Under the pieces are notes generated by a model that was not told where the DNA came from, ran no database searches, and worked only from the letters and a program-made list of their open reading frames with translations. Made by a program: the position numbers and the translations under genes. Positions 1 to 64,000 of a stretch of 64,000 bases of DNA are shown here, piece after piece. Origin of the DNA: Porphyromonas vaginalis (GTDB taxonomy: Bacteria; Bacteroidota; Bacteroidia; Bacteroidales; Porphyromonadaceae); NCBI RefSeq assembly GCF_958301595.1, contig NZ_CATQJU010000001.1, positions 868,001 to 932,000 on the forward strand, read 5' to 3'. Every line of letters starts with the position of its first letter. The first letter of the stretch is position 1.

Positions 1-186
1 CGTCTCGGCAGTCTCTTGGGGAGACTTGTGCGAAGCTTTGAGGTAGGGGAAGACGACGAGCGTCACATGCCCCTCAAACTCAGGGCGCGTGGCGGTCAGC
101 GTGATCTCATCAGCGGTCGTGTTGAGACCGTAAAGGGTATGTAGTGTCGAGGCGATTGCCTCGCTAAGCTGTCTGTAAAGGCTCAT
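1..186 (-). CDS. argS: Arginine-tRNA ligase, N-terminal fragment (runs off left edge)
   Basis: The first 62 codons of a minus-strand gene are visible, starting with ATG at 184-186; the rest lies outside the window. The peptide contains EFEGHVTLVVFPYL followed by SHKSPQETAE, which matches the N-terminal additional domain of Bacteroidetes ArgRS, the part that contacts the D-loop of tRNA-Arg. The catalytic domain cannot be seen. The gene starts 18 bp after the porin stop codon on the same strand, so read-through from the porin gene is possible. The call rests on recognising this short segment. Confidence 0.85.
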   Translation of the reverse strand, partial: MSLYRQLSEAIASTLHTLYGLNTTADEITLTATRPEFEGHVTLVVFPYLKASHKSPQETAET

Positions 187-204
187 AGTATATCGTATAA
201 GGTG

Positions 205-1278
205 TTAGAGTACTTTCATGCGCCAGGTGACCCCCACGTTGATCTGCGTGCGCTGATCATGCAGCACGGCCTGCGGGTTCGTGTTGGTGCCAAAGGCGTA
301 GTTAGCATGTGCATGCAGACGCACCTCGGGGATGGGTGAGTACTCGACACCGCCACCGAGACAAGCTATCTGCGTGCCATCGGTGACCCCGTAGTCTGCG
401 TGAAAGCCACTCGTATTCTGATCGTAGCTTCCCTTGAGGTAGAGCTTCGTCTGGTTCGTCGGGTGGAAAGCTAGCTGACCGTAGATAGAGTAGTCGGCAA
501 AGAGCTTCTTGCCATCCCCGTCTAGTGGCGCACGGTGCATCAAGTCTAGATCGATGAATGTGCGACGGGTCAGCTGAAATCGGTTGCCCAGCGAGACATA
601 GTTCATAAAGCGTCCAGGCGCATACTCCATAAAGTTGACACTCCACATCGGTACAAACCAGTCGTGGTGCGCCGTCCAGATGAGGTTGTAGGCATACATG
701 TCGGCTGGCTGTCCGCTCCTCGCCTCGTAGTCTTTGCGATAAGGACTCTGGATCACCTGCGCATGGAGGTTGTCCTGCCCATTGGGCAATGTGTAGCTCA
801 CGGTAGCGCCCCACTGATAGGCGGGCATGTGATAGCAAAACTCTCCCAGCTGGAAGACATCTATCGGTGCTGGCTCAAACTCCCACCCACCGACGAAGAC
901 GATCCACTTGCCGAGTTTGACACTGAGCTGCTCGATCGGGTTGTACTGTAGGTAGAGGAAGTCGATAGACTCGAAGAAGGTGCGGTCCAGATTGATCGAG
1001 CTAAGCCGCTGTCGGTAGAGGTAGCTAAACTTTGGCGAGAGCGTGCCACTGAGTATGACGTTGGCGATATTGCCCTTAAAGCCTGAACCCGCTTTGTCCG
1101 CTTGGCTGCCTAGATAAATGCGCTGATAGTCCCCGCGCGCCTCTAGCGAGAGCGATACCTTCTTGTCATGCGGTGCCTCTAGCTCAGCATCGGGTGTAGG
1201 CTCCTGCGCCATCAGCGAGCCGAGCGAGAGTGATAGTAGGAGTATGATAGCCGCAAGCGACTTCGTAAGAGGTGACAT
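205..1278 (-). CDS. Outer-membrane porin, phosphate-selective porin O/P-like
   Basis: A 357-residue protein with a clear signal peptide (hydrophobic residues 8-22, likely cut near LMA-Q). The rest alternates short amphipathic beta strands rich in Tyr and Trp with polar loops, as in the OprO/OprP-type porin family common in Bacteroidetes (inference from pattern; 'KLGKWIVFVGGWEFEPAPIDVF' lies in the characteristic middle of the family). It would form a beta-barrel in the outer membrane and pass small solutes, but the substrate cannot be predicted. It precedes argS by 18 bp and follows a separate YitT-family gene. No plug domain or TonB box is seen, so it is not a TonB-dependent receptor. Confidence 0.75.
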   Translation of the reverse strand: MSPLTKSLAAIILLLSLSLGSLMAQEPTPDAELEAPHDKKVSLSLEARGDYQRIYLGSQADKAGSGFKGNIANVILSGTLSPKFSYLYRQRLSSINLDRTFFESIDFLYLQYNPIEQLSVKLGKWIVFVGGWEFEPAPIDVFQLGEFCYHMPAYQWGATVSYTLPNGQDNLHAQVIQSPYRKDYEARSGQPADMYAYNLIWTAHHDWFVPMWSVNFMEYAPGRFMNYVSLGNRFQLTRRTFIDLDLMHRAPLDGDGKKLFADYSIYGQLAFHPTNQTKLYLKGSYDQNTSGFHADYGVTDGTQIACLGGGVEYSPIPEVRLHAHANYAFGTNTNPQAVLHDQRTQINVGVTWRMKVL

Positions 1279-1301
1279 AGTTCTAGCTGAATCGGTTAAT
1301 A

Positions 1302-2306
1302 CTAAAAGGTGCTCTCATCAGGCGTATCCGTCTCGACTGGAAGCTCCTCAAGCTGGCTCTTCTTACGCCATAGTCCGTACACCTCGCTGACTGGGTCTGA
1401 GGTGATAAAGGGATCCATACGCTCGGCACGCAGATGATCTAGTAGCTTGCCAAACTCATCTCTCGTCAAGATGCACTCCAGCTGCTTGTGCTCCTCGCCC
1501 GAGTAGCCACCCGTCACGGGGTGGATCGTCACGCCACGATTGAGCGTGTGGATCACATAGTCACGGATATGCTCCCAATCCTTGGAGATGACGTAAACAC
1601 GTGTCCGCGAGCTCATGCGGGTCATAAAGTAGTCGAGGATCAAGCCATTGAGCCAAGTACCCACCAGACCCATGATCACCAAGCCCGTAGGACTGGTCAG
1701 GAAGGCGGAGCAGCAGATCAGACCTCCAGCGATCGTTACCGACACACCTAGTGGCACATGGAGGAACTTATTGAAGATCTTGGCCAAGATATCTAGTCCT
1801 CCCGTAGAAGCGTTGATGCTAAAGAGGATCGCCTGCGCCGCACTCATCACCAAGATGAAGCAGACCAAGTCAAACCCTGGATTAGCCACCATCTGGCCAT
1901 GCACCTCCTGAGCAAACATCGACCCACTGACAGGATCGATCCACCCCATCAAGTCGACAAACGGCCCTAAGATCAGTGCCGTGTAGCAAGTCTTAGCACC
2001 AAACTCGTTGCCGATCAGGATGAAGGAGAGCAGTAGCAAGATCGCATTGATGAGAAACATATAGGACCCCAGCGACATCACTGGTAGCAGTCGCTCCAGT
2101 ACGATGCCTAGTCCCGTCACCGAGCCGACGATCAGACCACTAGGTGCGAGGAAGTAGTGTACCGCCATGGCACCGATAAACATGGCAACGGTCATCAAGA
2201 CCAGTTCGTACCAAAACTTACGACTAGTGAGTAGGTCAGCGGCCTGAGCAGGCAGAGCTGCTAGGCGGGCACGAAGTTCATCCTTCCTGGGGAGCTTGTA
2301 TTTCAT
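1302..2306 (-). CDS. YitT family membrane protein (DUF161 plus C-terminal DUF2179)
   Basis: 334 residues. After a short cytoplasmic N-terminus there are about five or six membrane segments between residues 30 and 215, including a glycine-rich 'GLIVGSVTGLGIVLERL' stretch and 'NASTGGLDILAKI', both typical of the YitT_membrane (DUF161) family. Residues about 230-310 form the soluble DUF2179 domain (VTGGYSGEEHKQLECILTR). The family is widespread, but its transported substrate is not established. A TAnnTTTG box upstream at 2387-2394 suggests its own promoter. The gene stands alone between the porin and the EEP gene. Confidence 0.85.
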   Translation of the reverse strand: MKYKLPRKDELRARLAALPAQAADLLTSRKFWYELVLMTVAMFIGAMAVHYFLAPSGLIVGSVTGLGIVLERLLPVMSLGSYMFLINAILLLLSFILIGNEFGAKTCYTALILGPFVDLMGWIDPVSGSMFAQEVHGQMVANPGFDLVCFILVMSAAQAILFSINASTGGLDILAKIFNKFLHVPLGVSVTIAGGLICCSAFLTSPTGLVIMGLVGTWLNGLILDYFMTRMSSRTRVYVISKDWEHIRDYVIHTLNRGVTIHPVTGGYSGEEHKQLECILTRDEFGKLLDHLRAERMDPFITSDPVSEVYGLWRKKSQLEELPVETDTPDESTF

Positions 2307-2386
2307 TAGAAGCGTATTACTGTAGTGAGAGGTCCATCGCGAGGCTACTACGCTCTAGGCGACGCTCTCCGATAGGTATCTGAGTG

Positions 2387-2394
2387 CAAAGATA
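2387..2394 (-). promoter_or_regulatory. Putative -7 box of the YitT gene
   Basis: Minus strand reads TATCTTTG, matching the Bacteroidetes TAnnTTTG element, about 80 bp upstream of the YitT start. No TTG is found at the expected -33 position, so this is a half-match only. Confidence 0.4.
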
Positions 2395-2545
2395 CAAAAT
2401 AGCACATACCCACCAGCTAAATCGGACTTCTTCAGAGCTGATAGAGGGTGCTAGCTAGGCTAATGATTGATCTTCGCGTGGATGTCGACCTAGGTGCCGC
2501 AAACCGTTACTCGTCTCCTCGGGGGCGAGTTGCGACATGGACGGA

Positions 2546-3739
2546 CTACTTGAGCTTGAAGTAGCAGATGATCGGCTTGTGGTCGGAGATCTCTGCCGTG
2601 CGGTCTACGTAAGCGGCTCGTGCCTCGATCTGGTCGCTGTAGAGCATGTGATCGATCCGTACGCCGATGAGCGACTTAAAGTAGTAGCTGTAGTTGGTCC
2701 CTCGCCCTGTCGTGGCGATCGCATCGTGCAGTCCCGTCGAGAGGCGATGATGCGTGTAGGAGATCGGCGTGTCGTTAAAGTCGCCACAGATCAGCACGTA
2801 GGGTGACTCCTGATAGTTGACATCCTGATAGATCTGCTCGACCTGCTTAGCACGACGCTTGAAGGCTGGTGAGAAGCGTACGCCGAGGGCTTGGGTGAAG
2901 CCTTTGGGGTTGACTTCCTGCGCTAGCTGGAAGTAGTGTGCCTGCTCTTCTTTTGTAAAGCCAAAGGACTCTAGGTGTAGGTTGTACAGTACGAGCTTTT
3001 TCTCCCCAACAAGGATCGTGAAAACGGCCCCCCCGTTGAAGTCGGAGTGCAGATCTATGGGGCGTGTCGATAGGATGGGATACTTGGAGAGTACGATGAG
3101 GCGGCTGCCGTGATCCTTGACCGCATAGGCTGAGCTGTAGTAGGGGTACGCCTTGAGGATGCGCTGCAATCTCCGCTCAGACATGTACTTCGACTTGTTT
3201 GAGCTGAGCCATGCCTCTTGCAGGCAGATGATGTCGGCATCGCTCTCGGCGAGATACTCCGTGGTGGGGTGGTAGTCGTGTGGGCCTAGCTTGGCAAACT
3301 GGAAGGCGTTGGCGTTGAGACTCACCACTTTGATCCAGTTCTCCCGATCGATCGGAGGCGTCTGGCGTAGTCGTAGAGGGGCGTACAGCAGGAGCGTGGG
3401 GAGGGAGATGAGGAGCATCACCGTATTGATCGCGGCGCGACTCCAAGCGCGGATGATAAACCAATAGATCGCCTGCAGTACGACCAGCGCAAAGAGCAGA
3501 GGAAAAAGCAATCCCAGATAAGCCGAGAGGATAATGGTCGTCGGCGAAATGTAGCGACTCAGCAAGGCGCCCGCGAAGAGCAGCAAGAGGAGCAAATTAC
3601 CAAAGGAGACGAAGGTGTGCCAGAAGCCACGGATCATACCCCAGAGGGTACGTCTCTTGGCGGGCTGCTGGCTCTCCTGGCTCTTTGGGCTAGGAGCTAC
3701 TGGAGGTTTCGTGGTGCTATCCATAGGTTGAGATTGCAT
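2546..3739 (-). CDS. Membrane-anchored endonuclease/exonuclease/phosphatase (EEP) family protein
   Basis: 397 residues. Three hydrophobic segments (about 40-60, 70-105, 112-130) anchor the N-terminus in the membrane. The C-terminal 260 residues carry the EEP metal-hydrolase motifs: a VVSLNANAF strand, the metal-binding Glu in LQEAW, NLHLESF, GDFNDTP and the terminal SDHKPI. EEP enzymes of this architecture cleave phosphodiesters; the substrate (nucleic acid, lipid or other) cannot be told from sequence. The start is 3 bp after the stop of the upstream rhomboid gene, so it belongs to the LptD-rhomboid operon and probably acts at the cell envelope. Confidence 0.85.
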   Translation of the reverse strand: MQSQPMDSTTKPPVAPSPKSQESQQPAKRRTLWGMIRGFWHTFVSFGNLLLLLLFAGALLSRYISPTTIILSAYLGLLFPLLFALVVLQAIYWFIIRAWSRAAINTVMLLISLPTLLLYAPLRLRQTPPIDRENWIKVVSLNANAFQFAKLGPHDYHPTTEYLAESDADIICLQEAWLSSNKSKYMSERRLQRILKAYPYYSSAYAVKDHGSRLIVLSKYPILSTRPIDLHSDFNGGAVFTILVGEKKLVLYNLHLESFGFTKEEQAHYFQLAQEVNPKGFTQALGVRFSPAFKRRAKQVEQIYQDVNYQESPYVLICGDFNDTPISYTHHRLSTGLHDAIATTGRGTNYSYYFKSLIGVRIDHMLYSDQIEARAAYVDRTAEISDHKPIICYFKLK

Positions 3740-3741
3740 GA

Positions 3742-4545
3742 TTAGTTCTGGTCTGACTGGTCAAGCCACTGATTGTTGTGCTCGATGAGCTGCTCACGCT
3801 CTTCGTCAGATAGGCTCTGGTAGCCAGACTGCTGCACCTTGTCTAGAAGCTGGCGGTAACGAGCTGCCTGAGCATCTTGTAGGGTCTCTTGCTGCCGTGC
3901 AGTGCGCTGTCGCCGACGCTGGTATAGCCCTAAGCCACAGCCCCACAGGATGCCAGCGAGGTGAGCGATCAGCCCGCCTACGTTGTACCCGCCATAGGCG
4001 AGGAGTAGGAGGAGGAAGACGAAGAGCCCTACTTGCCACACACGGAGCGATCCGATCAAGGGTAAGGGCATCTCTTCGCGAGGAGCTGAGCCGATCATAT
4101 AGCCTACGAGTGCTATGACCGATGCGGAGGCACCCACGAGCGGTAGCCCCAGTAGGAGCACCCCACTGCTACGTAGCAATGTGGTGAAAAGCACGAAGGC
4201 GCCTCCACCTACGATAGCTCCCCCGAGATAGCTCCAGACGAACTGCCGCCATCCGCTGAGGCGCAGCAGCATCTCGCCAAAGAGCCACAGCAAGAGCAGA
4301 TTGAGCAGGAGGTGCAGACCACTATTGTGCAGGAGCGTGTAGGTGACGATCGTCCAGGGGCGACGCCACAGAGCATCAGGCGAGCAGGAGAGGTAGAGCT
4401 GATCCACGACACTGCGCGTCCACTGCGTGGGTAGCGGTGCAGGTAGCTGACGAACGATAAAGTCCGCCAGCCAGAAGGCTACCAGCAGGAGCGTGATGCC
4501 CCACAGAACTTGCCGATTAGGATCTATACGACTCGCCAAACGCAT
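3742..4545 (-). CDS. Rhomboid family intramembrane serine protease (second of two)
   Basis: Start chosen at the ATG at 4543-4545 (MRLASRIDPN); a longer frame exists but its N-terminus is an out-of-frame reading of the preceding gene. About 267 residues with six or so membrane segments, a GASAS motif holding the nucleophilic Ser, and an IAHLAG motif holding the catalytic His in the last helix. The C-terminal 55 residues are charged and cytoplasmic, with a DUF6576-like 'LLDKVQQSGYQSLSDEEREQL' tail that is seen on many Bacteroidetes rhomboids. It would cleave transmembrane proteins within the inner membrane. It overlaps the first rhomboid gene by 29 bp, indicating translational coupling. Confidence 0.88.
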   Translation of the reverse strand: MRLASRIDPNRQVLWGITLLLVAFWLADFIVRQLPAPLPTQWTRSVVDQLYLSCSPDALWRRPWTIVTYTLLHNSGLHLLLNLLLLWLFGEMLLRLSGWRQFVWSYLGGAIVGGGAFVLFTTLLRSSGVLLLGLPLVGASASVIALVGYMIGSAPREEMPLPLIGSLRVWQVGLFVFLLLLLAYGGYNVGGLIAHLAGILWGCGLGLYQRRRQRTARQQETLQDAQAARYRQLLDKVQQSGYQSLSDEEREQLIEHNNQWLDQSDQN

Positions 4546-5236
4546 TGTACAGCTTGCCTTGCTTGCGCCACAACAGTATGAGTAGCAGACCACCTAGCAT
4601 GCCCCCCAGATGGGCAAAGTGTGCCACGTCGCTCTGTAGATTTGCCACGCCGAGAAGGAGCTCGATCACTCCGTAGCCGATGACAAAGTACTTAGCTCTG
4701 ATTGGTATGGGGATGAAGAAGAGATAGATCGCTGCATTGGGGTAGAGCCAGCCGAAGGCGAGGAGGAGCCCAAAGACAGCTCCCGAAGCACCTATCGTCA
4801 GGAGCTGATTGATAAAGAACCTCGTAGCCATGCGGGTGCCATCGGGGAAGGCGATCACCTCATAGCCCGCCACCTCTCGAACGGTCGTCAAGCCCCAGAC
4901 GAGCTCCTGCGAGAGCGCTGCGGTCAGTCCGCAGACCAGGTAGAAGAGCAGGTACCGCTTAGCACCCCAAGTGCGCTCGATGGTCGTGCCAAACATAAAG
5001 AGCGCAAACATATTGAAGAAGAGGTGCGTGAAGCTCCCGTGAAGGAACATATAGGTCAGTGGCTGCCAGATGTGAAAGTCCTGAGCCGTCACATAGTGCA
5101 GCCCGAGGAGTCCCGTCAGATCAATGCCCACTCGGGGCAGTACTTGCTGAGCAATGTAGCAGATTGTGTTGATGATGAGTAGGTTGAGTGTCACGGGCGG
5201 AATCTGTATCCGAGGTGATGTATCGAATGAGTGCAT
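4517..5236 (-). CDS. Rhomboid family intramembrane serine protease (first of two)
   Basis: Start placed at the ATG at 5234-5236 (MHSFDTSPRI), which follows the LptD stop by about 30 bp; the longer frame runs back into the LptD gene. About 239 residues, membrane segments throughout, with the nucleophile in GASGAVFG and the catalytic His in 'DVAHFAHLGGMLGG'. The N-terminal loop contains 'HGSFTHLFFNMFALFMFG', the classic rhomboid L1/TM2 region with His and Asn. Substrates are unknown. It is followed immediately by a second, divergent rhomboid. Confidence 0.92.
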   Translation of the reverse strand: MHSFDTSPRIQIPPVTLNLLIINTICYIAQQVLPRVGIDLTGLLGLHYVTAQDFHIWQPLTYMFLHGSFTHLFFNMFALFMFGTTIERTWGAKRYLLFYLVCGLTAALSQELVWGLTTVREVAGYEVIAFPDGTRMATRFFINQLLTIGASGAVFGLLLAFGWLYPNAAIYLFFIPIPIRAKYFVIGYGVIELLLGVANLQSDVAHFAHLGGMLGGLLLILLWRKQGKLYNAFGESYRS

Positions 5237-5267
5237 AGGCGTTGTGTTCTGATCGTTGTGTAGGGAG

Positions 5268-8237
5268 TTAGTACCAGCTACTGCCACCATAGGTAGGCAG
5301 GCTGTGCTGCTCCCACTTGAGGTCACGGAGTAGAGAGGCATTGACACCGATCACGACGTTGTACGACTTGTAGGCACCGAGCGGGATGACACTCGCCGTC
5401 AGAGACCAGCAGTGCAGGTCTCGCGTGATATTGATGGTCATACCAGTCAGCTTCTTCAGGTCGAAGTTGTAGTTGGCGTCAAAGGAGAAGTTCCAGTTTG
5501 GCGTAGGCTGTAGCTGTCCGCGGAAGGAGAGGTTTTGCGTAAACTTGTAGTCAAACTCCCGGCGGTGTGTATTGAACTTCTCTCTGTCTTGTACCACATT
5601 GACACTATAGTTGAAAGAGAAGCTCCACGGCACGTCAAACTTCAAGTAGCCGTCATCGTCCCAATTGTCCGTTTGGCCGTAACTACTGCGCGGTCCACCA
5701 CCTGGAGACCCGTCGAGACCCATCCCGTCGGCGCCTGGTCTACCGCCCATTGCCGTCGGGTCATCCGCAGGCGACTTAGCAGTCTCATCGTCAGTGGCAG
5801 CCGATTTCTTTTTCTTATTAAAGAGTCCATCGATCCAGTTGCCGATCTTCTTGAAGGTCTGCGGTGTAAAGGTGTAGTTGAAGCTCGTACCCGTGCCTAG
5901 GAAAGCGCCGATACCGTGTCCATTGAGCAGGCGCAACTTGTCCACACGATAGGGTCTCACATTGCCCTGTGGGTCGGTGTAGTAGTCCCATTCGTAAGGA
6001 TCAAAAGAGGCGGAGAGACGCAGCACGAAAGTCTTCGTAAGCCTTATCGCAATGTTGGTGCTGAGGTTGCTCCAGCGGAAGGAGTCCGCAGCCATATTAT
6101 AGGAGAAGCGGAGACCAAACTGATCGATGAGCGAGATCTTCTTAAACTGCTCCTCGACGGCTGTCGAGTCACTCGGCAAGCGCCACTTCATCTCCACGTT
6201 GTTGTCAAAGGAGAAGTTGATCGCCCCCATCTTGCCTCGCCCTGGGTAGCCGAAGATGCCTCGCTCGTAAGGCGTATAGATGAAGTTGTGTGCCTGCCCC
6301 AGCGTATCGACATAGTCTATCTCACGATAGTAGCCCCAGAAAGGATCGCCAAAGTCCGGAGCATACGATAGTGATATAGAGGGCGTCAGACGATGCCGGA
6401 TCATCTGCACACGATCGCCAAAGAGCTTCTGCCACGGCTTGTAAAAGCCGTAGAGCGTCGTACTCATCGAGAGCGACGCACTGAAGTTGTTCAAGTGATA
6501 GAAGCCGTAAGTAGTGTCTGCATCGACGATGCGCTGCTGCGCCTCGTCCCACTGCTTCTCCACGCGCGAGGTGTACCAGTAGGCCGTATAGCTGATCGAA
6601 GGAGAGATCTTGATATAGTTAAAGAGGTCGAAGGAGGCGGAGATAGGTATCGAGTGCTGCATACCATTGCGCCAGTCCTTGACCAGATTGCTCTTGAGGA
6701 TCAGATTCTCCTTGGTAGTGATGCTGTTACGTAGCGAGCCGTTGTAGCTGAGGGAGATCTTCTCGTACCAACGCTCCTTGCCGACGCGGTTCTTTCGCTT
6801 GAAGGGGTAGATCGTCGAGAGCGAGAGCGAGAGGTTCGGCAGGGTCACACTGATGGTCGAGTCGCGCGAGCGCTGATCAATGTTGAAGGCACCCGTCAGC
6901 GAGAGCGGTATGCTCGCAAAGCTCCGGCGGTAGCTAATGCTAGAGCCCTTAGTATTCTCAGCGCGTCGCTGATGGTTGTAGACCGCTTGGGTAGCGTTGT
7001 GGTTGTAGCTACTGGTCGAGAAGTTGACCGACGCTGAGAAATTGCGTAGCGGATCCGCTTTGGGGTCTTGCGAGTGAGTCCATCTGAGCGATATATCCTG
7101 TGAGCGGCTGTAGGTCGAGGGGATGTCTTTGTCTCCCTGCACCGTCGATATGTATCCCGCCTGCACGCTACCATTGTATTTATAGCGCTTGCGATAGTTT
7201 GACGACGCATTGACAGCCCAGGAGCCGTTGGTGTAGACATCGCCCGTGAGCGTCAGGTCCCAGTAGTCGTTCAGATTGAGATAAAGGCCACCATGCGTCA
7301 GATACAGCCCTCGTGACTGGTCGATACCGTAGCTCGGCATGATGATACCAGAGGTCTGCTTCTCATTGAAGGGGAAGAAGGCAAACGGCAACCCGATGAA
7401 GTAGAGCGGCACGTCCGCCATAACCAGGTAGACAGGCCCCGTGACAATCTTGTCCTCAGGCTTAGCCTTGGCACGAGTCAGGTTGATGTAAAAGTGCGGA
7501 TGATCGTGCTGGTCGCAAGTGGTGTAGCGACCATCCTTGAGGTACATCGTATTGTCCTTGAGTCGCTTCGTCTGCGTAGCCGTCAGATAGCCCTCGCCCT
7601 GCTGGGTTGTCACGTCTGTGATGAAGCCTTGACCTGTCTTGAAGTTGTACTTCATTGTCGTACTCTCAAACTTCTGATCCCCATCGGCAAACTTTGGCTT
7701 AGCGGTCGGCTGGCCTAGACTATCCAGGACATACTGCGCATAGACCTCAGAGCTATCGGCGACGATCTTGAGGTAGTTTGCCTCGATGCTCATCGTCTGA
7801 TACTTGACCTCGCTCGGACCGAAGAAGTACATCATATTATCGCCCGTCATGACGAGCGAATCCTCTGCAGAGAAGGTCACAGGCGCCTCTAGCTTAAAGA
7901 GCTCGACCGAGTCGCTCTCTGCGACAGGCGTCTCAGCGTTACTAGCTAACGTATCTGCAGCCGTGGGCATCAGCGTCGTATCCGCCTTGATGGCGAGGCT
8001 GTCGACGGTCGTTGCTACGGAGTCTATCGCAGGGGAAGTGGGTAGTGTGTCCAGCAAGCGGGTTGTATCTGCCGATAGATCTGCCACGACCGTGTCTAGC
8101 TGCTCCGTCGGTGATGGTGTAGCTACGGGCGACTCAGTACGTCGCACCTGCGTCGCACACGACACGACCGCCACGCCTACGCAGAGCAGGAGGAGCAGTC
8201 GCAAGAGCGAGCGAGGGACTATGACAGAGCTAGACAT
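5268..8237 (-). CDS. lptD: LPS-assembly protein LptD homologue (Bacteroidetes type)
   Basis: 989 residues. The N-terminus is hydrophobic and ends in VVSC, resembling a lipoprotein signal. A low-complexity Ser/Thr/Ala stretch (about 30-110) is followed by an OstA/LptA-like beta-jellyroll (about 125-260; 'GYLTATQTKRLKDNTMYLKDG', 'TTCDQHDHPHFY'). The motif VPLYFIGLPFAFFPF then leads into a long 26-strand-type beta-barrel rich in Tyr and Trp. LptD with LptE inserts lipopolysaccharide into the outer leaflet of the outer membrane. A Gly/Asp-rich insertion near residues 815-850 lies in a barrel loop. It is first in the operon with two rhomboids and the EEP protein. Confidence 0.85.
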   Translation of the reverse strand: MSSSVIVPRSLLRLLLLLCVGVAVVSCATQVRRTESPVATPSPTEQLDTVVADLSADTTRLLDTLPTSPAIDSVATTVDSLAIKADTTLMPTAADTLASNAETPVAESDSVELFKLEAPVTFSAEDSLVMTGDNMMYFFGPSEVKYQTMSIEANYLKIVADSSEVYAQYVLDSLGQPTAKPKFADGDQKFESTTMKYNFKTGQGFITDVTTQQGEGYLTATQTKRLKDNTMYLKDGRYTTCDQHDHPHFYINLTRAKAKPEDKIVTGPVYLVMADVPLYFIGLPFAFFPFNEKQTSGIIMPSYGIDQSRGLYLTHGGLYLNLNDYWDLTLTGDVYTNGSWAVNASSNYRKRYKYNGSVQAGYISTVQGDKDIPSTYSRSQDISLRWTHSQDPKADPLRNFSASVNFSTSSYNHNATQAVYNHQRRAENTKGSSISYRRSFASIPLSLTGAFNIDQRSRDSTISVTLPNLSLSLSTIYPFKRKNRVGKERWYEKISLSYNGSLRNSITTKENLILKSNLVKDWRNGMQHSIPISASFDLFNYIKISPSISYTAYWYTSRVEKQWDEAQQRIVDADTTYGFYHLNNFSASLSMSTTLYGFYKPWQKLFGDRVQMIRHRLTPSISLSYAPDFGDPFWGYYREIDYVDTLGQAHNFIYTPYERGIFGYPGRGKMGAINFSFDNNVEMKWRLPSDSTAVEEQFKKISLIDQFGLRFSYNMAADSFRWSNLSTNIAIRLTKTFVLRLSASFDPYEWDYYTDPQGNVRPYRVDKLRLLNGHGIGAFLGTGTSFNYTFTPQTFKKIGNWIDGLFNKKKKSAATDDETAKSPADDPTAMGGRPGADGMGLDGSPGGGPRSSYGQTDNWDDDGYLKFDVPWSFSFNYSVNVVQDREKFNTHRREFDYKFTQNLSFRGQLQPTPNWNFSFDANYNFDLKKLTGMTINITRDLHCWSLTASVIPLGAYKSYNVVIGVNASLLRDLKWEQHSLPTYGGSSWY

Positions 8238-8284
8238 GTGCTATAATAACGCGAGCTGGCTTGTGATGATACATCAACCGCTGG

Positions 8285-8292
8285 CAAAGGTA
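8285..8292 (-). promoter_or_regulatory. Putative -7 box of the lptD operon
   Basis: Minus strand TACCTTTG, a perfect TAnnTTTG, lies 48 bp upstream of the lptD ATG. A TTGC occurs about 15 bp further upstream, shorter than the usual 19, so the match is incomplete. Confidence 0.4.
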
Positions 8293-8340
8293 CTAAATAG
8301 TGACGTGCAACGGCATACCGCTCACCGCCTACCACACGTC

Positions 8341-8423
8341 TGACGCATTATAACCGCCTTTTCAGGAGCAACACATGAGCGACAAGCGAGGCTTGGATGA
8401 GTTCACTATATAATGTGTCACCC
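8341..8423 (+). repeat. MITE copy M1 (ISAs1-type ends)
   Basis: Starts TGACGCATTATAA and ends TATAATGTGTCACCC, with an interior reading CAGGAGCAACACATGAGCGA then GGCTTGGATGAG. The same unit recurs at 8820, 18942, 40673 and 57199. Its ends match the terminal inverted repeat of the ISAs1 element at 39326-40644. It encodes no protein. The outermost bases of the left end have diverged. Confidence 0.75.
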
Positions 8424-8429
8424 ATGGAT

Positions 8430-8819
8430 TGGCTGTTAGCTATTGGCTGTTAGCTATCGGAACCATCGGAGCTATCAGAGTGATCGGATCTCTAATCTCT
8501 AACTTCTAACCTCTAATCTCTAATAACATATCTTTACAGGGAAATTCGTCCGATTCCCTCCTTTCTCGAATATCCACGTGGAAAATCTCAAATCTCCACG
8601 TGGATATTTTTTCTTCCCCACGTGGGGGCGAATCATTTCTTCCGAAGTTTCATTTGATTCTTCCGAAGTTTCATTTCATTCCTCCGAAGAATTTTTTATT
8701 CTCCACGTGGAGATTTCGAAATATCCACGTGGAAATCAGTTTTCCTCGACACAGCCCCGTATCGATATGTAACCTGTTCTAAATAATCGTAGCGAGTCGG
8801 CGCCGATTTTTCCCAGCTA
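8430..8819 (+). repeat. Composite CCACGTGG repeat, copy A
   Basis: Modules in order: short TTGGCTGTTAGCTA repeats (8430-8460), ATCGGAA-type octamers, five heptamers of the TCTCTAA type (8489-8523), a conserved 45-bp stretch, then CCACGTGG palindromes at 8574, 8596 and 8618 (exact 22-bp steps). A 77-bp spacer follows with three 21-bp CTTCCGAAG repeats (8639-8689), then CCACGTGG at 8703 and 8725, and a conserved tail ending in TTTTTCCCAGCTAGGG. The block is flanked by MITEs in opposite orientation. No protein is encoded. Confidence 0.85.
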
Positions 8820-8908
8820 GGGGTGACACATTATTATAATGCGCTCATCTATGCCTCGATTGTCCTTGTCTGTAGCTCCTGATAGAGCGATTGTAATACG
8901 TCAGCCCA
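8820..8908 (-). repeat. MITE copy M2 (inverted relative to M1)
   Basis: Reads GGGTGACACATTATTATAAT at its left end and GTAATACGTCAGCCC at its right end, so it is the MITE in minus orientation. With M1 it brackets repeat copy A as an inverted pair. The stretch from here to 9166 shows no gene; short open frames there look spurious. Confidence 0.7.
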
Positions 8909-9166
8909 GCGATCTTTATTTTGTAGTTACAGAAGTTTTTACTACTTTTGAATTAGAAAGGGCGTACCGATGTACTTTCTTAGGACTTTTTTCTCCCGAG
9001 CGAGTGAGGCCCCTTCTGAGTAAACACCCCCTTGACGGAGGGGTCACGTGAGAGGGCTTGTAGCTAGATACGTGGAGCTATCTTAAGTCGCTGGATTTAT
9101 GATAGTCCTTCGAGAGACGGCTAGCTGGCAAGTTCCTACTGATTCATTAACCTTAAGAAGATTCTT

Positions 9167-10048
9167 ATGGCTCTATTCGATCCGCCTGAACATCTCTCTT
9201 GCCATCACTATGCCACACAAGCCAATACTGGCTGGATACTGGTCGATGGCTCTGAGCTGCAACTATATCAAGGTGAGACTGAGTACCACTCTGTCCTCTT
9301 CTGCATACAAGGCTCCGCGCGTCTAGCTAGTGGAGACGATCTGTGTGAGCTACATGTGGGGCAAATGAAGTTTATCCCTCGCGGCTCCTCTGTACATGCA
9401 GCCTTGAGTCGTGACTGCATGTTGCTGAGTGCTTACTTTGACATTCTAGACTTCCTCTGTGACAAGATCACTCTGCAGCAGCTCAAGGAGCTCAAGGAGA
9501 CGGTCACATACAATCCTGATCCTCTAGAGGTGCGGGGAGCTATACCCTCTATGCTCGCTACACTGAAGGTCTACCTTGAAGACAAGGCCCTTTGTGCCTA
9601 TCTGCATGAACTCAAGGTCAAGGAGCTCTTTTGGAATCTACGGGCCTACTATAGCCGTGAGGAGCTGGCTGCTTTCTTTTCTCCCGTGCTAGGGGTGTCG
9701 AAGTTTCACAATGATGTGATCAATGCCTTCACGTGCAATATTCGAGTCGCTGACCTTGCGGAGCGAGTCTATATGGCTACATCGACATTTTACAAGCAGT
9801 TTAGGGAGGAATTTGGGGAGTCCCCTGAGCAGTGGATTCGCACGCAGAGCAATAAGCAGATCCTATTCCTCATCCAGGACTATGATCTGACCATCGGAGA
9901 GATTGCTGCTAGACTATCTTTTGGCTCGCCATCGAGCTTCTCACGCTACTGCTCCCAAAACTACGGCTACTCGCCTACAGCCCTGCGTAAGGCACTCAAA
10001 AATGGAGTCACCTCTGAAGAGTTACTGCAGGCGGCTCACAAAGAGTAG
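9167..10048 (+). CDS. AraC family transcriptional regulator
   Basis: 293 residues on the plus strand, unlike its neighbours. Residues 1-110 look like a cupin-type sensory half (HVGQMKFIPRGSSVHAAL). The last 100 residues carry two helix-turn-helix units: 'RVADLAERVYMATSTFYKQF' with EFGESPEQWIR, and 'LTIGEIAARLSFGSPSSFSR' with NYGYSPTALR, the standard AraC signature. It would bind DNA and sense an unknown ligand. It lies alone between two repeat-rich gaps, so its target is not evident from context. An upstream in-frame ATG is absent; the start chosen is the first Met after the repeat. Confidence 0.9.
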   Translation: MALFDPPEHLSCHHYATQANTGWILVDGSELQLYQGETEYHSVLFCIQGSARLASGDDLCELHVGQMKFIPRGSSVHAALSRDCMLLSAYFDILDFLCDKITLQQLKELKETVTYNPDPLEVRGAIPSMLATLKVYLEDKALCAYLHELKVKELFWNLRAYYSREELAAFFSPVLGVSKFHNDVINAFTCNIRVADLAERVYMATSTFYKQFREEFGESPEQWIRTQSNKQILFLIQDYDLTIGEIAARLSFGSPSSFSRYCSQNYGYSPTALRKALKNGVTSEELLQAAHKE

Positions 10049-10099
10049 AGACACGCTAATCGCTACACTGTCCGATCAAATTGCGTTTCCCTCGTAGGG

Positions 10100-10240
10100 A
10101 AGAAATAAAACTTCGGAGGAGCCAAATGAAACTTCCGAAGATTTTTTTTGCGCCTACGTGGAGAATAAACAGCCACGTGGAGATTTGAGATTCTCTACGT
10201 GAGACTGCTTGCAAAAGTATCTACGTGGCTATTCTTGTGA
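10100..10240 (+). repeat. Degenerate CCACGTGG repeat, copy E
   Basis: Contains AAATAAAACTTCGGAGGAG and ACTTCCGAAG core units in the copy-B orientation, then CTACGTGG, CCACGTGG and TCTACGTG sites with decayed palindromes, and a GAGACTGCTTGCAAAAGT piece resembling the 27-bp hairpin. It is an eroded partial copy between araC and the ABC exporter. Confidence 0.6.
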
Positions 10241-10303
10241 GAGGTCGTAACGCTTCGATTCTCTCTGGTGACTTGTCGGTGTCTTTCGCACCTAAACTGA
10301 TCG

Positions 10304-12160
10304 TTACTCCTTGAACTGTATCTGGTAGAGCTGGGCGTAGAGTCCGCCGCGCTCGAGCAGCTCTGCGTGGGTGCCTTGCTCGACGATCTGCCCCTCCTGC
10401 ATGACGCAGATGAGGTCTGCGTGCATAATCGTGGAGAGGCGGTGGGCGATGACGATGGTGGTGCGGTCGCTGACGAGACGCTGGATAGCCTCCTGGACTA
10501 GTTGCTCGGAGACATTGTCGAGCGCCGAGGTCGCCTCGTCGAGAATGAGGATGGGCGAGTCCTTGAGCAGAGCTCGTGCTATGCTGAGGCGCTGACGCTG
10601 CCCGCCACTGAGCTTGCTGCCGCCGTCACCGATGTTGTACTCGAGTCCCTCGGGGAGCTGGTCGATGAACTCGGTCGCATTGGCTGCCTCAGCAGCAGTG
10701 CGCACCTCCTCGTCGCTGACGGCGCGCTCCATGCCGAAGGTGATGTTGTTGCGTATCGTATCGTTGAAGAGGATCGGCGTCTGATTGACATAGCCTATGA
10801 GCTCTCTTAGTTCGCTCGCCCGTACCTGCCGTATGTCGGTGCCGTCGATAGTGATGCGCCCTGAGGTGACGTCGTAGAAGCGGGGCAGCAGGTCTACGAG
10901 CGTACTCTTGCCGGCACCAGAGGCTCCCACGAGTGCGATCATTTGACCTTTAGGTATGGTGAGGTTGAGGTGGCGTAGGATCCAGGGTTCTTGGTAGCGG
11001 AAGGAGACATCTTCGTAAGAGATACTCCGCTCAAAGGTAACGGGCAGTGGCTCCGCGGGATCTGTGATGCGCTCGGGGTAGTCGAGGATGGTTTGTATGC
11101 GAGTCATCGAGGCGAGCCCCTTTTGGATCGAATAGGAGGCACGGCTTAGCTCTTTGGCGGGATTGATGATGCTGTAGAAGACTACGAGGTAGTAGATGAA
11201 AGCATCGGCCGTGATGGAGCTATCGCCTGCAAAGATCAAGTTACCGCCGTACCAGAGGATGATCGCAATGGCTGTGGTGCCGAGGAACTCGCTCATGGGG
11301 TGCGCTAAGCCTTGCCTGGCATAGACCTGCGAGATGGTGCGTCGATACTGTTCGTTGGCTTTAGTAAAGCGGTCAGAGATCTGTTGCTCCGCATTGAACG
11401 CCTTGATGATGCGCAGCCCCGAGAGGGTCTCCTCGACCATGCTCATGAGTCGTCCCCACTGCGTCTGCCCCTCGAGGCTGTCTCGCTTGAGTCGCTTGCC
11501 CACGGCTCCCATGACGTAACCGGCTATCGGCAGGACGATGAGGACGAAGAGGGTGAGCTCCCAACTGATCGCAAAGAGCGCTACGAGGTAGATGATGATG
11601 AGGATGGGGTTCTTGATGAGACTCTCTAGGAGGTTGATGATGGAGTACTCGATCTCGGCAACATCTCCCGAGAAGCGGGCGAGGAGGTCGCCTTTGCGCT
11701 CTTCGCTGATCAATGAGATAGGCAGCCGGAGGAGCTTGGCATTGAACTCATTGCGCAGATCCTTGACCACGCCTGTACGGATCGGCACGAGCATATAGAT
11801 GCCACCATAGGTGACGCCGACCTTGATGAGTGTCATGACGACGAGGTAGATGCAGAGGAGGAGTAGCGTGCGAGCGGGGCCGTACTGCTGGATGAGCTGG
11901 TAGACGTAGTAGTTGAAGTTGCCCACGATATAGTCTATCGCCACGCTCCACTCCGAGGGCCGTAACCAATTGATGCCGTCGAGCGCATGGTAGACGGGTG
12001 TGGTCTGATCCATGCCAAAGAGGATGCGCAGGATCGGCATGATAAGCGAGAAGGCGAGCAGGTTGAGCAGCGCCGAGAGTATGTTGGCGATGATGCCTCC
12101 TGTCACGTAGTGACGGTAGGGGCGGATATACTTGCCGAAGAGCTTGAGGAACTGTCTCAC
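10304..12160 (-). CDS. ABC exporter, fused permease and ATPase (MsbA/lipid-exporter type)
   Basis: 618 residues. The N-terminal half (about 15-330) is a six-helix ABC exporter membrane domain. The C-terminal half is the ATPase with Walker A GASGAGKST (about 410), Q-loop GYVNQTP, signature LSGGQRQRLS, Walker B ILILDEATSALD and H-loop VIAHRLST, all intact. It would act as a homodimer in the inner membrane; MsbA-like lipid export is the usual role for this type but is not proven here. It is last in a six-gene minus-strand operon and begins 18 bp after an ABC-F gene. Confidence 0.88.
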   Translation of the reverse strand: MRQFLKLFGKYIRPYRHYVTGGIIANILSALLNLLAFSLIMPILRILFGMDQTTPVYHALDGINWLRPSEWSVAIDYIVGNFNYYVYQLIQQYGPARTLLLLCIYLVVMTLIKVGVTYGGIYMLVPIRTGVVKDLRNEFNAKLLRLPISLISEERKGDLLARFSGDVAEIEYSIINLLESLIKNPILIIIYLVALFAISWELTLFVLIVLPIAGYVMGAVGKRLKRDSLEGQTQWGRLMSMVEETLSGLRIIKAFNAEQQISDRFTKANEQYRRTISQVYARQGLAHPMSEFLGTTAIAIILWYGGNLIFAGDSSITADAFIYYLVVFYSIINPAKELSRASYSIQKGLASMTRIQTILDYPERITDPAEPLPVTFERSISYEDVSFRYQEPWILRHLNLTIPKGQMIALVGASGAGKSTLVDLLPRFYDVTSGRITIDGTDIRQVRASELRELIGYVNQTPILFNDTIRNNITFGMERAVSDEEVRTAAEAANATEFIDQLPEGLEYNIGDGGSKLSGGQRQRLSIARALLKDSPILILDEATSALDNVSEQLVQEAIQRLVSDRTTIVIAHRLSTIMHADLICVMQEGQIVEQGTHAELLERGGLYAQLYQIQFKE

Positions 12161-12178
12161 GGATTGGCTGGCTAATTA

Positions 12179-14095
12179 CTACTGTTGGATCTCCTCCTCG
12201 TACTCCATGAGCGCAAACTCGGCTTCCTCCCACTGAGGAGTGATCTCTTGGATCTCTTTGTTGACCTGGGTGTACTGATCGATGAGCTGCGGGGTGGCTG
12301 CCGTAGCTATCTGCAGCTCTAGCTCAGCAAGGCTTTTCTTGAGTTGCTCTAGCTGCTCACCGAGACTCTCGGCAGTGCGGCGTAGGGTGCGCAAGCGCTT
12401 TTGCTGCTCTTTCTGCTGCTGGTAGTCGAGCTGGGGCTGGCGATTGGCCGTTGGCTGTTGGCTGTTGGTTGAGGGCTGTTGGTTGAGCTCTTCGTGGAGG
12501 GTGGCTAGATAGCCGTCGAGGCCGTCCATACACTCGCGTACGGCTCCATGGCTAAAGGAGAAGATGCGGTCTACTAGCCCCGAGAGGAAGTAACGGTCGT
12601 GCGAGACGACGATGACCGTCCCAGGGAAGGCTGCGATGGCTCGCTTGAGGATCTCTTTGGTTCGGATGTCCAGATGGTTGGTCGGCTCATCGAGGATGAG
12701 CAGGTTGGCCGGCTCTAGGAGCATCTGCATGATAGCGACACGAGCGCGCTCGCCACCACTGAGTACGCTGATCGGCTTGTCGGCTACCTCCCCGCCAAAG
12801 AGGAAGGCACCCAGCATATCATTGATATGTAGTCTCATATCGCCACGCGCCAAGCTGTCGATAGCGTCTCGGATGGTCTGGTTGGCAGGTAGCTCCTGCG
12901 CCCTATTCTGAGAGAAGTAAGCGACCTCTACGCCATGCCCTATCTGGAGCTTGCCGGTGTACTCCTCTTGTCCCATGATGCAGCGCATGAGGGTTGACTT
13001 GCCGGAGCCGTTCTTCCCGACGAAGGCGACCTTTTCACCACGCTTGATGGTCATCGAGACGCCTCGTAGCACCGAGAGGGAGCCGTAGCTCTTGTCCAGC
13101 TCCTCGATGATGACTGGGTAGTCGCCACTGCGCCCCGCCATCGGGAAGGTGAAGTTGATGTGCCGTGTGTCTATCTCGTCGAGCTCGATCTCCTCGATCT
13201 TGTCTAGCTGCTTGATGCGGCTCTGCACCTGTGCGCTCTTCGTCGGCTTGTAGCGAAAACGCTCGACGAAGGACTCGATGTCTTGGATCTTCTTCTGCTG
13301 ATTCTCGTAAGCTCGCTTCTGCTGCTCCAGACGCTCCTCACGTAGCGTGACGTAGTGGCTATAAGAGGTCTTGTAGTCGTAGATGCGTCCCAGCTCGATC
13401 TCGATGGTGCGGTTGGTGACGTTGTCGAGGAAGGTGCGGTCGTGCGAGACAAGCAGGAGCGTGACCCCACGGGCGATGAGGAAGTGCTCGAGCCAGTCGA
13501 TGGACTCGATGTCTAGGTGGTTCGTTGGCTCATCGAGGAGGAGCAGATCGGGATTGCTCAGCAGCACTTTCGCCAGCTCAATACGCATACGCCACCCGCC
13601 GGAGAACTCACGCGTCGGCCGGTCGAAGTCGCTCCGCTCGAAGCCTAGTCCGAGGAGCGTCCGCTCCATCTCGGCAAGGTACTGCGACGGGTGATGCATC
13701 TGTATCAGGTCGGTGAGATGTCCGTGACGCTCGATCAGCTCTAGATACTCGGGCGAGTCGTAGTCGGTGCGTGTCGCTAGCTCTTCGCTCAGACGGTCGT
13801 ACTGATCATTGAGCGACTGCACATCCTTAAAGACCTCCTCAACCTCCGCACGCAGCGTGGTGTGGTCGACAAGCTCTTTGACCTGTGGTAGGTACCCTAT
13901 GGAGAGGTCTCGGGGGCGGCTGACGACACCGCTCGTCGGTTGCTCGATGCCGACGAGGATCTTCATCAAGGTTGACTTACCCGCCCCGTTGTGCCCAACG
14001 AGTGCGACTCGCTCGCCTTTGCTGATGACAAAGTTGATCGAGTCAAAGAGGAGTTGCTTACCAAAGTCTACCGTAAGGTCTTGAACGGATATCAT
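12179..14095 (-). CDS. ABC-F family ATPase, Uup-like (two ATPase domains plus coiled-coil tail)
   Basis: 638 residues with no membrane segments. The first ATPase has Walker A GHNGAGKST and [11 protein letters not shown]; the second has GKNGSGKST and LILDEPTNHLD, and both carry signature motifs. A linker between them (about 235-320) is charged and helical, and residues 545-637 form a Gln/Glu/Leu-rich coiled coil like that of Uup. A repeated QQPSTNSQQPTANRQPQ stretch precedes this tail. ABC-F proteins act on ribosomes or, for Uup, at branched DNA. The start codon overlaps the TPR gene stop by 1 bp. Confidence 0.88.
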   Translation of the reverse strand: MISVQDLTVDFGKQLLFDSINFVISKGERVALVGHNGAGKSTLMKILVGIEQPTSGVVSRPRDLSIGYLPQVKELVDHTTLRAEVEEVFKDVQSLNDQYDRLSEELATRTDYDSPEYLELIERHGHLTDLIQMHHPSQYLAEMERTLLGLGFERSDFDRPTREFSGGWRMRIELAKVLLSNPDLLLLDEPTNHLDIESIDWLEHFLIARGVTLLLVSHDRTFLDNVTNRTIEIELGRIYDYKTSYSHYVTLREERLEQQKRAYENQQKKIQDIESFVERFRYKPTKSAQVQSRIKQLDKIEEIELDEIDTRHINFTFPMAGRSGDYPVIIEELDKSYGSLSVLRGVSMTIKRGEKVAFVGKNGSGKSTLMRCIMGQEEYTGKLQIGHGVEVAYFSQNRAQELPANQTIRDAIDSLARGDMRLHINDMLGAFLFGGEVADKPISVLSGGERARVAIMQMLLEPANLLILDEPTNHLDIRTKEILKRAIAAFPGTVIVVSHDRYFLSGLVDRIFSFSHGAVRECMDGLDGYLATLHEELNQQPSTNSQQPTANRQPQLDYQQQKEQQKRLRTLRRTAESLGEQLEQLKKSLAELELQIATAATPQLIDQYTQVNKEIQEITPQWEEAEFALMEYEEEIQQ

Positions 14096-16074
14096 CAGCG
14101 TGTCTGGATAGTGTGGATGAGAGAATAAGCCTGATAGATGCCCAGCTCACCTGCACGGCTCAGGTCATCTATCGCCTGCTCATGCTGTCCCTGCTGCTCC
14201 AGGAGCAGAGCACGATTGTAGTAAGCTTCGCCAGCTTGGGGCAGTAGCTCGATCGCCTTGGTGTAGTCTGCGATAGCTTGGTCTCTATGTCCCAGCGACT
14301 GGTGCAGATGAGCACGGTTATAGTAGAGATAGCCTATCTGCGGGGCATGGCCGATGGCTGTAGTGAGCTGACGCATTGCCAAGTCGTACATGATCGTCTG
14401 CTGCTTAGCGTCTGTGAGCGTCTCCGCCTGCATGAGGCGCGCCGTGGTCAGTGCGAGAAGCGCGAGTGGCTGCTGAGGAGCCAGCTCGAGACAAGCGTTG
14501 AACTGTGAGACCGCCTCGCCGATGTCTCGCAGCAGGAGCTTGTCGATGCCCATACGCAGGTGCCAGTCGGCCGTCTGCTCTACACCACTAGCCTGCAGGC
14601 GCGCTATATCCTCCAGCACGACATGGAGCTGCGTACTGTCTAGCGACTGCGTGCCGACGGCAAGCAAGAGACGAGGCTGGTAGCCCGTGCGCTCATTGTA
14701 CGCCTCTAGCTCTGCGGAAAAGTTCGAGCGAGGCAAAAGCTTGTCGTGACTCTTCTGCACGAAGTAGGTCAGCTCGTAAGCGGGGCAAGCCTCTGACGAA
14801 GTGGCTTGTTCTTGGATCGATCCGCGTAGTGAATTGCCTCCCGTAGTAATCGAAGAGGGCGTCGCGTCGCTGCTCGCAGACTGTAGCTCTGCGTGATGAT
14901 CTAGTGCGTATAGTTCTTCGCTAGCCACACTCGAAGCGGTGCTGTCGGCAATGGTTGGCTTAGGTGCTTTGACCTGCCCACGCTCTAGCTTGTAGGCGAA
15001 CCAGTAGTCTCTGTCGGCTCCAGCAGCATCCCCGAGCAGACGCTTCACCTCCGAGCGCTGATAGTAACCCGAGAGGAACTCAGGTCGACGGCCTAATATA
15101 TAGTCTAGCGTCTCGATCGCCTCACGATACTGTCCCGTCTGAGTCTGTACCAAAGCTAAGTTAAAGTGTGCCGTCAGATTGGTCGGCTGCAGACGCACCA
15201 CCTCTAGCAGATCTTCGCGAGCTCCCTGCAGGTCGCCCACCTCGATACGTAGCAAGGCGCGGTTGTGGCGAGCGACCGCATCGTGAGGCGTTAGGAGGAG
15301 TGCCTGATTGTAGTCCTCCATAGCACCGCGGTACTCTTTCAGCTTGTAGCGTGTCAGTCCACGATTGATGTAGTCGCTAGCTTGGCCTGGCTCCTGCTCT
15401 ATGCTCTTGTCGTGATAGCGTAGCGCCCCCTCGTAGTCTCCCCGCAGGTAAGCAATCGTCGAGAGCATCCGATAAGGCGCAGCGCTCAGCGAGTCTATCG
15501 CCAAGCCCTCGGCTATCCGTCCCTCCGCCGCGACTGTGTCTTGCCGTCGCAAAGCTATCTCCGCTGCGAGGAAGTAGCCTCGCGCCTCCTTCGGGTGACG
15601 CTGCGTCAAGGCGTGTGCTGCCGAGTCGGCACGCTCATACTGCTCGGCTCCGTAGAGCGAGCCCGCTAAGTTGAACGAGAGGTAAAAGTCGTCTGGCGTG
15701 ATCTTGAGCGCTTGCGCATAGTCTGTCGCCGCCTCCGCATAGTGCTGCAGATTGTGCCGTGCCGCCCCCCGTACCATGTAGGCTCTAGAGAGGAAAGGGT
15801 TGCGCTCCAGGCAGAGCGTCGCGTCTCGCTCGGCACCCGCATAGTCGCCCAGCATAAGCTTCGCAAAAGCTCTGTAGTAGTACGGATCGGCCATCGTAGG
15901 CGACACCTCAATCACTTGGTTAAAGTGCTCGATGGCGACCACATAGTCCTTGAAGCCGATCGCATTGCGCCCGATCGTCATCACCCGCTCTGTATCTATC
16001 TGCGACCAGAGCGTAGCACTCCACACACAGAGCGTGCAGAGCAGCAAAGAAAGTGATCGTAGTAGCGGGCGCAT
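14095..16074 (-). CDS. Tetratricopeptide repeat protein, exported
   Basis: 659 residues. Residues 1-25 form a signal peptide (LLRSLSLLLCTLCVWSATLWS). Then come about ten TPR units (examples: 'YYYRAFAKLMLGDYAGAERD', 'YYNRALLLEQQGQHEQAIDD'), interrupted at 380-470 by a Ser/Thr-rich low-complexity region with a conserved-looking AYELTYFVQKSHD segment, and TPRs again to the end. TPRs mediate protein binding, and the partner is unknown. It sits between def and an ABC-F gene in a tight operon and is probably a periplasmic scaffold. Confidence 0.8.
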   Translation of the reverse strand: MRPLLRSLSLLLCTLCVWSATLWSQIDTERVMTIGRNAIGFKDYVVAIEHFNQVIEVSPTMADPYYYRAFAKLMLGDYAGAERDATLCLERNPFLSRAYMVRGAARHNLQHYAEAATDYAQALKITPDDFYLSFNLAGSLYGAEQYERADSAAHALTQRHPKEARGYFLAAEIALRRQDTVAAEGRIAEGLAIDSLSAAPYRMLSTIAYLRGDYEGALRYHDKSIEQEPGQASDYINRGLTRYKLKEYRGAMEDYNQALLLTPHDAVARHNRALLRIEVGDLQGAREDLLEVVRLQPTNLTAHFNLALVQTQTGQYREAIETLDYILGRRPEFLSGYYQRSEVKRLLGDAAGADRDYWFAYKLERGQVKAPKPTIADSTASSVASEELYALDHHAELQSASSDATPSSITTGGNSLRGSIQEQATSSEACPAYELTYFVQKSHDKLLPRSNFSAELEAYNERTGYQPRLLLAVGTQSLDSTQLHVVLEDIARLQASGVEQTADWHLRMGIDKLLLRDIGEAVSQFNACLELAPQQPLALLALTTARLMQAETLTDAKQQTIMYDLAMRQLTTAIGHAPQIGYLYYNRAHLHQSLGHRDQAIADYTKAIELLPQAGEAYYNRALLLEQQGQHEQAIDDLSRAGELGIYQAYSLIHTIQTR

Positions 16075-16079
16075 AAGGG

Positions 16080-16646
16080 CTAATGTATCGGATTGCGCAT
16101 GACGGGATAGTCGACACGTACCCGCCCGTCGGCTATATGCTGTAGCTTCTTTTTGATCAAGCGCTTACGCATCGCCGAGATATGATCCACAAAGAGCTTG
16201 CCATCTAGGTGATCGTACTCATGCTGCACCACCCGAGCGGCAAAGCCCGAGAGCTCTAGGTGCTGTGGCTCAAACTGCTCATTCATATAGTCCACCACGA
16301 TCGACTTAGGTCGTACGACCCGCTCGTTAATGCCAGGCAAGCTCAGACAACCCTCAGCCTCCGAGCAAGTCTCCTCACTCAGGGAGCGCATGTGCGCATT
16401 GATCATGACTAGCTTGAGCTTGGCACACTCAGGGTACTCCTCAGCCAGAGGTGTCGCGTCGATCACCTGAAGACGTATGTTGCGCCCGATCTGTGGAGCT
16501 GCCAGCCCGATGCCGTCGCTCTCGTACATCGTCTGCCACATATCTTCGATCAGCTCTGAGAGGTTCGGGTAGTCAGGCGTTATATCCTCGCTCATGTTGC
16601 GAAGCACTGGTTGTCCGTAAAGGTATATAGGTAAGGTCTTAGCCAT
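16080..16646 (-). CDS. def: Peptide deformylase
   Basis: 188 residues, the usual length. All three signature motifs are present: [18 protein letters not shown] (metal-ligand Cys) and [14 protein letters not shown] (the HExxH-type motif with two His ligands). The enzyme removes the formyl group from the N-terminal Met of new proteins, using a bound metal ion, in the cytoplasm. It lies 25 bp after ruvX and 5 bp before the TPR gene. No anomalies are seen. Confidence 0.97.
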
Positions 16647-16671
16647 AAGTGTAATCGGTTAATTCTCTGTT

Positions 16672-17097
16672 TTAGTGAAGCATACGCAAGCTCTCCAGAT
16701 AGCTTTGTAAGATGATGGTCGCACTGACACGATCTACCAACCCTTTGTCCTGTCGGCGACGCTGCTTGCCGATGCCCGCCTCGCGGATCGTCTGCTGCGC
16801 CAAGACAGAGGTAAAGCGCTCGTCCACATACTCCAGACGTATCTGAGGGTAGAGATGTTGCAACTTTTTAGCCAAAGCTTGTATCGCCTGCCAGGTCGCC
16901 GAGGGCGTTGCGTCCATCTGTGTCGGCTTGCCGAGGACGATCGTCTCCACCTCCTCACGCCCCAGGTAGTCCGCCAGATAGTTGAGGAGCTGATGCGTGG
17001 GCACTGTGTCGAGCGCCCCCGGAGTGATCTGTAGCGGATCGGTCACCGCCAGCCCCGTGCGCTTGGTGCCGTAGTCGATAGCGAGGATGCGAGCCAT
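16672..17097 (-). CDS. ruvX: Putative pre-16S rRNA nuclease / Holliday junction resolvase YqgF
   Basis: 141 residues. N-terminal AIDYGTKRTGLAVTDP carries the first acidic residue of the RNase H-like fold; YVDERFTSV and the closing DRVSATIILQSYL carry the other conserved acidic residues. The family processes the 5' end of 16S rRNA and was earlier named a Holliday junction resolvase. It lies 15 bp after the ABC-F gene, in an operon with def. Confidence 0.95.
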   Translation of the reverse strand: MARILAIDYGTKRTGLAVTDPLQITPGALDTVPTHQLLNYLADYLGREEVETIVLGKPTQMDATPSATWQAIQALAKKLQHLYPQIRLEYVDERFTSVLAQQTIREAGIGKQRRRQDKGLVDRVSATIILQSYLESLRMLH

Positions 17098-17112
17098 AGG
17101 CGTGTGGTCTCT

Positions 17113-18744
<1,632 letters not shown>

Positions 18745-18848
18745 CTATACTGTCTTCTGTCTTGATCTGATAAGGAGGCGAGCCCATCGCAGTCTCGTCG
18801 CCAGCCTTACCCGTAGGCGAGCTGCACATAGAGACGGGCTAATCTGCA

Positions 18849-18856
18849 CAAAGGTA
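18849..18856 (-). promoter_or_regulatory. Putative -7 box of the ABC-F/ruvX/def operon
   Basis: Minus strand TACCTTTG lies 114 bp before the ATG of the first operon gene. No TTG at -33 was found. Confidence 0.4.
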
Positions 18857-18941
18857 CACATTTTTGAGGCGTGACGCCTTATCGTCGCCACCGACTACTC
18901 TGCAAATCAAGTAGCGGAGAGCGTTTGAAAACGTATCGTCC

Positions 18942-19073
18942 CAGGGCTGGCGCGTTATAATGAGACTGTCGCAAAAGTCAGCCGTCTCTATAATTGCTCT
19001 GTCAGAAGCTACACATGAGCGACCAGCGAAGCATCAATAAGGTCACTATACATAATGTGTCAACCATGGATTG
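18942..19073 (+). repeat. MITE copy M3, interrupted by a 27-bp hairpin element
   Basis: Starts CAGGGCTGGCGCGTTATAA and ends TACATAATGTGTCAACC, matching the other MITEs. After the left TATAAT it is interrupted by the 27-bp unit at 18962-18988, after which TATAATTGC resumes, so TATAAT is duplicated on both sides. Nothing else is seen between the ABC-F start (18735) and this element. Confidence 0.7.
18962..18988 (+). repeat. 27-bp hairpin element nested in MITE M3
   Basis: Begins GAGACTG and ends GTCTC, with central GCAAAAGTCAG. The same 27-bp form, as a cleaner hairpin, ends the 175-bp element in tatD (29612-29638) and stands alone at 44745-44771. The flanking TATAAT duplication indicates that it inserted into the MITE. 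Confidence 0.6.
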
Positions 19074-19079
19074 GCTATC

Positions 19080-19358
19080 GGCTGTTAGCTATCAGAGTGA
19101 TCGGATCTCTAATCTCTAACTTCTAATTTCTAACCTCTAGCACCTTTACATATCTTTACGGGGAGATTCGTCCGATTCCCTCCTTTCTCGAATATCCACG
19201 TGGGGAATCTCAAATCTCCACGTGGATGTTTTTCTTTTTCCACGTGGACGCGAAATAAAACTTCGGAGGAATCAAATGAAACTTCGGAAGAATCAAATGA
19301 AACTTCGGAGGAATTTTTTCTTTTCCACGTGGGAATTTCGAAATATCCACGTGGAAAT
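19080..19358 (+). repeat. Composite CCACGTGG repeat, copy B (left part, core inverted)
   Basis: Five heptamers at 19106-19140 precede CCACGTGG palindromes at 19196, 19218 and 19240 (22-bp steps). The core at 19261-19311 has three 21-bp repeats reading CTTCGGAGG/CTTCGGAAG, the reverse complement of the copy-A core. Palindromes follow at 19325 and 19347. The third-to-fourth site distance is 85 bp as in copies A, C and D. The tail resumes at 20933 after the inserted IS. Confidence 0.85.
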
Positions 19359-20932
19359 TGTCCTCTTCCTGAAAAAAGTACACAGTTGGGAAGGTATTAC
19401 TGAGATGGTACTCGGGTCATTTTTGTTAGTCCTGTGAGTGTACTCATTTGTTAGTTTTGCTCTTGCTGGGGTACACGACTTGTGGTCGTTTTTACTGCGG
19501 AGGTACACAAAGATAGGTCTTTGTGTGGAGTTAAGCGGCATGAGCTCGGAGATTTGAGGCTCGGAGCTTTTGGTGAATTGTTCTTAGATGTCTGTTTCTT
19601 AGAGGGTTGTGTGGTTATAGGGTTGGGGTAATCTGGTATGAGCATCTGCATCGGAGTCTTCTTGTTGATGGCTCGATGAGGACGCGCTGTGTTATAGAGA
19701 GCAATCGTTTGCGAGAGGATCTCTCGAACTTGATCTATGGGCTTATCCTCGAAGTTGTAGAGCCAGTCGTTCTTGATGATCCCGTTAAGTCGCTCTGCCA
19801 TAGCGTTGTGGAGAGGGTTGCCTGTCTGGGTGACACTGGTTACGATGCCTAGGCTGGCCTCGTAGTCGGTCATCTGCTTGGAGACATATTGACAGCCTCG
19901 GTCGCTATGGAAGATGAGCCCTTTGAGGTCAAAGCCATGCTTCTGGTAGAAGTCAACGGTCTGTCTTAGTGCGTTGTAGGGGCCCTCTGTGGAGAGCGTG
20001 GGCTGCAGGTCAAAGCCGGTGATGATGCGGCTATAAGCGTCCATCGTCAGGGAGAGATATGCGAAGCCCCCTAAACATTTGACGTAGGTTATGTCTGAGA
20101 CGGTGAGCCGGCAATGGTCTGTGGCGATGTATTTAGGGGTGGTGTTCAGGTGGTCTTGGAAGCCGTGATTGACCACGCCCTTGGTCGTCTGGGGTGGACG
20201 CTTGCGCTTGCGACTTCTCAGTAGCATGTCGTTGGCTCCTAATACTTTGTATAGCCAGTCGCGACCTACTTGGAAGGTCCCTTTGAAGTATTCGTTGGCA
20301 CACTGCTGGAGGGTGTCTACGCCTGCTTTGGGGAGTTGACCGCGCACATACTGGCAATAGTGTAGGACGGAGGCTACTTTGACATCTTCGTCTTGCTCTG
20401 TGAAGGTGTGCTTGTAGTAGCCTTTGCGGCTGACTTCTAGTAGCTGACAAAGGTAGGTTATGGAGAGCTTTTGACCTCTCACTTTGGCGGATTCAAGCGT
20501 TTTCACGGCTGCAAATCGGTCTTTTTTTTTTAGATCAATATGGTAGCGATTCAAGACCTCTTCGAGTAGTGTCTTATTGACTAAGGCCTTGCTCTCAGCC
20601 TGGAAGAGGGCTGCTTTGAGGCGAGCGTTTTCGCGCTTGAGTTCTGCGTACTCTGGATCTACGTCTTTGTTCTTGTTTGTCTTGCTCATAGTGCTACTGC
20701 TGCTTTGGTTGGGTAACTCTACTCCAAAGGTACGCAACCAATTTCGAATGGTGCGTGTGGTAATGCCGTAGCGCTGGCTGGTCGTGGCGATGCTCTCGCC
20801 AGTGGCTAGGAGGTCATCAATGACTCTCCACTTGAAATCTAGGGGATATCCCTTTCGTCCTCGGTTACTTTTTTCTTCTTTCATAGTTGTTGGGGTTGGC
20901 TTCCCAACTGTGTACTATTTCAGGAGAGGACA
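19359..20932 (-). mobile_element. IS3-family insertion sequence inserted in repeat copy B
   Basis: 1574 bp. The left end reads TGTCCTCTTCCTGAAA and the right end, read inward, TGTCCTCTCCTGAAA; both then continue to AGTACACAGTTGGGAAG, giving imperfect terminal inverted repeats with the IS3-type TG start. The host sequence GGAAATCACTT, intact elsewhere, is split as GGAAAT before and AATCACTT after, a 3-bp AAT target duplication. It carries one long transposase frame (19451-20884). Confidence 0.92.
19451..20884 (-). CDS. IS3-family transposase, OrfA and OrfB in one frame
   Basis: 477 residues. Residues 10-60 are a helix-turn-helix domain (ATTSQRYGITTRTIRNWLR), followed by a leucine-zipper-like coil (about 78-115). 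The DDE integrase core starts near 220, with acidic residues in VSDITYVKCL and HSDRGCQYVS and the Glu in 'NAMAERLNGIIKNDW'. IS3 elements usually need a -1 frameshift between OrfA and OrfB; here both are in one frame across an A10 tract (minus strand, 20522-20531). A slip in either direction there would stop soon afterwards and yield an OrfA-like protein. Residues after about 425 are a low-complexity Lys/Ser/Thr tail. Confidence 0.92.
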   Translation of the reverse strand: MKEEKSNRGRKGYPLDFKWRVIDDLLATGESIATTSQRYGITTRTIRNWLRTFGVELPNQSSSSTMSKTNKNKDVDPEYAELKRENARLKAALFQAESKALVNKTLLEEVLNRYHIDLKKKDRFAAVKTLESAKVRGQKLSITYLCQLLEVSRKGYYKHTFTEQDEDVKVASVLHYCQYVRGQLPKAGVDTLQQCANEYFKGTFQVGRDWLYKVLGANDMLLRSRKRKRPPQTTKGVVNHGFQDHLNTTPKYIATDHCRLTVSDITYVKCLGGFAYLSLTMDAYSRIITGFDLQPTLSTEGPYNALRQTVDFYQKHGFDLKGLIFHSDRGCQYVSKQMTDYEASLGIVTSVTQTGNPLHNAMAERLNGIIKNDWLYNFEDKPIDQVREILSQTIALYNTARPHRAINKKTPMQMLIPDYPNPITTQPSKKQTSKNNSPKAPSLKSPSSCRLTPHKDLSLCTSAVKTTTSRVPQQEQN

Positions 20933-21000
20933 AATCACTTTTCCCCGACACAGCACCGTATCGATATGTAGTTGGATCTAAATTATTGTAACGAGCCAGC
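20933..21000 (+). repeat. Composite CCACGTGG repeat, copy B (right tail)
   Basis: Begins AATCACTTTTCCCCGACACA and continues CCGTATCGATATGTAG, identical in type to the tails of copies A and D. It is the part of copy B displaced by the IS. No MITE is seen on this side. Confidence 0.75.
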
Positions 21001-21056
21001 GGTGAATTTGCCCTATAGGAAAAAGTCTCTAGTTCGTATGGTCAAGGGAATATTAC

Positions 21057-21064
21057 TACCTTTG
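21057..21064 (+). promoter_or_regulatory. Putative -7 box of the cardiolipin synthase gene
   Basis: Plus strand TACCTTTG 46 bp upstream of the cls ATG; the -33 element is not clear. Confidence 0.4.
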
Positions 21065-21109
21065 CGATAGTGAGCCTGCTACAGTGGCTGGCTCCTAGAG
21101 TGACGATCT

Positions 21110-22540
21110 ATGTGGACGACTGTACTGACTATCCTATACACGCTCCTCGTCGTGGGCGTGGTGGTGGTGATCCTGACGGGGGGCGATGACATCTATCGGA
21201 TGTTCTCGTGGCTGATGGTCGTGCTCTTTTTGCCAGTGGTGGGGGTGATACTCTATCTGCTCTTCGGTCGCTCGACGGCTTCGATGAAGCTGATACCTAA
21301 GGACTTTCTGAAGAAAATCAATCGTATGCCTGTGGAGCATACGGACTTTGACTTTCACCAAGCGATCCTAGAGAACCCTTACTACAGCTCTCTGGGCAAG
21401 CTACTCTACAATAGTGACGATCGTACGGTGCTGGCAGCCTCCTCGATGGAGGTGATCACGGTCGGGAAGGATAAGTACCGACAGCTCTTTGAGGATATTC
21501 GCTCGGCAAGGCAGGAGATCCATCTGATGTACTACATCATAATGTCTGACGAGCTAGGAGTCGAGCTGCGTGATCTACTGGTGGATAAAGCTCGCGAGGG
21601 GGTCAAGGTGCGCGTGGTCTATGATGGTCTAGGCTCCATCCGAAGTGACTTGAAGGGCTTCTGGAGGCCGCTACGGAGAGCAGGTGGTGAGGTCTATGCG
21701 TTTCTTCCGGTGCGTCTCCCCTTTTTCGATCTTCGCATCAACTACCGCAACCATCGTAAGGTGGTGGTGATAGATCAGCGTATCGGTTACTTCGGGGGAA
21801 TGAATGTGGCGCAGTACTATACGCAGGGCAATGAGCTGGGACAGTGGCGGGATACACACTTTCGCATCGAGGGTAGTGCGGTGGCGGGACTGCAGCGTGT
21901 CTTTCTGGTGGACTGGGCTGTGGCGGTGCGCAAGCACTTTGACCTAGAGCCTTACTTCGCAGAGATCGACCGAGGCGCTTCTTACGAGCACCCTATAGCG
22001 ATGCAATTTCTTACTAATGGGCCCCAAGCGCATTGGCAGACGATCGAACAAGCTTTCATCAAGGCGTGCTCGATAGCTCACGAGGAGATTCTAGTGCAGA
22101 CCCCTTACTTCCTCCCGCCAGAGGGGCTACTGATGAGCCTGTGCAGTGCCGCTCTGCGCGGTGTACATGTCTCCGTCATGCTGCCTGAGCGCGGCGACTC
22201 TTATCTGACGCAGCGTGCCTCAGACTCTTATCTGACACAACTGCTCCAGGCGGGCGTAGATGTGAGACGCTATAGGGGGGGCTTCCTACACTCTAAGCTG
22301 CTGGTGGTAGATAGGCGCATCGTAGGCATCGGCAGTGCTAATATGGACTTTCGTAGCCTAGAGATCAACCTAGAGGTGATGTCTTTCGTCTATGACAAGC
22401 GGATAGCTGAGGAGCTGAGCGAAGCCTTCGAGGAGGATCTCCAGGAGTGTCATCAGCTAACTCTGGAGGAGTGGAGTGAGCGCTCCTTCTGGATACGAAG
22501 TCTAGAGGCACTGGCTCGCCTCTTCTCCCCGCTCCTATAA
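21110..22540 (+). CDS. cls: Cardiolipin synthase, phospholipase D superfamily
   Basis: 476 residues on the plus strand. Two N-terminal membrane helices (about 3-23 and 33-50) are followed by two PLD catalytic motifs: NHRKVVVIDQRIGYFGG (about 222) and HSKLLVVDRRIVGIGSANMD (about 395). Both have the HxK(x)4D signature. The enzyme joins two phosphatidylglycerol molecules to form cardiolipin at the inner membrane. It starts just right of repeat copy B and is transcribed toward a minus-strand RNA gene. Confidence 0.95.
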   Translation: MWTTVLTILYTLLVVGVVVVILTGGDDIYRMFSWLMVVLFLPVVGVILYLLFGRSTASMKLIPKDFLKKINRMPVEHTDFDFHQAILENPYYSSLGKLLYNSDDRTVLAASSMEVITVGKDKYRQLFEDIRSARQEIHLMYYIIMSDELGVELRDLLVDKAREGVKVRVVYDGLGSIRSDLKGFWRPLRRAGGEVYAFLPVRLPFFDLRINYRNHRKVVVIDQRIGYFGGMNVAQYYTQGNELGQWRDTHFRIEGSAVAGLQRVFLVDWAVAVRKHFDLEPYFAEIDRGASYEHPIAMQFLTNGPQAHWQTIEQAFIKACSIAHEEILVQTPYFLPPEGLLMSLCSAALRGVHVSVMLPERGDSYLTQRASDSYLTQLLQAGVDVRRYRGGFLHSKLLVVDRRIVGIGSANMDFRSLEINLEVMSFVYDKRIAEELSEAFEEDLQECHQLTLEEWSERSFWIRSLEALARLFSPLL

Positions 22541-22550
22541 GTACGGACAC

Positions 22551-22599
22551 AAAAAAGCCTGCCGACTATGGCGACAGGCACAAAAAAGCCGCACTGCGG
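22551..22599 (-). terminator. Tandem rho-independent terminators ending the candidate RNA
   Basis: Two minus-strand hairpins each end in T6: one stem at 22588-22599 (CCGCAGTGCGGC, then TTTTTT) and a larger one at 22557-22579 (GCCTGTCG ... CGGCAGGC, then TTTTTT). They do not match the orientation of cls and so point to a minus-strand transcript. Confidence 0.75.
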
Positions 22600-22846
22600 A
22601 TTAGAAAAACTCCGAAGAACATACAAGTTTTGAGGATCCATCACCCTCTGAAGTCCACTGGAGCAACGAGTGCTCACACACTCACGAGGAGTCTGTCGAG
22701 GCCGGTCATCAGGTAGATAGAATGATCTCGGAATAGTCGATTAAATTTGAAGAGTTTCCGTATCGAGCAGTGCGGCTATGGGTCTGCGCCGTCTACATAT
22801 ACTATGTACTAAGATCACGCTGTGCATGCACCTATCGGTGTCTTGC
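22551..22846 (-). ncRNA. Candidate structured non-coding RNA, about 300 nt
   Basis: No credible protein frame occurs here, yet a complete minus-strand transcription unit is visible: a Bacteroidetes promoter at 22852-22883, an expected start near 22846, internal hairpins (GTGCATGCAC; GAGTG/CACTC around 22676; a GAGGGTGATGGATCCTC loop) and two terminators at the end. Its length and isolation suit a housekeeping RNA such as 6S or the Bacteroidales-1 class, but no diagnostic motif was recognised. It lacks the RNase P core and the tRNA-like 3' end of tmRNA. Existence is well supported; identity is open. Confidence 0.6.
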
Positions 22847-22851
22847 TACCA

Positions 22852-22883
22852 CAAATATAGAGCAATATTCTGAGTCTTGCAAA
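22852..22883 (-). promoter_or_regulatory. Bacteroidetes-type promoter of the candidate RNA
   Basis: Minus strand TTTGC at 22879-22883, a 19-bp spacer, and TATATTTG at 22852-22859: a full match to the TTG / TAnnTTTG promoter. Confidence 0.75.
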
Positions 22884-22910
22884 TTGTGATGGCACGAGAC
22901 GACGTAAAAA

Positions 22911-22953
22911 AAGAGTCCCTACGAGGGTATGGATGCTCTCGCAGGGACTCTTT
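22911..22953 (-). terminator. Terminator of the RNase G gene
   Basis: A hairpin with arms AGAGTCCCT and AGGGACTCT, about 24 nt apart. On the minus strand it is followed by a run of T (plus-strand AAAAAAA at 22906-22912). It lies about 40 bp after the RNase G stop. Confidence 0.8.
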
Positions 22954-22990
22954 GCTTATTTATCGTATAGCTACTCTGTGTAGCTGGTTA

Positions 22991-24565
22991 TTACTTCTCT
23001 AGCTCTACTAGATTACGATCTTTGTCGTAGATCTTGTAGTCTAGGAGTGCTACATCTTGATCTTCGATCAGCTTGATGTTTTTGGAGTATTTCTTCTTCC
23101 ACTTAGTAAAGATAGAAGATCCCAAGAGGGGAGCCTTCTTGATATAAGCGACGACGTAGGGATGTAGATGCATGGCGAAGTTGCGTATCGGCTTATCGCC
23201 AGAGGTCAGCTGGGCTATGACCTCCTCTAGATCATCGGTAAAGGTGATGGAGGTCTTGATCTTTCCCGTGCCTTGACAGGTAGGACAGGTCTCCTCGGTG
23301 CGTATGATGGTCGCCTGACGGACACGCTGTCGTGTGATCTGCATGAGCCCAAACTTGCTCAGCGGGAGTATCTTGTGGGTAGCGCGGTCGTCTGCCATGA
23401 GCTTCACCATGTGCTCGTACAGCTCCTTGTTGTGAGCTGCTTCGTTCATATCGATGAAGTCGATTACGATGATCCCTCCGAGGTCTCTCAGCCTGATCTG
23501 TCGGGCGATGAGGTCTGCCACGGCCATATTGACATCAAAGGCGGTCTCCTCCTGTCCTGAGGTGCGACGAGCCTTCTTGCTACTATTGACGTCGATGACG
23601 TGCATAGCCTCGGTCTGCTCGATGATGATGTTGGCTCCACTGCGTAGGGTGACTTTGCGCCCGAAGAGAGTCTTCTTTTGCTTTGTCACACCACAAGCAT
23701 CAAAGAGGGGTCGCTTACTGTCATCCTCATAGAGCGTGACGATCTGCTCTCTACCTGGGTCGATGTCGGCTACGTAACCTCTGAGCTCCTTGTAGTAGTC
23801 TGGATCGTTGACGACGATCTTGGTAAAGGTCTTGTTGTAGGAGTCTCGGATGAGGTTGATAGCACGGTTTCGCTCCTCGTAAATCTGTGTAGGAGCCTTG
23901 GCACGGACCAGCTTCTTGATACTTGTCTCAAATCGATCTATCAGATCCATCATCTCCTCGACGAGCTCTTGAGTCTTCTTGCCAGCAGCTTGCGTCCGGA
24001 TGATGGCTCCGTAGCCACTCTTGATGACACTCTGCACGATCGTCTTAAGCCTCGTACGCTCCTCTGTAGAGCGTATCTCGCTAGAGATGGCTACCTGATC
24101 GCTAAAGGGTACTAAGACTAGAAATCGACCCGCTATGGAGAGCTCTGCTGAGAGGCTAGGTCCTTTCGTCCCAAAGGCTTCGCGTGTTACCTTAACGAGG
24201 ATCTTGTCTCCCTTCTTGAGTCCCGAGTTGATGATATTGCCATCCTTAGGAAGGGGGGTACCTTCTTTGACTTTGTCAATGGGGGGTACCTTCTTCTTTT
24301 CCGCTATATCTTCTAATAAGTGAGTTGTCGCTCCAAATACTTTGCCTAGATCATTGTAGTGAAGGAAGCCGTTCTTCATGGGGCCTATGTTGACGAAGGC
24401 GGCGTTGTTGCCTCTGACCACATTGTCTACCTCGCCGAGCAGGATGTCTCCGACAGCGTAGCGGATGTTTCGATTCTCCGTCCGTAGCTCTACGAGCTCG
24501 CCATCTTCGAGCACTGCCATAGACACCTCTTTGGGCTTTACATCGATGATTAGTTCACTATTCAC
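22991..24565 (-). CDS. rng: Ribonuclease E/G family endoribonuclease
   Basis: 524 residues. The N-terminal S1-like RNA-binding domain (about 35-120) contains GDILLGEVDNVVRGNNAAFVNI split by an insertion at 80-105. The RNase E/G catalytic core holds 'TEAMHVIDVNSSKKARR' and GGIIVIDFIDM with the catalytic Asp residues. The CPTCQGTG Zn-link motif (about 435) supports dimerisation. The long disordered tail of RNase E is absent, so it is G-like. It cleaves single-stranded RNA 5' monophosphate ends, for example in 16S rRNA maturation. Confidence 0.94.
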   Translation of the reverse strand: MNSELIIDVKPKEVSMAVLEDGELVELRTENRNIRYAVGDILLGEVDNVVRGNNAAFVNIGPMKNGFLHYNDLGKVFGATTHLLEDIAEKKKVPPIDKVKEGTPLPKDGNIINSGLKKGDKILVKVTREAFGTKGPSLSAELSIAGRFLVLVPFSDQVAISSEIRSTEERTRLKTIVQSVIKSGYGAIIRTQAAGKKTQELVEEMMDLIDRFETSIKKLVRAKAPTQIYEERNRAINLIRDSYNKTFTKIVVNDPDYYKELRGYVADIDPGREQIVTLYEDDSKRPLFDACGVTKQKKTLFGRKVTLRSGANIIIEQTEAMHVIDVNSSKKARRTSGQEETAFDVNMAVADLIARQIRLRDLGGIIVIDFIDMNEAAHNKELYEHMVKLMADDRATHKILPLSKFGLMQITRQRVRQATIIRTEETCPTCQGTGKIKTSITFTDDLEEVIAQLTSGDKPIRNFAMHLHPYVVAYIKKAPLLGSSIFTKWKKKYSKNIKLIEDQDVALLDYKIYDKDRNLVELEK

Positions 24566-25108
24566 GGTGTCTCAAATAATCTGTGCATTAATAGATTGGA
24601 AACGTGTAGAGGTCTAGTATGACCCGCCTCTTCTCTCCTCTGTCTCACAGCTACGTCGTGCCACTGCACTGCCCCGAGCTGGTGAGCTGTCGAAGTACCT
24701 AATCGCTACACCTCTACTGGAGTAGCTGGTCTCTATGCGTATCTCGATCGAGACTCTAGGGAGTCACTAGATACACAGAGAGGGGTGGTCTACAGATGCT
24801 GCCGTAGCTCTCGTATCACGGGGTATATCTTCTATAGAGTCTGCTAATTGATGCGACAGACCCCGACAGATGGCCGTGAGAGGTGACTACTGCAGGATGA
24901 TGGAATGAGTTGCTATGCAACGAAGCCAACCACAACCAGCCCCTCATCGGTGAGAGGTCGGTCATGACGGCTTGCTTGGTACGTTTCGTTCGTCAAGATT
25001 AGATCGCCATACATACTGTGATGGCTATCTAGTGAGTAGACTAGGACTCCCTAAGACGATCTGCTCGCCTAGGAGGGATCACATACGGTCTCCTCGACCG
25101 AGCGCCTA
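24566..25108 (-). other. 543-bp gap without a recognisable gene
   Basis: No convincing frame, tRNA or TAnnTTTG box was found. Visible structures are small palindromes (GTTGCTATGCAAC near 24912; CTCGATCGAG near 24746). It could be a long leader of the RNase G gene, which in other bacteria is autoregulated through its 5' untranslated region, but nothing here proves this. Confidence 0.4.
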
Positions 25109-25198
25109 CTACTTCTTCTTATGACGATTCTTACGTAGTCTCTTCTTACGCTTGTGCGTCGACATCTTGCGACGCTTGTGCTTCTTACCGTTTGGCAT
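25109..25198 (-). CDS. Tiny Lys/Arg-rich protein, COX24/AURKAIP1-like
   Basis: 29 residues starting MPNGKKHKRRKMSTHKRKKR and ending in RHKKK; more than half are Lys, Arg or His. Bacteroidetes genomes carry a near-invariant small ORF of this kind, annotated as an AURKAIP1/COX24-domain protein after mitochondrial ribosomal protein mS38. That suggests a small ribosome-associated RNA-binding peptide (inference). It lies 120 bp downstream of the HU gene on the same strand. Confidence 0.8.
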   Translation of the reverse strand: MPNGKKHKRRKMSTHKRKKRLRKNRHKKK

Positions 25199-25318
25199 AA
25201 TTGATTCTTTTGAATTGGTCTATATTGGATCCAAGGTCATGAGGTCCGTAGCTAGCCTCTATGCAGAAGCAACCGATGTCTTCCTCAGGACTATCTGCCT
25301 CGACTCACCCCTGGGATA

Positions 25319-25591
25319 CTATTTGATTATGGCTGTGAATGCCTTCGAAGGCTTGAACGTAGGAACCTTGCGAGCTGGTACGATGATCGTCGTCTGCTTG
25401 GATATGTTGCGAGCAGTCTTCTCTGCGCGCTCCTTGACGACAAAGCTACCAAAGCCTCTGAGGTAGACATTGTCTCCCTGGCTCATAGCGTTCTTGACTG
25501 TATCCATAAAAGCCTCTACGACCTGTAGTACCTCCTGTCGGTCTAAGCCTGTCGTGTCAGCTATACTCTTTACAACTTCTGCTTTAGTCAT
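25319..25591 (-). CDS. HU family DNA-binding protein
   Basis: 90 residues, the normal HU/IHF length. The start MTKAEVVKSIADTTGLDRQE, the conserved GFGSFVVKERAEKTARN loop and the arm VPARKVPTFKPSKAF are all typical. It binds and bends DNA as a dimer and helps organise the nucleoid. HU versus IHF cannot be decided. Confidence 0.95.
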   Translation of the reverse strand: MTKAEVVKSIADTTGLDRQEVLQVVEAFMDTVKNAMSQGDNVYLRGFGSFVVKERAEKTARNISKQTTIIVPARKVPTFKPSKAFTAIIK

Positions 25592-25712
25592 GTATTCTTA
25601 GTAATGGGTCTTATAGTGATTTGCGATGAGGCATCATGCTATAGCTCCGAGAGCGTGTGTGCATGGTGAATAAGTTGTGCATAAAGCAACTCACACCAAC
25701 CTGCTCTAGCGT

Positions 25713-25758
25713 AAAAAATCAGAGGAGTGCTCTCGATCTTGTCCAAGAACACTCCTCT
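25713..25758 (-). terminator. Terminator after the tRNA-Glu / rpsT / tRNA-Glu unit
   Basis: Arms AGAGGAGTG and CACTCCTCT, about 20 nt apart. The minus-strand T run corresponds to AAAAAA at 25713-25718. It lies about 90 bp after the last tRNA. Confidence 0.75.
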
Positions 25759-25846
25759 TCTTTTTGATATATACTCGCTTGTGGTATCAGTCTAGTGTCT
25801 TAAAGCGACTTAGAGGAAAGGGAGGTGGCTGGCAAGGCTCTATGTG

Positions 25847-25918
25847 TAGCCCCTAGGGGAGTCGAACCCCTCTTTCCAGGATGAAAACCTGGCGTCCTAA
25901 CCGATAGACGAAAGGGCC
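25847..25918 (-). tRNA. tRNA-Glu (anticodon TTC)
   Basis: 72 nt cloverleaf: acceptor arm GGCCCTT pairing with AGGGGCT (two G-U pairs), anticodon stem CCAGG/CCTGG around loop TTTTCAT (anticodon TTC), and T arm AGGGG-TTCGACT-CCCCT. CCA is not encoded. It is the last gene of the unit with rpsT. Confidence 0.95.
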
Positions 25919-25996
25919 AAATCGTTGCGCCAGTATCCTTAATATAGAGTTATATCCTCAGCGAACTGATACAGTATTGCGATGTGTCGTCGTAGA

Positions 25997-26248
25997 CTAG
26001 AGAGAATTGAGGTGAAGAGCCAGCTTGGACTTCAGATTCGCAGCCTTATTGCGATGAATGATATTCTTACGAGCTAGACGATCTAGCGTAGAATATACCT
26101 TCGGCAAAGCCTGCTCAGCTTCCTGACGATCGGTCATGGCACGAAACTGCTTGATCATCGTACGCGACGTCTTGCTCGCATAGCGATTGCGAAGGCGACG
26201 CGTGGAACTCTGACGGATTCTCTTCAGCGTTGATTTATGATTTGCCAT
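25997..26248 (-). CDS. rpsT: 30S ribosomal protein S20
   Basis: 83 residues, very basic and helical, beginning MANHKSTLKRIRQSSTRRLR and ending with 'NIIHRNKAANLKSKLALHL', the signature S20 ends. S20 binds 16S rRNA early in 30S assembly. It is sandwiched between two tRNA-Glu genes (78 bp and 80 bp away) and is probably processed from the same transcript. Confidence 0.97.
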   Translation of the reverse strand: MANHKSTLKRIRQSSTRRLRNRYASKTSRTMIKQFRAMTDRQEAEQALPKVYSTLDRLARKNIIHRNKAANLKSKLALHLNSL

Positions 26249-26328
26249 TCTTGTGATACTTAATTACTTGGTGTACGGTCGATATGCCAGACTCGCTAAG
26301 CGAAACAATGCATACCAGCGATTACTTG

Positions 26329-26400
26329 TAGCCCCTAGGGGAATCGAACCCCTATTTTCAGAATGAGAATCTGACGTCCTAACCGTTAGACGAAAGGGCC
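26329..26400 (-). tRNA. tRNA-Glu (anticodon CTC)
   Basis: 72 nt, with the same acceptor ends as the other tRNA-Glu. Anticodon stem TCAGA/TCTGA around loop TTCTCAT gives CTC; the T arm is AGGGG-TTCGATT-CCCCT. It lies about 50 bp downstream of a strong promoter. Confidence 0.95.
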
Positions 26401-26453
26401 AGTAGCTACTTGCCAACTAATGCCGAATGTTCGGCTCTCGGGCAATTGTGATG

Positions 26454-26485
26454 CAAAGGTAATACAAATTTTTCTTCTGGCAAAA
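26454..26485 (-). promoter_or_regulatory. Promoter of the tRNA-Glu / rpsT / tRNA-Glu unit
   Basis: Minus strand TTTTG at 26481-26485, a 19-bp spacer, then TACCTTTG at 26454-26461: a full Bacteroidetes consensus. Confidence 0.75.
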
Positions 26486-26590
26486 GATTCTCGCAAGAAA
26501 ATTCTCCAAAATAGAGATTATACCGCGGGAAACACAGCTCAGAAGGTTGATAGTCACGCTTTTACGGAAAGTTTACTCAAAACAGACTTT

Positions 26591-27469
26591 CTATCTCAAG
26601 TCACGACCCCAAAGGAGCTTTTCGCGAATTACTTGAGCATAAGGCTTGTGTGAGAGGCGCAGCAGATGGGCTCGCTTGTCACTCTTGCGAGCAACGATCT
26701 CGACACCACAATCGTAGACCCGCAGATTACCATCGATCACGATAGAGAAGGTAGGATGTAGCGAGGAGACTCTCATCGTCAGCACACTGGTATCGGGGAA
26801 GATGAGCGGAGCCATGTTGAGCGTGTGAGGTGCTATCGGCACCAGCAGCAACGTCTGGCACTGAGGGGTCACGATAGGACCTCCCAGGCTGAGCGCATAA
26901 GCCGTCGAGCCCGAGGGCGTGCTCACGACCAAGCCGTCGGCAGCGTACTCGGCTAGCAAGTCGCCGTCTAGATCTACACGTATCTTGATGATAGATCCAG
27001 TCTCTCGTTTCTGCACCGCTAGATCATTGAGTGCCGTGCCAACATGCTCTCCCGCCACACTTACATCGATCAGCGAGCGAGTCTCTATATCGTATTGCCC
27101 AGCCAGTAGGTCATCAAGATGATGCAGAGCTTCTCGTGGCTCCATCTCGGTCATAAAGCCGAGGTGCCCGCAGTTGATCGCCCATATAGGCAGCTCCACA
27201 TCTCGCAGCTTGTGCACAGCTCGCAGGAGGGTACCATCCCCTCCGAGACTCAGAGCTATGTCGCCATAGGGCATTTCGCCACCCGGCCACATCTGCGGAT
27301 AACCCTCAGGGATGCCCGCCTGTTGCAGCGCCTCCCAGAGCGGTGCCTCTATGTAAAGGTCTACACCATGCTCTGCGAGTGCCGTCAGTAGTGCCGTCAC
27401 ATCGTCCGTGAGCCGCATTGTAGCGTGGCTCCCATACACTGCTATCGTATTTATCTTGTGCCTATCCAT
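26591..27469 (-). CDS. nadK: NAD kinase
   Basis: 292 residues. Contains the catalytic GGDGTLLRAV motif, NDLAVQ, and the GSTAYALSLGGPI loop, in order at about 75, 140 and 180. It phosphorylates NAD to NADP with ATP in the cytoplasm. Length and motif order match bacterial NadK. It stands about 90 bp after the HIRAN gene on the same strand. Confidence 0.97.
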   Translation of the reverse strand: MDRHKINTIAVYGSHATMRLTDDVTALLTALAEHGVDLYIEAPLWEALQQAGIPEGYPQMWPGGEMPYGDIALSLGGDGTLLRAVHKLRDVELPIWAINCGHLGFMTEMEPREALHHLDDLLAGQYDIETRSLIDVSVAGEHVGTALNDLAVQKRETGSIIKIRVDLDGDLLAEYAADGLVVSTPSGSTAYALSLGGPIVTPQCQTLLLVPIAPHTLNMAPLIFPDTSVLTMRVSSLHPTFSIVIDGNLRVYDCGVEIVARKSDKRAHLLRLSHKPYAQVIREKLLWGRDLR

Positions 27470-27561
27470 CGGGGATGTCTGATTGCATCGCTACAAAAGT
27501 ACCGAAAAGAAGGCAGACCCCCAAAGAGCTGTCCCCCGCAAAACAATCGAATGCGTAGCAC

Positions 27562-27951
27562 TTACTCGATCATAAAGAGCTTGGCCGATATGCGCACCCA
27601 CTCGTTGATCTTCTTGACTTGGACGACCCGAGCGTAAAACTCTTTGCCAGCGTCCATCAGCCGTGATATGACTAGATTGAGCTCTTGTGGCACATAGCCT
27701 ATGCGGTGCTCCTCGTAGTAGATGGCGATGGCGTTTTCGTCGTACTCGTTTTGCGGCTGTCGTACCATACGTAGCACTGTGTCAGGCAGTAGCGTAGGGT
27801 AAAGCTCCTGTACGATAGGGCAGAAGGTGGTCCCAGCGACTACGATGTCTAGGAGGAAGATCTCCCGCTTGGGTAGTCCTAATGCGTTGATGCCTTCAGT
27901 GCCAATGAGCGCTAGTAGCTCGGGACTGACTGGTATGATCTCGTTACTCAT
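27562..27951 (-). CDS. HIRAN-domain protein
   Basis: 129 residues. The middle reads LDIVVAGTTF, then RQPQNEYDENAIAIYYEEHR and IGYVPQELN, which is the HIRAN fold known from HLTF-type remodellers to bind DNA ends; many bacterial forms are stand-alone. The N-terminal 30 residues are unrelated. Function here is unknown; DNA or ligand binding is a family-level inference. Its start overlaps the J-domain gene stop by 4 bp, so the two are translationally coupled. Confidence 0.8.
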   Translation of the reverse strand: MSNEIIPVSPELLALIGTEGINALGLPKREIFLLDIVVAGTTFCPIVQELYPTLLPDTVLRMVRQPQNEYDENAIAIYYEEHRIGYVPQELNLVISRLMDAGKEFYARVVQVKKINEWVRISAKLFMIE

Positions 27952-28772
27952 AGATTATGTGACTTATATTCCTCCATCAGTGTGATGATCGTCTGCAGCT
28001 CCTTCTCGCTCGCTTCGAGCTCCTGTATGATTGCTTCTAGCTCAGCTTGCTTCTCTAGTATCTTTACGGGGCTTGACAGCAACTCTTCTTGATCAAATGG
28101 GAAGCTTTTCGACCGCTTGGCCATCCTAATCTCGAGGGTACTCTTCTTCTCTCGTAGTTTTTCGATTTCAGCCGAGAGCGTCTCAGGATCTGAGGGGAGC
28201 TCCTCCGAGTGCTTCTCCTTATTTAGTAGAGCCAGCACAGCTCGTAGCTGCGGTAGGTCTCCGATCTGATAAGCCTTCACCGTGATTAGAAAGAGTCGCT
28301 TGTCCTCCTCCGTATAGTGTGGGTTGAGGTCTGGGTGGAGTCGCTTGACTAGGGTCTTGTAGATCTCTCTGAGCTCTTTGGTCTCTTGGGAAGAGAGGTG
28401 CGGCCTGTCCCAATACTCCTTAGCCGCTTTGAGTTGAGCTAGCTTTCGCTCCAGGAGCTGATGAAACTCTAGCCGCTGCTGCGCCATCTGCTTGTCTATC
28501 TCGACGAGGTCGGGTGCTTCGTCTCGATTGATGTAAGCCTGCAGGAGCGACCGCCTGAAGCGGAGCGTGGCTAAGGAGAGCCCTAGACGCAACTGGGTGT
28601 ACAGCAACTTGCCGAAGTAGTGCATGTAGAGCGCAGATAGGTGAGGCGCCTCGTGATCGGTCATCTCCTGATACTGGGAGACGAGTGCCGTGTAGTCCGC
28701 GACGAGCGTCTCGTACTGCTCCCGAAGCCTCTGATACTCTGGAGAGCATGCGAGCGGGTTCATATCTGTCAT
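27948..28772 (-). CDS. J-domain-like protein with coiled coils
   Basis: 274 residues, charged and mostly helical, without membrane segments. Around 135-185 the sequence 'LREIYKTLVKRLHPDLNP' followed by LITVKAYQIGD resembles a J domain, with the HPD tripeptide that activates DnaK. The flanking regions are coiled coils (about 10-60 and 200-270, rich in Glu, Leu and Lys). A DnaK co-chaperone role is plausible but not shown. It is coupled to a HIRAN gene. Confidence 0.65.
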   Translation of the reverse strand: MTDMNPLACSPEYQRLREQYETLVADYTALVSQYQEMTDHEAPHLSALYMHYFGKLLYTQLRLGLSLATLRFRRSLLQAYINRDEAPDLVEIDKQMAQQRLEFHQLLERKLAQLKAAKEYWDRPHLSSQETKELREIYKTLVKRLHPDLNPHYTEEDKRLFLITVKAYQIGDLPQLRAVLALLNKEKHSEELPSDPETLSAEIEKLREKKSTLEIRMAKRSKSFPFDQEELLSSPVKILEKQAELEAIIQELEASEKELQTIITLMEEYKSHNL

Positions 28773-28848
28773 TGCATTCCGTCTATTAGGGCTAATCTGG
28801 GAACTAAGATAGTGCTTTTAGCGCAAAGAGCTTAGTATCTCGAAGGGC

Positions 28849-29757
28849 TTAACCTTCGATCTGCTGCCAGAATGGAGTCGCCACCACTCGGCTTACCAAA
28901 GCCTCTGGCGTGGTAGCTAGTTCCTCGGCGAGGTGAGTGTAGGTCGCCTCTATCGCCTTTCGATGCGTAAGTCCGTTGGGGATCTCATCGGTCTCGACGA
29001 GGAGTGCCTTCGCCTCATAGGCTAAGTGCAAAGCCTCAGCATCGTAGCGACGGCCGAAGGAGAGCGCAAAGCCCTTGCTCAGCATCATCTGCGCCACCTC
29101 TCCTCTAGCGCGAAAGCCGTGTAGCACCATCGGGGGGAGCTGCGCAAACTCTTGCGCCATCTGACTACGCAGCTCAATCATCTCAGCCCACGCACGTACC
29201 GCGTGTAGGAGGATAGGGCGATGTAGCTGACAGGCTAAGCGCATCTGCGCCTCTAGCCAGACGAGTTGCTCTGCGAGTGTTGCATTGCTCCGCACCTTGT
29301 CGATGCCACACTCGCCGACAGCGACGATCTGAGGAGCAGACGCCAGGCAACTCTGCATCTGATCAATGAGTGCTGTCAGACTTTGCTCTGGAGGCAGTGA
29401 CCAGGGATGAAAGCCTATCGAGTAGAGCTGGGCCTCCTCGATTGCGACACCTCCGCTCCACTCGAGACTGTTGCATAAAGGCGAATCCCTGTGTTGCTTT
29501 CGGGATTCGGCTTCGGTCACATACGGAGGTATGCTCCCTTCAGACCTTACCCTCAGCGCCTTGCGCTTAATCCTTTCTGCAAAGTCAGGACAATCTTGCA
29601 AGCAAGATTGTGAGACTGTTGACTTTTGCAACAGTCTCCACTCTGTGTAGGTGAGCGAGCGAATTGCTTGGCAGCCCGTCTCGGGGCTATGCGTGTGGCA
29701 GTCTAGAAGTTTGAGACGGCCTGTGCCTTGCTCTGCTGCTCTGATCTCCTGGCTCAT
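28849..29757 (-). CDS. tatD: TatD family metal-dependent hydrolase, with a 60-residue repeat-derived insertion
   Basis: 302 residues against about 240-260 for the family. The start [10 protein letters not shown] holds the HxH metal motif. Later motifs are [15 protein letters not shown], '[11 protein letters not shown]', [10 protein letters not shown] and LVETDEIPN. Residues about 41-100 match a 175-bp repeat that lies in the gene (29464-29638) with a 5-bp CACTC target duplication. Together that is 180 bp, so the frame is kept and no stop is introduced. TatD enzymes are nucleases or other hydrolases. The start overlaps the rnpA-yidD stop by 4 bp. Confidence 0.9.
29464..29638 (-). repeat. 175-bp MITE-like element inside tatD
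   Basis: Left end GAGACTGTTGCA and right end TGCAACAGTCTC are inverted repeats, flanked by CACTC on both sides (29459-29463 and 29639-29643). It includes a perfect CAATCTTGC / GCAAGATTG hairpin (29591-29610), and its last 27 bp (29612-29638) form a hairpin with 10-bp arms. A second, intergenic copy lies at 47476-47650. No transposase is encoded. Confidence 0.9.
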
Positions 29758-30497
29758 TGTCGTGGTGGCACGGGGTCGTAACCCACATGTCGGTTGAAGG
29801 GGTTACACCGTAAGAGTCTCCAGATAGTTAGCCAGCTTCCCTTCAGAGCTCCATGCACCCTCAGAGCCTCTAGTGCGTACTGCGAGCAGGTCGGCGTAAA
29901 GCGACAGCTGGGTGGCAGTAGCGGTGAGATAAAGTGACGATAAAACTTGACAGGATAGCTCAGCAGGCGTACCGCTAGCGAGAGTTGCTGTGCGTTGTCT
30001 TGTTCAGCTTGTGCAGTCTGCTCCTGACGATCGGTTGCGGGTTCAGTAGCGGGGGAGGTCGGGTTAGCTTTTTCTATCTCCTTGACGATACGTGCTACGG
30101 CTCGCTCTACCGCTTGCTCCAGCTCCGAGTAGGTCGGCATCGTCTTGGCGACAGATTGTAGTGCCACTCGTATCGTACAGTGGTGCTGTGTCGCAGTCTG
30201 CCAGAGCGGAGCTTTGTGGAGGCGATAAGCAACGCGGGTCATGCGCTTGATGCGGTTGCGATCGACTGCATGCTTGAAGCGACGCTTAGCGACCGAGGTC
30301 ATGACGGCCACCTGCGCCTGCTCTCCTGGCGTCTCCGTGGCGATAGGCTCCGCAAGCCATACGATGCGAATGGGGTAGGAGACGAACGAACGCCCGCAAC
30401 TATGCAGTCGCTCTATCTCCTCACGCAGATAGAGTCGCTCACCTTTGGGTAGACGTTGGTTCTGGTGGGAGCGAGGGGAGTCTTCCTCCGTAGTCAT
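29754..30497 (-). CDS. rnpA: Fusion of RNase P protein (RnpA) and YidD
   Basis: 247 residues. Residues 15-130 are RnpA: '[20 protein letters not shown]' and, near 85, '[18 protein letters not shown]', the RNR motif that binds RNase P RNA. A charged linker (about 135-175) leads to YidD (about 178-247): '[35 protein letters not shown]' pattern with two conserved Cys, then '[13 protein letters not shown]'. RnpA matures tRNA 5' ends; YidD helps insert membrane proteins. In most bacteria these are adjacent genes. It overlaps hemD and tatD by 4 bp on each side. Confidence 0.88.
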
Positions 30498-31249
30498 CCC
30501 TCTTGCTCGGCAAGGTAGTTGTGAAGTAGCTTAGGCATCGGCGGATCCTGACGACTGCCCGTAGACTTGATATCTACTCTGAGCCCTAGCTCCTCAGCTT
30601 TCTGTGCGGTCTTAGGACCTACTGTAGCGATGATCATATCCTCTTGCTTGAAGTCAGGGACATTCTCAAAGAGCGAGGTGATCCCTACGGGACTGAAGAA
30701 GATGATCATATCGTAAGGTAGTGGCTTCTCAAGCTCTAGCTCACGAGGTATGGTGCGGTACATGACCGACTTGGTATAGTCTATCCCAGCCTCTGTCAGC
30801 AGGTCGGAGAGCTTAGCGCTGTGCTCCTCTGCGACGGGGAGGAGATACTTTTCCCCTTTGTGCTTGACAATCACCTTGACAAGGTCTTCGGTACGTCCTG
30901 TCGGTGAGAAGAAGACCTTGCGCTTGCGGTAATTGACAAACTTCTGTAAGTATGGCGCGGACATCTCTGAGCTGCAGTAATACTTCATCGTGTCTGGCAT
31001 CGTGATGCGCATCTCTTTCATCAGGGTGAAAAAGTGCAAGATAGCAGTACGAGAGGTAAAGACGATGGCTGTGTAATCCAATGGATTGATGCGCTGCTGG
31101 CGAAACTCTTTTGCTTCAACTGTCTCGACACGAATGAACTGCTTGTAGTCAAGCTCCACTTGATACTTTTCAGCGACTTCGGTGTAGGGATTGGCCATCA
31201 GTGGAGCGGGCTGAGAAATAAGTATTTTTTTAATCCGGGACATACGCAC
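30494..31249 (-). CDS. hemD: Uroporphyrinogen-III synthase
   Basis: 251 residues. The family is poorly conserved, but the first strand ([11 protein letters not shown]), '[19 protein letters not shown]' (TSR motif), [12 protein letters not shown] and '[20 protein letters not shown]' with [10 protein letters not shown] match Bacteroidetes HemD. It would close hydroxymethylbilane to uroporphyrinogen III in the heme pathway. Its position next to the DUF4271 and rnpA genes is also as in relatives. A TACCTTTG box lies at 31340-31347. Confidence 0.8.
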
Positions 31250-31281
31250 AGGCAGGGGCTAATGGTATATGATAGATTCTT

Positions 31282-31980
31282 TCACAGGATCAGCATTCCA
31301 AAGCCTATGAGATAGGCAAGAGGAGCCATTTCCTGACTGCAAAGGTACAAAGAAATAAGCAAAGGAGTCACCCCAGCCTCCCCAAGCCAGCGTGCTGTGG
31401 GCACGATGATCGCAAGGCGCCATAAGAGGATTACAGAGATCGTCAGCCATAGTGCGACCCCCTGCCAGACGCCCGCCAGTAGCAGCAAGGAGCTCAGATA
31501 GAGAGGCAGCGGCCACAGCCACTCTAAGATGCCGTAGTGACGCACCCAGTGTAGGTAAAAGGCGGAGTCGAGATAGATCCCCGCCAGCAGACGGTTGATA
31601 CCTAGGTACAGTCCGCTTAGGATCAAGCTGCAGAGTGCTAGCAGCCCTACCTGCGAGAGCGTCGTCCACAGTTCGCCAGAGGGAAGACCAGCATAGTAGC
31701 GTAGTAGCAGATAACCAGTTACGCCGACCAGCAGATGACGTTGCAACCCTCCGAGGATCGCATAGGTACCGACAGATACCCGATGTACTAAGCTGCGAAA
31801 GAAAATGTGTCCTCTATTATATAGTAGCGCATCTACTGAGCGGGACAAGAGAGAGCCGACCCACATCTGCATCAGTGCTGGGAGTAAGAGCAGTATGAGG
31901 AGCAATAGTAAGATGATATCCTCTGCTCCTCGATCTACCCCAAAGGGAGTCAACGTCCACAACCCGACCGAGCTCTCCAT
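31282..31980 (-). CDS. DUF4271 family membrane protein
   Basis: 232 residues with about six or seven membrane helices and little else. The family is known as DUF4271 in Bacteroidetes and is normally found just before hemD, as here; no function is established. A possible promoter for hemD lies inside its 3' end. The plus-strand frame opposite is a shadow. Confidence 0.75.
   Translation of the reverse strand: MESSVGLWTLTPFGVDRGAEDIILLLLLILLLLPALMQMWVGSLLSRSVDALLYNRGHIFFRSLVHRVSVGTYAILGGLQRHLLVGVTGYLLLRYYAGLPSGELWTTLSQVGLLALCSLILSGLYLGINRLLAGIYLDSAFYLHWVRHYGILEWLWPLPLYLSSLLLLAGVWQGVALWLTISVILLWRLAIIVPTARWLGEAGVTPLLISLYLCSQEMAPLAYLIGFGMLIL
31340..31347 (-). promoter_or_regulatory. Putative -7 box upstream of hemD
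   Basis: Minus strand TACCTTTG inside the 3' end of the DUF4271 gene, about 90 bp before the hemD ATG. A -33 element at the right spacing is missing. Confidence 0.35.
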
Positions 31981-31995
31981 ACACGCAAGACCAAT

Positions 31996-32652
31996 CTACA
32001 GAGAGGCTAGATGGGAGCGTAGCTGCGCCACCTGCTCCTCCAGATCCTGCACCCCATCATTATTGATCTGATAGAGAGGGAGCTCAGGATACCTCTGCTG
32101 CAGAGCTGTAAAGGTGTACGACGCTTGACGATCGATCCGGGCCTGCACTTGCTCGCGGGAGGCTCCGTCGCGCTCCTGGACACGAGCCACACGCACCGCC
32201 TCAGGCGCCGTCACGACGACCACAGCGTCGCAGAGACGATAGAAGCCTGACTGCCACAAGATAGCACTCTCTAGGACGACCCACCCCTCGGGGGAATCCT
32301 GCTCCATCGCCCACGCCGTCAGTCTCTCAGACACATAGGGGTGAATGATCTGCTCTAGCTGGTGCAATAGCGACTTACCCGCATCAGATGGTGCGAAAAC
32401 CTTGCTAGCGATCTCATCATAGCGAGGCTTTCCATCTGGACTATAAACTTCTGCACCTAATAATGCGACCACCTGTTGACGCACCTGCTCGCTCTCGGTG
32501 TAAGCTCCACGAGCTACCGCATCACTATCCATCAGGGGTAGCCCCGCCTCGACAAGCATCTGACCGACGAAGCTCTTGCCCGCACCGATCCCTCCTGTCA
32601 ATCCTAAGATGCGAGGGGGCGTTGAGGAGGAGGTGAGCTGCTTTTCGGTCAT
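31996..32652 (-). CDS. coaE: Dephospho-CoA kinase
   Basis: 218 residues. P-loop GLTGGIGAGKS at the start, 'LPLMDSDAVARGAYTE' with the base-binding Asp, and the lid region 'REQVQARIDRQASY'. It phosphorylates dephospho-CoA to CoA. It follows the YbbR gene by 12 bp. Confidence 0.95.
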   Translation of the reverse strand: MTEKQLTSSSTPPRILGLTGGIGAGKSFVGQMLVEAGLPLMDSDAVARGAYTESEQVRQQVVALLGAEVYSPDGKPRYDEIASKVFAPSDAGKSLLHQLEQIIHPYVSERLTAWAMEQDSPEGWVVLESAILWQSGFYRLCDAVVVVTAPEAVRVARVQERDGASREQVQARIDRQASYTFTALQQRYPELPLYQINNDGVQDLEEQVAQLRSHLASL

Positions 32653-32664
32653 GTCCAGTAGCCA

Positions 32665-33678
32665 CTACGGCTCAGCAGTCTCTAGGATATACTGTACCGC
32701 CTTGGGAGAGGGCATAGCGCGCACCACCCAGTCGGGTAGTCCCTCGACTCTCACGGGTAGCATCTCCGGTCGTTTCTCGCCCTGCTGCACAGCTTCTGCG
32801 AGCTGTTGCAGATCGACCACCACCGAGACCTTGTCCCCGATAGGCTTATTGTAGTCTGTGATAGGCATCGTCAGGGTCAGAGAGACACGAGCTGGGAGCA
32901 ACTTAGCGACAAAGCCTGAGGGTGTGTTAAGCGCCTCGACAGGTAGCTCGATGCGTCTCTCCGTCAGCTCGACGACTGAGATCTGCAACTGCACACTATC
33001 GGGCGAGGTATAGACGTGGGGGATCTCTTCAAACGGCACCCGCACCGCTTTGTCTTGCGACAGGTTCTTGTAGGTCAACGCTTTGGTATGTATCTCGCTA
33101 ATCCCCGCCAGGGCTTCACGACTACCATACAGCTCGACCGTCGTAGGAGTCATCGTCAGCGGCAGTACCATATAGCCATCCTTTGCAGAGGCCGACACAT
33201 GGTTCACCACTGGCACCTCTTTCCTCTGGAGAGGATATGCGCGCAGCGAAATCTGATTAGGATAGATGTCTCGGATCTGTATAGAGCTCCCCAGGCTCTC
33301 CCGCACCTTCTGTGTCAAGACGGCACTGCTAAAGAGGATGCGCCCTCCCTGCGGCACTCGCTGTGGCATAGAGAGCGAAATCGGAGGCACGCCCTTCATC
33401 CAGCGGAAGAGGAGCTGAGAGCCTTTTGCCGAGACGCTGACATCTAACGCCGTCGGCTGATCCCCCTCTAGTCCTATCTCTCCCGGCATCTCCTCATATA
33501 CGATTGGTACATGGACTATCGAGGTCGTGCCACGTGAGAGCGTCTGCATAAACCATAAGGCGGTCGCTAAGAGTACCCATACAGCGATCCCCAGCAGTCG
33601 TCTCAAGCGAGGAACACGCTGCTTACGCACCACAGGATCTCCACCTGTGCGAGGCTTAGGGGTCAGATTGAGTCGCAC
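32665..33678 (-). CDS. YbbR-like domain protein (CdaR-like)
   Basis: 337 residues. One N-terminal membrane helix (about 28-48) and then YbbR repeats in the periplasm (about 55-130, 135-210, 215-330). YbbR proteins regulate the diadenylate cyclase CdaA in Firmicutes; in Bacteroidetes the role is less clear. It lies between yajC and coaE. An alternative start a few codons downstream is possible. Confidence 0.7.
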   Translation of the reverse strand: MRLNLTPKPRTGGDPVVRKQRVPRLRRLLGIAVWVLLATALWFMQTLSRGTTSIVHVPIVYEEMPGEIGLEGDQPTALDVSVSAKGSQLLFRWMKGVPPISLSMPQRVPQGGRILFSSAVLTQKVRESLGSSIQIRDIYPNQISLRAYPLQRKEVPVVNHVSASAKDGYMVLPLTMTPTTVELYGSREALAGISEIHTKALTYKNLSQDKAVRVPFEEIPHVYTSPDSVQLQISVVELTERRIELPVEALNTPSGFVAKLLPARVSLTLTMPITDYNKPIGDKVSVVVDLQQLAEAVQQGEKRPEMLPVRVEGLPDWVVRAMPSPKAVQYILETAEP

Positions 33679-33708
33679 CGCTCCCGTCTTAAGAGTTCGG
33701 AGAGGCTA

Positions 33709-34017
33709 TTAGCGGGCGTTGGGGTCCGTGCCGAGCGGATAGACCGAGCTCTTGGCAATCTCTATGCGCACGTCACGAGCTATCTCTACCTCAAAGGTCT
33801 GCTCGTTTACCTTGCGGATCTCGCCATGCACACCACCAGCCGTTATGACTGCATCGCCTACAGCGAGCGCATCACGCTCCTGTTGCAGCTTCTTCTGACG
33901 CTTGCTCTGCGGACGGATGAAGAAAAGCCAGAAGATCAAGATGATGATTGCAAAGAAGACGAGCGAAGTCCAGGCAGGAGCACCCTGCTGTGCTGCTTGT
34001 AGAAGGAATATATTCAT
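33709..34017 (-). CDS. yajC: Preprotein translocase subunit YajC
   Basis: 102 residues: a single helix (about 17-35, 'LVFFAIIILIFWLFFI') followed by RPQSKRQKKLQQ and the soluble GDAVITAGGVHGEI region. YajC is an accessory part of the SecDF-YajC complex. A TAAGTTTG box at 34052-34059 may serve it. Confidence 0.95.
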   Translation of the reverse strand: MNIFLLQAAQQGAPAWTSLVFFAIIILIFWLFFIRPQSKRQKKLQQERDALAVGDAVITAGGVHGEIRKVNEQTFEVEIARDVRIEIAKSSVYPLGTDPNAR

Positions 34018-34051
34018 AGGTATCTATAGTTGATGAATTCAATTACTTCTG

Positions 34052-34059
34052 CAAACTTA
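34052..34059 (-). promoter_or_regulatory. Putative -7 box of yajC
   Basis: Minus strand TAAGTTTG, 35 bp before the yajC start, with a T-rich stretch directly upstream but no clear -33. The rest of the 34018-34345 gap shows no gene. Confidence 0.35.
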
Positions 34060-34345
34060 CAAAAAACCGACCGCATAGCGCATTTCCTCCCTATCGCTCG
34101 ATCACACAAATCTCGAGGTACTTGTGCGAATAGGGTTAGAATAACGCCTGTAACCCAATGTAGGAACGTCCTCCCTCTAGACACACCCGAGCGTCCGTCC
34201 CCGCTAAAGGTTACAACGTCCAGCTTTTACGATGACGGGTTATATGTCTCGCTCTGACGGGACTGACTTCCTCCGACTGGACGCTCAGACCGTGTGTCTC
34301 TATAGGGTGACGTCGGGGGAGGGCAGGGCCACGGGCTGGAGGAGG

Positions 34346-35206
34346 TTAGGAGAGGCGCTCGAGCCAGACGGGGAGGTCGGCGAGGTGGGCAGCGAGCGAG
34401 GAGGGGACGGTGGCGGTGGGCGACGAGAGCGGGTTGTCGGCGAAGATGCCGTAGAGGGCGGTGCCGGAGCCGGACATGGCGGCGTAGAGGGCGCCGTGGC
34501 GGTAGAGCGTGTCTCGCAGAGCGGCTAGCGCGGGGTAGTGCGCGAAGACAACGGACTCGAAGTCATTGACGATGCGCTCACGCCACTGCGCTATCGGTTG
34601 CTCTAGTAGTGCAGCGAGCTTGCCCTCCGCCTCGGGGTGGCGTGTCACCTGTCGATACGCCTCGGCAGTGCTCATACCGATGGGGGGCTTGACGACGAGG
34701 AGCCATTTGCTGAGGAGTGCGGACGGCATCGTGAGCGGTGTGAGCCTTTCGCCACGGCCTGTGACCAGCATGGGGCGGGACTGGATGAAGAAGGGGCAGT
34801 CGCTCCCGAGCTCTCCAGCCAGCGTCTCCAGTTGTTCTGGAGAAAGCTCTAAGCGGCACAGTTCGTTGATCGCTAGGAGCGTGTAGGCGGCATCGGCGGA
34901 GCCCCCGCCGATACCAGCTTCCGTCGGAATTCGCTTCTCAAGCTTGAGCCGTAGCGGAGGTATCTCCGGGTGGTGCGCTCGGAGTAGCTGCACCGCTTTG
35001 TAGATCAGATTGCGCTCGATGGGTAGTTCGCCTGCCAGACCAGCTATCTCGTATGAGTCCGCCGTGGCTCCAGCAGCTATCTCTACCGTGAGCTGGTCCG
35101 CCCAGCCAATGGGGAGCATGCAGCTCTCGATGTCGTGGTAGCCGTCTGGTCGGCGACGTAAGATACGCAGCCCGAGGTTGATCTTAGCGTGTGGGTGTAG
35201 GATCAT
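34346..35206 (-). CDS. ispE: 4-diphosphocytidyl-2-C-methyl-D-erythritol kinase
   Basis: 286 residues. GHMP-kinase signature: KINLGLRI at the start, the ATP loop 'EAGIGGGSADAAYTLLA' at about 95, and a third motif 'AAMSGSGTALYGIF' near 255. It catalyses the ATP-dependent step of the non-mevalonate isoprenoid pathway. It follows recQ by 18 bp. Confidence 0.95.
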   Translation of the reverse strand: MILHPHAKINLGLRILRRRPDGYHDIESCMLPIGWADQLTVEIAAGATADSYEIAGLAGELPIERNLIYKAVQLLRAHHPEIPPLRLKLEKRIPTEAGIGGGSADAAYTLLAINELCRLELSPEQLETLAGELGSDCPFFIQSRPMLVTGRGERLTPLTMPSALLSKWLLVVKPPIGMSTAEAYRQVTRHPEAEGKLAALLEQPIAQWRERIVNDFESVVFAHYPALAALRDTLYRHGALYAAMSGSGTALYGIFADNPLSSPTATVPSSLAAHLADLPVWLERLS

Positions 35207-35224
35207 ATCGTGGTCACTCTTCGA

Positions 35225-37369
35225 TTACTTATTCTTATACAGATGTACCCCGTCGGTACGGTAGCGGTCGTCTGTCTCAAGGAGCTGCTGCAGGATCGGG
35301 AGCAAAGCTTTCGGCTTGACCTCAAGTCTCTTAGCCAAAGTCTGCAAAGTAAGCGAAGGCACCTCCATTTGCTCTAGAAAACTCTTGAGGCGTGTCTCTA
35401 GATCCTCCTCACTACGCTGGGAGTGCGCCTTACGAGCTAGACAAAGGTCACAGCGCCCGCACGGCTCAGCCAGCTCCTCGCCGAAGTAGTGTAGGAGCAT
35501 CGCCTGTCGGCACCCCTGCTGACCGTCTAGGTATGCGATCGTGGCGGTGAGTCGCTTGGTCATCGCCTCCTTGCGCAGCTCGTACACTTCGGGGGGTATG
35601 AGGAAGTGGTGCTTGCGCTCCCGCCGTGTGTAGAAGAGGATACGGGGCAAACGCTTGCGCGGGACGTAGTGAATGATGCCTCGCTGGCTCATTCGGACTA
35701 GGCTGTCATAGACCTCCTCTCCCGTCAGGTGGGTCTGTATGGAGAGGGTTCGCTCGTCGATGAAGACGTAATCGGCAAAGAGTCCCGAGTAGTTTCTCAA
35801 GACAGCTCGTAGCACTTTGTCATCTTGGGCGGACAAGCCTCGGATGTAGTATAGCTCTTCTCTAGAAACCTCTACGATGAGCCGTGAGCGTGCCTCGTCG
35901 AGGAGTAGCTCCCAGGCGCCCGCCAGCTCGAGGATATGCAGTGCGCTCAAGCTACGTATCGGGTGTAGATGCTCCGTGCGTACAAACGCCTCTAGATCTA
36001 TCTCATAGCTACGCTCCATGCCCTCGCCGAGACCTATCCCTAGGTAGCTGTAGAGGGTATCGTAGATGTCACGGATGTAAGCTTTGTCGGGAAATTCGTT
36101 TTGCACCCGCTGCTGGAGCATGCCACGATCCCGTCGCTCATATAGCACCACGGCAAAAGCGCGTAGCCCGTCACGCCCCGCACGCCCCGCCTCTTGGAAG
36201 TACTCCTCCAGAGCCACCGGCATACTCCAGTGCACCACGAGACGCACATCGGGCTTGTCTATGCCCATGCCGAAAGCATTCGTGCAGACCATCACACGCA
36301 CTTCTCCCGCCATCCAGGCGTTTTGCTTGATCTCTCGCTCCGCATGCGTCAGCCCTGCATGGTAGTAGTGTGCCGAGACGCCCGCCTCTTGTAGCATCTC
36401 AGCCAGCTCTTGCGTCTTCTTGCGATTGCGACAGTAGACGATCGCGCTACCACTCGTCGAGGCGAGGATATGGAGGAGCTCCGTCGCCTTGTCCGTTGTG
36501 GGGCGTACGATATACTGCAGGTTGTCCCGTGCGAAAGAGCTACTGATGACATGCGGCTCACGAAAGCTCAGACGCGCCATCACGTCCGCCACCACCTCAG
36601 GAGTAGCGGTCGCTGTGAGTGCCAGCAAAGGGACCGAGGGGTAGTAGCGACGTATCTCTGCGATCTTCAGATAGCTAGGGCGAAAGTCGTAGCCCCACTG
36701 CGAGATACAGTGACACTCGTCCACCACGATCAGCTGTATCGGTAGTTCGGGTAGACAGGCGAGAAAGAGCGGCGAGCTGAGTCGCTCAGGCGAGAGGTAG
36801 AGGAACTTACACCCGCCATACAGGCAATTGTCCAAGGCACGATGGATCTCCTTATACTCCATGCCCGAGTGGATAGCCACGGCAGACATGCCCCGCTTGT
36901 TGAGGCCATCGACCTGATCCTTCATGAGTGCTATGAGCGGTGTGACCACGAGCGTCAGTCCGTCGTGTAGCATCGTCGGCACCTGAAAGGTGATGCTCTT
37001 ACCTCCACCCGTGGGTAGCAGCCCGAGCGTGTCTCGTCCCGCCAAGACGCTGTCGATGATCTCCGCCTGCTTGAGCCGGAAGGCGGGGTAGCCCCAGTAG
37101 CGATGAAGTACTCCTAGGGGGGTAGTCTCATCGTCTGCAGAGGCGGTCTGCGATGTCTCTAGTTGGTCGCTCGCTGGCTGCGTAGTCGCCTCGCCTAGCT
37201 GCTCGTGCTCGGTGTCAACTCGCGGATCGGTCGCTATATCACGCCACAGGTCCTCCTGCTCCTCGAGGAGCAAGTCCCAGTCGACAGCTTCGCTGTGCTC
37301 AGAGGAGTTGCCTGCCACCTCATCGCTGGGAGGCAAAGAGGTCCTCTCCGGGTCGTTGAGGTTTGACAT
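35225..37369 (-). CDS. recQ: ATP-dependent DNA helicase RecQ, with N-terminal extension
   Basis: 714 residues. The first 85 are acidic and unlike any helicase domain. The helicase then begins at LHRYWGYPAFRLKQ: TGGGKSITFQVP, DECHCISQWGYDFRPSY, AFGMGIDKPDVRLVVH and QEAGRAGRDG. The RQC zinc cluster is visible as CRQAMLLHYFGEE with CGRCDLC. The C-terminal end is a winged-helix-like 'LTLQTLAKRLEVKPKALL'. RecQ unwinds DNA with 3'-5' polarity in repair. Its start lies 50 bp inside the recJ gene; a later non-ATG start cannot be excluded. Confidence 0.93.
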   Translation of the reverse strand: MSNLNDPERTSLPPSDEVAGNSSEHSEAVDWDLLLEEQEDLWRDIATDPRVDTEHEQLGEATTQPASDQLETSQTASADDETTPLGVLHRYWGYPAFRLKQAEIIDSVLAGRDTLGLLPTGGGKSITFQVPTMLHDGLTLVVTPLIALMKDQVDGLNKRGMSAVAIHSGMEYKEIHRALDNCLYGGCKFLYLSPERLSSPLFLACLPELPIQLIVVDECHCISQWGYDFRPSYLKIAEIRRYYPSVPLLALTATATPEVVADVMARLSFREPHVISSSFARDNLQYIVRPTTDKATELLHILASTSGSAIVYCRNRKKTQELAEMLQEAGVSAHYYHAGLTHAEREIKQNAWMAGEVRVMVCTNAFGMGIDKPDVRLVVHWSMPVALEEYFQEAGRAGRDGLRAFAVVLYERRDRGMLQQRVQNEFPDKAYIRDIYDTLYSYLGIGLGEGMERSYEIDLEAFVRTEHLHPIRSLSALHILELAGAWELLLDEARSRLIVEVSREELYYIRGLSAQDDKVLRAVLRNYSGLFADYVFIDERTLSIQTHLTGEEVYDSLVRMSQRGIIHYVPRKRLPRILFYTRRERKHHFLIPPEVYELRKEAMTKRLTATIAYLDGQQGCRQAMLLHYFGEELAEPCGRCDLCLARKAHSQRSEEDLETRLKSFLEQMEVPSLTLQTLAKRLEVKPKALLPILQQLLETDDRYRTDGVHLYKNK

Positions 37370-39101
37370 CCTTGACTAGTAATTGCAGAGAGACAACTCC
37401 GTTAAAGTGGTTTTCATCTATTTGGTAGACAAGGGCAAAGGGCGCATTCGCTCTCCCCGCCGAAGACTTCTTAACGAAGCGGAAGGCTGGTGCTTGGTTG
37501 AACGCGATCCCTGGGCAGTGCTTCTTAGACCCCAGAGTAGGTATAGCATCTACCTTAAAGTGCTCGCCATTGCGCCCCACAGCTCTGCTCGCCCCCCCGT
37601 CATAGAGTTGCTGCGTCACAAAGAGGGGCTGGTAGTTGTCCGGCCCATACGGGGCAAAGCGCTGTATCGTCGTGTAGAGTCTCTGCGTCACCTCACGCAG
37701 CTCTATCTCGGCATCGATCTCTATCGGTGTGGACTGTGCTCGGTCACTAGTTGTCACCGCATTGACTCCCTGTATGTAAGCACGAAAGTCGGGGAGCTTG
37801 TCTGGCAGGAGGGTCAGCCCAGCGGCATAAGTGTGGCCACCGAAGTTTAAGAGCAGATCTCTAGCCTCCTCGATGATACTGTAGATGTCTATCCCGCCGA
37901 CACTTCGCGCCGAGCCCACGATCCGGTCGCTCGTGCCTGTCAGCACGATCGTCGGTCTATTGGTATACTCGGCCACACGCGAGGCGACGATCCCTATGAC
38001 CCCTTTGTGCCAGTCAGGCTGGTAGAGGACTACGATGGGCTGATGCGCCAGCTCGGGATTGACCTGTAGGAGCTGCATAGCCTCGTCAGTCGTAGAGCGG
38101 TCTAGCTCACGACGACGCACGTTGTACTCGTCGATCAGCTCGCTCATGCGGGCTGTCGTCTTCGCATCATTGCTCAGAAGGAGATCAACCGCTTCGCGGC
38201 CATTCATCATACGTCCCGAGGCATTGATCCTCGGCCCGATCTTGTAGATGATGTCGGCCATCGTGATCTTACGTCCCTCGAGACCGCAAGTCTTGATGAT
38301 CCCCTTGAGTCCCATCGATGGATTGCGATTGAGCTGACGCAGCCCGTAGTGCGCCAGGATCCTATTCTCATCCATCACAGAGACCAGATCGGCAGCGATA
38401 CTGACCGCGACCAGGTCTAGGAGCTTAAAGAGCGAAGCCGAGGGGAAGCCATTGTTCATCCCAAAGGCCTGCATAAACTTAAACGCCACGCCACACCCGC
38501 AGAGCTCCTCAAAGGGGTAGTGACAGTCTGGTCGCTTAGGATCTAGGACGGCCGCTGCATCGGGCAACTGGTCGTCTGGGTGGTGGTGGTCGCAGATGAT
38601 AAAGTCTATGCCCAGCGTCTTAGCATAGGCTATCTCATTGATAGCCTTGATGCCACAGTCCACCACGATGATTAGTGTCGCACCTATCTCGTGGGCATGA
38701 TCCACGCCTCGATAGGATACACCGTAGCCCTCATCGTCTCGTCCGGGGATATAGTAGCTGAGCAGATGCTCGCTACACCCCGCCGAGCGGAGGTACTTAT
38801 AGATTAGAGATACAGCCGTCGTGCCATCTACATCGTAGTCGCCGTATATCATGATATGCTCCTTGCGTCCTAGCGCCTTGTTGAGACGCTTGACCGCTAG
38901 ATCCATATCTTGCATCAGAAAGGGGTCGTGCAGATCCTCCAGCGATGGATGAAAGAATCGCTGTGCCTCTGCTTCCGTACGGATACCACGACGATAGAGT
39001 AGGCGTCCCGCCACAGCGGGTATTCTCAAGGCATGCGCCAGTTGAGAGCCACCCACCTCCTCCTCTCGGGTGAAGGGAGTGTATTGCCATTCGTTCGTCA
39101 T
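37320..39101 (-). CDS. recJ: Single-stranded-DNA-specific exonuclease RecJ
   Basis: 593 residues. DHH family motifs: IMIYGDYDVDGTTAV, IVVDCGIKA and ICDHHHPDDQLP, then the GGRE-like 'GRMMNGREAVDLLL' and a C-terminal GGHTYAAGLTL motif of the DHHA1 domain. It degrades single-stranded DNA 5'-3' in repair and mismatch correction. Its 3' end overlaps recQ by 50 bp, so the two repair genes are probably expressed together. Confidence 0.96.
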   Translation of the reverse strand: MTNEWQYTPFTREEEVGGSQLAHALRIPAVAGRLLYRRGIRTEAEAQRFFHPSLEDLHDPFLMQDMDLAVKRLNKALGRKEHIMIYGDYDVDGTTAVSLIYKYLRSAGCSEHLLSYYIPGRDDEGYGVSYRGVDHAHEIGATLIIVVDCGIKAINEIAYAKTLGIDFIICDHHHPDDQLPDAAAVLDPKRPDCHYPFEELCGCGVAFKFMQAFGMNNGFPSASLFKLLDLVAVSIAADLVSVMDENRILAHYGLRQLNRNPSMGLKGIIKTCGLEGRKITMADIIYKIGPRINASGRMMNGREAVDLLLSNDAKTTARMSELIDEYNVRRRELDRSTTDEAMQLLQVNPELAHQPIVVLYQPDWHKGVIGIVASRVAEYTNRPTIVLTGTSDRIVGSARSVGGIDIYSIIEEARDLLLNFGGHTYAAGLTLLPDKLPDFRAYIQGVNAVTTSDRAQSTPIEIDAEIELREVTQRLYTTIQRFAPYGPDNYQPLFVTQQLYDGGASRAVGRNGEHFKVDAIPTLGSKKHCPGIAFNQAPAFRFVKKSSAGRANAPFALVYQIDENHFNGVVSLQLLVKDVKPQRPGEDLFASQR

Positions 39102-39325
39102 TATATTGTTTTATTTTTTTTGTCATAGGGAGAGTGGATAGGCTAGGAGCAGACCAAGGCACTAGACCCGCTATGGGAGCGGTCCGGGCAACTTGGATAG
39201 AAAACGATTTACAGCTCATTACTAGCGTATTATATTGTCATCGCCTAGAGCGAAGCTTGCGATAAGGTCGCATCTCCGCATTTTAGGCTCCGTAAATGTA
39301 CGAAATAATCTCGAGATGGCGTATG

Positions 39326-40644
39326 CAGGGCTGACGCATTATAAATGACAAGCTGATTGTGATCTTAAGAGGGAGAATGAAAGGCCTAAAAAGTGAACTC
39401 AATATAGTCGCAAAAACTCTTCATTTTTCTCTTCAAAAAGCTTGTCCATGTCGTAGGTTTTTCGTACCTTTATAACTGATAATCAATACAATGAGTAATC
39501 TCTATGAGCATATTCAATCAGCTTCTAATGGTCGAAGATCCACGCATAAATCGATGCAAAAAGTTCCCCCTAGGATACATCCTTACGACGGTATTCACAG
39601 CTACTCTCTCTGGCTGCTCCTCTTGGTACGAAATAGAAGACTATGCAGAGGAGTACAAGGTTGATCTGGAGGCTCTATATGAGCGTATATCAGGAGAGTC
39701 GAGCTCTTGGGGAGTCCCCTCTCACGACACGCTCAATCGGGCTATCAGTCTTCTTGATCCCAATCAGATAGAGCTAGTCTACAAAGCCTTCCTGGAGGAA
39801 AGCTTTGAGATAACAACGGGCAAGCACATCTGTCTAGATGGTAAGACGATGCGAGGCGTTAAGAAGCTAGACTTCGATGCCGACAGCCATTGCGTTACAG
39901 CCTTTGACCCTCAGCAGCAAGCTTCATTGGCTCAGGTATATATCTCCACTAAGTCTAATGAAATCAATGCCATCAAAGAAATTCTCAAGGCTCTAGATCT
40001 GCGAGACACCGTCATCACTATTGACGCTATCGGCACTCAAACCGATATAGCAACCGCAGTGGTCGGGAAGGGTGGTGACTACCTACTCCAAGTTAAAGAT
40101 AATCAGAAACTAACGAAGGAAGAGATGCAAAGTTTCTTTTGTCCCCTCTACGATGCTCATATCGTGCATCAAGAGCAGAAAGACTTTGGTCACGGGCGAA
40201 TAGAAACACGCACGATGAGTAGCATCGTAAACCCTTTATCTCTAGATCCAGACTCGACTTTAGACAAATGGAAAGGGCTGAAAAGTATCCATATGATGAC
40301 AAGAGTACGGACGGACAAGAAGACAGATAAGTCCAGCACCGAAACCACCTTCTATATTTCTAGCCTGACAGACGGAGCGGAGATCTTCAAATTAATACGT
40401 GAGCATTGGGCTGTGGAAAACAAGCTACACTATATGCTGGATATGCTTTTTAGAGAGGACTACTCTACCAAGAGAGCCCGCAACGCAGCTCAGAACATGA
40501 ACATTATAAACAAGATAAACCTGACTATCATTCAACGGCTTAAAGACAAGCTCAAAGGCACATCAACGCTACGCCTGAGGAAAAAGCTTGCACGAATGAC
40601 TCCAGAGGAAATCTTCGAAATGGAATTATAATGCGTCAGCCCTG
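39326..40644 (+). mobile_element. ISAs1-family insertion sequence
   Basis: 1319 bp bounded by CAGGGCTGACGCATTATAA on the left and its exact inverted repeat on the right. Flanks ATGGCGTATG (39316-39325) and ATAGCGTATG (40645-40654) form a 10-bp target duplication with one mismatch. The transposase stop codon lies inside the right inverted repeat. Confidence 0.93.
39504..40631 (+). CDS. ISAs1 family transposase (H-repeat-associated type)
   Basis: 375 residues, plus strand. 'EDPRINRCKKFPLGYILTTV' at the start, GVPSHDTLNRAISLL, ICLDGKTMRGVKKLD, 'TIDAIGTQTDIATAVVGKGGDYLLQVKDNQ' pattern and 'IREHWAVENKLHYMLDMLF' near the end are the hallmarks of the family. The YREK-like final Glu is in the last motif. 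It cuts and pastes this IS. The frame is complete and appears intact. Confidence 0.93.
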   Translation: MSIFNQLLMVEDPRINRCKKFPLGYILTTVFTATLSGCSSWYEIEDYAEEYKVDLEALYERISGESSSWGVPSHDTLNRAISLLDPNQIELVYKAFLEESFEITTGKHICLDGKTMRGVKKLDFDADSHCVTAFDPQQQASLAQVYISTKSNEINAIKEILKALDLRDTVITIDAIGTQTDIATAVVGKGGDYLLQVKDNQKLTKEEMQSFFCPLYDAHIVHQEQKDFGHGRIETRTMSSIVNPLSLDPDSTLDKWKGLKSIHMMTRVRTDKKTDKSSTETTFYISSLTDGAEIFKLIREHWAVENKLHYMLDMLFREDYSTKRARNAAQNMNIINKINLTIIQRLKDKLKGTSTLRLRKKLARMTPEEIFEMEL

Positions 40645-40672
40645 ATAGCGTATGCCGTCGCGTCACATTTCA

Positions 40673-40768
40673 CAGCTGACACATTATAATAATGAGTTCA
40701 TCCAAGCCCCGCTTGTCGCTCATGTGTAGCTCCTGAAAAAAAAAGAGACTATGATACATCGGCTCTGG
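40673..40768 (-). repeat. MITE copy M4
   Basis: Reads CAGCTGACACATTATAATAA, then 'GAGTTCATCCAAGCCCCGCT' and 'GTCGCTCATGTGTAGCTCCT', the MITE in minus orientation. It lies 28 bp from the ISAs1 element and next to repeat copy C. Confidence 0.7.
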
Positions 40769-40799
40769 CTAGGTAAACGCAACGCCGAGTCGTTACAAT

Positions 40800-41110
40800 A
40801 GCTTAGAACTGACTACATATCGAAACGGTGCTGTGTTGGGGAAAAGTGATTTCCACGTGGATATTTCGAAATCCCCACGTGGAGAATAAAAAATTCTTCG
40901 GAGGAATGAAATAAAACTTCGGAGGAATGAAATGAAACTTCGGAAGAAATGATTCGCCCCCACGTGGGGAATAAAAAACATCCACGTGGAGATTTAAGAT
41001 TCCCCACGTGGATATTCGAGAAAGGAGGGGATCGGACGAATTTCCCCGTAAAGATATGTAAATAGAGACTAGAGGTTAGAAGTTAGAGATTTGAAATTAG
41101 GGATCGGAAC
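40800..41110 (-). repeat. Composite CCACGTGG repeat, copy C
   Basis: Minus orientation. CCACGTGG at 40853, 40875, 40960, 40982 and 41004 (22-bp steps; 85 bp across the core). The core has CTTCGGAGG/CTTCGGAAG repeats, the same relative orientation as copy A. Six heptamers of the TAGAAGT type follow at 41063-41104. From about 41110 to the rnc stop (41282) no feature is recognised. Confidence 0.85.
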
Positions 41111-41281
41111 TATCGGAAGGATCGGGAGTGTTTAGCGAGATGGCGTTCGCCCCCCGAACCAGCCTGGACGGGTAACAAACTTAATGCTGTAACCCTTCGA
41201 AACAGCGGACTCATGAGACGTGTAGTGATATGTGAGGATGCGGTAGCAGACGCGGGAGAAGGGGACGCAGAGTTCGTGCGG

Positions 41282-42091
41282 CTAGCCTTTGCGGTGCTGT
41301 ATCGTCGAGTAGGCCTGCTGGAGTAGCTCGAGGGTGTCACGCGCTGCCTCCTGCTGAGCGCGCTTCTTACTGCTGCCAGCACCGCGCCCTACGGGCTTGC
41401 CATCGATCCAGACGCTGTAGACGAAGTGATCGTGTGGCGCCATATCGTGCTCCTCGAGACGGAATTCGTGCGAGAGGTGATGCTTTTGCACCCACTCGAT
41501 GAGCTCGCTCTTATAGTTCTGAATGCTCGCCACCGTGTGCGCCTGCATATCGCGATAGGTGGGGAGGATAAAGTCGCGAACGAAGTCCTGCGTACGGGCA
41601 TAGCCCTGATCGAGGTAGATGGCTCCGATGAGTGCCTCCACGGTGTTGCCGTAGATGTCTACCGAGTTGTCTAATGCGCTCGGCACCATGACGATATAAC
41701 GCTCTAGATGCAGACGTCGCCCCACCTCGTTATTGACGGGACGGCTCACGAGCGAGCTCTTGCACTTGCTCAGTTCGCCTTCGTCCCATGTGGGATGGAG
41801 ATGATAGAGGTAGGTGCAGATAGAGGCTTCGAGGACTGCATCACCGAGGAACTCAAGTCGCTCATTATTGAGCTTCTCACCACCCTCCCCGATGATCGTG
41901 CAGGAGCGGTGACGCATCGCTAGCAGGTAGAGGTCTGTGCGGACTGGCACGATGCCTATCCGATCGAAGAGTGTGGTCAGATTGGGCGTGCGCTGCGAGC
42001 TGCCACTACGTATGCCGCGCCACCAATGCAGCCAACGCTCACCTAGCTCCTGAAGCCACATCCTAGTCCTAGAGCGTCTCATCAAACTCAT
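41282..42091 (-). CDS. rnc: Ribonuclease III
   Basis: 269 residues. The catalytic motif NERLEFLGDAVLEA is present with both key acidic residues, as is the NTVEALIGAIYLDQG motif. The C-terminal double-stranded RNA-binding domain (about 180-250) reads 'KSELIEWVQKHHLSHEFRLEEHD' then GKPVGRGAGSSKKRAQQEAA. It cuts double-stranded RNA, including rRNA precursors. It follows fabF and a terminator. Confidence 0.96.
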   Translation of the reverse strand: MSLMRRSRTRMWLQELGERWLHWWRGIRSGSSQRTPNLTTLFDRIGIVPVRTDLYLLAMRHRSCTIIGEGGEKLNNERLEFLGDAVLEASICTYLYHLHPTWDEGELSKCKSSLVSRPVNNEVGRRLHLERYIVMVPSALDNSVDIYGNTVEALIGAIYLDQGYARTQDFVRDFILPTYRDMQAHTVASIQNYKSELIEWVQKHHLSHEFRLEEHDMAPHDHFVYSVWIDGKPVGRGAGSSKKRAQQEAARDTLELLQQAYSTIQHRKG

Positions 42092-42113
42092 AGCACTGTC
42101 TGTCTAAAGGAGC

Positions 42114-42174
42114 AAAAAGAGCGACACCCCTCCACACTCGTCGACTCTAAAGTAACGTGCGTGAAGGGGTGTCG
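42114..42174 (-). terminator. Terminator of fabF
   Basis: Arms AGCGACACCCCT and AGGGGTGTCGCT, about 32 nt apart, followed on the minus strand by T5 (plus AAAAA at 42114-42118). Confidence 0.8.
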
Positions 42175-42212
42175 CTGATATAGTGTCATGAGTTGATACG
42201 GTGCGTGTGCGC

Positions 42213-43466
42213 TTACTGAACCTTCTTGAAGATGACGCAGGCGTTGTGGCCTCCGAAGCCGAAGGTATTGCTCATGGCTACGTTGACGGTACGCTTTTGC
42301 GCCTTGTCAAAGGTGAAGTTGAGCTTGTAGTCTATCTGATCATCTTCGTCGCCTGGCTCATGATTGATGGTCGGTGTGACGACATCTTCCTGGATGGACT
42401 TGACGATAGCCATGGTCTCTAGAGCTCCCGTAGCACCGAGGAGGTGCCCTGTCATAGACTTTGAGGAGCTGATGTTGAGATCGTAAGCTTTGTCGCCCCA
42501 GACGCTCTGGATTGCTTTGACCTCTGAAGCGTCACCAACGGGTGTCGAGGTACCGTGAACATTGATGTAGTCTACATCCTCGGGCTTCATGCCAGCATCC
42601 TCTAGGGCGCGGGTCATCACGAGCTTGGCACCCAGTCCCTCCGGGTGGCTAGCGGTCAAGTGATATGCATCGGCCGATAGACCGAAGCCAGCGAACTCAG
42701 CATAGATCTTAGCACCACGAGCGACCGCATGCTCATACTCCTCTAGTATAAGGATAGCAGCACCCTCGCCTAGCACAAAGCCGTCACGACTTGCGCTGAA
42801 GGGACGAGAGGCAGTCTCGGGAGAGTCGTTGCGTGTGGAGAGAGCGTGCATGGCGTTGAAGCCACCGATACCAGCGACCGTCACTGCAGCCTCACTACCA
42901 CCAGCCACCATCATCTTTGCCTTGCCAAGACGTATCATGATAGCGGCATCGATGATCGCATTTGTCGAGGAGGCACAGGCTGAGGCGACACTGTAGTTGG
43001 GTCCGTGGAAGCCGTACTCGATCGATACGAGTCCAGCAGCGATGTCGGAGATCATCTTCGGAATGAAGAAGGGGTTGAAGCGAGGCCCTCGCTCGGGATC
43101 ATACTGCATGATCTCCTCCTGGAAGGTCTCTAGCCCTCCGATACCCGCGCTGATGATGACGCCGACCTCGTTTTTGTCGACATGCTCTAGGTCTACAGCT
43201 GAGTCTGCAATCGCCTCTTTTGTTGCCACGAGGGCGAGCTGAGTGTATCGGTCATAGCGACGTACCTCCTTGCGGTCGAAGTGCTCTTCTGGATTAAAAC
43301 CCTTGACCTCACAGGCGAACTGGGTCTTGAACTTGGAGGCATCAAACTGTGTGATGGGAGCTGCTCCACTCTTACCAGCTAGCAGATTTTGCCAAGTGGT
43401 AGGAGCGTCATTGCCAATGGGGGTGATGGCACCTAGGCCAGTCACGACTACTCTGTTAAATTGCAT
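42213..43466 (-). CDS. fabF: 3-oxoacyl-[acyl-carrier-protein] synthase II
   Basis: 417 residues. Active Cys in SVASACASSTNAI, the two His in NVHGTSTPVGD and SSKSMTGHLLGATGALE, and the ending TFGFGGHNACVIF. It condenses malonyl-ACP with acyl-ACP in fatty acid elongation. Its partner acpP lies upstream on the same strand, separated by a hairpin region. Confidence 0.97.
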   Translation of the reverse strand: MQFNRVVVTGLGAITPIGNDAPTTWQNLLAGKSGAAPITQFDASKFKTQFACEVKGFNPEEHFDRKEVRRYDRYTQLALVATKEAIADSAVDLEHVDKNEVGVIISAGIGGLETFQEEIMQYDPERGPRFNPFFIPKMISDIAAGLVSIEYGFHGPNYSVASACASSTNAIIDAAIMIRLGKAKMMVAGGSEAAVTVAGIGGFNAMHALSTRNDSPETASRPFSASRDGFVLGEGAAILILEEYEHAVARGAKIYAEFAGFGLSADAYHLTASHPEGLGAKLVMTRALEDAGMKPEDVDYINVHGTSTPVGDASEVKAIQSVWGDKAYDLNISSSKSMTGHLLGATGALETMAIVKSIQEDVVTPTINHEPGDEDDQIDYKLNFTFDKAQKRTVNVAMSNTFGFGGHNACVIFKKVQ

Positions 43467-43561
43467 AGGCTATATCAAAGTCAAGCGTCAGGGATATGAG
43501 GAATCTGCTGCTACAAGCAACAGGTTCTAGCGGTGTAAACTGAATGTGGGAAAATGCACAA

Positions 43562-43603
43562 GGGCAAGCCCAGCACCCATGCTGGGAGATCTGAGACTTG
43601 CCC
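43562..43603 (-). terminator. Hairpin between acpP and fabF
   Basis: Outer arms GGGCAAG / CTTGCCC and an inner CCCAGCA / TGCTGGG stem. There is no T run, so it may reduce rather than stop read-through from acpP into fabF. Confidence 0.5.
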
Positions 43604-43709
43604 TCGGGCTATGTATATACGACAGAGGATATAGGTGGTCGCATTAGCTATGCGATGAGACCTCTGTATCGCATGGTGAGGAGAGCACGGTGTCTACTCC
43701 TCGAGGTGC

Positions 43710-43949
43710 TTATGCTAGCTGCTTCTCGATGTAGTCGATAGCGTCGCCAACGGTCTTGATACCCTCAGCCTCCTCGTCGGGGATGGTCATATCAAACTCC
43801 TTCTCGAAGGCCATCATCAGCTCGACTGTGTCGAGTGAGTCAGCACCAAGATCGGTCGTGAAGTTGGCCTCACGAGTTACCTCTGAGAGCTCGACGTTGA
43901 GCTTGTCTGCGATTAGGTCTTTGACCTTGCTTTCTACTTCTGCGTTCAT
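43710..43949 (-). CDS. acpP: Acyl carrier protein
   Basis: 79 residues, acidic. The phosphopantetheine site [15 protein letters not shown] is exact, with Ser as the attachment point. It carries growing acyl chains in fatty acid synthesis. It lies upstream of fabF and divergent from purN. Confidence 0.98.
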
Positions 43950-44055
43950 TGCTTAATAGGTTATTTGATGAATAATTGATTAGTCATACTAGATCGGTAA
44001 AGCATCGGTGCAGACCGCTTGGCTCTGAGGCGTAGCGCATCCGCAGATTTAGCTG

Positions 44056-44063
44056 TACCTTTG
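44056..44063 (+). promoter_or_regulatory. Putative -7 box of purN
   Basis: Plus strand TACCTTTG, 83 bp upstream of the chosen purN ATG; the -33 element is not apparent. Confidence 0.4.
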
Positions 44064-44146
44064 TACAGAAGAGGCGTGAAAGCGTGTAGATGCCACTGCA
44101 TTTTGCACACATGCGCCCCTTATGTGCAACAAATGTACGAATAAAA

Positions 44147-44734
44147 ATGGAAACCATAGCTATCTTCGCCTCAGGCAATGGAACAAATGCGGAGGCACTT
44201 GTCCACTATCTGGCTCATATCGACGACATTTCTGTCGCGCTCATAGCGACCGACAACCCCCACGCTGGAGTTCTCAAGCGTGCTGAGAGACTGGGCATAC
44301 CGTCCCTCACCTTCCAGCGCAAGGAGATGCGTGAGCCCGCATTTGCTAAGCAACTCCGAGAGCAATATCAGGTGACTGCGATCGTCCTCGCGGGCTTCCT
44401 CGGCTTGGTGCCTGAGAGCTTGCTACGCGCTTTCCCGCAGCGCATCCTCAACATTCACCCAGGGCTGCTACCCGACTATGGGGGCAAAGGGATGTATGGC
44501 GATCGCGTCCATGAGCGTGTACTAGAGGAGCACTGCGCCATGAGCGGCATCACGATCCACCTCATCGACGAACAGTTTGACCGTGGCTCGACGCTCTGCG
44601 AGGTGCGCCTAGCGGTTCACCCTGACGACACGGTCGAGACGCTCGCTGAGCGCATCCATCGTCTGGAGCACGCCTACTACCCAGTGGTCGTCGCCGACTA
44701 CCTTACACGTCCCGACCTCCCGCCACTCGTCTAG
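44147..44734 (+). CDS. purN: Phosphoribosylglycinamide formyltransferase
   Basis: Start chosen at 44147 (METIAIFASGNGTNAEALVH), since the upstream in-frame Met residues precede the glycine-rich strand with no homology. 195 residues. The formyltransferase motif 'RILNIHPGLLPDYGGKGMYG' contains the catalytic Asn and His. 'VHERVLEEHCAMSGITIHLI' carries the conserved Asp-side loop. It adds the formyl group to GAR in purine synthesis. Confidence 0.94.
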   Translation: METIAIFASGNGTNAEALVHYLAHIDDISVALIATDNPHAGVLKRAERLGIPSLTFQRKEMREPAFAKQLREQYQVTAIVLAGFLGLVPESLLRAFPQRILNIHPGLLPDYGGKGMYGDRVHERVLEEHCAMSGITIHLIDEQFDRGSTLCEVRLAVHPDDTVETLAERIHRLEHAYYPVVVADYLTRPDLPPLV

Positions 44735-44744
44735 CGCAGTTAAA

Positions 44745-44771
44745 TGAGACTGTTGCAAAAGTCAATAGTCT
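44745..44771 (+). repeat. Solo 27-bp hairpin element
   Basis: GAGACTGTTG, loop CAAAAGT, CAATAGTCTC: the same 27-bp unit that ends the 175-bp element, in the reverse orientation. It lies 10 bp after the purN stop. Confidence 0.65.
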
Positions 44772-44780
44772 CTTAATGAT

Positions 44781-44820
44781 AGAGGGGACCCGATCGCACG
44801 GTAGCGGTCGAGTCCCCTCT
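44781..44820. terminator. Bidirectional hairpin between purN and the DUF2130 gene
   Basis: Arms AGAGGGGAC and GTCCCCTCT about 20 nt apart between convergent genes. T runs are weak on both strands. Confidence 0.6.
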
Positions 44821-44841
44821 CTATATATCGTGTTTGGAAGC

Positions 44842-46164
44842 CTAATCCTCTGACGGCTGTTCAAGTGCTCGCTGCGCTTTGAGCTCCTTAAACTTAGCCT
44901 GCATCGTCGGGTTCTTGTAGGTGAGCTTGTGAATGGTCAGTTCCTCCGCCTTGTCGTTGGCTAGGCGCAAGTAGTTTTCGCTACCCATAAGAAGCCCTTT
45001 GATCTTTTGCAGATGCTCGATAGAGGTATCGATTTCTTTGATCGCCTTCAGAAACTTATCATTTGCTAAGCGTATGTCGCGCCCGAATCTGTTCTTGAAG
45101 TCCTTCACTTTCTCCTCAAAGTGTGTGATGTCGATGGACTGCCGCTGCGCCTCGAAGAGCTGCTTGCGTATATCGAGGCTCTTGCGTGAGGCGGAGACGA
45201 GGAGCGTGATGAGTGGCACGAAGAACTGGGGACGGATCACATACATCTTCTCGTAGCGGTGTGACTTGTCGACGATACCGCCGTTATAGAGTTCGTTGTC
45301 GCCCTCCAGGAGCGACACGAGGACGGCGTACTCGCACCCCTTCTTGCGTCGATCCTCGTCAAGCTTCTTGAGAAAGTCTTCGTTGCGATGCTTCGTGGAG
45401 GTCGTGTCAGACTCGTTTTTCATCTCAAACATGATGGAGATGTACTCTAGCTCACCTTCATCGGCATAGTCACGAAAGACAAAGTCTCCCTTGGTGCCAC
45501 CGACCACGTCGTTGTCCTTCTCAAAGTATGCGTTGGGATAAAAGGGTCTCAGCTTCTGCTCAAACTCCAAGGCGCAGTGCTGCTCGAGTGTCTCACCCAG
45601 CATCTTGGTGGACATGCGAGACTTGAGGTCTTTGTAAAAGTCTACCTCTTGCTCTAGCACCTTCTTCTCTAGCTCGTGTTGCTCTTGCAGTTGCTTGACC
45701 TCTAGCTGAGCCTCTTTGCTCTGTAGCTCCACCTGAGCCTGCAATGCTGTGATCTCTTGCTCCTTAGCTTGTAGTGCTTTCTGGCTCTCGGCCTGCACCT
45801 TCAGGCGCTCATTGTCTCGTAGGCTCTCTTGCTGCGCTAGCTGCGCCTGCAGCTCGATGAGCGTTTGCTCTTTGTTGGCCAGAGCTAGCTTCAGATCCGC
45901 TTGGCTCTTCTCGCCCATAGCGTCGAGCTTGCTCTGGAGCTGTACCAGCTCGTTGTCTCGCTTTGAGATCTGCTCCTTGAGCGTCGCCTCAGCCTGTGCC
46001 ACAGCGAGCTGCTGGGCCTGTCGGCTCTGCTCCTCGACCAGCGCCACGCGCTCAGCGAGCGCCTTGTCAAAAGCCTCGCCACGCACCTGCTCTAGCAGCT
46101 GCGCATAACCACGCTCATCGATACTAAACGGCTGATGGCAATTCGGACAAACCAATTCGTGCAT
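44842..46164 (-). CDS. DUF2130 domain protein
   Basis: 440 residues. The N-terminus has a CPNCHQPF zinc-type CxxC motif followed by a long Gln/Glu/Ala coiled coil (about 25-180). The DUF2130 domain (about 185-400) contains '[20 protein letters not shown]', '[11 protein letters not shown]' and '[19 protein letters not shown]'. The fold is nuclease-like (PD-(D/E)xK, inferred from the D...E/K pattern), but activity is not established. Its leader contains a heptamer array at 46184-46232. Confidence 0.8.
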
Positions 46165-46183
46165 AGGGATTAGAGGTTGGATG

Positions 46184-46232
46184 TTAGAAGTTAGAGATTA
46201 GAAGTTAGAGATTAGGGATTAGAAGTTAGAGA
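46184..46232 (-). repeat. Heptanucleotide tandem array (seven units)
   Basis: Seven contiguous heptamers, TTAGAAG, TTAGAGA, TTAGAAG, TTAGAGA, TTAGGGA, TTAGAAG, TTAGAGA. The same heptamers occur in repeat copies A, B and C with five, five and six units. ATCGGAA-type octamers follow to about 46290. Here the module lies without the CCACGTGG sites, in the leader of the DUF2130 gene. Confidence 0.85.
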
Positions 46233-46314
46233 GGGATCGGAAGGTATCTGAGCTATCGGAAGTTTCGGAGTGATCCGATCGGCCTCTCTCTACTTGAGAC
46301 TACGTACATTCCAC

Positions 46315-47342
46315 CCGCTAATGCAATTTCTCAAGAATGATGTTTTTGATGACTTCATTGGGTGTCTTATAGTTTAGGTTTTTACGGGGTCTATTGTTTA
46401 GTAGGTTCTGAAAGCGTCTAAGGTCAGCGTCAGTTAAGTCTTCGAAAGTAGAGGCCTTAGGAATAAACTGGCGTAGCAGTTTGTTTAGGTACTCAATATG
46501 AGGCTTATCCCAGGATTGATAGGGGTGGGCAAAGTAGACGGGCGTTTTGAGAGACCTCTCTATGGTCTTAAACTTGGCAAACTCACTTCCATTGTCGGTT
46601 GTGATCGAGTGTAGCAGTCCCATCTTCTTGTAGTACCTCAGAGCTTTATTCACCTCTCTGGCGAGAGCTTTGGCATCCTTGCCATGCTCCAGAAGTCGTA
46701 TGATAGTAAAGCCTGTAACACGCTCTACAAGCGTTAAAATTGCTCCTTTCTGCTCTTTGCCTATAATGGTATCCATCTCAAAATCTCCTACTCGTGCCTT
46801 CTGGTCAATGCACTCAGGACGAGTCTCTATGGACTTTCGCTTAGGCCAGTCTGTTTTTATTGGTACGGCCAGGCGTCGCTTGCGATAAGCTAGCCCATGC
46901 CTTGTGTGTTTGTAAAGCTTGCCTCCAGCTTTCTTGTCTTGATGCAGGAACTTGTAAATGGAGGTCTTACCGACCATCGGCTTGCCCTCCAGCTTTCGCC
47001 TTCCAGCAATTTGCTCTGGAGACCATTTATGCTCTACAATGCACTGGACAATATCAGCTTTCATAGCATTCGTCAATTTAGCTCTTGCCTTGTTCTTCCA
47101 GTCTTGTCGCTCTTTGGCAAACATCTGAGCCTGAGTAGGGCTATAGTTGCCAGCGGGTGTCAAGTTCCTCTTAATCTCTCTACAGATGGTGCTAGGGTGT
47201 ACTCCTATGACCTCTGCGATCTTTTTTTGAGGCGTGTTAGTCTTCAGAAGAGCAGCAATTTCGTATCTTTGCGCTTGGGTTAGATGCATACTTGTATATA
47301 GCTAAGTTTTTGTTTCCACAGCAAATATACTGCATTAACCTT
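46315..47342 (-). mobile_element. IS30-family insertion sequence (ends approximate)
   Basis: Limits are set from a short TTAATGCA / CTAATGCA inverted match at about 46319-46325 and 47331-47337, on each side of the transposase. The transposase stop codon overlaps the left match. Terminal repeats longer than 8 bp and a target duplication could not be confirmed. Confidence 0.6.
46318..47289 (-). CDS. IS30 family transposase
   Basis: 323 residues. A helix-turn-helix at the N-terminus (IAEVIGVHPSTICREIKRN), an additional helical region, and the DDE core: VGDFEMDTIIGKEQKG (first Asp), 'SITTDNGSEFAKFK' (second Asp) and the Glu in PHIEYLNKLLRQFIPK. The frame is complete. It is transcribed toward the DUF2130 gene. 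Confidence 0.93.
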   Translation of the reverse strand: MHLTQAQRYEIAALLKTNTPQKKIAEVIGVHPSTICREIKRNLTPAGNYSPTQAQMFAKERQDWKNKARAKLTNAMKADIVQCIVEHKWSPEQIAGRRKLEGKPMVGKTSIYKFLHQDKKAGGKLYKHTRHGLAYRKRRLAVPIKTDWPKRKSIETRPECIDQKARVGDFEMDTIIGKEQKGAILTLVERVTGFTIIRLLEHGKDAKALAREVNKALRYYKKMGLLHSITTDNGSEFAKFKTIERSLKTPVYFAHPYQSWDKPHIEYLNKLLRQFIPKASTFEDLTDADLRRFQNLLNNRPRKNLNYKTPNEVIKNIILEKLH

Positions 47343-47343
47343 A

Positions 47344-47371
47344 AAGGGACGGTGAGCGCATCGTCCCTTTT
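47344..47371 (+). terminator. Plus-strand terminator right of the IS30 element
   Basis: AAGGGACG / CGTCCCTT arms followed by TTTTTTC on the plus strand. No plus-strand gene lies directly upstream. Confidence 0.6.
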
Positions 47372-47382
47372 TTCGTCTCGGC

Positions 47383-47471
47383 AGCTCGCTACCTGCTCCT
47401 CCCGCCCTCCTAGGAGAGGAGGGGGCGTCCGGAGCAGGGCGAGCTCCACTCCAAATTGCATTTTGGAGTGG
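47383..47471. repeat. Pair of long inverted repeats
   Basis: First palindrome 47383-47445: AGCTCGC outer, CCTGCTCC and GGAGCAGG middle, and CCTCCTAGGAGAGG centre. Second 47446-47471: CCACTCCAAA, loop TTGCAT, TTTGGAGTGG. They can form adjacent cruciforms or RNA hairpins. Confidence 0.7.
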
Positions 47472-47475
47472 AAAA

Positions 47476-47650
47476 TACGCTATTGCATAAAGGCGAATCG
47501 CTGTGTTGTTTTCGGAATTCGGCTTAGGTCACATACGGATGTGTGCTCCCTTCAGGCCTCACCCTCAGCGCCTTGCGCTTCATCCTTTCTGCAAAGTCCG
47601 GATAATCTTGCAAGCAAGATTGTGAGACAGTTGACTTTTGCAACAGTCTC
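47476..47650 (+). repeat. 175-bp MITE-like element, intergenic copy
   Basis: Very similar to the copy in tatD (for example TTGCATAAAGGCGAATC and AATCTTGCAAGCAAGATTGT), with an intact right hairpin and a diverged left end. Both copies lie in the same plus-strand direction. The plus-strand reading frame across it (shared 'GIRLRSHT' peptide) is probably not a gene. Confidence 0.85.
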
Positions 47651-47808
47651 TACTTGCAAATATACACCTTCTCAGTCTAAGGAGATGTGGAAAGCTTGGC
47701 TAGTTACGGCTCTAGGCGAACCGTCATAAAACAAGATAAGCGTAGGAGCCATGTAGCTCACTACGCTTATCTGTTCTTACTCTAAACCAATATCTTTGTC
47801 TTTCGAAG

Positions 47809-47881
47809 AGCGGAAGACGGGACTCGAACCCGCGACCCCAACCTTGGCAAGGTTGTGCTCTACCAACTGAGCTACTTCCGC
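47809..47881 (-). tRNA. tRNA-Gly (anticodon GCC)
   Basis: 73 nt: acceptor GCGGAAG/CTTCCGC, D arm AGCTCAGTTGGTAGAGC, anticodon stem CAACC/GGTTG around TTGCCAA, T arm GCGGG-TTCGAGT-CCCGT. CCA is not encoded. Confidence 0.96.
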
Positions 47882-48103
47882 ATTTCGGACCTTCCCTCTT
47901 ATGCCCCTCTTGTATTACTATGAGTATCCCAAAAAAGACGCTACTCAGCCTAACCTCCGAGAGGTGCTAAAGGGTGTCCTGCCGATTTGTGAGTACAAAG
48001 GTACGAAAACTTTTTGAATCTGCAATAGCTTCGGGGAAATTATTTTTTGGGATCTCCTCCCGCAGCTAATTTTCCACCTAGGACTTTCGGCTTGCTGCGC
48101 TGC

Positions 48104-48385
48104 TTAGAACTTCGTCGTGTGACGGATGCCAAGGTCAGCGATGAGCTTACGATAGCGCTCGATATCCTTCTTGGCGAGGTAGTCTAGCAGACGACGACGC
48201 TTACCTACGAGCATCTTCAGGCTACGTGACGTAGAGAAGTCCTTCTTATTCTCCTTAAGGTGCTCCGTGAGGTGCTGAATACGATAAGTAAAGAGAGCTA
48301 CTTGGCTCTCGACACTGCCGGTGTCCTGTGCAGAGGCTCCGTACTTTGCGAAGATCTCTTGCTTCTTGGTACTGTCTAGGTACAT
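48104..48385 (-). CDS. rpsO: 30S ribosomal protein S15
   Basis: 93 residues, slightly longer than E. coli S15 (89). 'GSVESQVALFTYRIQHLTEHLKENKKDFSTSRSL' pattern and 'GKRRRLLDYLAKKDIERYR' are diagnostic. It binds 16S rRNA in the platform. It has its own full promoter upstream. Confidence 0.98.
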   Translation of the reverse strand: MYLDSTKKQEIFAKYGASAQDTGSVESQVALFTYRIQHLTEHLKENKKDFSTSRSLKMLVGKRRRLLDYLAKKDIERYRKLIADLGIRHTTKF

Positions 48386-48483
48386 TTTGTTATGAGGTTA
48401 TTTGTGAGACATTCATAACATCCTCGCCACCCAAGGCCCCACCTCAATGGGGCGACAATGAGTACGACGATGCATTTCGCCTG

Positions 48484-48513
48484 CAAAGGTACAAATAATC
48501 TTTCACCCCGCAA
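48484..48513 (-). promoter_or_regulatory. Promoter of rpsO
   Basis: Minus strand TTG at 48511-48513, a 19-bp spacer, then TACCTTTG at 48484-48491. Confidence 0.7.
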
Positions 48514-48533
48514 GCCTGCCCCTCCGCAAAGGG

Positions 48534-49547
48534 TCACTCGATAACGACGACGAGCGTGGCAAGCGTGGGGCAGTTGTCATAGATAAACTGAGCGTGAGAG
48601 CTGGCGTTGCGGACGCACATGTGAGAGCGGGGGGTCGTGCCAAGTGACGGACTGTACTCGACGATCTTACCCTTGGGATTGTTTACGGGCACACCATGTA
48701 TATAGGCTCCGCAAGTGAAGCGGCTAGCCCACGGTGCAAAGCCGGCGATGCGACTGGAGCCGTCACTGGTGTAAAACATCTTTGACTTCTTCTGCTGTAG
48801 GAGGAAGATGCCTAGAGGTGTCTCCTTAGCGTGGGGCGGCTTGTGACGCCCCGTCGTGGCGGGGTTGATACTCCGCACGAGGTAGTGCGCTGGCGACTGA
48901 CGCTCCAGCACGACGATGTGCTGGTTCTTGCGATCTACTACGACCACGTGCGAGAAGGTGACGTCAGGCTTCAGTAGCTGTATGTAGCGCCGTGGCACAT
49001 ACCACTCCGCCTCGGGAGACTCGACTTTGCCTTGCCAGAACTTGCTACCTAGGGTATCGGTCATCGCTATGAGCGTCCCGTCGCGACCATAAAGCTCGGG
49101 CTTGAGGGTGTCTGTGGGTGCGTAGAGTGGCACCGCCTGATAGCGCTCCACACCGAGCGAGTCAGAGACTAGCTTGTAGCTATCGCGAGACCATACTTTC
49201 GTGAGGGGAGCTTCGCCGTTTAGGTTCTTATAGTTTTGCAGTACACCCCACCGATGAGGCGCAGCCTGTAGTTGCTCTATGCGGAGGAGCTGCTCTCGTA
49301 TCTTATCCCACTGTATGGTGCGAGTCTCATCTTTATACTCATAGGAGTCCTCGAGCGTATACTTGTCAAAGGTTAGCTCTCGGTCTATGACGATCTGCTC
49401 AGCCGTAAGCTCAGGCTGAGGCTCAGCCACGACAGTGTCTACGGTTGTGATCGTGTCCATAGGTACCTCGGCACTGCTTTCAGTGGAGGGCTGGCAAGCC
49501 AGTAGGAGCGTGAGGGCAAGGGGTAGGAAGGTCATAATGTTTTTCAT
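48534..49547 (-). CDS. L,D-transpeptidase family lipoprotein
   Basis: 337 residues. The N-terminus has a lipobox (LTLLLACQ). The catalytic YkuD region near the C-terminus has 'TCGAYIHGVPVNN', then TTPRSHMCVRNA, where SHMCVR stands in place of the usual SHGCVR; the Cys and Arg are kept. It would form 3-3 crosslinks or attach proteins to peptidoglycan in the periplasm. It is last in the tyrS operon. Confidence 0.82.
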   Translation of the reverse strand: MKNIMTFLPLALTLLLACQPSTESSAEVPMDTITTVDTVVAEPQPELTAEQIVIDRELTFDKYTLEDSYEYKDETRTIQWDKIREQLLRIEQLQAAPHRWGVLQNYKNLNGEAPLTKVWSRDSYKLVSDSLGVERYQAVPLYAPTDTLKPELYGRDGTLIAMTDTLGSKFWQGKVESPEAEWYVPRRYIQLLKPDVTFSHVVVVDRKNQHIVVLERQSPAHYLVRSINPATTGRHKPPHAKETPLGIFLLQQKKSKMFYTSDGSSRIAGFAPWASRFTCGAYIHGVPVNNPKGKIVEYSPSLGTTPRSHMCVRNASSHAQFIYDNCPTLATLVVVIE

Positions 49548-49559
49548 AAGATCTATAAG

Positions 49560-50231
49560 TTAATGGGAGCTGTCGATCCCTTTGAGCTGGGGCAGGTGCC
49601 AGTGATAGTGCGCTGCGAGGATGCGTATCAGGATGACCATACCAGCTGATATGAGCTGTGCGTAGACCGTATCTATAGGTACGAAGCGGAGCATCAGGGT
49701 GTAGATGACTCCTCCGGCGATGCAGGCCAAGGCGTAGATGTCTTGGCGACAGATGAGTGGGGTCACGTTGAGGATGATGTCTCGCAACAAACCTCCGAAG
49801 GAGCCTGTCACGGTACCCATGATGACAGCCACCCAACTGGGGAAACCCATAGCAAGCGTCTTGTCGACACCCACCACCATAAAGAGTCCTAGTCCGATAG
49901 CATCAAAGATAAAGACTGTCGGCGCTGTGCGAATCACGATCTTCCTAAAGATATATACGTAGAGCAACGCAACAAAGGTAATGATCATATAGGAGGGCTG
50001 CAGCATCCAGAAGGGGGTCGTGCCGAGAAATAAGTCACGTAGCGTACCTCCGCCCACAGCTGTCGTGACACCCAGCACATAAGCTCCGAACCAGTCCATC
50101 TGCTTGGTCGATGCTAGGCGTATGCCAGAGATAGCGAAGGCGAAGGTCCCAATGAAGTCTAGGATCCTCGTCACTGTCTCCTCAGACCATACGAAAGCTG
50201 AGAAGTCAAAGCCTAATATCTGATCCAACAT
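49560..50231 (-). CDS. TRIC-type cation channel family protein (YicG-like)
   Basis: 223 residues and about seven membrane helices. Two repeats of the TRIC family are visible: FAFAISGIRLASTKQMDWFG with 'GGGTLRDLFLGTTPF', and 'GSFGGLLRDIILNVTPLI'. The family includes trimeric potassium channels. The gene lies 22 bp from udk. Confidence 0.9.
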   Translation of the reverse strand: MLDQILGFDFSAFVWSEETVTRILDFIGTFAFAISGIRLASTKQMDWFGAYVLGVTTAVGGGTLRDLFLGTTPFWMLQPSYMIITFVALLYVYIFRKIVIRTAPTVFIFDAIGLGLFMVVGVDKTLAMGFPSWVAVIMGTVTGSFGGLLRDIILNVTPLICRQDIYALACIAGGVIYTLMLRFVPIDTVYAQLISAGMVILIRILAAHYHWHLPQLKGIDSSH

Positions 50232-50253
50232 CTGTCCGCTAAGTATTTAACCT

Positions 50254-50889
50254 CTAATGCTTAGCTCTTGAGGATAGGAGCGAGCGCACATTATCTATGA
50301 GCAGACGCACCGCTACGGAGTTAAAGCCTCCCTCGGGGATAATCAGGTCAGCGTAGCGTCGTGAGGGCTCGACAAACTGCTGGTGCATTGGCTTGACCGT
50401 CGTGAGGTATTGCTCGATGACTGAGTCGACACTGCGTCCCCGCTCCTTGACATCGCGCTGTATGCGTCGTGCTAGGCGCACATCATCGTCCGTCTGTACG
50501 TAGATCTTGACATCCATCAGGTCACGTAGCTCCTCATTCTCAAAGATCAAGATGCCGTCGATGATCAGCACACAAGGCGGATCTATGGTGACCGTCTCGG
50601 GGATGCGGTTGTGATTGACAAAGGAGTAGACGGGGCGCTCCACGCTGTGCCCCTCGCAAAGCTGGTTTATCTGCTCGCACATCAGCCTCGTATCGAAGGC
50701 GTCGGGGTGATCATAGTTGAGCTTAGCACGCTGCTCCAGAGGTAGCTCATCGTGCGCCTTGTAATAGTAGTCGTGACTGAGGACTACGACATCCTCATCA
50801 ACAAAGGTCTCCTGCAGACGGCGCACTAGGGTGCTCTTGCCCGAGGCAGTGCCGCCCGCTACGCCTATGATAATCGGTTTGTGCTTCAT
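50254..50889 (-). CDS. udk: Uridine kinase
   Basis: 211 residues. P-loop GVAGGTASGKSTL, 'SHDYYYKAHDELP', 'DHPDAFDT' and 'DGILIFENEELRDLMD' are diagnostic. It phosphorylates uridine and cytidine in salvage. It is part of the tyrS-GT2-udk-TRIC operon. Confidence 0.97.
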   Translation of the reverse strand: MKHKPIIIGVAGGTASGKSTLVRRLQETFVDEDVVVLSHDYYYKAHDELPLEQRAKLNYDHPDAFDTRLMCEQINQLCEGHSVERPVYSFVNHNRIPETVTIDPPCVLIIDGILIFENEELRDLMDVKIYVQTDDDVRLARRIQRDVKERGRSVDSVIEQYLTTVKPMHQQFVEPSRRYADLIIPEGGFNSVAVRLLIDNVRSLLSSRAKH

Positions 50890-50907
50890 AGCTTCAGCGA
50901 AATAGTC

Positions 50908-51972
50908 TTATGGGTTTACTCTAAATAGGTATTTCCGCGCAGCGCAGCGCTCCATAGTCTCTAGCAGGGCATCGTACGAAGCCCCCGCCAGCGACACTTC
51001 TAGTCGAGTCCCTAGGGGGAAAGCCTCTACATCTGCACTTAGCTCGGCAAGTGTCAGCGAAACTGTGTGCGGTGCAGGTAGCGTGACGTGCGAAGCTCTC
51101 GCTTTGCGCCGCCCCTGCGCCAAGCGCCGCTGCACGTTGATGGCAGCAAGTACCAGTGGCGTGGTCACGTGCCGGCTCCACCAACTCTCCCCCTGATGCT
51201 TGAGGTAGAAGAGGCGCATCGCTCCGTAGAAGTTCTCCTCGTAGCGCACCCTGTCGGCGGCCTGCTCTGACTCGCCCTTGTAGTGTAGTACAGGCGTGGG
51301 GAGGTAGTAGTTGTGGTAGCCCGCTCGCTCTATCGTGTAGCAGAGATCTATGTCCTCGCCATACATGAAGTAGCGCTCGTCGAGTCCACCCACCGCTAGG
51401 TATAGTGCCCGTCGCATCATTAGGAAGGCACCCGTCAGCACCGGCACCTGCTGCACTTCGTCGGACGAGCGATGCCCCTGGTAGTAGCCATTGAGCCATG
51501 CAGAGTGAGGTGCCAAGCGGTAGAGACGTGTGAAGCGACAGAAACTATGCCACAGCGTAGGCACGCCCCGCTTGCTCTCGGGGTGCATCGCTCCAGACTG
51601 GTTAATGAGGCGAGGCCCCACGGCACCCGCCTCGGGATGGGTCTGGAGGAAGGTCAAGCAGTAGGCGAGCGTTGACTCCCCGATTAGTGTATCAGGATTG
51701 AGCAACAGGAGATAGTCTCCACGCGCCTCGGCAATCGCTTGGTTATTGCCACGGGCAAAGCCTCCATTCGTCGGACTCTCCAGTAGCTTCACCCTAGGCT
51801 CTGCGCCCAAGGCTGTGCGGAGACGCTCCATCGAGTCATCGTCCGAAGCATTGTCCAGCACGATCACCTCTACTTCGCCCTCGATCTGACGACAACTAGC
51901 CAGCACCGAGCGAACCGCCTCGATGGTCAGTTGTGGCACCTTGTAGTTGACTAGAACGACCGAGAGGAGCAT
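50908..51972 (-). CDS. Glycosyltransferase family 2
   Basis: 354 residues. GT-A fold: LSVVLVNYKVPQLTIEAVRS at the start, VIVLDNASDDDSM, GDYLLLLNPDTLIG (DxD-type), 'MMRRALYLAVGGLDERYFMYG' with EDIDLCY. It lacks membrane helices. It most resembles rhamnosyltransferase-like enzymes of surface polysaccharides; the sugar is unknown. Confidence 0.88.
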   Translation of the reverse strand: MLLSVVLVNYKVPQLTIEAVRSVLASCRQIEGEVEVIVLDNASDDDSMERLRTALGAEPRVKLLESPTNGGFARGNNQAIAEARGDYLLLLNPDTLIGESTLAYCLTFLQTHPEAGAVGPRLINQSGAMHPESKRGVPTLWHSFCRFTRLYRLAPHSAWLNGYYQGHRSSDEVQQVPVLTGAFLMMRRALYLAVGGLDERYFMYGEDIDLCYTIERAGYHNYYLPTPVLHYKGESEQAADRVRYEENFYGAMRLFYLKHQGESWWSRHVTTPLVLAAINVQRRLAQGRRKARASHVTLPAPHTVSLTLAELSADVEAFPLGTRLEVSLAGASYDALLETMERCAARKYLFRVNP

Positions 51973-51990
51973 AGGGCTTCCCTTTTTGTG

Positions 51991-53301
51991 CTAGGCAGAG
52001 ACCGTGATGAGGTAGTAGTTCTTCTTACCTCGCTGCACGATCAGATACTTGCCTGCGATCAGGTCATCGGTGGTAACCACACATTCTTGGTCAGCAACCT
52101 TCTCCTTGTTGAGGCTGATGCCGTTCGAAGCGATCAGCTTGCGCAGCTCGCCCTTGGACTTAAAGATCGGCGCATGCTCTACCAGTAGGTCTAGCAGCTT
52201 GACGCCGTCTGCCTGCTCTAGGAGCGTCCGGGCCACATCGTAGTGCGGCACGCCTGCCATCACCTCCTTGAGTAGTTCTTCCGACATCTGACGCAGCTGG
52301 TCGTGCGTGTTGTTGCCAAAGAGTATCTGCCCGGCCGACATGCTCTGCTCGTAGTCCTCGCGTCCGTGTACCATGACCGTGAGTTCCTCGGCAAGCGTGT
52401 GCTGGAGGAGGCGCTCATGCGGTGCCTGGCGGTGACGCTCTATGAGTGAGTCGATCTCCTCTAGTGGGATGCTGGTAAAGATCTTGACAAAACGCTCGGC
52501 GTCCTCGTCCGAGACGTTGAGCCAGAACTGACAGAAGGTGTAGGGCGACGTGTAGCGACGATCTAGCCAGACGTTGCCTTGTTCTGTCTTGCCAAACTTT
52601 GTGCCGTCAGCCTTCTTGATCAGTGGGCAGGTCACACCAAAGGCTTCGCCGCCATCGATACGGCGTATCAGCTCCGTACCAGTCGTGATATTGCCCCACT
52701 GGTCCGAACCACCCATCTGCACACGGCAGCCGTACTCACGGTAGAGGTGCAGGTAGTCGTAGCCCTGGAGGAGCTGGTAGGAGAACTCGGTGAAGGAGAG
52801 TCCCGCCTCAGCATTTGCCTCGAGGCGACGCTTGACGCTGTCCTTCGCCATCATATAGTTCACCGTGATATGCTTACCGATGTCTCGGATGAAGTTGAGG
52901 AAGCTGTAGTCCTTCATCCAGTCATAGTTGTTGAGCAGAAGTGCCTTATTGGGAGCGTCAGACTCAAAGTCGAGGAAGTGCCCCAGCTGCCGACCGATGC
53001 ACTCCTGATTGTGTCGGAGCGTATCCATGTCTAGTAGGTTGCGCTCTTGGGACTTCATCGAGGGGTCGCCGATCATACCGGTAGCTCCACCCAGTAGAGC
53101 TATCGGCTTGTGTCCAGCACGCTGCAAGTGCCGGAGCATCATCACGCCGACAAGGTGACCGATATGGAGCGAGTCAGCCGTCGGGTCAAAGCCCACGTAG
53201 GCCGTCGTCAGATGCTCTGTGAGTTGCTCTTCGGTGCCTGGCATGATATTATGAATCATCCCACGCGCCTTCAGTTCGCTAATCAGTGAGGAGTGGCTCA
53301 T
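51991..53301 (-). CDS. tyrS: Tyrosine-tRNA ligase
   Basis: 436 residues. Class I motif as HIGHL in '[14 protein letters not shown]', the KMSKS-type loop as KFGKTEQG, '[20 protein letters not shown]' with the Tyr pocket, and a C-terminal S4 RNA-binding domain (about 365-425). A TACCTTTG box lies at 53329-53336. It is first in its operon. Confidence 0.97.
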
Positions 53302-53328
53302 AGTTATTCTTTTGTATTACCTAGGTTA

Positions 53329-53336
53329 CAAAGGTA
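53329..53336 (-). promoter_or_regulatory. Putative -7 box of the tyrS operon
   Basis: Minus strand TACCTTTG, 28 bp before the tyrS ATG, without a clear -33. Confidence 0.4.
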
Positions 53337-53381
53337 CGAATTATTACTAGCTAATAGACGCTTCCTCCCTTGGAGCCGAAA

Positions 53382-53421
53382 AGTTCCCCTCTTGGAACTA
53401 AAAAGTTCCAAGAGGGGAACT
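53382..53421. terminator. 18-bp perfect inverted repeat
   Basis: AGTTCCCCTCTTGGAACT, loop AAAA, then the exact inverse. It lies between the lipoprotein gene and tyrS; on the plus strand it is followed by GTTTTTGG. Confidence 0.65.
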
Positions 53422-53512
53422 GTTTTTGGAACTCGTATGTATAAGTAGTAGAGGACGATACAGGCGATGAGGGGAGCGACTCCTCCTCAGCCACTCTCCC
53501 AAACTCTCTAGA

Positions 53513-53573
53513 CGACAACGGGCGGACTCACTACATGGTGAGCCCGCCCGCATTATTGTTGTCGATGTTATAT
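53513..53573 (-). terminator. Large hairpin after the lipoprotein gene
   Basis: Nested arms CGACAAC / GTTGTCG, GGGCGG / CCGCCC and CTCAC / GTGAG. It lies just after the lipoprotein stop, with no T run. Confidence 0.55.
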
Positions 53574-53587
53574 CGCTCGGTCTAGCA

Positions 53588-55039
53588 CTATCGCTTCAGA
53601 CGACGTGCCATGGGGACAGACGCACTCTTGAAGTTCTCAATAGGACTGAAGCTGAAACCCGTGATGATGGTCCCCTCATCTATCTGAACCATGACGCCCT
53701 CCTGCTCGTTGATATAGGTGGGCAGTAGGATGGATCTCGTCTTGTCATAGACAAATCCACGACGCTCCAAGCGATCTATGAGCGATGGAGAGCGGAGTGC
53801 CTTGAGATCTGTACAGATAACCATCGCTGCACCATAGAGCGACTCGTCATTGTCACTAGGCCACAAGATAATGGTCGGGAAGTACTTGCTACGTGTCTGT
53901 ACGGCTGGAAAAGGCATATCAGCGGCAAGCTCCGGCAGAACCGTTGCCGTGTAGTCCTGATCGCCATACTTCTTCATGATATCCTCCATCTTCTCCTTCT
54001 CAAAGCCAAAGAGTGGCATCGGGAAGTCTACCTCCTCATAGGGGAGAAGCTGCTCTATATCACTATTGGTATAGTACTGGATACCTGGGCGGAAAGTCTT
54101 TTTAGCCTCGGCGGCCTTAGGGATATTCATATCTACGTTGGCAATGAGCTTGATGCTCTTGTCGTAGTAGATGGGGTTGCCCTCCTTGTCCTTGAGGCCT
54201 GTAGGCTTGAAGCCCTGAGCCTTCAGGTAAGCGTCAAGCTGCTCAGGCGTGGGGCGATGGAGCGTATCGCAAGAGACTTTGCTCTCCTCGAGGAAGTGGT
54301 TCGTCTTTACGTCAAACCAATAGGTGGTCTGTGTGTACACCTCGTGACCCGTCTTGAACTTGTAGACGCCCCTATCAGGCTTGCTCGCCTCGGCATCGAA
54401 TGTATGTCCCATACGTGCCTCAAAGAGCTGAACCATCTCTAGTGTAGCTCCGTAAGGTAGGAGCGGCATCCAGATGCCAGTAGTCTGATCCTGAAGGGGA
54501 TCGACACGTAGCCAGTTGGTCTTCTTGTTGTCATTGTTAGTCCACCAGAAGATTGGCTCGGTCTGCTCACCATCCACGAGGATGACTGAAGAGACCTGGC
54601 TACCGCGTGGTGCGCTGATGTAGATCTCCTCCGAAGCCTTAGCGGTGCGAAGGTTGCTCTTGACGAAGCCGTTGTTGAGCAGATACTCATCGATGAACTG
54701 CTTGGCACTCTCTTGCGAAGCAAACTTTACGCGAGCCACCTGATAGTGGCCAGCCCGATCAAAGTAGTAGACGATCTCTTGTACCACCTTGGTGTCTTGA
54801 GGCGTAGCGGTGAGGGTCATCAGCTCGTCTGAGCGCTCGACCTTGTTGCCACGTCCCTCCTCGATCTGAGTTGCCTCATCGAGGGTGATGCCGTAACGCT
54901 CTATGGGGAGCATCCACTGCGAGATCCGCTCGGGCTCCTGAGGCGTGTCACCGCCCGTGATGGGGTTATCCCAGCCACAACTAGTGAGGGCGAATAGTCC
55001 TGCTACGAGGAGCAGGAGGGTTGATGTGATTCTTTTCAT
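53588..55039 (-). CDS. Uncharacterised lipoprotein (unknown function)
   Basis: 483 residues. The N-terminus is a clear lipoprotein signal (LLLLVAGLFALTSCG). The mature part has no recognised domain; three loosely similar segments of about 140 residues repeat a hydrophobic-Tyr pattern (for example 'MLPIERYGITLDEATQIEE', 'MPLLPYGATLEMVQLFEAR', then 'LLPYEEVDFPMPLFGFEKEK'). The similar YG...TLE...FE arrangement suggests internal repeats. It lies directly downstream of a serpin remnant on the same strand and may have been co-transcribed with it. Confidence 0.7.
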   Translation of the reverse strand: MKRITSTLLLLVAGLFALTSCGWDNPITGGDTPQEPERISQWMLPIERYGITLDEATQIEEGRGNKVERSDELMTLTATPQDTKVVQEIVYYFDRAGHYQVARVKFASQESAKQFIDEYLLNNGFVKSNLRTAKASEEIYISAPRGSQVSSVILVDGEQTEPIFWWTNNDNKKTNWLRVDPLQDQTTGIWMPLLPYGATLEMVQLFEARMGHTFDAEASKPDRGVYKFKTGHEVYTQTTYWFDVKTNHFLEESKVSCDTLHRPTPEQLDAYLKAQGFKPTGLKDKEGNPIYYDKSIKLIANVDMNIPKAAEAKKTFRPGIQYYTNSDIEQLLPYEEVDFPMPLFGFEKEKMEDIMKKYGDQDYTATVLPELAADMPFPAVQTRSKYFPTIILWPSDNDESLYGAAMVICTDLKALRSPSLIDRLERRGFVYDKTRSILLPTYINEQEGVMVQIDEGTIITGFSFSPIENFKSASVPMARRLKR

Positions 55040-55096
55040 AGGGGAAACGTTTTATAGTTAAACTGCTTAGTGTATATGTGCGCTTAGTACGCATCA

Positions 55097-55231
55097 TCAG
55101 CGTAGTGTGTTGATGGCAGCGATGAAGAGTATCTTGCCCGTCTCGGGGTGTACGATAGAGGCAAAGAATGGTCTGTCGAAGGCGATGCTACGAGGCTCAA
55201 GCGGGTCACCTACACCAGGCTCCACGACTCC
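55097..55231 (-). pseudogene. Serpin, C-terminal remnant truncated at the IS
   Basis: 44 codons plus TGA, open up to the IS boundary. The sequence 'IAFDRPFFASIVHPETGKIL' followed by FIAAINTLR matches the conserved serpin C-terminus (the DRPFxFxI and TGxILFxG region). The reactive-centre loop and the rest of the fold are missing. On the other side of the IS there is no serpin sequence, so the upstream part of the gene was lost or moved. Confidence 0.7.
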
Positions 55232-55272
55232 TGTCTTACCCTGAAAAAAGTTGACTCGTAAGTAATATAACT

Positions 55273-55692
55273 ATGAGTACAATGAAACAGACAAAAGACA
55301 CGAAGTCGAAGCCCACGAAGGGATCAACAAATCGCCCAACCAAGGGACATGCCACAACGGCCGAACGGCTTGAGGCACTCAAGCGCTACTACGTAAATGG
55401 CTATTCAATCAAGATTCTAGCGAGCCAGTATCAGGTAACATCATGTACGATTCGCAATTGGATTCGTATCTTTGAGCAAGAAAACCCTGAAGTGGCTAAA
55501 GCTATGAACAAAAAGAGAATACCCCCACGATGCACCCCCTCTGAGGAACTCAGCAAGGACGACTATGTCGCTCTGAAAGCACGTATCATGGAGCTCGAAA
55601 AAGCTCTTGACCAAGCCTGCTTAGAGCGAGATGTCTTCAAGACCTGCTTGGAGGTGTACAGCATCGATGAGCAAAAAAAAAATGGCCACTAG
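55273..55692 (+). CDS. IS3 family transposase OrfA
   Basis: 139 residues with a helix-turn-helix (ASQYQVTSCTIRNWIRIFEQ) and a coiled coil (about 95-130). It ends at TAG just after the A10 tract. A -1 slip on the tract joins it to orfB, and the bridging codons (AAA TGG CCA CTA GTT) are open. Confidence 0.88.
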   Translation: MSTMKQTKDTKSKPTKGSTNRPTKGHATTAERLEALKRYYVNGYSIKILASQYQVTSCTIRNWIRIFEQENPEVAKAMNKKRIPPRCTPSEELSKDDYVALKARIMELEKALDQACLERDVFKTCLEVYSIDEQKKNGH

Positions 55693-55694
55693 TT

Positions 55695-56660
55695 GTGACA
55701 GCTGTGAAAGATCAATATGAACATCCAATCAAGCAGGTCTGCAAGGCACTGAACAAGAGTCCACAAGCCTATTACAAGTACCTCAAGTCCGACACGCCCT
55801 TGAGAGAATCTGAGCTTGAGTTTATAGTGATAAGCTATATTGTGGAAGCACGTAAAAGCAATCCAGGTATTGGAGGCGTATCGCTTTGGATGCAGTATTG
55901 CAGGGAGTGGGGAGCCCGCTATCCCGTTGGCAGAGATAAGTTTGTGAGCTACATACGCAAGCACAAGCTCTACGTCCGCATACCGAGGCGCTACAAAGCT
56001 CCCCGCACCACGGACTCCAGCCACGACCAGCCCACCTACCCCAACCTCGTTCGGGACCTTATCCCCGATGGTCCAAATCAGGTGTGGAGCAGCGACATCA
56101 CCTACATCCCCTTGGAGCGAGGGGACAACAGGGTTGAGTTCTGCTTCTTATCCCTGATTTTGGATAACTATACGAAGGAGATTGTGGGCTATAGTCTAGG
56201 GGACAGTCTCGCCTCAGAATACCCCTGCGAGGCACTAAAGCAAGCCCTCAAGCGGCTCCCCAGAAAGGACGCTTCCGATCTCATTCACCACTCCGACAGA
56301 GGCACTCAATATGCCAGTCTGCAGTATACTAAGATACTCAAGAAAAGAGGAATACAGATCAGCATGACAGAGTCAGGAGAACCCAAAGAGAACTCCCAGT
56401 CAGAGCGGGTGAACAGCACCATTAAGAACGAACTCTTAATGGGCAAAGTGTTCCATAACATCTCTGAAGCGGAAAGTGCAATCAGCAAAGCTATAGAGAC
56501 TTACAACACTACTCGCCCTCATATGAGCATCGACTATATGACCCCACAAGAAGCTAGGGAATGTACGGGTCCCCTGAAGAAGCGATGGCGCAGCTATCGT
56601 GAAGACGCGATTCAGAAAGCTCGAAAAGACAAAGAGTCAAAGGAGCTAGTAACCAGCTAA
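55695..56660 (+). CDS. IS3 family transposase OrfB (DDE integrase)
   Basis: 321 residues from a GTG; it is most likely made as an OrfAB fusion by a -1 frameshift. HTH_21 region at about 10-70, then the rve core: 'VWSSDITYIPL' (first Asp), 'LIHHSDRGTQYASLQY' (second Asp) and 'KENSQSERVNSTIKNELLMG' (Glu). The frame is intact. Confidence 0.92.
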   Translation: MTAVKDQYEHPIKQVCKALNKSPQAYYKYLKSDTPLRESELEFIVISYIVEARKSNPGIGGVSLWMQYCREWGARYPVGRDKFVSYIRKHKLYVRIPRRYKAPRTTDSSHDQPTYPNLVRDLIPDGPNQVWSSDITYIPLERGDNRVEFCFLSLILDNYTKEIVGYSLGDSLASEYPCEALKQALKRLPRKDASDLIHHSDRGTQYASLQYTKILKKRGIQISMTESGEPKENSQSERVNSTIKNELLMGKVFHNISEAESAISKAIETYNTTRPHMSIDYMTPQEARECTGPLKKRWRSYREDAIQKARKDKESKELVTS

Positions 56661-56996
56661 ATAGAACTTATATCAGCAAATAAAGAAGAGACTGGATTTT
56701 TCATTTTCAATCGGAACACAAAGAGCGGCAATGCACCTGACACACCAAACGCCCTCCGCTATGCTACAGGCGTTTGGCTTAGTCAGTTGCATTACCAACG
56801 GGGTGTTTGTCCGATTTGAAAAAAGAAAAAAAACAAGCCCGGGGTATACCACGAAAAACTACCCCAAATTGCCAGAGTCAACTAAAATCAGTATCTTTGA
56901 AAAGTCAAGACAACTCATTCTAGTTTGACGACGAAAACGATGTCAACCGACATCCGTTTTAACAAAAAAAAAGTCAACCATTTTCAGGGAACCACA

Positions 56997-57198
56997 TCCA
57001 CGTGGGCGTGATTCATTTCTTCCGAAGTTTCATTTGATTCTTCCGAAGTTTCATTTCATTCCTCCGAAGAATTTTTTATTCTCCACGTGGAGATTTTGAA
57101 ATATCCACGTGGAAATCACTTTTCCCCGACACAATGCCGTTTCGATATGTAGTCAGGTCTAAATTATTGTAGCGAATCGGCGTCGATTTTTCCCAGCT
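56997..57198 (+). repeat. Composite CCACGTGG repeat, copy D (left part missing)
   Basis: The third palindrome (56998) is followed by a CTTCCGAAG core in copy-A orientation, then palindromes at 57083 and 57105 and the conserved tail to CCCAGCTAGGG. The first two palindromes and the heptamers are absent; the sequence is cut at the IS end. Confidence 0.85.
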
Positions 57199-57297
57199 AG
57201 GGCTGACGCATCATAATTGCTTTTTCAGAAACTACACATTAGCGACCAGCAAGGAGTAGAGTGGTCGATGAGATCATTATATATAATGCGTCACCCC
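57199..57297 (+). repeat. MITE copy M5
   Basis: AGGGCTGACGCATCATAA at the left, TATATAATGCGTCACCCCT at the right, with the interior matching M1. It follows repeat copy D directly. Confidence 0.75.
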
Positions 57298-57400
57298 TGG
57301 AAAGGTTGTAGGCTCAACTATCAAATGTATTCATTTGTCCTATCTTTCTTATCTGGGGGGTGTCGGGGAGCTTGTGGGGCATAGGGTCATCTTGAGTCCA

Positions 57401-57526
57401 CTAGAGCTTAGGCGCGATGGACTTTCGTATTTCCTTGGCAATGTCTACCAATGAAATAACGACAAATATCTTGACACCCAATCGTCTAGTCCGACCCTCA
57501 AGGGGTCGATCTTCTAGCACGTTCAC
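57401..57526 (-). CDS. Short open frame, 41 residues, unknown
   Basis: GTG start at 57524-57526 and TAG at 57401-57403. The C-terminus reads KIFVVISLVDIAKEIRKSIA, a plausible protein-like segment. It has no start ATG or promoter and lies beside a palindrome cluster, so it may be a gene remnant. Nothing is recognised. Confidence 0.25.
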   Translation of the reverse strand: MNVLEDRPLEGRTRRLGVKIFVVISLVDIAKEIRKSIAPKL

Positions 57527-57650
57527 CTAACCATCGGTCGTTCGGGGCTGTTGCCCCTCCGACCGACGGCTACGAAGCGTCCGACCGCAAGCGGTCGTCT
57601 GCTCTCCGTAAAGACGCACGGGACGTATAGCCCGCTGTAGGGCTACAGGC
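57490..57650. repeat. Cluster of short palindromes
   Basis: Four hairpins in a row: GACCCTC/GGGGTC (57493-57507), GGTCG...GGGGC/GCCCC...CGACC (57536-57565), CGACCGC/GCGGTCG (57582-57597), TAGCCC/GGGCTA (57628-57645). From there to the membrane ORF (57772) nothing is recognised. Confidence 0.6.
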
Positions 57651-57771
57651 GTAGTCCTAATAAGAGAGAAATAGTTGCTGTTTAGCTCTGAGCGATGTGT
57701 CTTTAGCCAAAGCTGTCTGGCAAAAGTTTTTCAGCGGAGGATGAGCCTCATATTTCATCAGACGGCAATAA

Positions 57772-58146
57772 TCAGATATATCCGTTTGTGATCAATTTGT
57801 ATGTTAAGACGCCAATGATCTCAATAATTATAACAATGAGATTGAGCAACAACGAAGTGAACAACTTCTCCCTGGTAGTCTTGACGTTCAATAGTATTCT
57901 TTTGATGATGGCAAGGAGCAACATGGCTAAAGAGGTCACGAATGAAGTTATAACAAACGAGACAGATCCTTTAATGAGAGTGACCTCCAAAGGATTGCTA
58001 TGATATATTTCCATCAGACCCTCTTTACTAGCCAACGAAAAGTATGATAGAAAGATTATGATTGGGAGTTCAATCGAAGCAAATGCTATGGTCATTGTCC
58101 AACTATTATTTCTTAGTGCCGTCTTCATCACAGACCTGAATAGCAA
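57772..58146 (-). CDS. Small membrane protein, unknown
   Basis: 124 residues; a start at an internal Met (MKTALRNN) six codons in is as likely. Four hydrophobic helices (about 18-36, 53-80, 90-110 and close to the end) with charged loops. Lower GC than the neighbouring genes. No family was recognised. It lies alone, left of mfd. Confidence 0.45.
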   Translation of the reverse strand: MLFRSVMKTALRNNSWTMTIAFASIELPIIIFLSYFSLASKEGLMEIYHSNPLEVTLIKGSVSFVITSFVTSLAMLLLAIIKRILLNVKTTREKLFTSLLLNLIVIIIEIIGVLTYKLITNGYI

Positions 58147-58267
58147 TAGTGTTCTAAGCGTTGTCTCTGCTGAACATTAGGAGGGAGCAAAGGCTTTCTC
58201 CCCTTAGTTGAGAAAACAATGTGATAATACAGAGCTGTGTAGTTGCCTACATACATGACTTATTGAT

Positions 58268-61200
58268 TTATTTGTCAGGGCGAGCGAAGAGTGCTTTGTA
58301 GAGCGTCGAGAGGATTTTGTCGGCTTGGTAGACGGTGGTGACGTTATGCCACTTGACGCTGCGGTGACCCTCACGGGTCTCGCGCACTTCGCACGCTTTG
58401 CCGTAGCTAGCCACGCTCTTGAGGAGTATGTCGAAGGCTTTGCTCTGATAGTATGCCGAGCCACTGGGCGGTAGGAAGAGGATCATCTGCTCACGACGTA
58501 GCGATACCTTGACGATGCCAAGGTGGCTGGCCATCCGTCGCAGACGGGGTACCATGAGAAGCCCCTTGGTCTGCGGTGGTAGTGCGCCAAAGCGGTCTCG
58601 TAGGCGATCGGCGAAGTCTTTTAGTTCGCGGTCGCTCTCCAGCTCGTCTAGTTCACGGTAGAGCAAGATGCGCTCGCTGTCTTGCGGTATGTATTCGTGG
58701 GGTAGGGAGAGGTCGAGGTCGGTATCGATCGTGGTGTCGGTGAGCGCATTGCCCAGCTCGGCCTGTTGCTCCGTCTGAGCGGCAAAGAGCGCAGCAAAGT
58801 CCTCCTGCTTGACCTCTCGCACCGCTTCCTCAAAGACTTTGCGGTAAGTCTCGAAGCCTAGATCCGCAATGAAGCCACTTTGCTCGGTGCCTAATATGTT
58901 GCCGGCACCTCGTATGTCTAGATCCTGCAGAGCGATGCGCATACCGCTGCCGAGATCGGAGAAGCTCTCGATAGCCTTGACACGCCGTGAGGCAGCCTCT
59001 GTGAGGGTGCCTAGCGGAGGGGTGATCAGATAGCAGTATGCCCGCTGGCTACCACGCCCCACACGTCCGCGGAGCTGGTGCAGGTCGCTCAGTCCGTAGC
59101 GGTGAGCGGAGTTGATGATGATCGTATTGACATTGGGCATGTCGATGCCATTCTCGATGATCGTCGTGGCTAGAAGTAGGTCGTACTTGCGCTCGGCAAA
59201 GTCTAGGAGTATCTGCTCCGTCTCGCTTGGGGTCAAGCGCCCGTGGGCAATCGCTATGCGGATGCCGGGGACGCACTCCTGGATCTGTCCCGCCACGCCG
59301 TGGATCGACTCAATGCGGTTGTGAACGAAGAAGACCTGTCCGTGGCGTGCTAGCTCGTACCCGATAGCGTCGGCGATGGTCTCTTGCGACCAGCGAATGA
59401 GTCGTGTCGTGACCGGCTGACGATTGCGCGGAGGCGTATTGATGTTGGAGAGGTCACGAGCACCCATCAGGGAGAACTGCAGGGTGCGGGGTATCGGTGT
59501 CGCCGAGAGCGTGAGCGTATCCACGTTGACCTGAAGCTTGCGGAGCTGCTCCTTAGCCTTGACGCCAAACTTCTGCTCCTCGTCTATGATGAGCAGTCCG
59601 AGAGACTTGAAGGTGACTCCTTTGCCCAGTAGCCGGTGCGTACCTATTAATATGTCTACTCGTCCCTCCGCTAGATCTGCTAGGATAGCCTTCGACTGCT
59701 TGTCGCTCTTAGCCCTTGATAGGTACTCGATACGGCAGGGCAACCCCTCGAGTCGCTGGCTAAAGGTCTGGTAGTGCTGATAAGCTAGGATCGTCGTCGG
59801 CACCAAGACTGCCACCTGCTTGCTGTCGGCGACCGCCTTGAAGGCTGCTCGTATCGCCACCTCTGTCTTGCCAAAGCCCACGTCACCGCAGACCAATCGA
59901 TCCATCGGACGGTTACTCTCCATGTCCGCCTTGATCTGCTCGATCGCTTTCAGTTGGTCGGGCGTCTCTTCATAGGCAAAGGAAGCCTCCATCTCGTGCT
60001 GCAGGTAGCTATCGGGCGAAAAGGCAAAGCCCGGCTGCTCTTTGCGCGCTGCATAGAGCGCAATGAGGTCACGAGCGATCGACTTGATCTTGGTCTTCGC
60101 ACGCTCCTTGAGCTTTGTCCAGGCTCCCGTACCTAGTTTGCTGAGCTGTGGCGAGCCCTCCTCTTGCGCCTGGTACTTCGAGAGCTTGTGCAGGCTGTGG
60201 ATGCTCACGAGGAGTACATCTTTGTTTTGGTAAACCAGCTTGACCACCTCACGTGGCTTGCCGTCTACCTCCGTGGTGAGGAGCCCGTCAAACTGCCCCA
60301 CGCCGTGGTCGCTGTGGACGATGTAGTCGCCAGGCGAGATGGCGTGTAGCTCCTTGAGCGAGATGGCCGCATCGGCATTGCGTATGCGGTCGCTCTTGAG
60401 CTGGTAGTGGTGGTAGCGGTCGAAGACCTGATGATCGGTCAGGAGTAAGACGTCCAAGTCCTTGTCCTCAAAGCCCTCGTGGACGACTAGTGGCACCCAC
60501 TCGGGGAGTAGCTCCTCGGCCTCGCGCTCGATGAGTATCTCCTTGAGACGCTGCGCCTGTGCCGACGACTCGGAGAGGAAGAAGCTCTTGAAGAAGCCCC
60601 GCTTGCGCACTTGCAGCTCCTCGACCAATAGGTCAAAGTGTCGATGGATCAGTAGCTGTGGCTTGGTTGTAAAGGTGATCCGTCGGTCAACGATCGACAG
60701 CCCCTTCGTCGGAGTAGCTAGGATCTTCGTGCGCTGCTTTACCTCAGCCGTGAGTTTGTCAGGTGGGAGTAGTAGAGCTCGCATTTCCTCCTGCGTGGCA
60801 AAAGCACCCTCGTACTCCACTGCCAGCTCCGCATCGTAGAGTGCTCTCCACTGCTCAGAGAGCGACTCGTAGCGACTGATCCAGAGTTGGTAGTCAGGAG
60901 AAAGGAGCGACAAGAGCGAGGTCTCTCCGCCAGTGGCATCGCCTTTGACCTGTAGTGCGGGTGCTATCTCGGCACGCTCGCACTGATCTACAGAGAGCTG
61001 GCTCTCGATGTCAAAGCGGCGTATGCTATCGATCTCATCGTCAAAGAAGTCGATGCGATACGGATAGGTGCTGCCATAGGAAAAGATGTCCACGAGACTA
61101 CCACGGTAGACCACTTGTCCAGGGCTGTAGACGTAGTCTACCTCTTCGAAGCCCTCCTCGAGTAGTCGCTCTCGTAGCGTGTCACGGCTGATGACATCGC

Positions 61201-61615
61201 CCACGCTGAGTGTGAAGCAGCTCTGTGACACCTCCTGCTGGGAGGGTATCGCCTCGGCAAGAGCTTCGGGGTAAGAGACGATCAGCGGTGTATCGCCCGC
61301 AGCAAGGCAGGCGAGCAATTCGGCACGCAGCACCTCCTGCGCCGGCTCTCGCTGACCATATTTAATATGTCTATTGAAGGCTGAGGGGTAGTAGTAAGCT
61401 TTGACCCCTAGAGCCTCTAAGTCGCCCAGCATATAGCCCGCACTGTCGGCATCCTCGGCGATCACCAGATAAGGGTGCTCACGCGCCAAGGTGGCGAGGA
61501 TAAAGGCGGGTGCCGAAGCGGTCACCCCCTCGAGCTCTACACAATGATCCTGCTGTAGGGCTTGACGAAGCTCTACGATGCGCGGATGATCGTGCCAGAG
61601 ATCGAGGAGGGACAT
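58268..61615 (-). CDS. mfd: Transcription-repair coupling factor
   Basis: 1115 residues. UvrB-homology module (about 1-350), CarD-like RNA polymerase interaction domain (about 430-500; SPGDYIVHSDHGVGQFDGL), SF2 helicase (about 540-940; VCGDVGFGKTEVAIRAAFKA, LLIIDEEQKFGVKAKEQ, LRGRVGRGSQRAYCYL) and a C-terminal TRCF domain. It removes stalled RNA polymerase and recruits UvrA. It lies just after folD on the same strand. Confidence 0.96.
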   Translation of the reverse strand: MSLLDLWHDHPRIVELRQALQQDHCVELEGVTASAPAFILATLAREHPYLVIAEDADSAGYMLGDLEALGVKAYYYPSAFNRHIKYGQREPAQEVLRAELLACLAAGDTPLIVSYPEALAEAIPSQQEVSQSCFTLSVGDVISRDTLRERLLEEGFEEVDYVYSPGQVVYRGSLVDIFSYGSTYPYRIDFFDDEIDSIRRFDIESQLSVDQCERAEIAPALQVKGDATGGETSLLSLLSPDYQLWISRYESLSEQWRALYDAELAVEYEGAFATQEEMRALLLPPDKLTAEVKQRTKILATPTKGLSIVDRRITFTTKPQLLIHRHFDLLVEELQVRKRGFFKSFFLSESSAQAQRLKEILIEREAEELLPEWVPLVVHEGFEDKDLDVLLLTDHQVFDRYHHYQLKSDRIRNADAAISLKELHAISPGDYIVHSDHGVGQFDGLLTTEVDGKPREVVKLVYQNKDVLLVSIHSLHKLSKYQAQEEGSPQLSKLGTGAWTKLKERAKTKIKSIARDLIALYAARKEQPGFAFSPDSYLQHEMEASFAYEETPDQLKAIEQIKADMESNRPMDRLVCGDVGFGKTEVAIRAAFKAVADSKQVAVLVPTTILAYQHYQTFSQRLEGLPCRIEYLSRAKSDKQSKAILADLAEGRVDILIGTHRLLGKGVTFKSLGLLIIDEEQKFGVKAKEQLRKLQVNVDTLTLSATPIPRTLQFSLMGARDLSNINTPPRNRQPVTTRLIRWSQETIADAIGYELARHGQVFFVHNRIESIHGVAGQIQECVPGIRIAIAHGRLTPSETEQILLDFAERKYDLLLATTIIENGIDMPNVNTIIINSAHRYGLSDLHQLRGRVGRGSQRAYCYLITPPLGTLTEAASRRVKAIESFSDLGSGMRIALQDLDIRGAGNILGTEQSGFIADLGFETYRKVFEEAVREVKQEDFAALFAAQTEQQAELGNALTDTTIDTDLDLSLPHEYIPQDSERILLYRELDELESDRELKDFADRLRDRFGALPPQTKGLLMVPRLRRMASHLGIVKVSLRREQMILFLPPSGSAYYQSKAFDILLKSVASYGKACEVRETREGHRSVKWHNVTTVYQADKILSTLYKALFARPDK

Positions 61616-61624
61616 AAGGAGAGA

Positions 61625-62518
61625 TTACTTCTGGCGTAGCTGGCGGGCCAGGATTGTATTGCGCATCAGCGTGATGATGGTCATAGGACCTACACCGCCT
61701 GGCACAGGCGTGATGTAAGAGCAGAGCGGAGCTACCTCGTCAAAGTCGACGTCGCCCACGATGCGAGAGCCGCTCTTCTTCGTTGCGTCGGGAACACGTG
61801 TGATGCCCACATCGATGACGATGGCGCCCTCCTTGACCATCTCCTTCTTGACAAAGAGCGGGATGCCGATCGCAGCGACCACGATGTCAGCCTGACGGCA
61901 GATGGAGGCAATGTCCTTCGTGCGGCTGTGGCAGATCGTTACGGTCGCATTACCCTGCGCACCCTTCTGGAGGAAGAGCTGCGCGATTGGTTTGCCTACG
62001 ATGTTGCTTCGTCCGAGGACTACCACATGTTTGCCCTCTGTGCTGATGTTGTAGTGCTTGAGTAGCTCGATGACCCCCTTAGGCGTGGCTGGCACGAGGC
62101 ATGGCTCGCCAAGGCTGAGGAGTCCCACGTTGATCGGGTGGAAACCATCCACATCCTTGCGGTAGTCTACTGCGTGAATGACCGCCTGCTCGTCAATATG
62201 CTTCGGCAGTGGTAGCTGGACGATAAAGCCATCCACCTCGGGATCTTTGTTGAGTTGCTCGATCTCAGCGATCAGCTCCTCCTGCGTGATCGACTCGTCA
62301 AAGCGCTTCGTCAGCGAGATGAAGCCGACCTCCTCGCAAGCCTTGATCTTGCTCGCTATGTAGGTCTCGCTGGCACCGTCATGCCCCACGATGATAGCAC
62401 CTAGACAGGGCGGACGCTGCCCCGCAGCGACCATCTGCTGTACCTCCTTGGCAATCTCCTTCTTGATCTCGGTCGCAGTGGTCTTGCCATCTAGGCGAAT
62501 GAATGATTCTTGTGTCAT
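61625..62518 (-). CDS. folD: Methylenetetrahydrofolate dehydrogenase / cyclohydrolase
   Basis: Start at 62518 ([12 protein letters not shown]); the longer frame has no homologous N-terminus. 297 residues. Motifs: '[19 protein letters not shown]' with the catalytic Lys, [14 protein letters not shown], and the NAD(P) loop [12 protein letters not shown], then [12 protein letters not shown]. It interconverts methylene-, methenyl- and formyl-tetrahydrofolate. A TATCTTTG box lies at 62615-62622. Confidence 0.97.
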
Positions 62519-62614
62519 AGAGTGGTATTTGTATAGATGAATTTGTTGTTCTGCTTCTGATAGCGAGGTGGGCAAAGCTATCGCTGTGATGTCCCCCTCT
62601 GCAAAGTTGCCGTA

Positions 62615-62622
62615 CAAAGATA
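62615..62622 (-). promoter_or_regulatory. Putative -7 box of folD
   Basis: Minus strand TATCTTTG, about 97 bp before the folD ATG; no -33 match. Confidence 0.4.
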
Positions 62623-62688
62623 CCGAAATCTAGGGGATTAACTCAGCCGTAGTCTACCCGCCAATAGTTTCCTACGGAAGAAACTGGA

Positions 62689-62728
62689 GTGCCAACAGGG
62701 GGGGACTAGAGTTCCACCCTATTGGCAC
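62689..62728 (-). terminator. Hairpin after the ABC importer gene
   Basis: GTGCCAACAGGG pairs with CCCTATTGGCAC (one mismatch), loop 16 nt. It separates the importer operon from folD. Confidence 0.55.
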
Positions 62729-62787
62729 CAATGTCTCAGGCGTATTGGAGGGTATGAAGGTTGGGAGCCACGAAGGAGAGCGGCTCG

Positions 62788-63573
62788 CTAGCGACGCTGG
62801 GGGTAGATGTAGGGTCGGCCGGAGGCGGGGGCGGGCTGCACGAGGACGGTGGTGTGGTAGGCCGTCTGGAGGTGCGCCGCGGTAAGGACCGTCTGGGGCG
62901 TGCCGTGCGCTAGCAGGCCATCGGAACCAAAGAGGATGAGCTCCTCGCAGTATTCGGAGGCTATGTTGATGTCGTGGAGGATCATCAGGATCGTCAGCCC
63001 CTCCGCGTGAAGGGTCTCGAGGAGCTGCATGATCTCGCTCGTGTAGCCGATGTCTAGGTGCGAGATCGGCTCGTCGAGGAGGAGGAGCTGTGGCTCCTGC
63101 GTGAGTGCTTGTGCTATGGCGACCATCTGCTGTTCGCCACCGCTCAGTTCGTCGAGTCGCTTGTCGGCTAGCCGGGTGATGCCAGTGCGCTCGATGTAGT
63201 GGGTGCAGCGTGCGTGATCCTCCTCGCTGTAACCGATCTGAAAGCGCTTGAAGTAGGGCAGTCGTCCCATGAGGACGTAGTCGTAGACCCTGAGTGGCTG
63301 AGGCGTGATCTGCTGATTGACCATCGAGACGAGGCGAGCACGCTCACGGAGGGTGTAGTGGGCGAGGGGTTTGTCGAGCAAACTTATCTTTCCAGAGAGT
63401 GGGAGAAGGACGCCCGTAAGGGTTTTGAAGCAGGTGCTTTTGCCCGCTCCATTAGGCCCGATGATGGCGGTCAGGGAGCCACGAGCTATGGCGAGGTCGA
63501 GGGGGCCGATGACCGCTTTGCGACCATAGCCACAGATGAGTTGCTCGGCACGTAAGATCGTCTGACTGGTCAT
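62788..63573 (-). CDS. ABC importer ATPase, FecE/BtuD type
   Basis: Start at 63573 (MTSQTILRAEQL), overlapping the permease stop by 4 bp; the longer frame has an implausible Arg/His-rich N-terminus. 261 residues. Walker A GPNGAGKST, signature LSGGEQQMVAIAQAL, Walker B LLLLDEPISHLD, H-loop MILHDINIA. The FecE family powers uptake of iron-siderophores, heme or cobalamin; the substrate is not determined. Confidence 0.93.
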   Translation of the reverse strand: MTSQTILRAEQLICGYGRKAVIGPLDLAIARGSLTAIIGPNGAGKSTCFKTLTGVLLPLSGKISLLDKPLAHYTLRERARLVSMVNQQITPQPLRVYDYVLMGRLPYFKRFQIGYSEEDHARCTHYIERTGITRLADKRLDELSGGEQQMVAIAQALTQEPQLLLLDEPISHLDIGYTSEIMQLLETLHAEGLTILMILHDINIASEYCEELILFGSDGLLAHGTPQTVLTAAHLQTAYHTTVLVQPAPASGRPYIYPQRR

Positions 63574-64000
63574 ATCTGGTGCGAGCGTCTGGTGCGGTGA
63601 ATGAGGTAGAGGAAGGCGACGCCACCGATCAAGCCAGTGATGACGCCTATCGGCAGCTCGATGGGCGAAAGGATGGTGCGTGCCAACATATCGCAAAGAA
63701 TGAGAAAGATGCCGCCATTGATGAAGCTCCCGATGAGGAGGACTCGGTAGTCATTGCCTAAAAGGATGCGTGTCGCCTGCGGGATGACTAGCCCGACGAA
63801 GCCGATGACGCCAGCGACGGCGACGCAGGCACTAGTCAGCAGCGAACTGAGTACGAAGAGCCACAACACGACCCGTCGGGTGTCGATGCCGAGCTGCTGC
63901 GCTTTGAGTTCGCCTAGACGAAGCGCATTGAGCGACTGCACGAAGAGGTAGCTGACCCCTAGGAGGAGCAAAGTGAAGAGGAGCATGCCCCAGACGATGA
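63570..64000 (-). CDS. ABC importer permease, FecCD family (partial)
   Basis: The C-terminal 143 codons are visible; the frame is open to the right edge. 'RVVLWLFVLSSLLTSACVAVAGVIGFVGLVIPQATR' pattern, LIGSFINGGIFLILCDMLAR and 'ELPIGVITGLIGGVAFLYLI' match the last helices of BtuC/FecC permeases, including the coupling-helix region. It would work with the ATPase that follows. Confidence 0.92.
   Translation of the reverse strand, partial: IVWGMLLFTLLLLGVSYLFVQSLNALRLGELKAQQLGIDTRRVVLWLFVLSSLLTSACVAVAGVIGFVGLVIPQATRILLGNDYRVLLIGSFINGGIFLILCDMLARTILSPIELPIGVITGLIGGVAFLYLIHRTRRSHQI

Follow-up and report, generated by a model that had tools for sequence, protein, structure and literature searches.

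The window is the whole 64,000-nucleotide stretch of Porphyromonas vaginalis DNA that was analysed (G000:C1:868001-932000, the source genome being labelled G000), and positions below are counted from its first letter unless another genome is named. It carries palindrome arrays built on CCACGTGG, the element that bears them and insertion sequences, as follows.

8335..8909, plus strand: copy A of the MITE, 575 bp with both terminal repeats included, the repeats being located at up to 4 mismatches in 18
8335..8424, no strand given: left end unit of copy A, about 90 bp, with TGACGCATTATA-type repeats at its own ends
8568..8617, plus strand: terminator-like hairpin at one end of array A, GAATAT-CCACGTGG, a 14-nt loop, CCACGTGG-ATATT and a T-rich tract; fold z -5.3
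8574..8732, plus strand: array A, with CCACGTGG at 8574, 8596, 8618, 8703 and 8725 and CYTCCGAAG at 8639, 8660 and 8681
8820..8909, no strand given: right end unit of copy A, an inverted counterpart of the left unit, with which it pairs in the predicted fold
10100..10240, minus strand: decayed copy E
19196..19354, plus strand: array B, its central block inverted relative to A
19359..20932, minus strand: IS3-family insertion within copy B, with a transposase frame at 19451-20884 (NCBIfam NF033516, E 1.6e-61; ends and an AAT repeat)
20933..21013, plus strand: leftover right part of the copy B core, from a repeat-family search
39326..40644, plus strand: ISAs1-family insertion sequence, 1319 bp, with MITE-type 18-bp terminal repeats and no CCACGTGG; candidate autonomous parent
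39504..40631, plus strand: ISAs1-family transposase, 375 aa (NCBIfam NF033564, E 5.7e-84, score 282 against a cut-off of 70; Pfam DDE_Tnp_1_assoc and DDE_Tnp_1)
40853..41011, minus strand: array C, with a terminator-like stem at 41017-40976 on the minus strand
56998..57112, plus strand: array D, its left part (first two sites) missing
57200..57298, no strand given: right end unit of copy D

The window also contains degenerate TTAGAGGTTAGAAGTTAGAGATT-type repeats, beside copy C (41063-41104) and alone at 46157-46247, and tracts of this type flank other array copies as well. Two direct 175-bp copies, 92% identical, lie at 29468-29642 and 47480-47654, and the Rfam model Bacteroidales-1 (suggested 6S RNA) matches at 22581-22777 on the minus strand (71 bits, cut-off 60).

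A sequence-only reading had described CCACGTGG palindromes at steps of 22, 22, 85 and 22 bp, and the observation is confirmed, the array being larger than first described. The window holds 19 copies of CCACGTGG against 0.46 expected (sd 0.66; 100 shuffles, largest 3), the highest count of all 256 8-bp palindromes, with the runner-up at 6 copies; ten pairs of it stand at the 22-bp step, and the other palindromes among the 256 compared have zero. The steps are exact in A and B, and C has the same series backwards (22, 85, 22, 22). Copy D keeps the register (85, 22) but shows three sites only, because its first two are missing, and copy E is decayed as described, with one exact site and site-like steps of 19, 22 and 26. 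The 85-bp gap is not the plain spacing it was taken for: it contains three more palindromes (CYTC-S-GARG) at 21 to 21.5 bp, and an intact array (A, B, C) consists of eight centres at steps of 22, 22, 21.5, 21, 21, 21.5 and 22 bp. The mean step of 21.6 bp is near two helical turns but not exactly two. Neighbouring sites do lie near one face of the DNA, as had been proposed, but the array as a whole drifts by about one third of a turn, because its seven steps make 151 bp, or 14.4 turns at 10.5 bp per turn. The bounds of two copies also changed. The limits 8430-8819 given for copy A enclose its core, but the element reaches further, to about 8335-8909 with its terminal repeats, and copy B, read as two pieces (the second at 20933-21000), is one copy cut by the IS3-family element at 19359-20932.

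The copies share their 18-bp ends, CAGGGCTGACGCATTATA, with the 1319-bp ISAs1-family insertion sequence. Allowing up to 4 mismatches, we found 20 stretches in which such ends enclose arrays; the ends are 519-769 bp apart in 19 of them and 259 bp in the last. Exact 17-mers of the end bracket six places 1.3 kb apart, one of which is the ISAs1 insertion sequence of the window. The end 17-mer has 92 matches at up to 1 mismatch, 53 of them exact, and its control has 0. Target duplications of 9-14 bp with at most 1 mismatch flank 9 of the 20 two-ended copies and were not found in the other 11, copy A among them; pairing the flanks of different copies as a control gave 0 of 380. The ISAs1-family insertion sequence (39326-40644) has a target duplication too. 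By eye, the end units of about 90 bp outside the core end in TGACGCATTATA-type repeats in either orientation. The features that define a MITE are present: a size under about 1 kb (the 20 end pairs span 259-769 bp), terminal repeats in common with an autonomous element, target duplication, an ISAs1 transposase in the candidate parent, and no transposase inside, copy A, the one checked, having no frame of 80 aa or more. The copies had been presented as bound loci of origin unknown; judged from the shared terminal repeats, the target duplications, the copy number, the register and the modularity, all read from sequence, they are almost certainly copies of a high-copy ISAs1-type MITE carrying an eight-palindrome array. 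Because the ends are shared, the MITE is probably mobilised in trans by an ISAs1-family transposase. As a separate observation by eye, to the right of the array at L279 an element with ends GAGGCTGTTGCA / TGCAACAGTCTC apparently lies inside the end unit of a G025 array.

Throughout the 2.52-Mb genome we counted 260 CCACGTGG N14 pairs and 74 pairs at the 85-bp step, with 0 of either in the reversed-pattern control, and about a hundred array copies. A similarity search with copy A returned at least 86 matches (best 40 of 250 candidates scored). The search of Porphyromonas genomes for the N14 pair, proposed as a check, was positive in 5 of 26 genus genomes, with 260, 198, 64, 5 and 3 pairs. A scan of named genomes found the pair in P. 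uenonis DSM 23387 and in an uncultured Porphyromonas (among 80 listed of at least 117 stretches); in our judgement most of its matches in GC-rich genomes are probably chance. A locus of genome G024 reads identically to a P. uenonis DSM 23387 locus. Our G000 set pooled 108 places from several searches, of which 106 stretches were examined and 105 match the element; the non-matching stretch is L221, L189 and L190 overlap and may be one copy, and two places near 2.45 and 2.48 Mb are left out. Copy lists are complete to 802 kb in G000 and to 1.1 Mb in a second genome, G001, and counts beyond these limits are lower bounds. In G000, all five sites are exact at the standard register in 52 copies, and 20 more have one mismatch in 40. 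Loss of the 22-bp register genome-wide had been set beforehand as the outcome that would refute a phased array; among the 103 G000 copies with at least 2 exact sites, every step is in register in 92. The 11 off-register copies comprise three that are short of a 21-bp unit (step 64), five in which a step departs by one base from the standard sums, one with a single step of 21 and two with only a further site at a distance.

We then compared G001, which we take to be P. asaccharolytica DSM 20707, where loci were found through exact pairs and only steps near unit multiples enter the step list. Twenty of its 40 loci have steps of 22, 22, 64, 22 and 22, that is, three sites, two central palindromes and three sites, eight in all. 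The others mostly show the same frame with a site lost, and four have an added 22-bp unit. By eye, the G001 arrays occur in at least three flank contexts, namely the G000-type MITE, a second element and alone, and the array is therefore a module of its own. The second element is a repeat with ends near GCTAATTCCTATTTTGAGGTGCTGG that carries the same kind of palindrome array (L287, L293, L295, L300, L304, L313, L316 and L322). Flank similarity to a G000 locus of the examined set was seen for 16 of the 40 loci, in some through repeats only; arrays at orthologous places have flanks with about 81-97% identity. Alignment of three pairs (L318/L242, L292/L206 and L306/L222) puts a central palindrome of one species opposite CCACGTGG or a one-base variant of it in the other.

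These properties bear on the proposal that the array is a set of phased operators, with a dimeric protein on each palindrome at about two helical turns, loaded cooperatively along about 160 bp and spread by MITEs. The in-register steps of 92 of 103 G000 copies, the eight sites of the standard arrays in both G000 and G001 once central palindromes are counted, the CCACGTGG-type sites opposite central palindromes in the three orthologous pairs, and the three or more G001 flank contexts would all suit such a reading. So would the occurrence of 22-bp arrays of other sequence in Prevotella RUG759, RUG12386, G263 and G172 (CGTGCACG), although that recurrence outside Porphyromonas comes down to a few multi-site genomes, perhaps unrelated. 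Single changes in G001 sites fell in the outer two positions per side in 39 of 45 cases (steps +22 and -22), but in G000 they were not confined there (22 of 45 outer). The constant register may partly reflect youth, as the flanks align without gaps too, successive steps slip gradually from one face, the covariation beyond the end pair described below would not be expected of self-contained dyads, and a candidate binding protein was not found; reading through the neighbour genes of lone arrays picked out no regulator gene. The claim that sites are kept and spacers vary held in direction, though by a modest margin when copies were anchored without the sites. In 30 copies anchored on flank alone, site divergence was 3.9% and spacer divergence 9.8% (Mann-Whitney p = 0.049); in 86 unique arrays, chosen partly by their sites, conservation was 97.5% in site columns, 88.0% in spacers and 89.1% in 60 left-hand bases. 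We have moderate confidence in selection on the sites, and phased operators are a possible but rather doubtful account of the array.

An RNA hairpin had been named as an alternative to protein binding, and for the outermost pair it has the better direct evidence, although termination leaves the register and the central sites unexplained. The outermost palindrome pair with a T-run after it would form an intrinsic-terminator-like RNA hairpin, consisting of an 8-bp CCACGUGG stem, an outward extension of about 5 bp, a 14-nt loop and a U-tract. Where TTTTT follows the array (101 distinct ends), outer pair 1 was complementary in 96, against 69.9 (sd 3.1) after permutation, as T-A in 80 and G-C in 16, and outer pair 2 was complementary in 83, against 74.3 (sd 2.0). 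No excess was seen at outer pairs 3 to 6 of the T-run ends, nor at outer pairs 1 and 2 of the 102 ends without a T-run (52 against 55.5 and 34 against 34.5 permuted). Departures at outer pairs 3 and 5 were mostly U-G wobbles on the T-run strand, with 23 T-G against 7 C-A and 25 G-T against 2 A-C plus 3 C-T. Complementarity is clearly in excess at outer pairs 1 and 2, as compensatory change would give, but the copies share descent and the permutation p-values therefore overstate independence; the T-A and G-C classes at outer pair 1 could be two old subfamilies. Among 130 adjacent G001 pairs, joint changes at position 8 of one site and position 1 of the next were seen in 3, against 0.19 expected. 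The three are ends at L301, L305 and L311; of these, L305 and L311 have the same 30-mer inverted and so are one sequence. Positions 7 and 2 co-changed in 1 of the same 130 pairs, against 0.28 expected. At T-run ends positions 7 and 2 gave three A-C mismatches and one A-T, and one non-T-run end also had an A-T change at positions 8 and 1. First-pair site positions did slightly better within copies than between (0.949 against 0.914 in G001; 0.974 against 0.967 in G000). Spacer (loop) pairing, both in neighbouring pairs and nested across the array, was rejected, being no better within copies than between in 37 G001 and 85 G000 arrays.

Predicted folds of five T-run end pieces had z of -4.7 to -7.0, and the copy A end without a T-run had -1.9; z was -10.1 for the whole element and -5.4 and -5.3 for arrays, values to which the palindromes contribute by lowering the energy by themselves. 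A stable hairpin followed by a U-tract, as in an intrinsic terminator, is present at the 101 ends, the other 102 having no T-run. A simple terminator scan did not call the copy A hairpin, a point against this reading; the scan considers loops of 3-8 only, and this loop has 14 nt. In the stretch L221 a lone P-N14-P pair, 33 bp downstream of an open frame's end and ahead of a T-run, was called terminator-like, and no known RNA family matched the arrays in Rfam at gathering cut-offs. Placement after gene 3' ends, also expected of an intrinsic terminator, failed: by a simple frame caller, the upstream gene reads into the hairpin in 18 of 40 G001 and 41 of 89 G000 cases, which is no preference, and the copies are therefore not placed as gene terminators. 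The downstream gene reads away from the hairpin in 25 of 34 cases (p = 0.009) and in 52 of 86 (p = 0.066), a bias that would suggest an insulator or leader rather than a gene-end terminator, and the G000 tandem cases show a weak same-direction excess (33 against 18, p = 0.049); given several tests and the simple frame caller, these orientation p-values are suggestive only. We lean modestly towards a MITE with a terminator-like hairpin as the reason that the end palindromes are kept. Each insertion would then drop a transcription stop or insulator into an intergenic region, usually on one strand only, and the remaining phased sites would be further tandem units of 21-22 bp that grew along the same pattern. 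Termination does not account for the constant register, for the three central sites, for the exchange of a central site for CCACGTGG or a one-base variant at nearly the same position in a related species, or for the similar-looking arrays of a few other Bacteroidales.

The array might instead be a functionless palindromic minisatellite that grew by slippage in a selfish MITE, with the hairpin arms kept complementary by templated (quasipalindrome) correction. The central block is inverted in some copies without change of length, the 64- and 85-bp variants are one 21-bp unit apart and four G001 loci have extra 22-bp units, all of which favour this view, and P. gingivalis has in BrickBuilt a MITE with a 23-nt minisatellite (PMC4596501). 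However, neutral correction does not predict a complementarity excess limited to T-run ends, and the array persists both in several flank contexts and at the orthologous places (flank identity about 81-97%). We consider this explanation unlikely, and return to the hairpin-bearing MITE as the preferred reading.

The layout of copies along the chromosome raised a further possibility, that the arrays organise it, marking it at intervals and with polarity for a nucleoid or segregation protein. Over the first 802 kb, 43 clusters (places less than 2.5 kb apart being merged in real and simulated data) had a gap CV of 0.45 against 0.84 at random, which 0 of 4000-5000 simulations reach, with one gap under 8 kb against 9.5 to 11.1 expected. 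Orientation was +30/-15 in 0-0.8 Mb and +5/-36 in 0.9-2.0 Mb (Fisher p = 2e-7, with region limits picked after the data were seen), but +3/-3 in 0.8-0.9 Mb and +4/-9 in 2.0-2.5 Mb. The rRNA operons at 622 kb (minus) and 1496 kb (plus) point away from a place between them and suggest an origin there, yet the replichores could not be mapped from GC skew. Regularity of spacing is no more than marginal in G001 (CV 0.68, p 0.044; exact pairs, first 1.1 Mb). Even spacing and polarity could also come from target immunity, loss of close copies or a replication-linked insertion bias. Partition sites of the parS type are few and clustered near the origin. The present copies are spread over the whole chromosome and fail that description, which leaves the partition-like role once proposed for the array unsupported. 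Replication-linked behaviour of insertion sequences is already a subject of the literature, judging from PMC4549789 and PMC5371812. We hold chromosome-organising marks to be very improbable. A CRISPR-like array was rejected, the sites being too short and the spacers homologous between copies (by eye).

Among known systems, phased operator arrays of dimeric regulators such as MetJ and ArgR have repeated dyads at near-integral helical spacing; the present array differs in being MITE-borne and in its hairpin covariation at the end pair, with no regulator found. REP and BIME sequences with their RAYT transposases are likewise palindromes dispersed between genes, and their part in termination and supercoiling is debated; the mobile unit described here is set apart by its 18-bp terminal repeats, its target duplications and its ISAs1 partner. 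Another likeness is BrickBuilt of P. gingivalis, which (PMC4596501) has 19 copies in ATCC 33277, contiguous 23-nt direct repeats and IS5-type ends GAGACCTTTGCA. Both are intergenic, multi-copy, transposase-free Porphyromonas MITEs with internal short tandem units and predicted long stem-loops. The present element differs in its roughly hundred array copies, its 8-bp palindromes with 14-bp spacers at 21-22 bp, its ISAs1-type ends, its target duplications of about 10 bp and its eight-site register. Membership was rejected on two grounds from that source: the ends are CAGGGCTGACGCATTATA and not the GAGACCTTTGCA / TGCAAAGGTCTC of its Table 2, and the 8-bp sites are separated by 14-bp spacers, unlike spacerless 23-nt tandem repeats. 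A short dispersed repeat in the review PMC10969869 also has a terminator-like sequence, and the passages of the review used for the comparison include no phased multi-palindrome array. P. gingivalis already provides MITEs with internal repeats, but a search of one open-licence library turned up no paper on a MITE that bears an eight-site palindrome array, keeps its register from one related species to another and occurs in two or more flank contexts. Should the end hairpins stop transcription, this 2.5-Mb genome would contain about a hundred dispersed mobile terminators; should a protein bind the array, transposition would have supplied it with very many new sites.

Outside Porphyromonas, we surveyed the order for CACGTG pairs, the first searches being fixed at 22 bp, so that only the extra sites and a gap scan in G172 (4-34) are free of that bias. 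A pair was present in 12 of 392 Bacteroidales genomes, three of them Porphyromonas, and 7 of the other 9 had a single pair. The reversed control is also a pair of palindromes and was positive in 11 genomes; single pairs are therefore at chance level, and recurrence outside the genus rests on few multi-site genomes. Prevotella RUG759 has 40 CACGTG pairs at 22 bp, of which the 39 used form 15 dispersed arrays, and RUG12386 has 3. Self-dyad or spacer-hairpin covariation was rejected for the Prevotella arrays (39 of 40 pairs, the C186 pair being left out by hand). In G172, of another Bacteroidales family and brought to light by the reversed control, CGTGCACG pairs scanned over gaps 4-34 stood at N14 in 8 of 9 cases and at N18 in 1, at seven places, with the same geometry on a different palindrome and spacers that look unrelated:

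C1:44060, C1:120897, C1:222674, C4:7049, C4:21096 and C4:34107 of G172: N14 places (L354-L358, L375-L383)
C2:364847 of G172: N18 place

By eye, the Prevotella and G172 spacers seen do not have the T-run pattern of the Porphyromonas ends. These arrays allow a speculative generalisation, which we hold to be fairly unlikely, that palindrome rows at about 22 bp (an 8-bp dyad and a 14-bp spacer) recur between genes throughout Bacteroidales, each lineage having its own palindrome (CCACGTGG, CACGTG with varied flanks, CGTGCACG), and that a rapidly evolving family of dimeric DNA-binding proteins reads them; in Porphyromonas one such row would have been captured by transposable elements and amplified hundredfold, rewiring the places of the protein.

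Several further arrangements were noted in these genomes. Some sites in the Prevotella RUG759 arrays (L126, L127, L131, L132 and L363-L373) are GGCACGTGCC instead of CCACGTGG. G263 (L359, G263:C201:12300-13500) has about ten tandem 22-bp units of AAAACGACACGTGGTTTT type plus 4 nt. In a Bacteroidaceae MAG (L113, about 775-830), CCACGTGG and ACACGTGT alternate at 10 and 12 bp, about one per helical turn.
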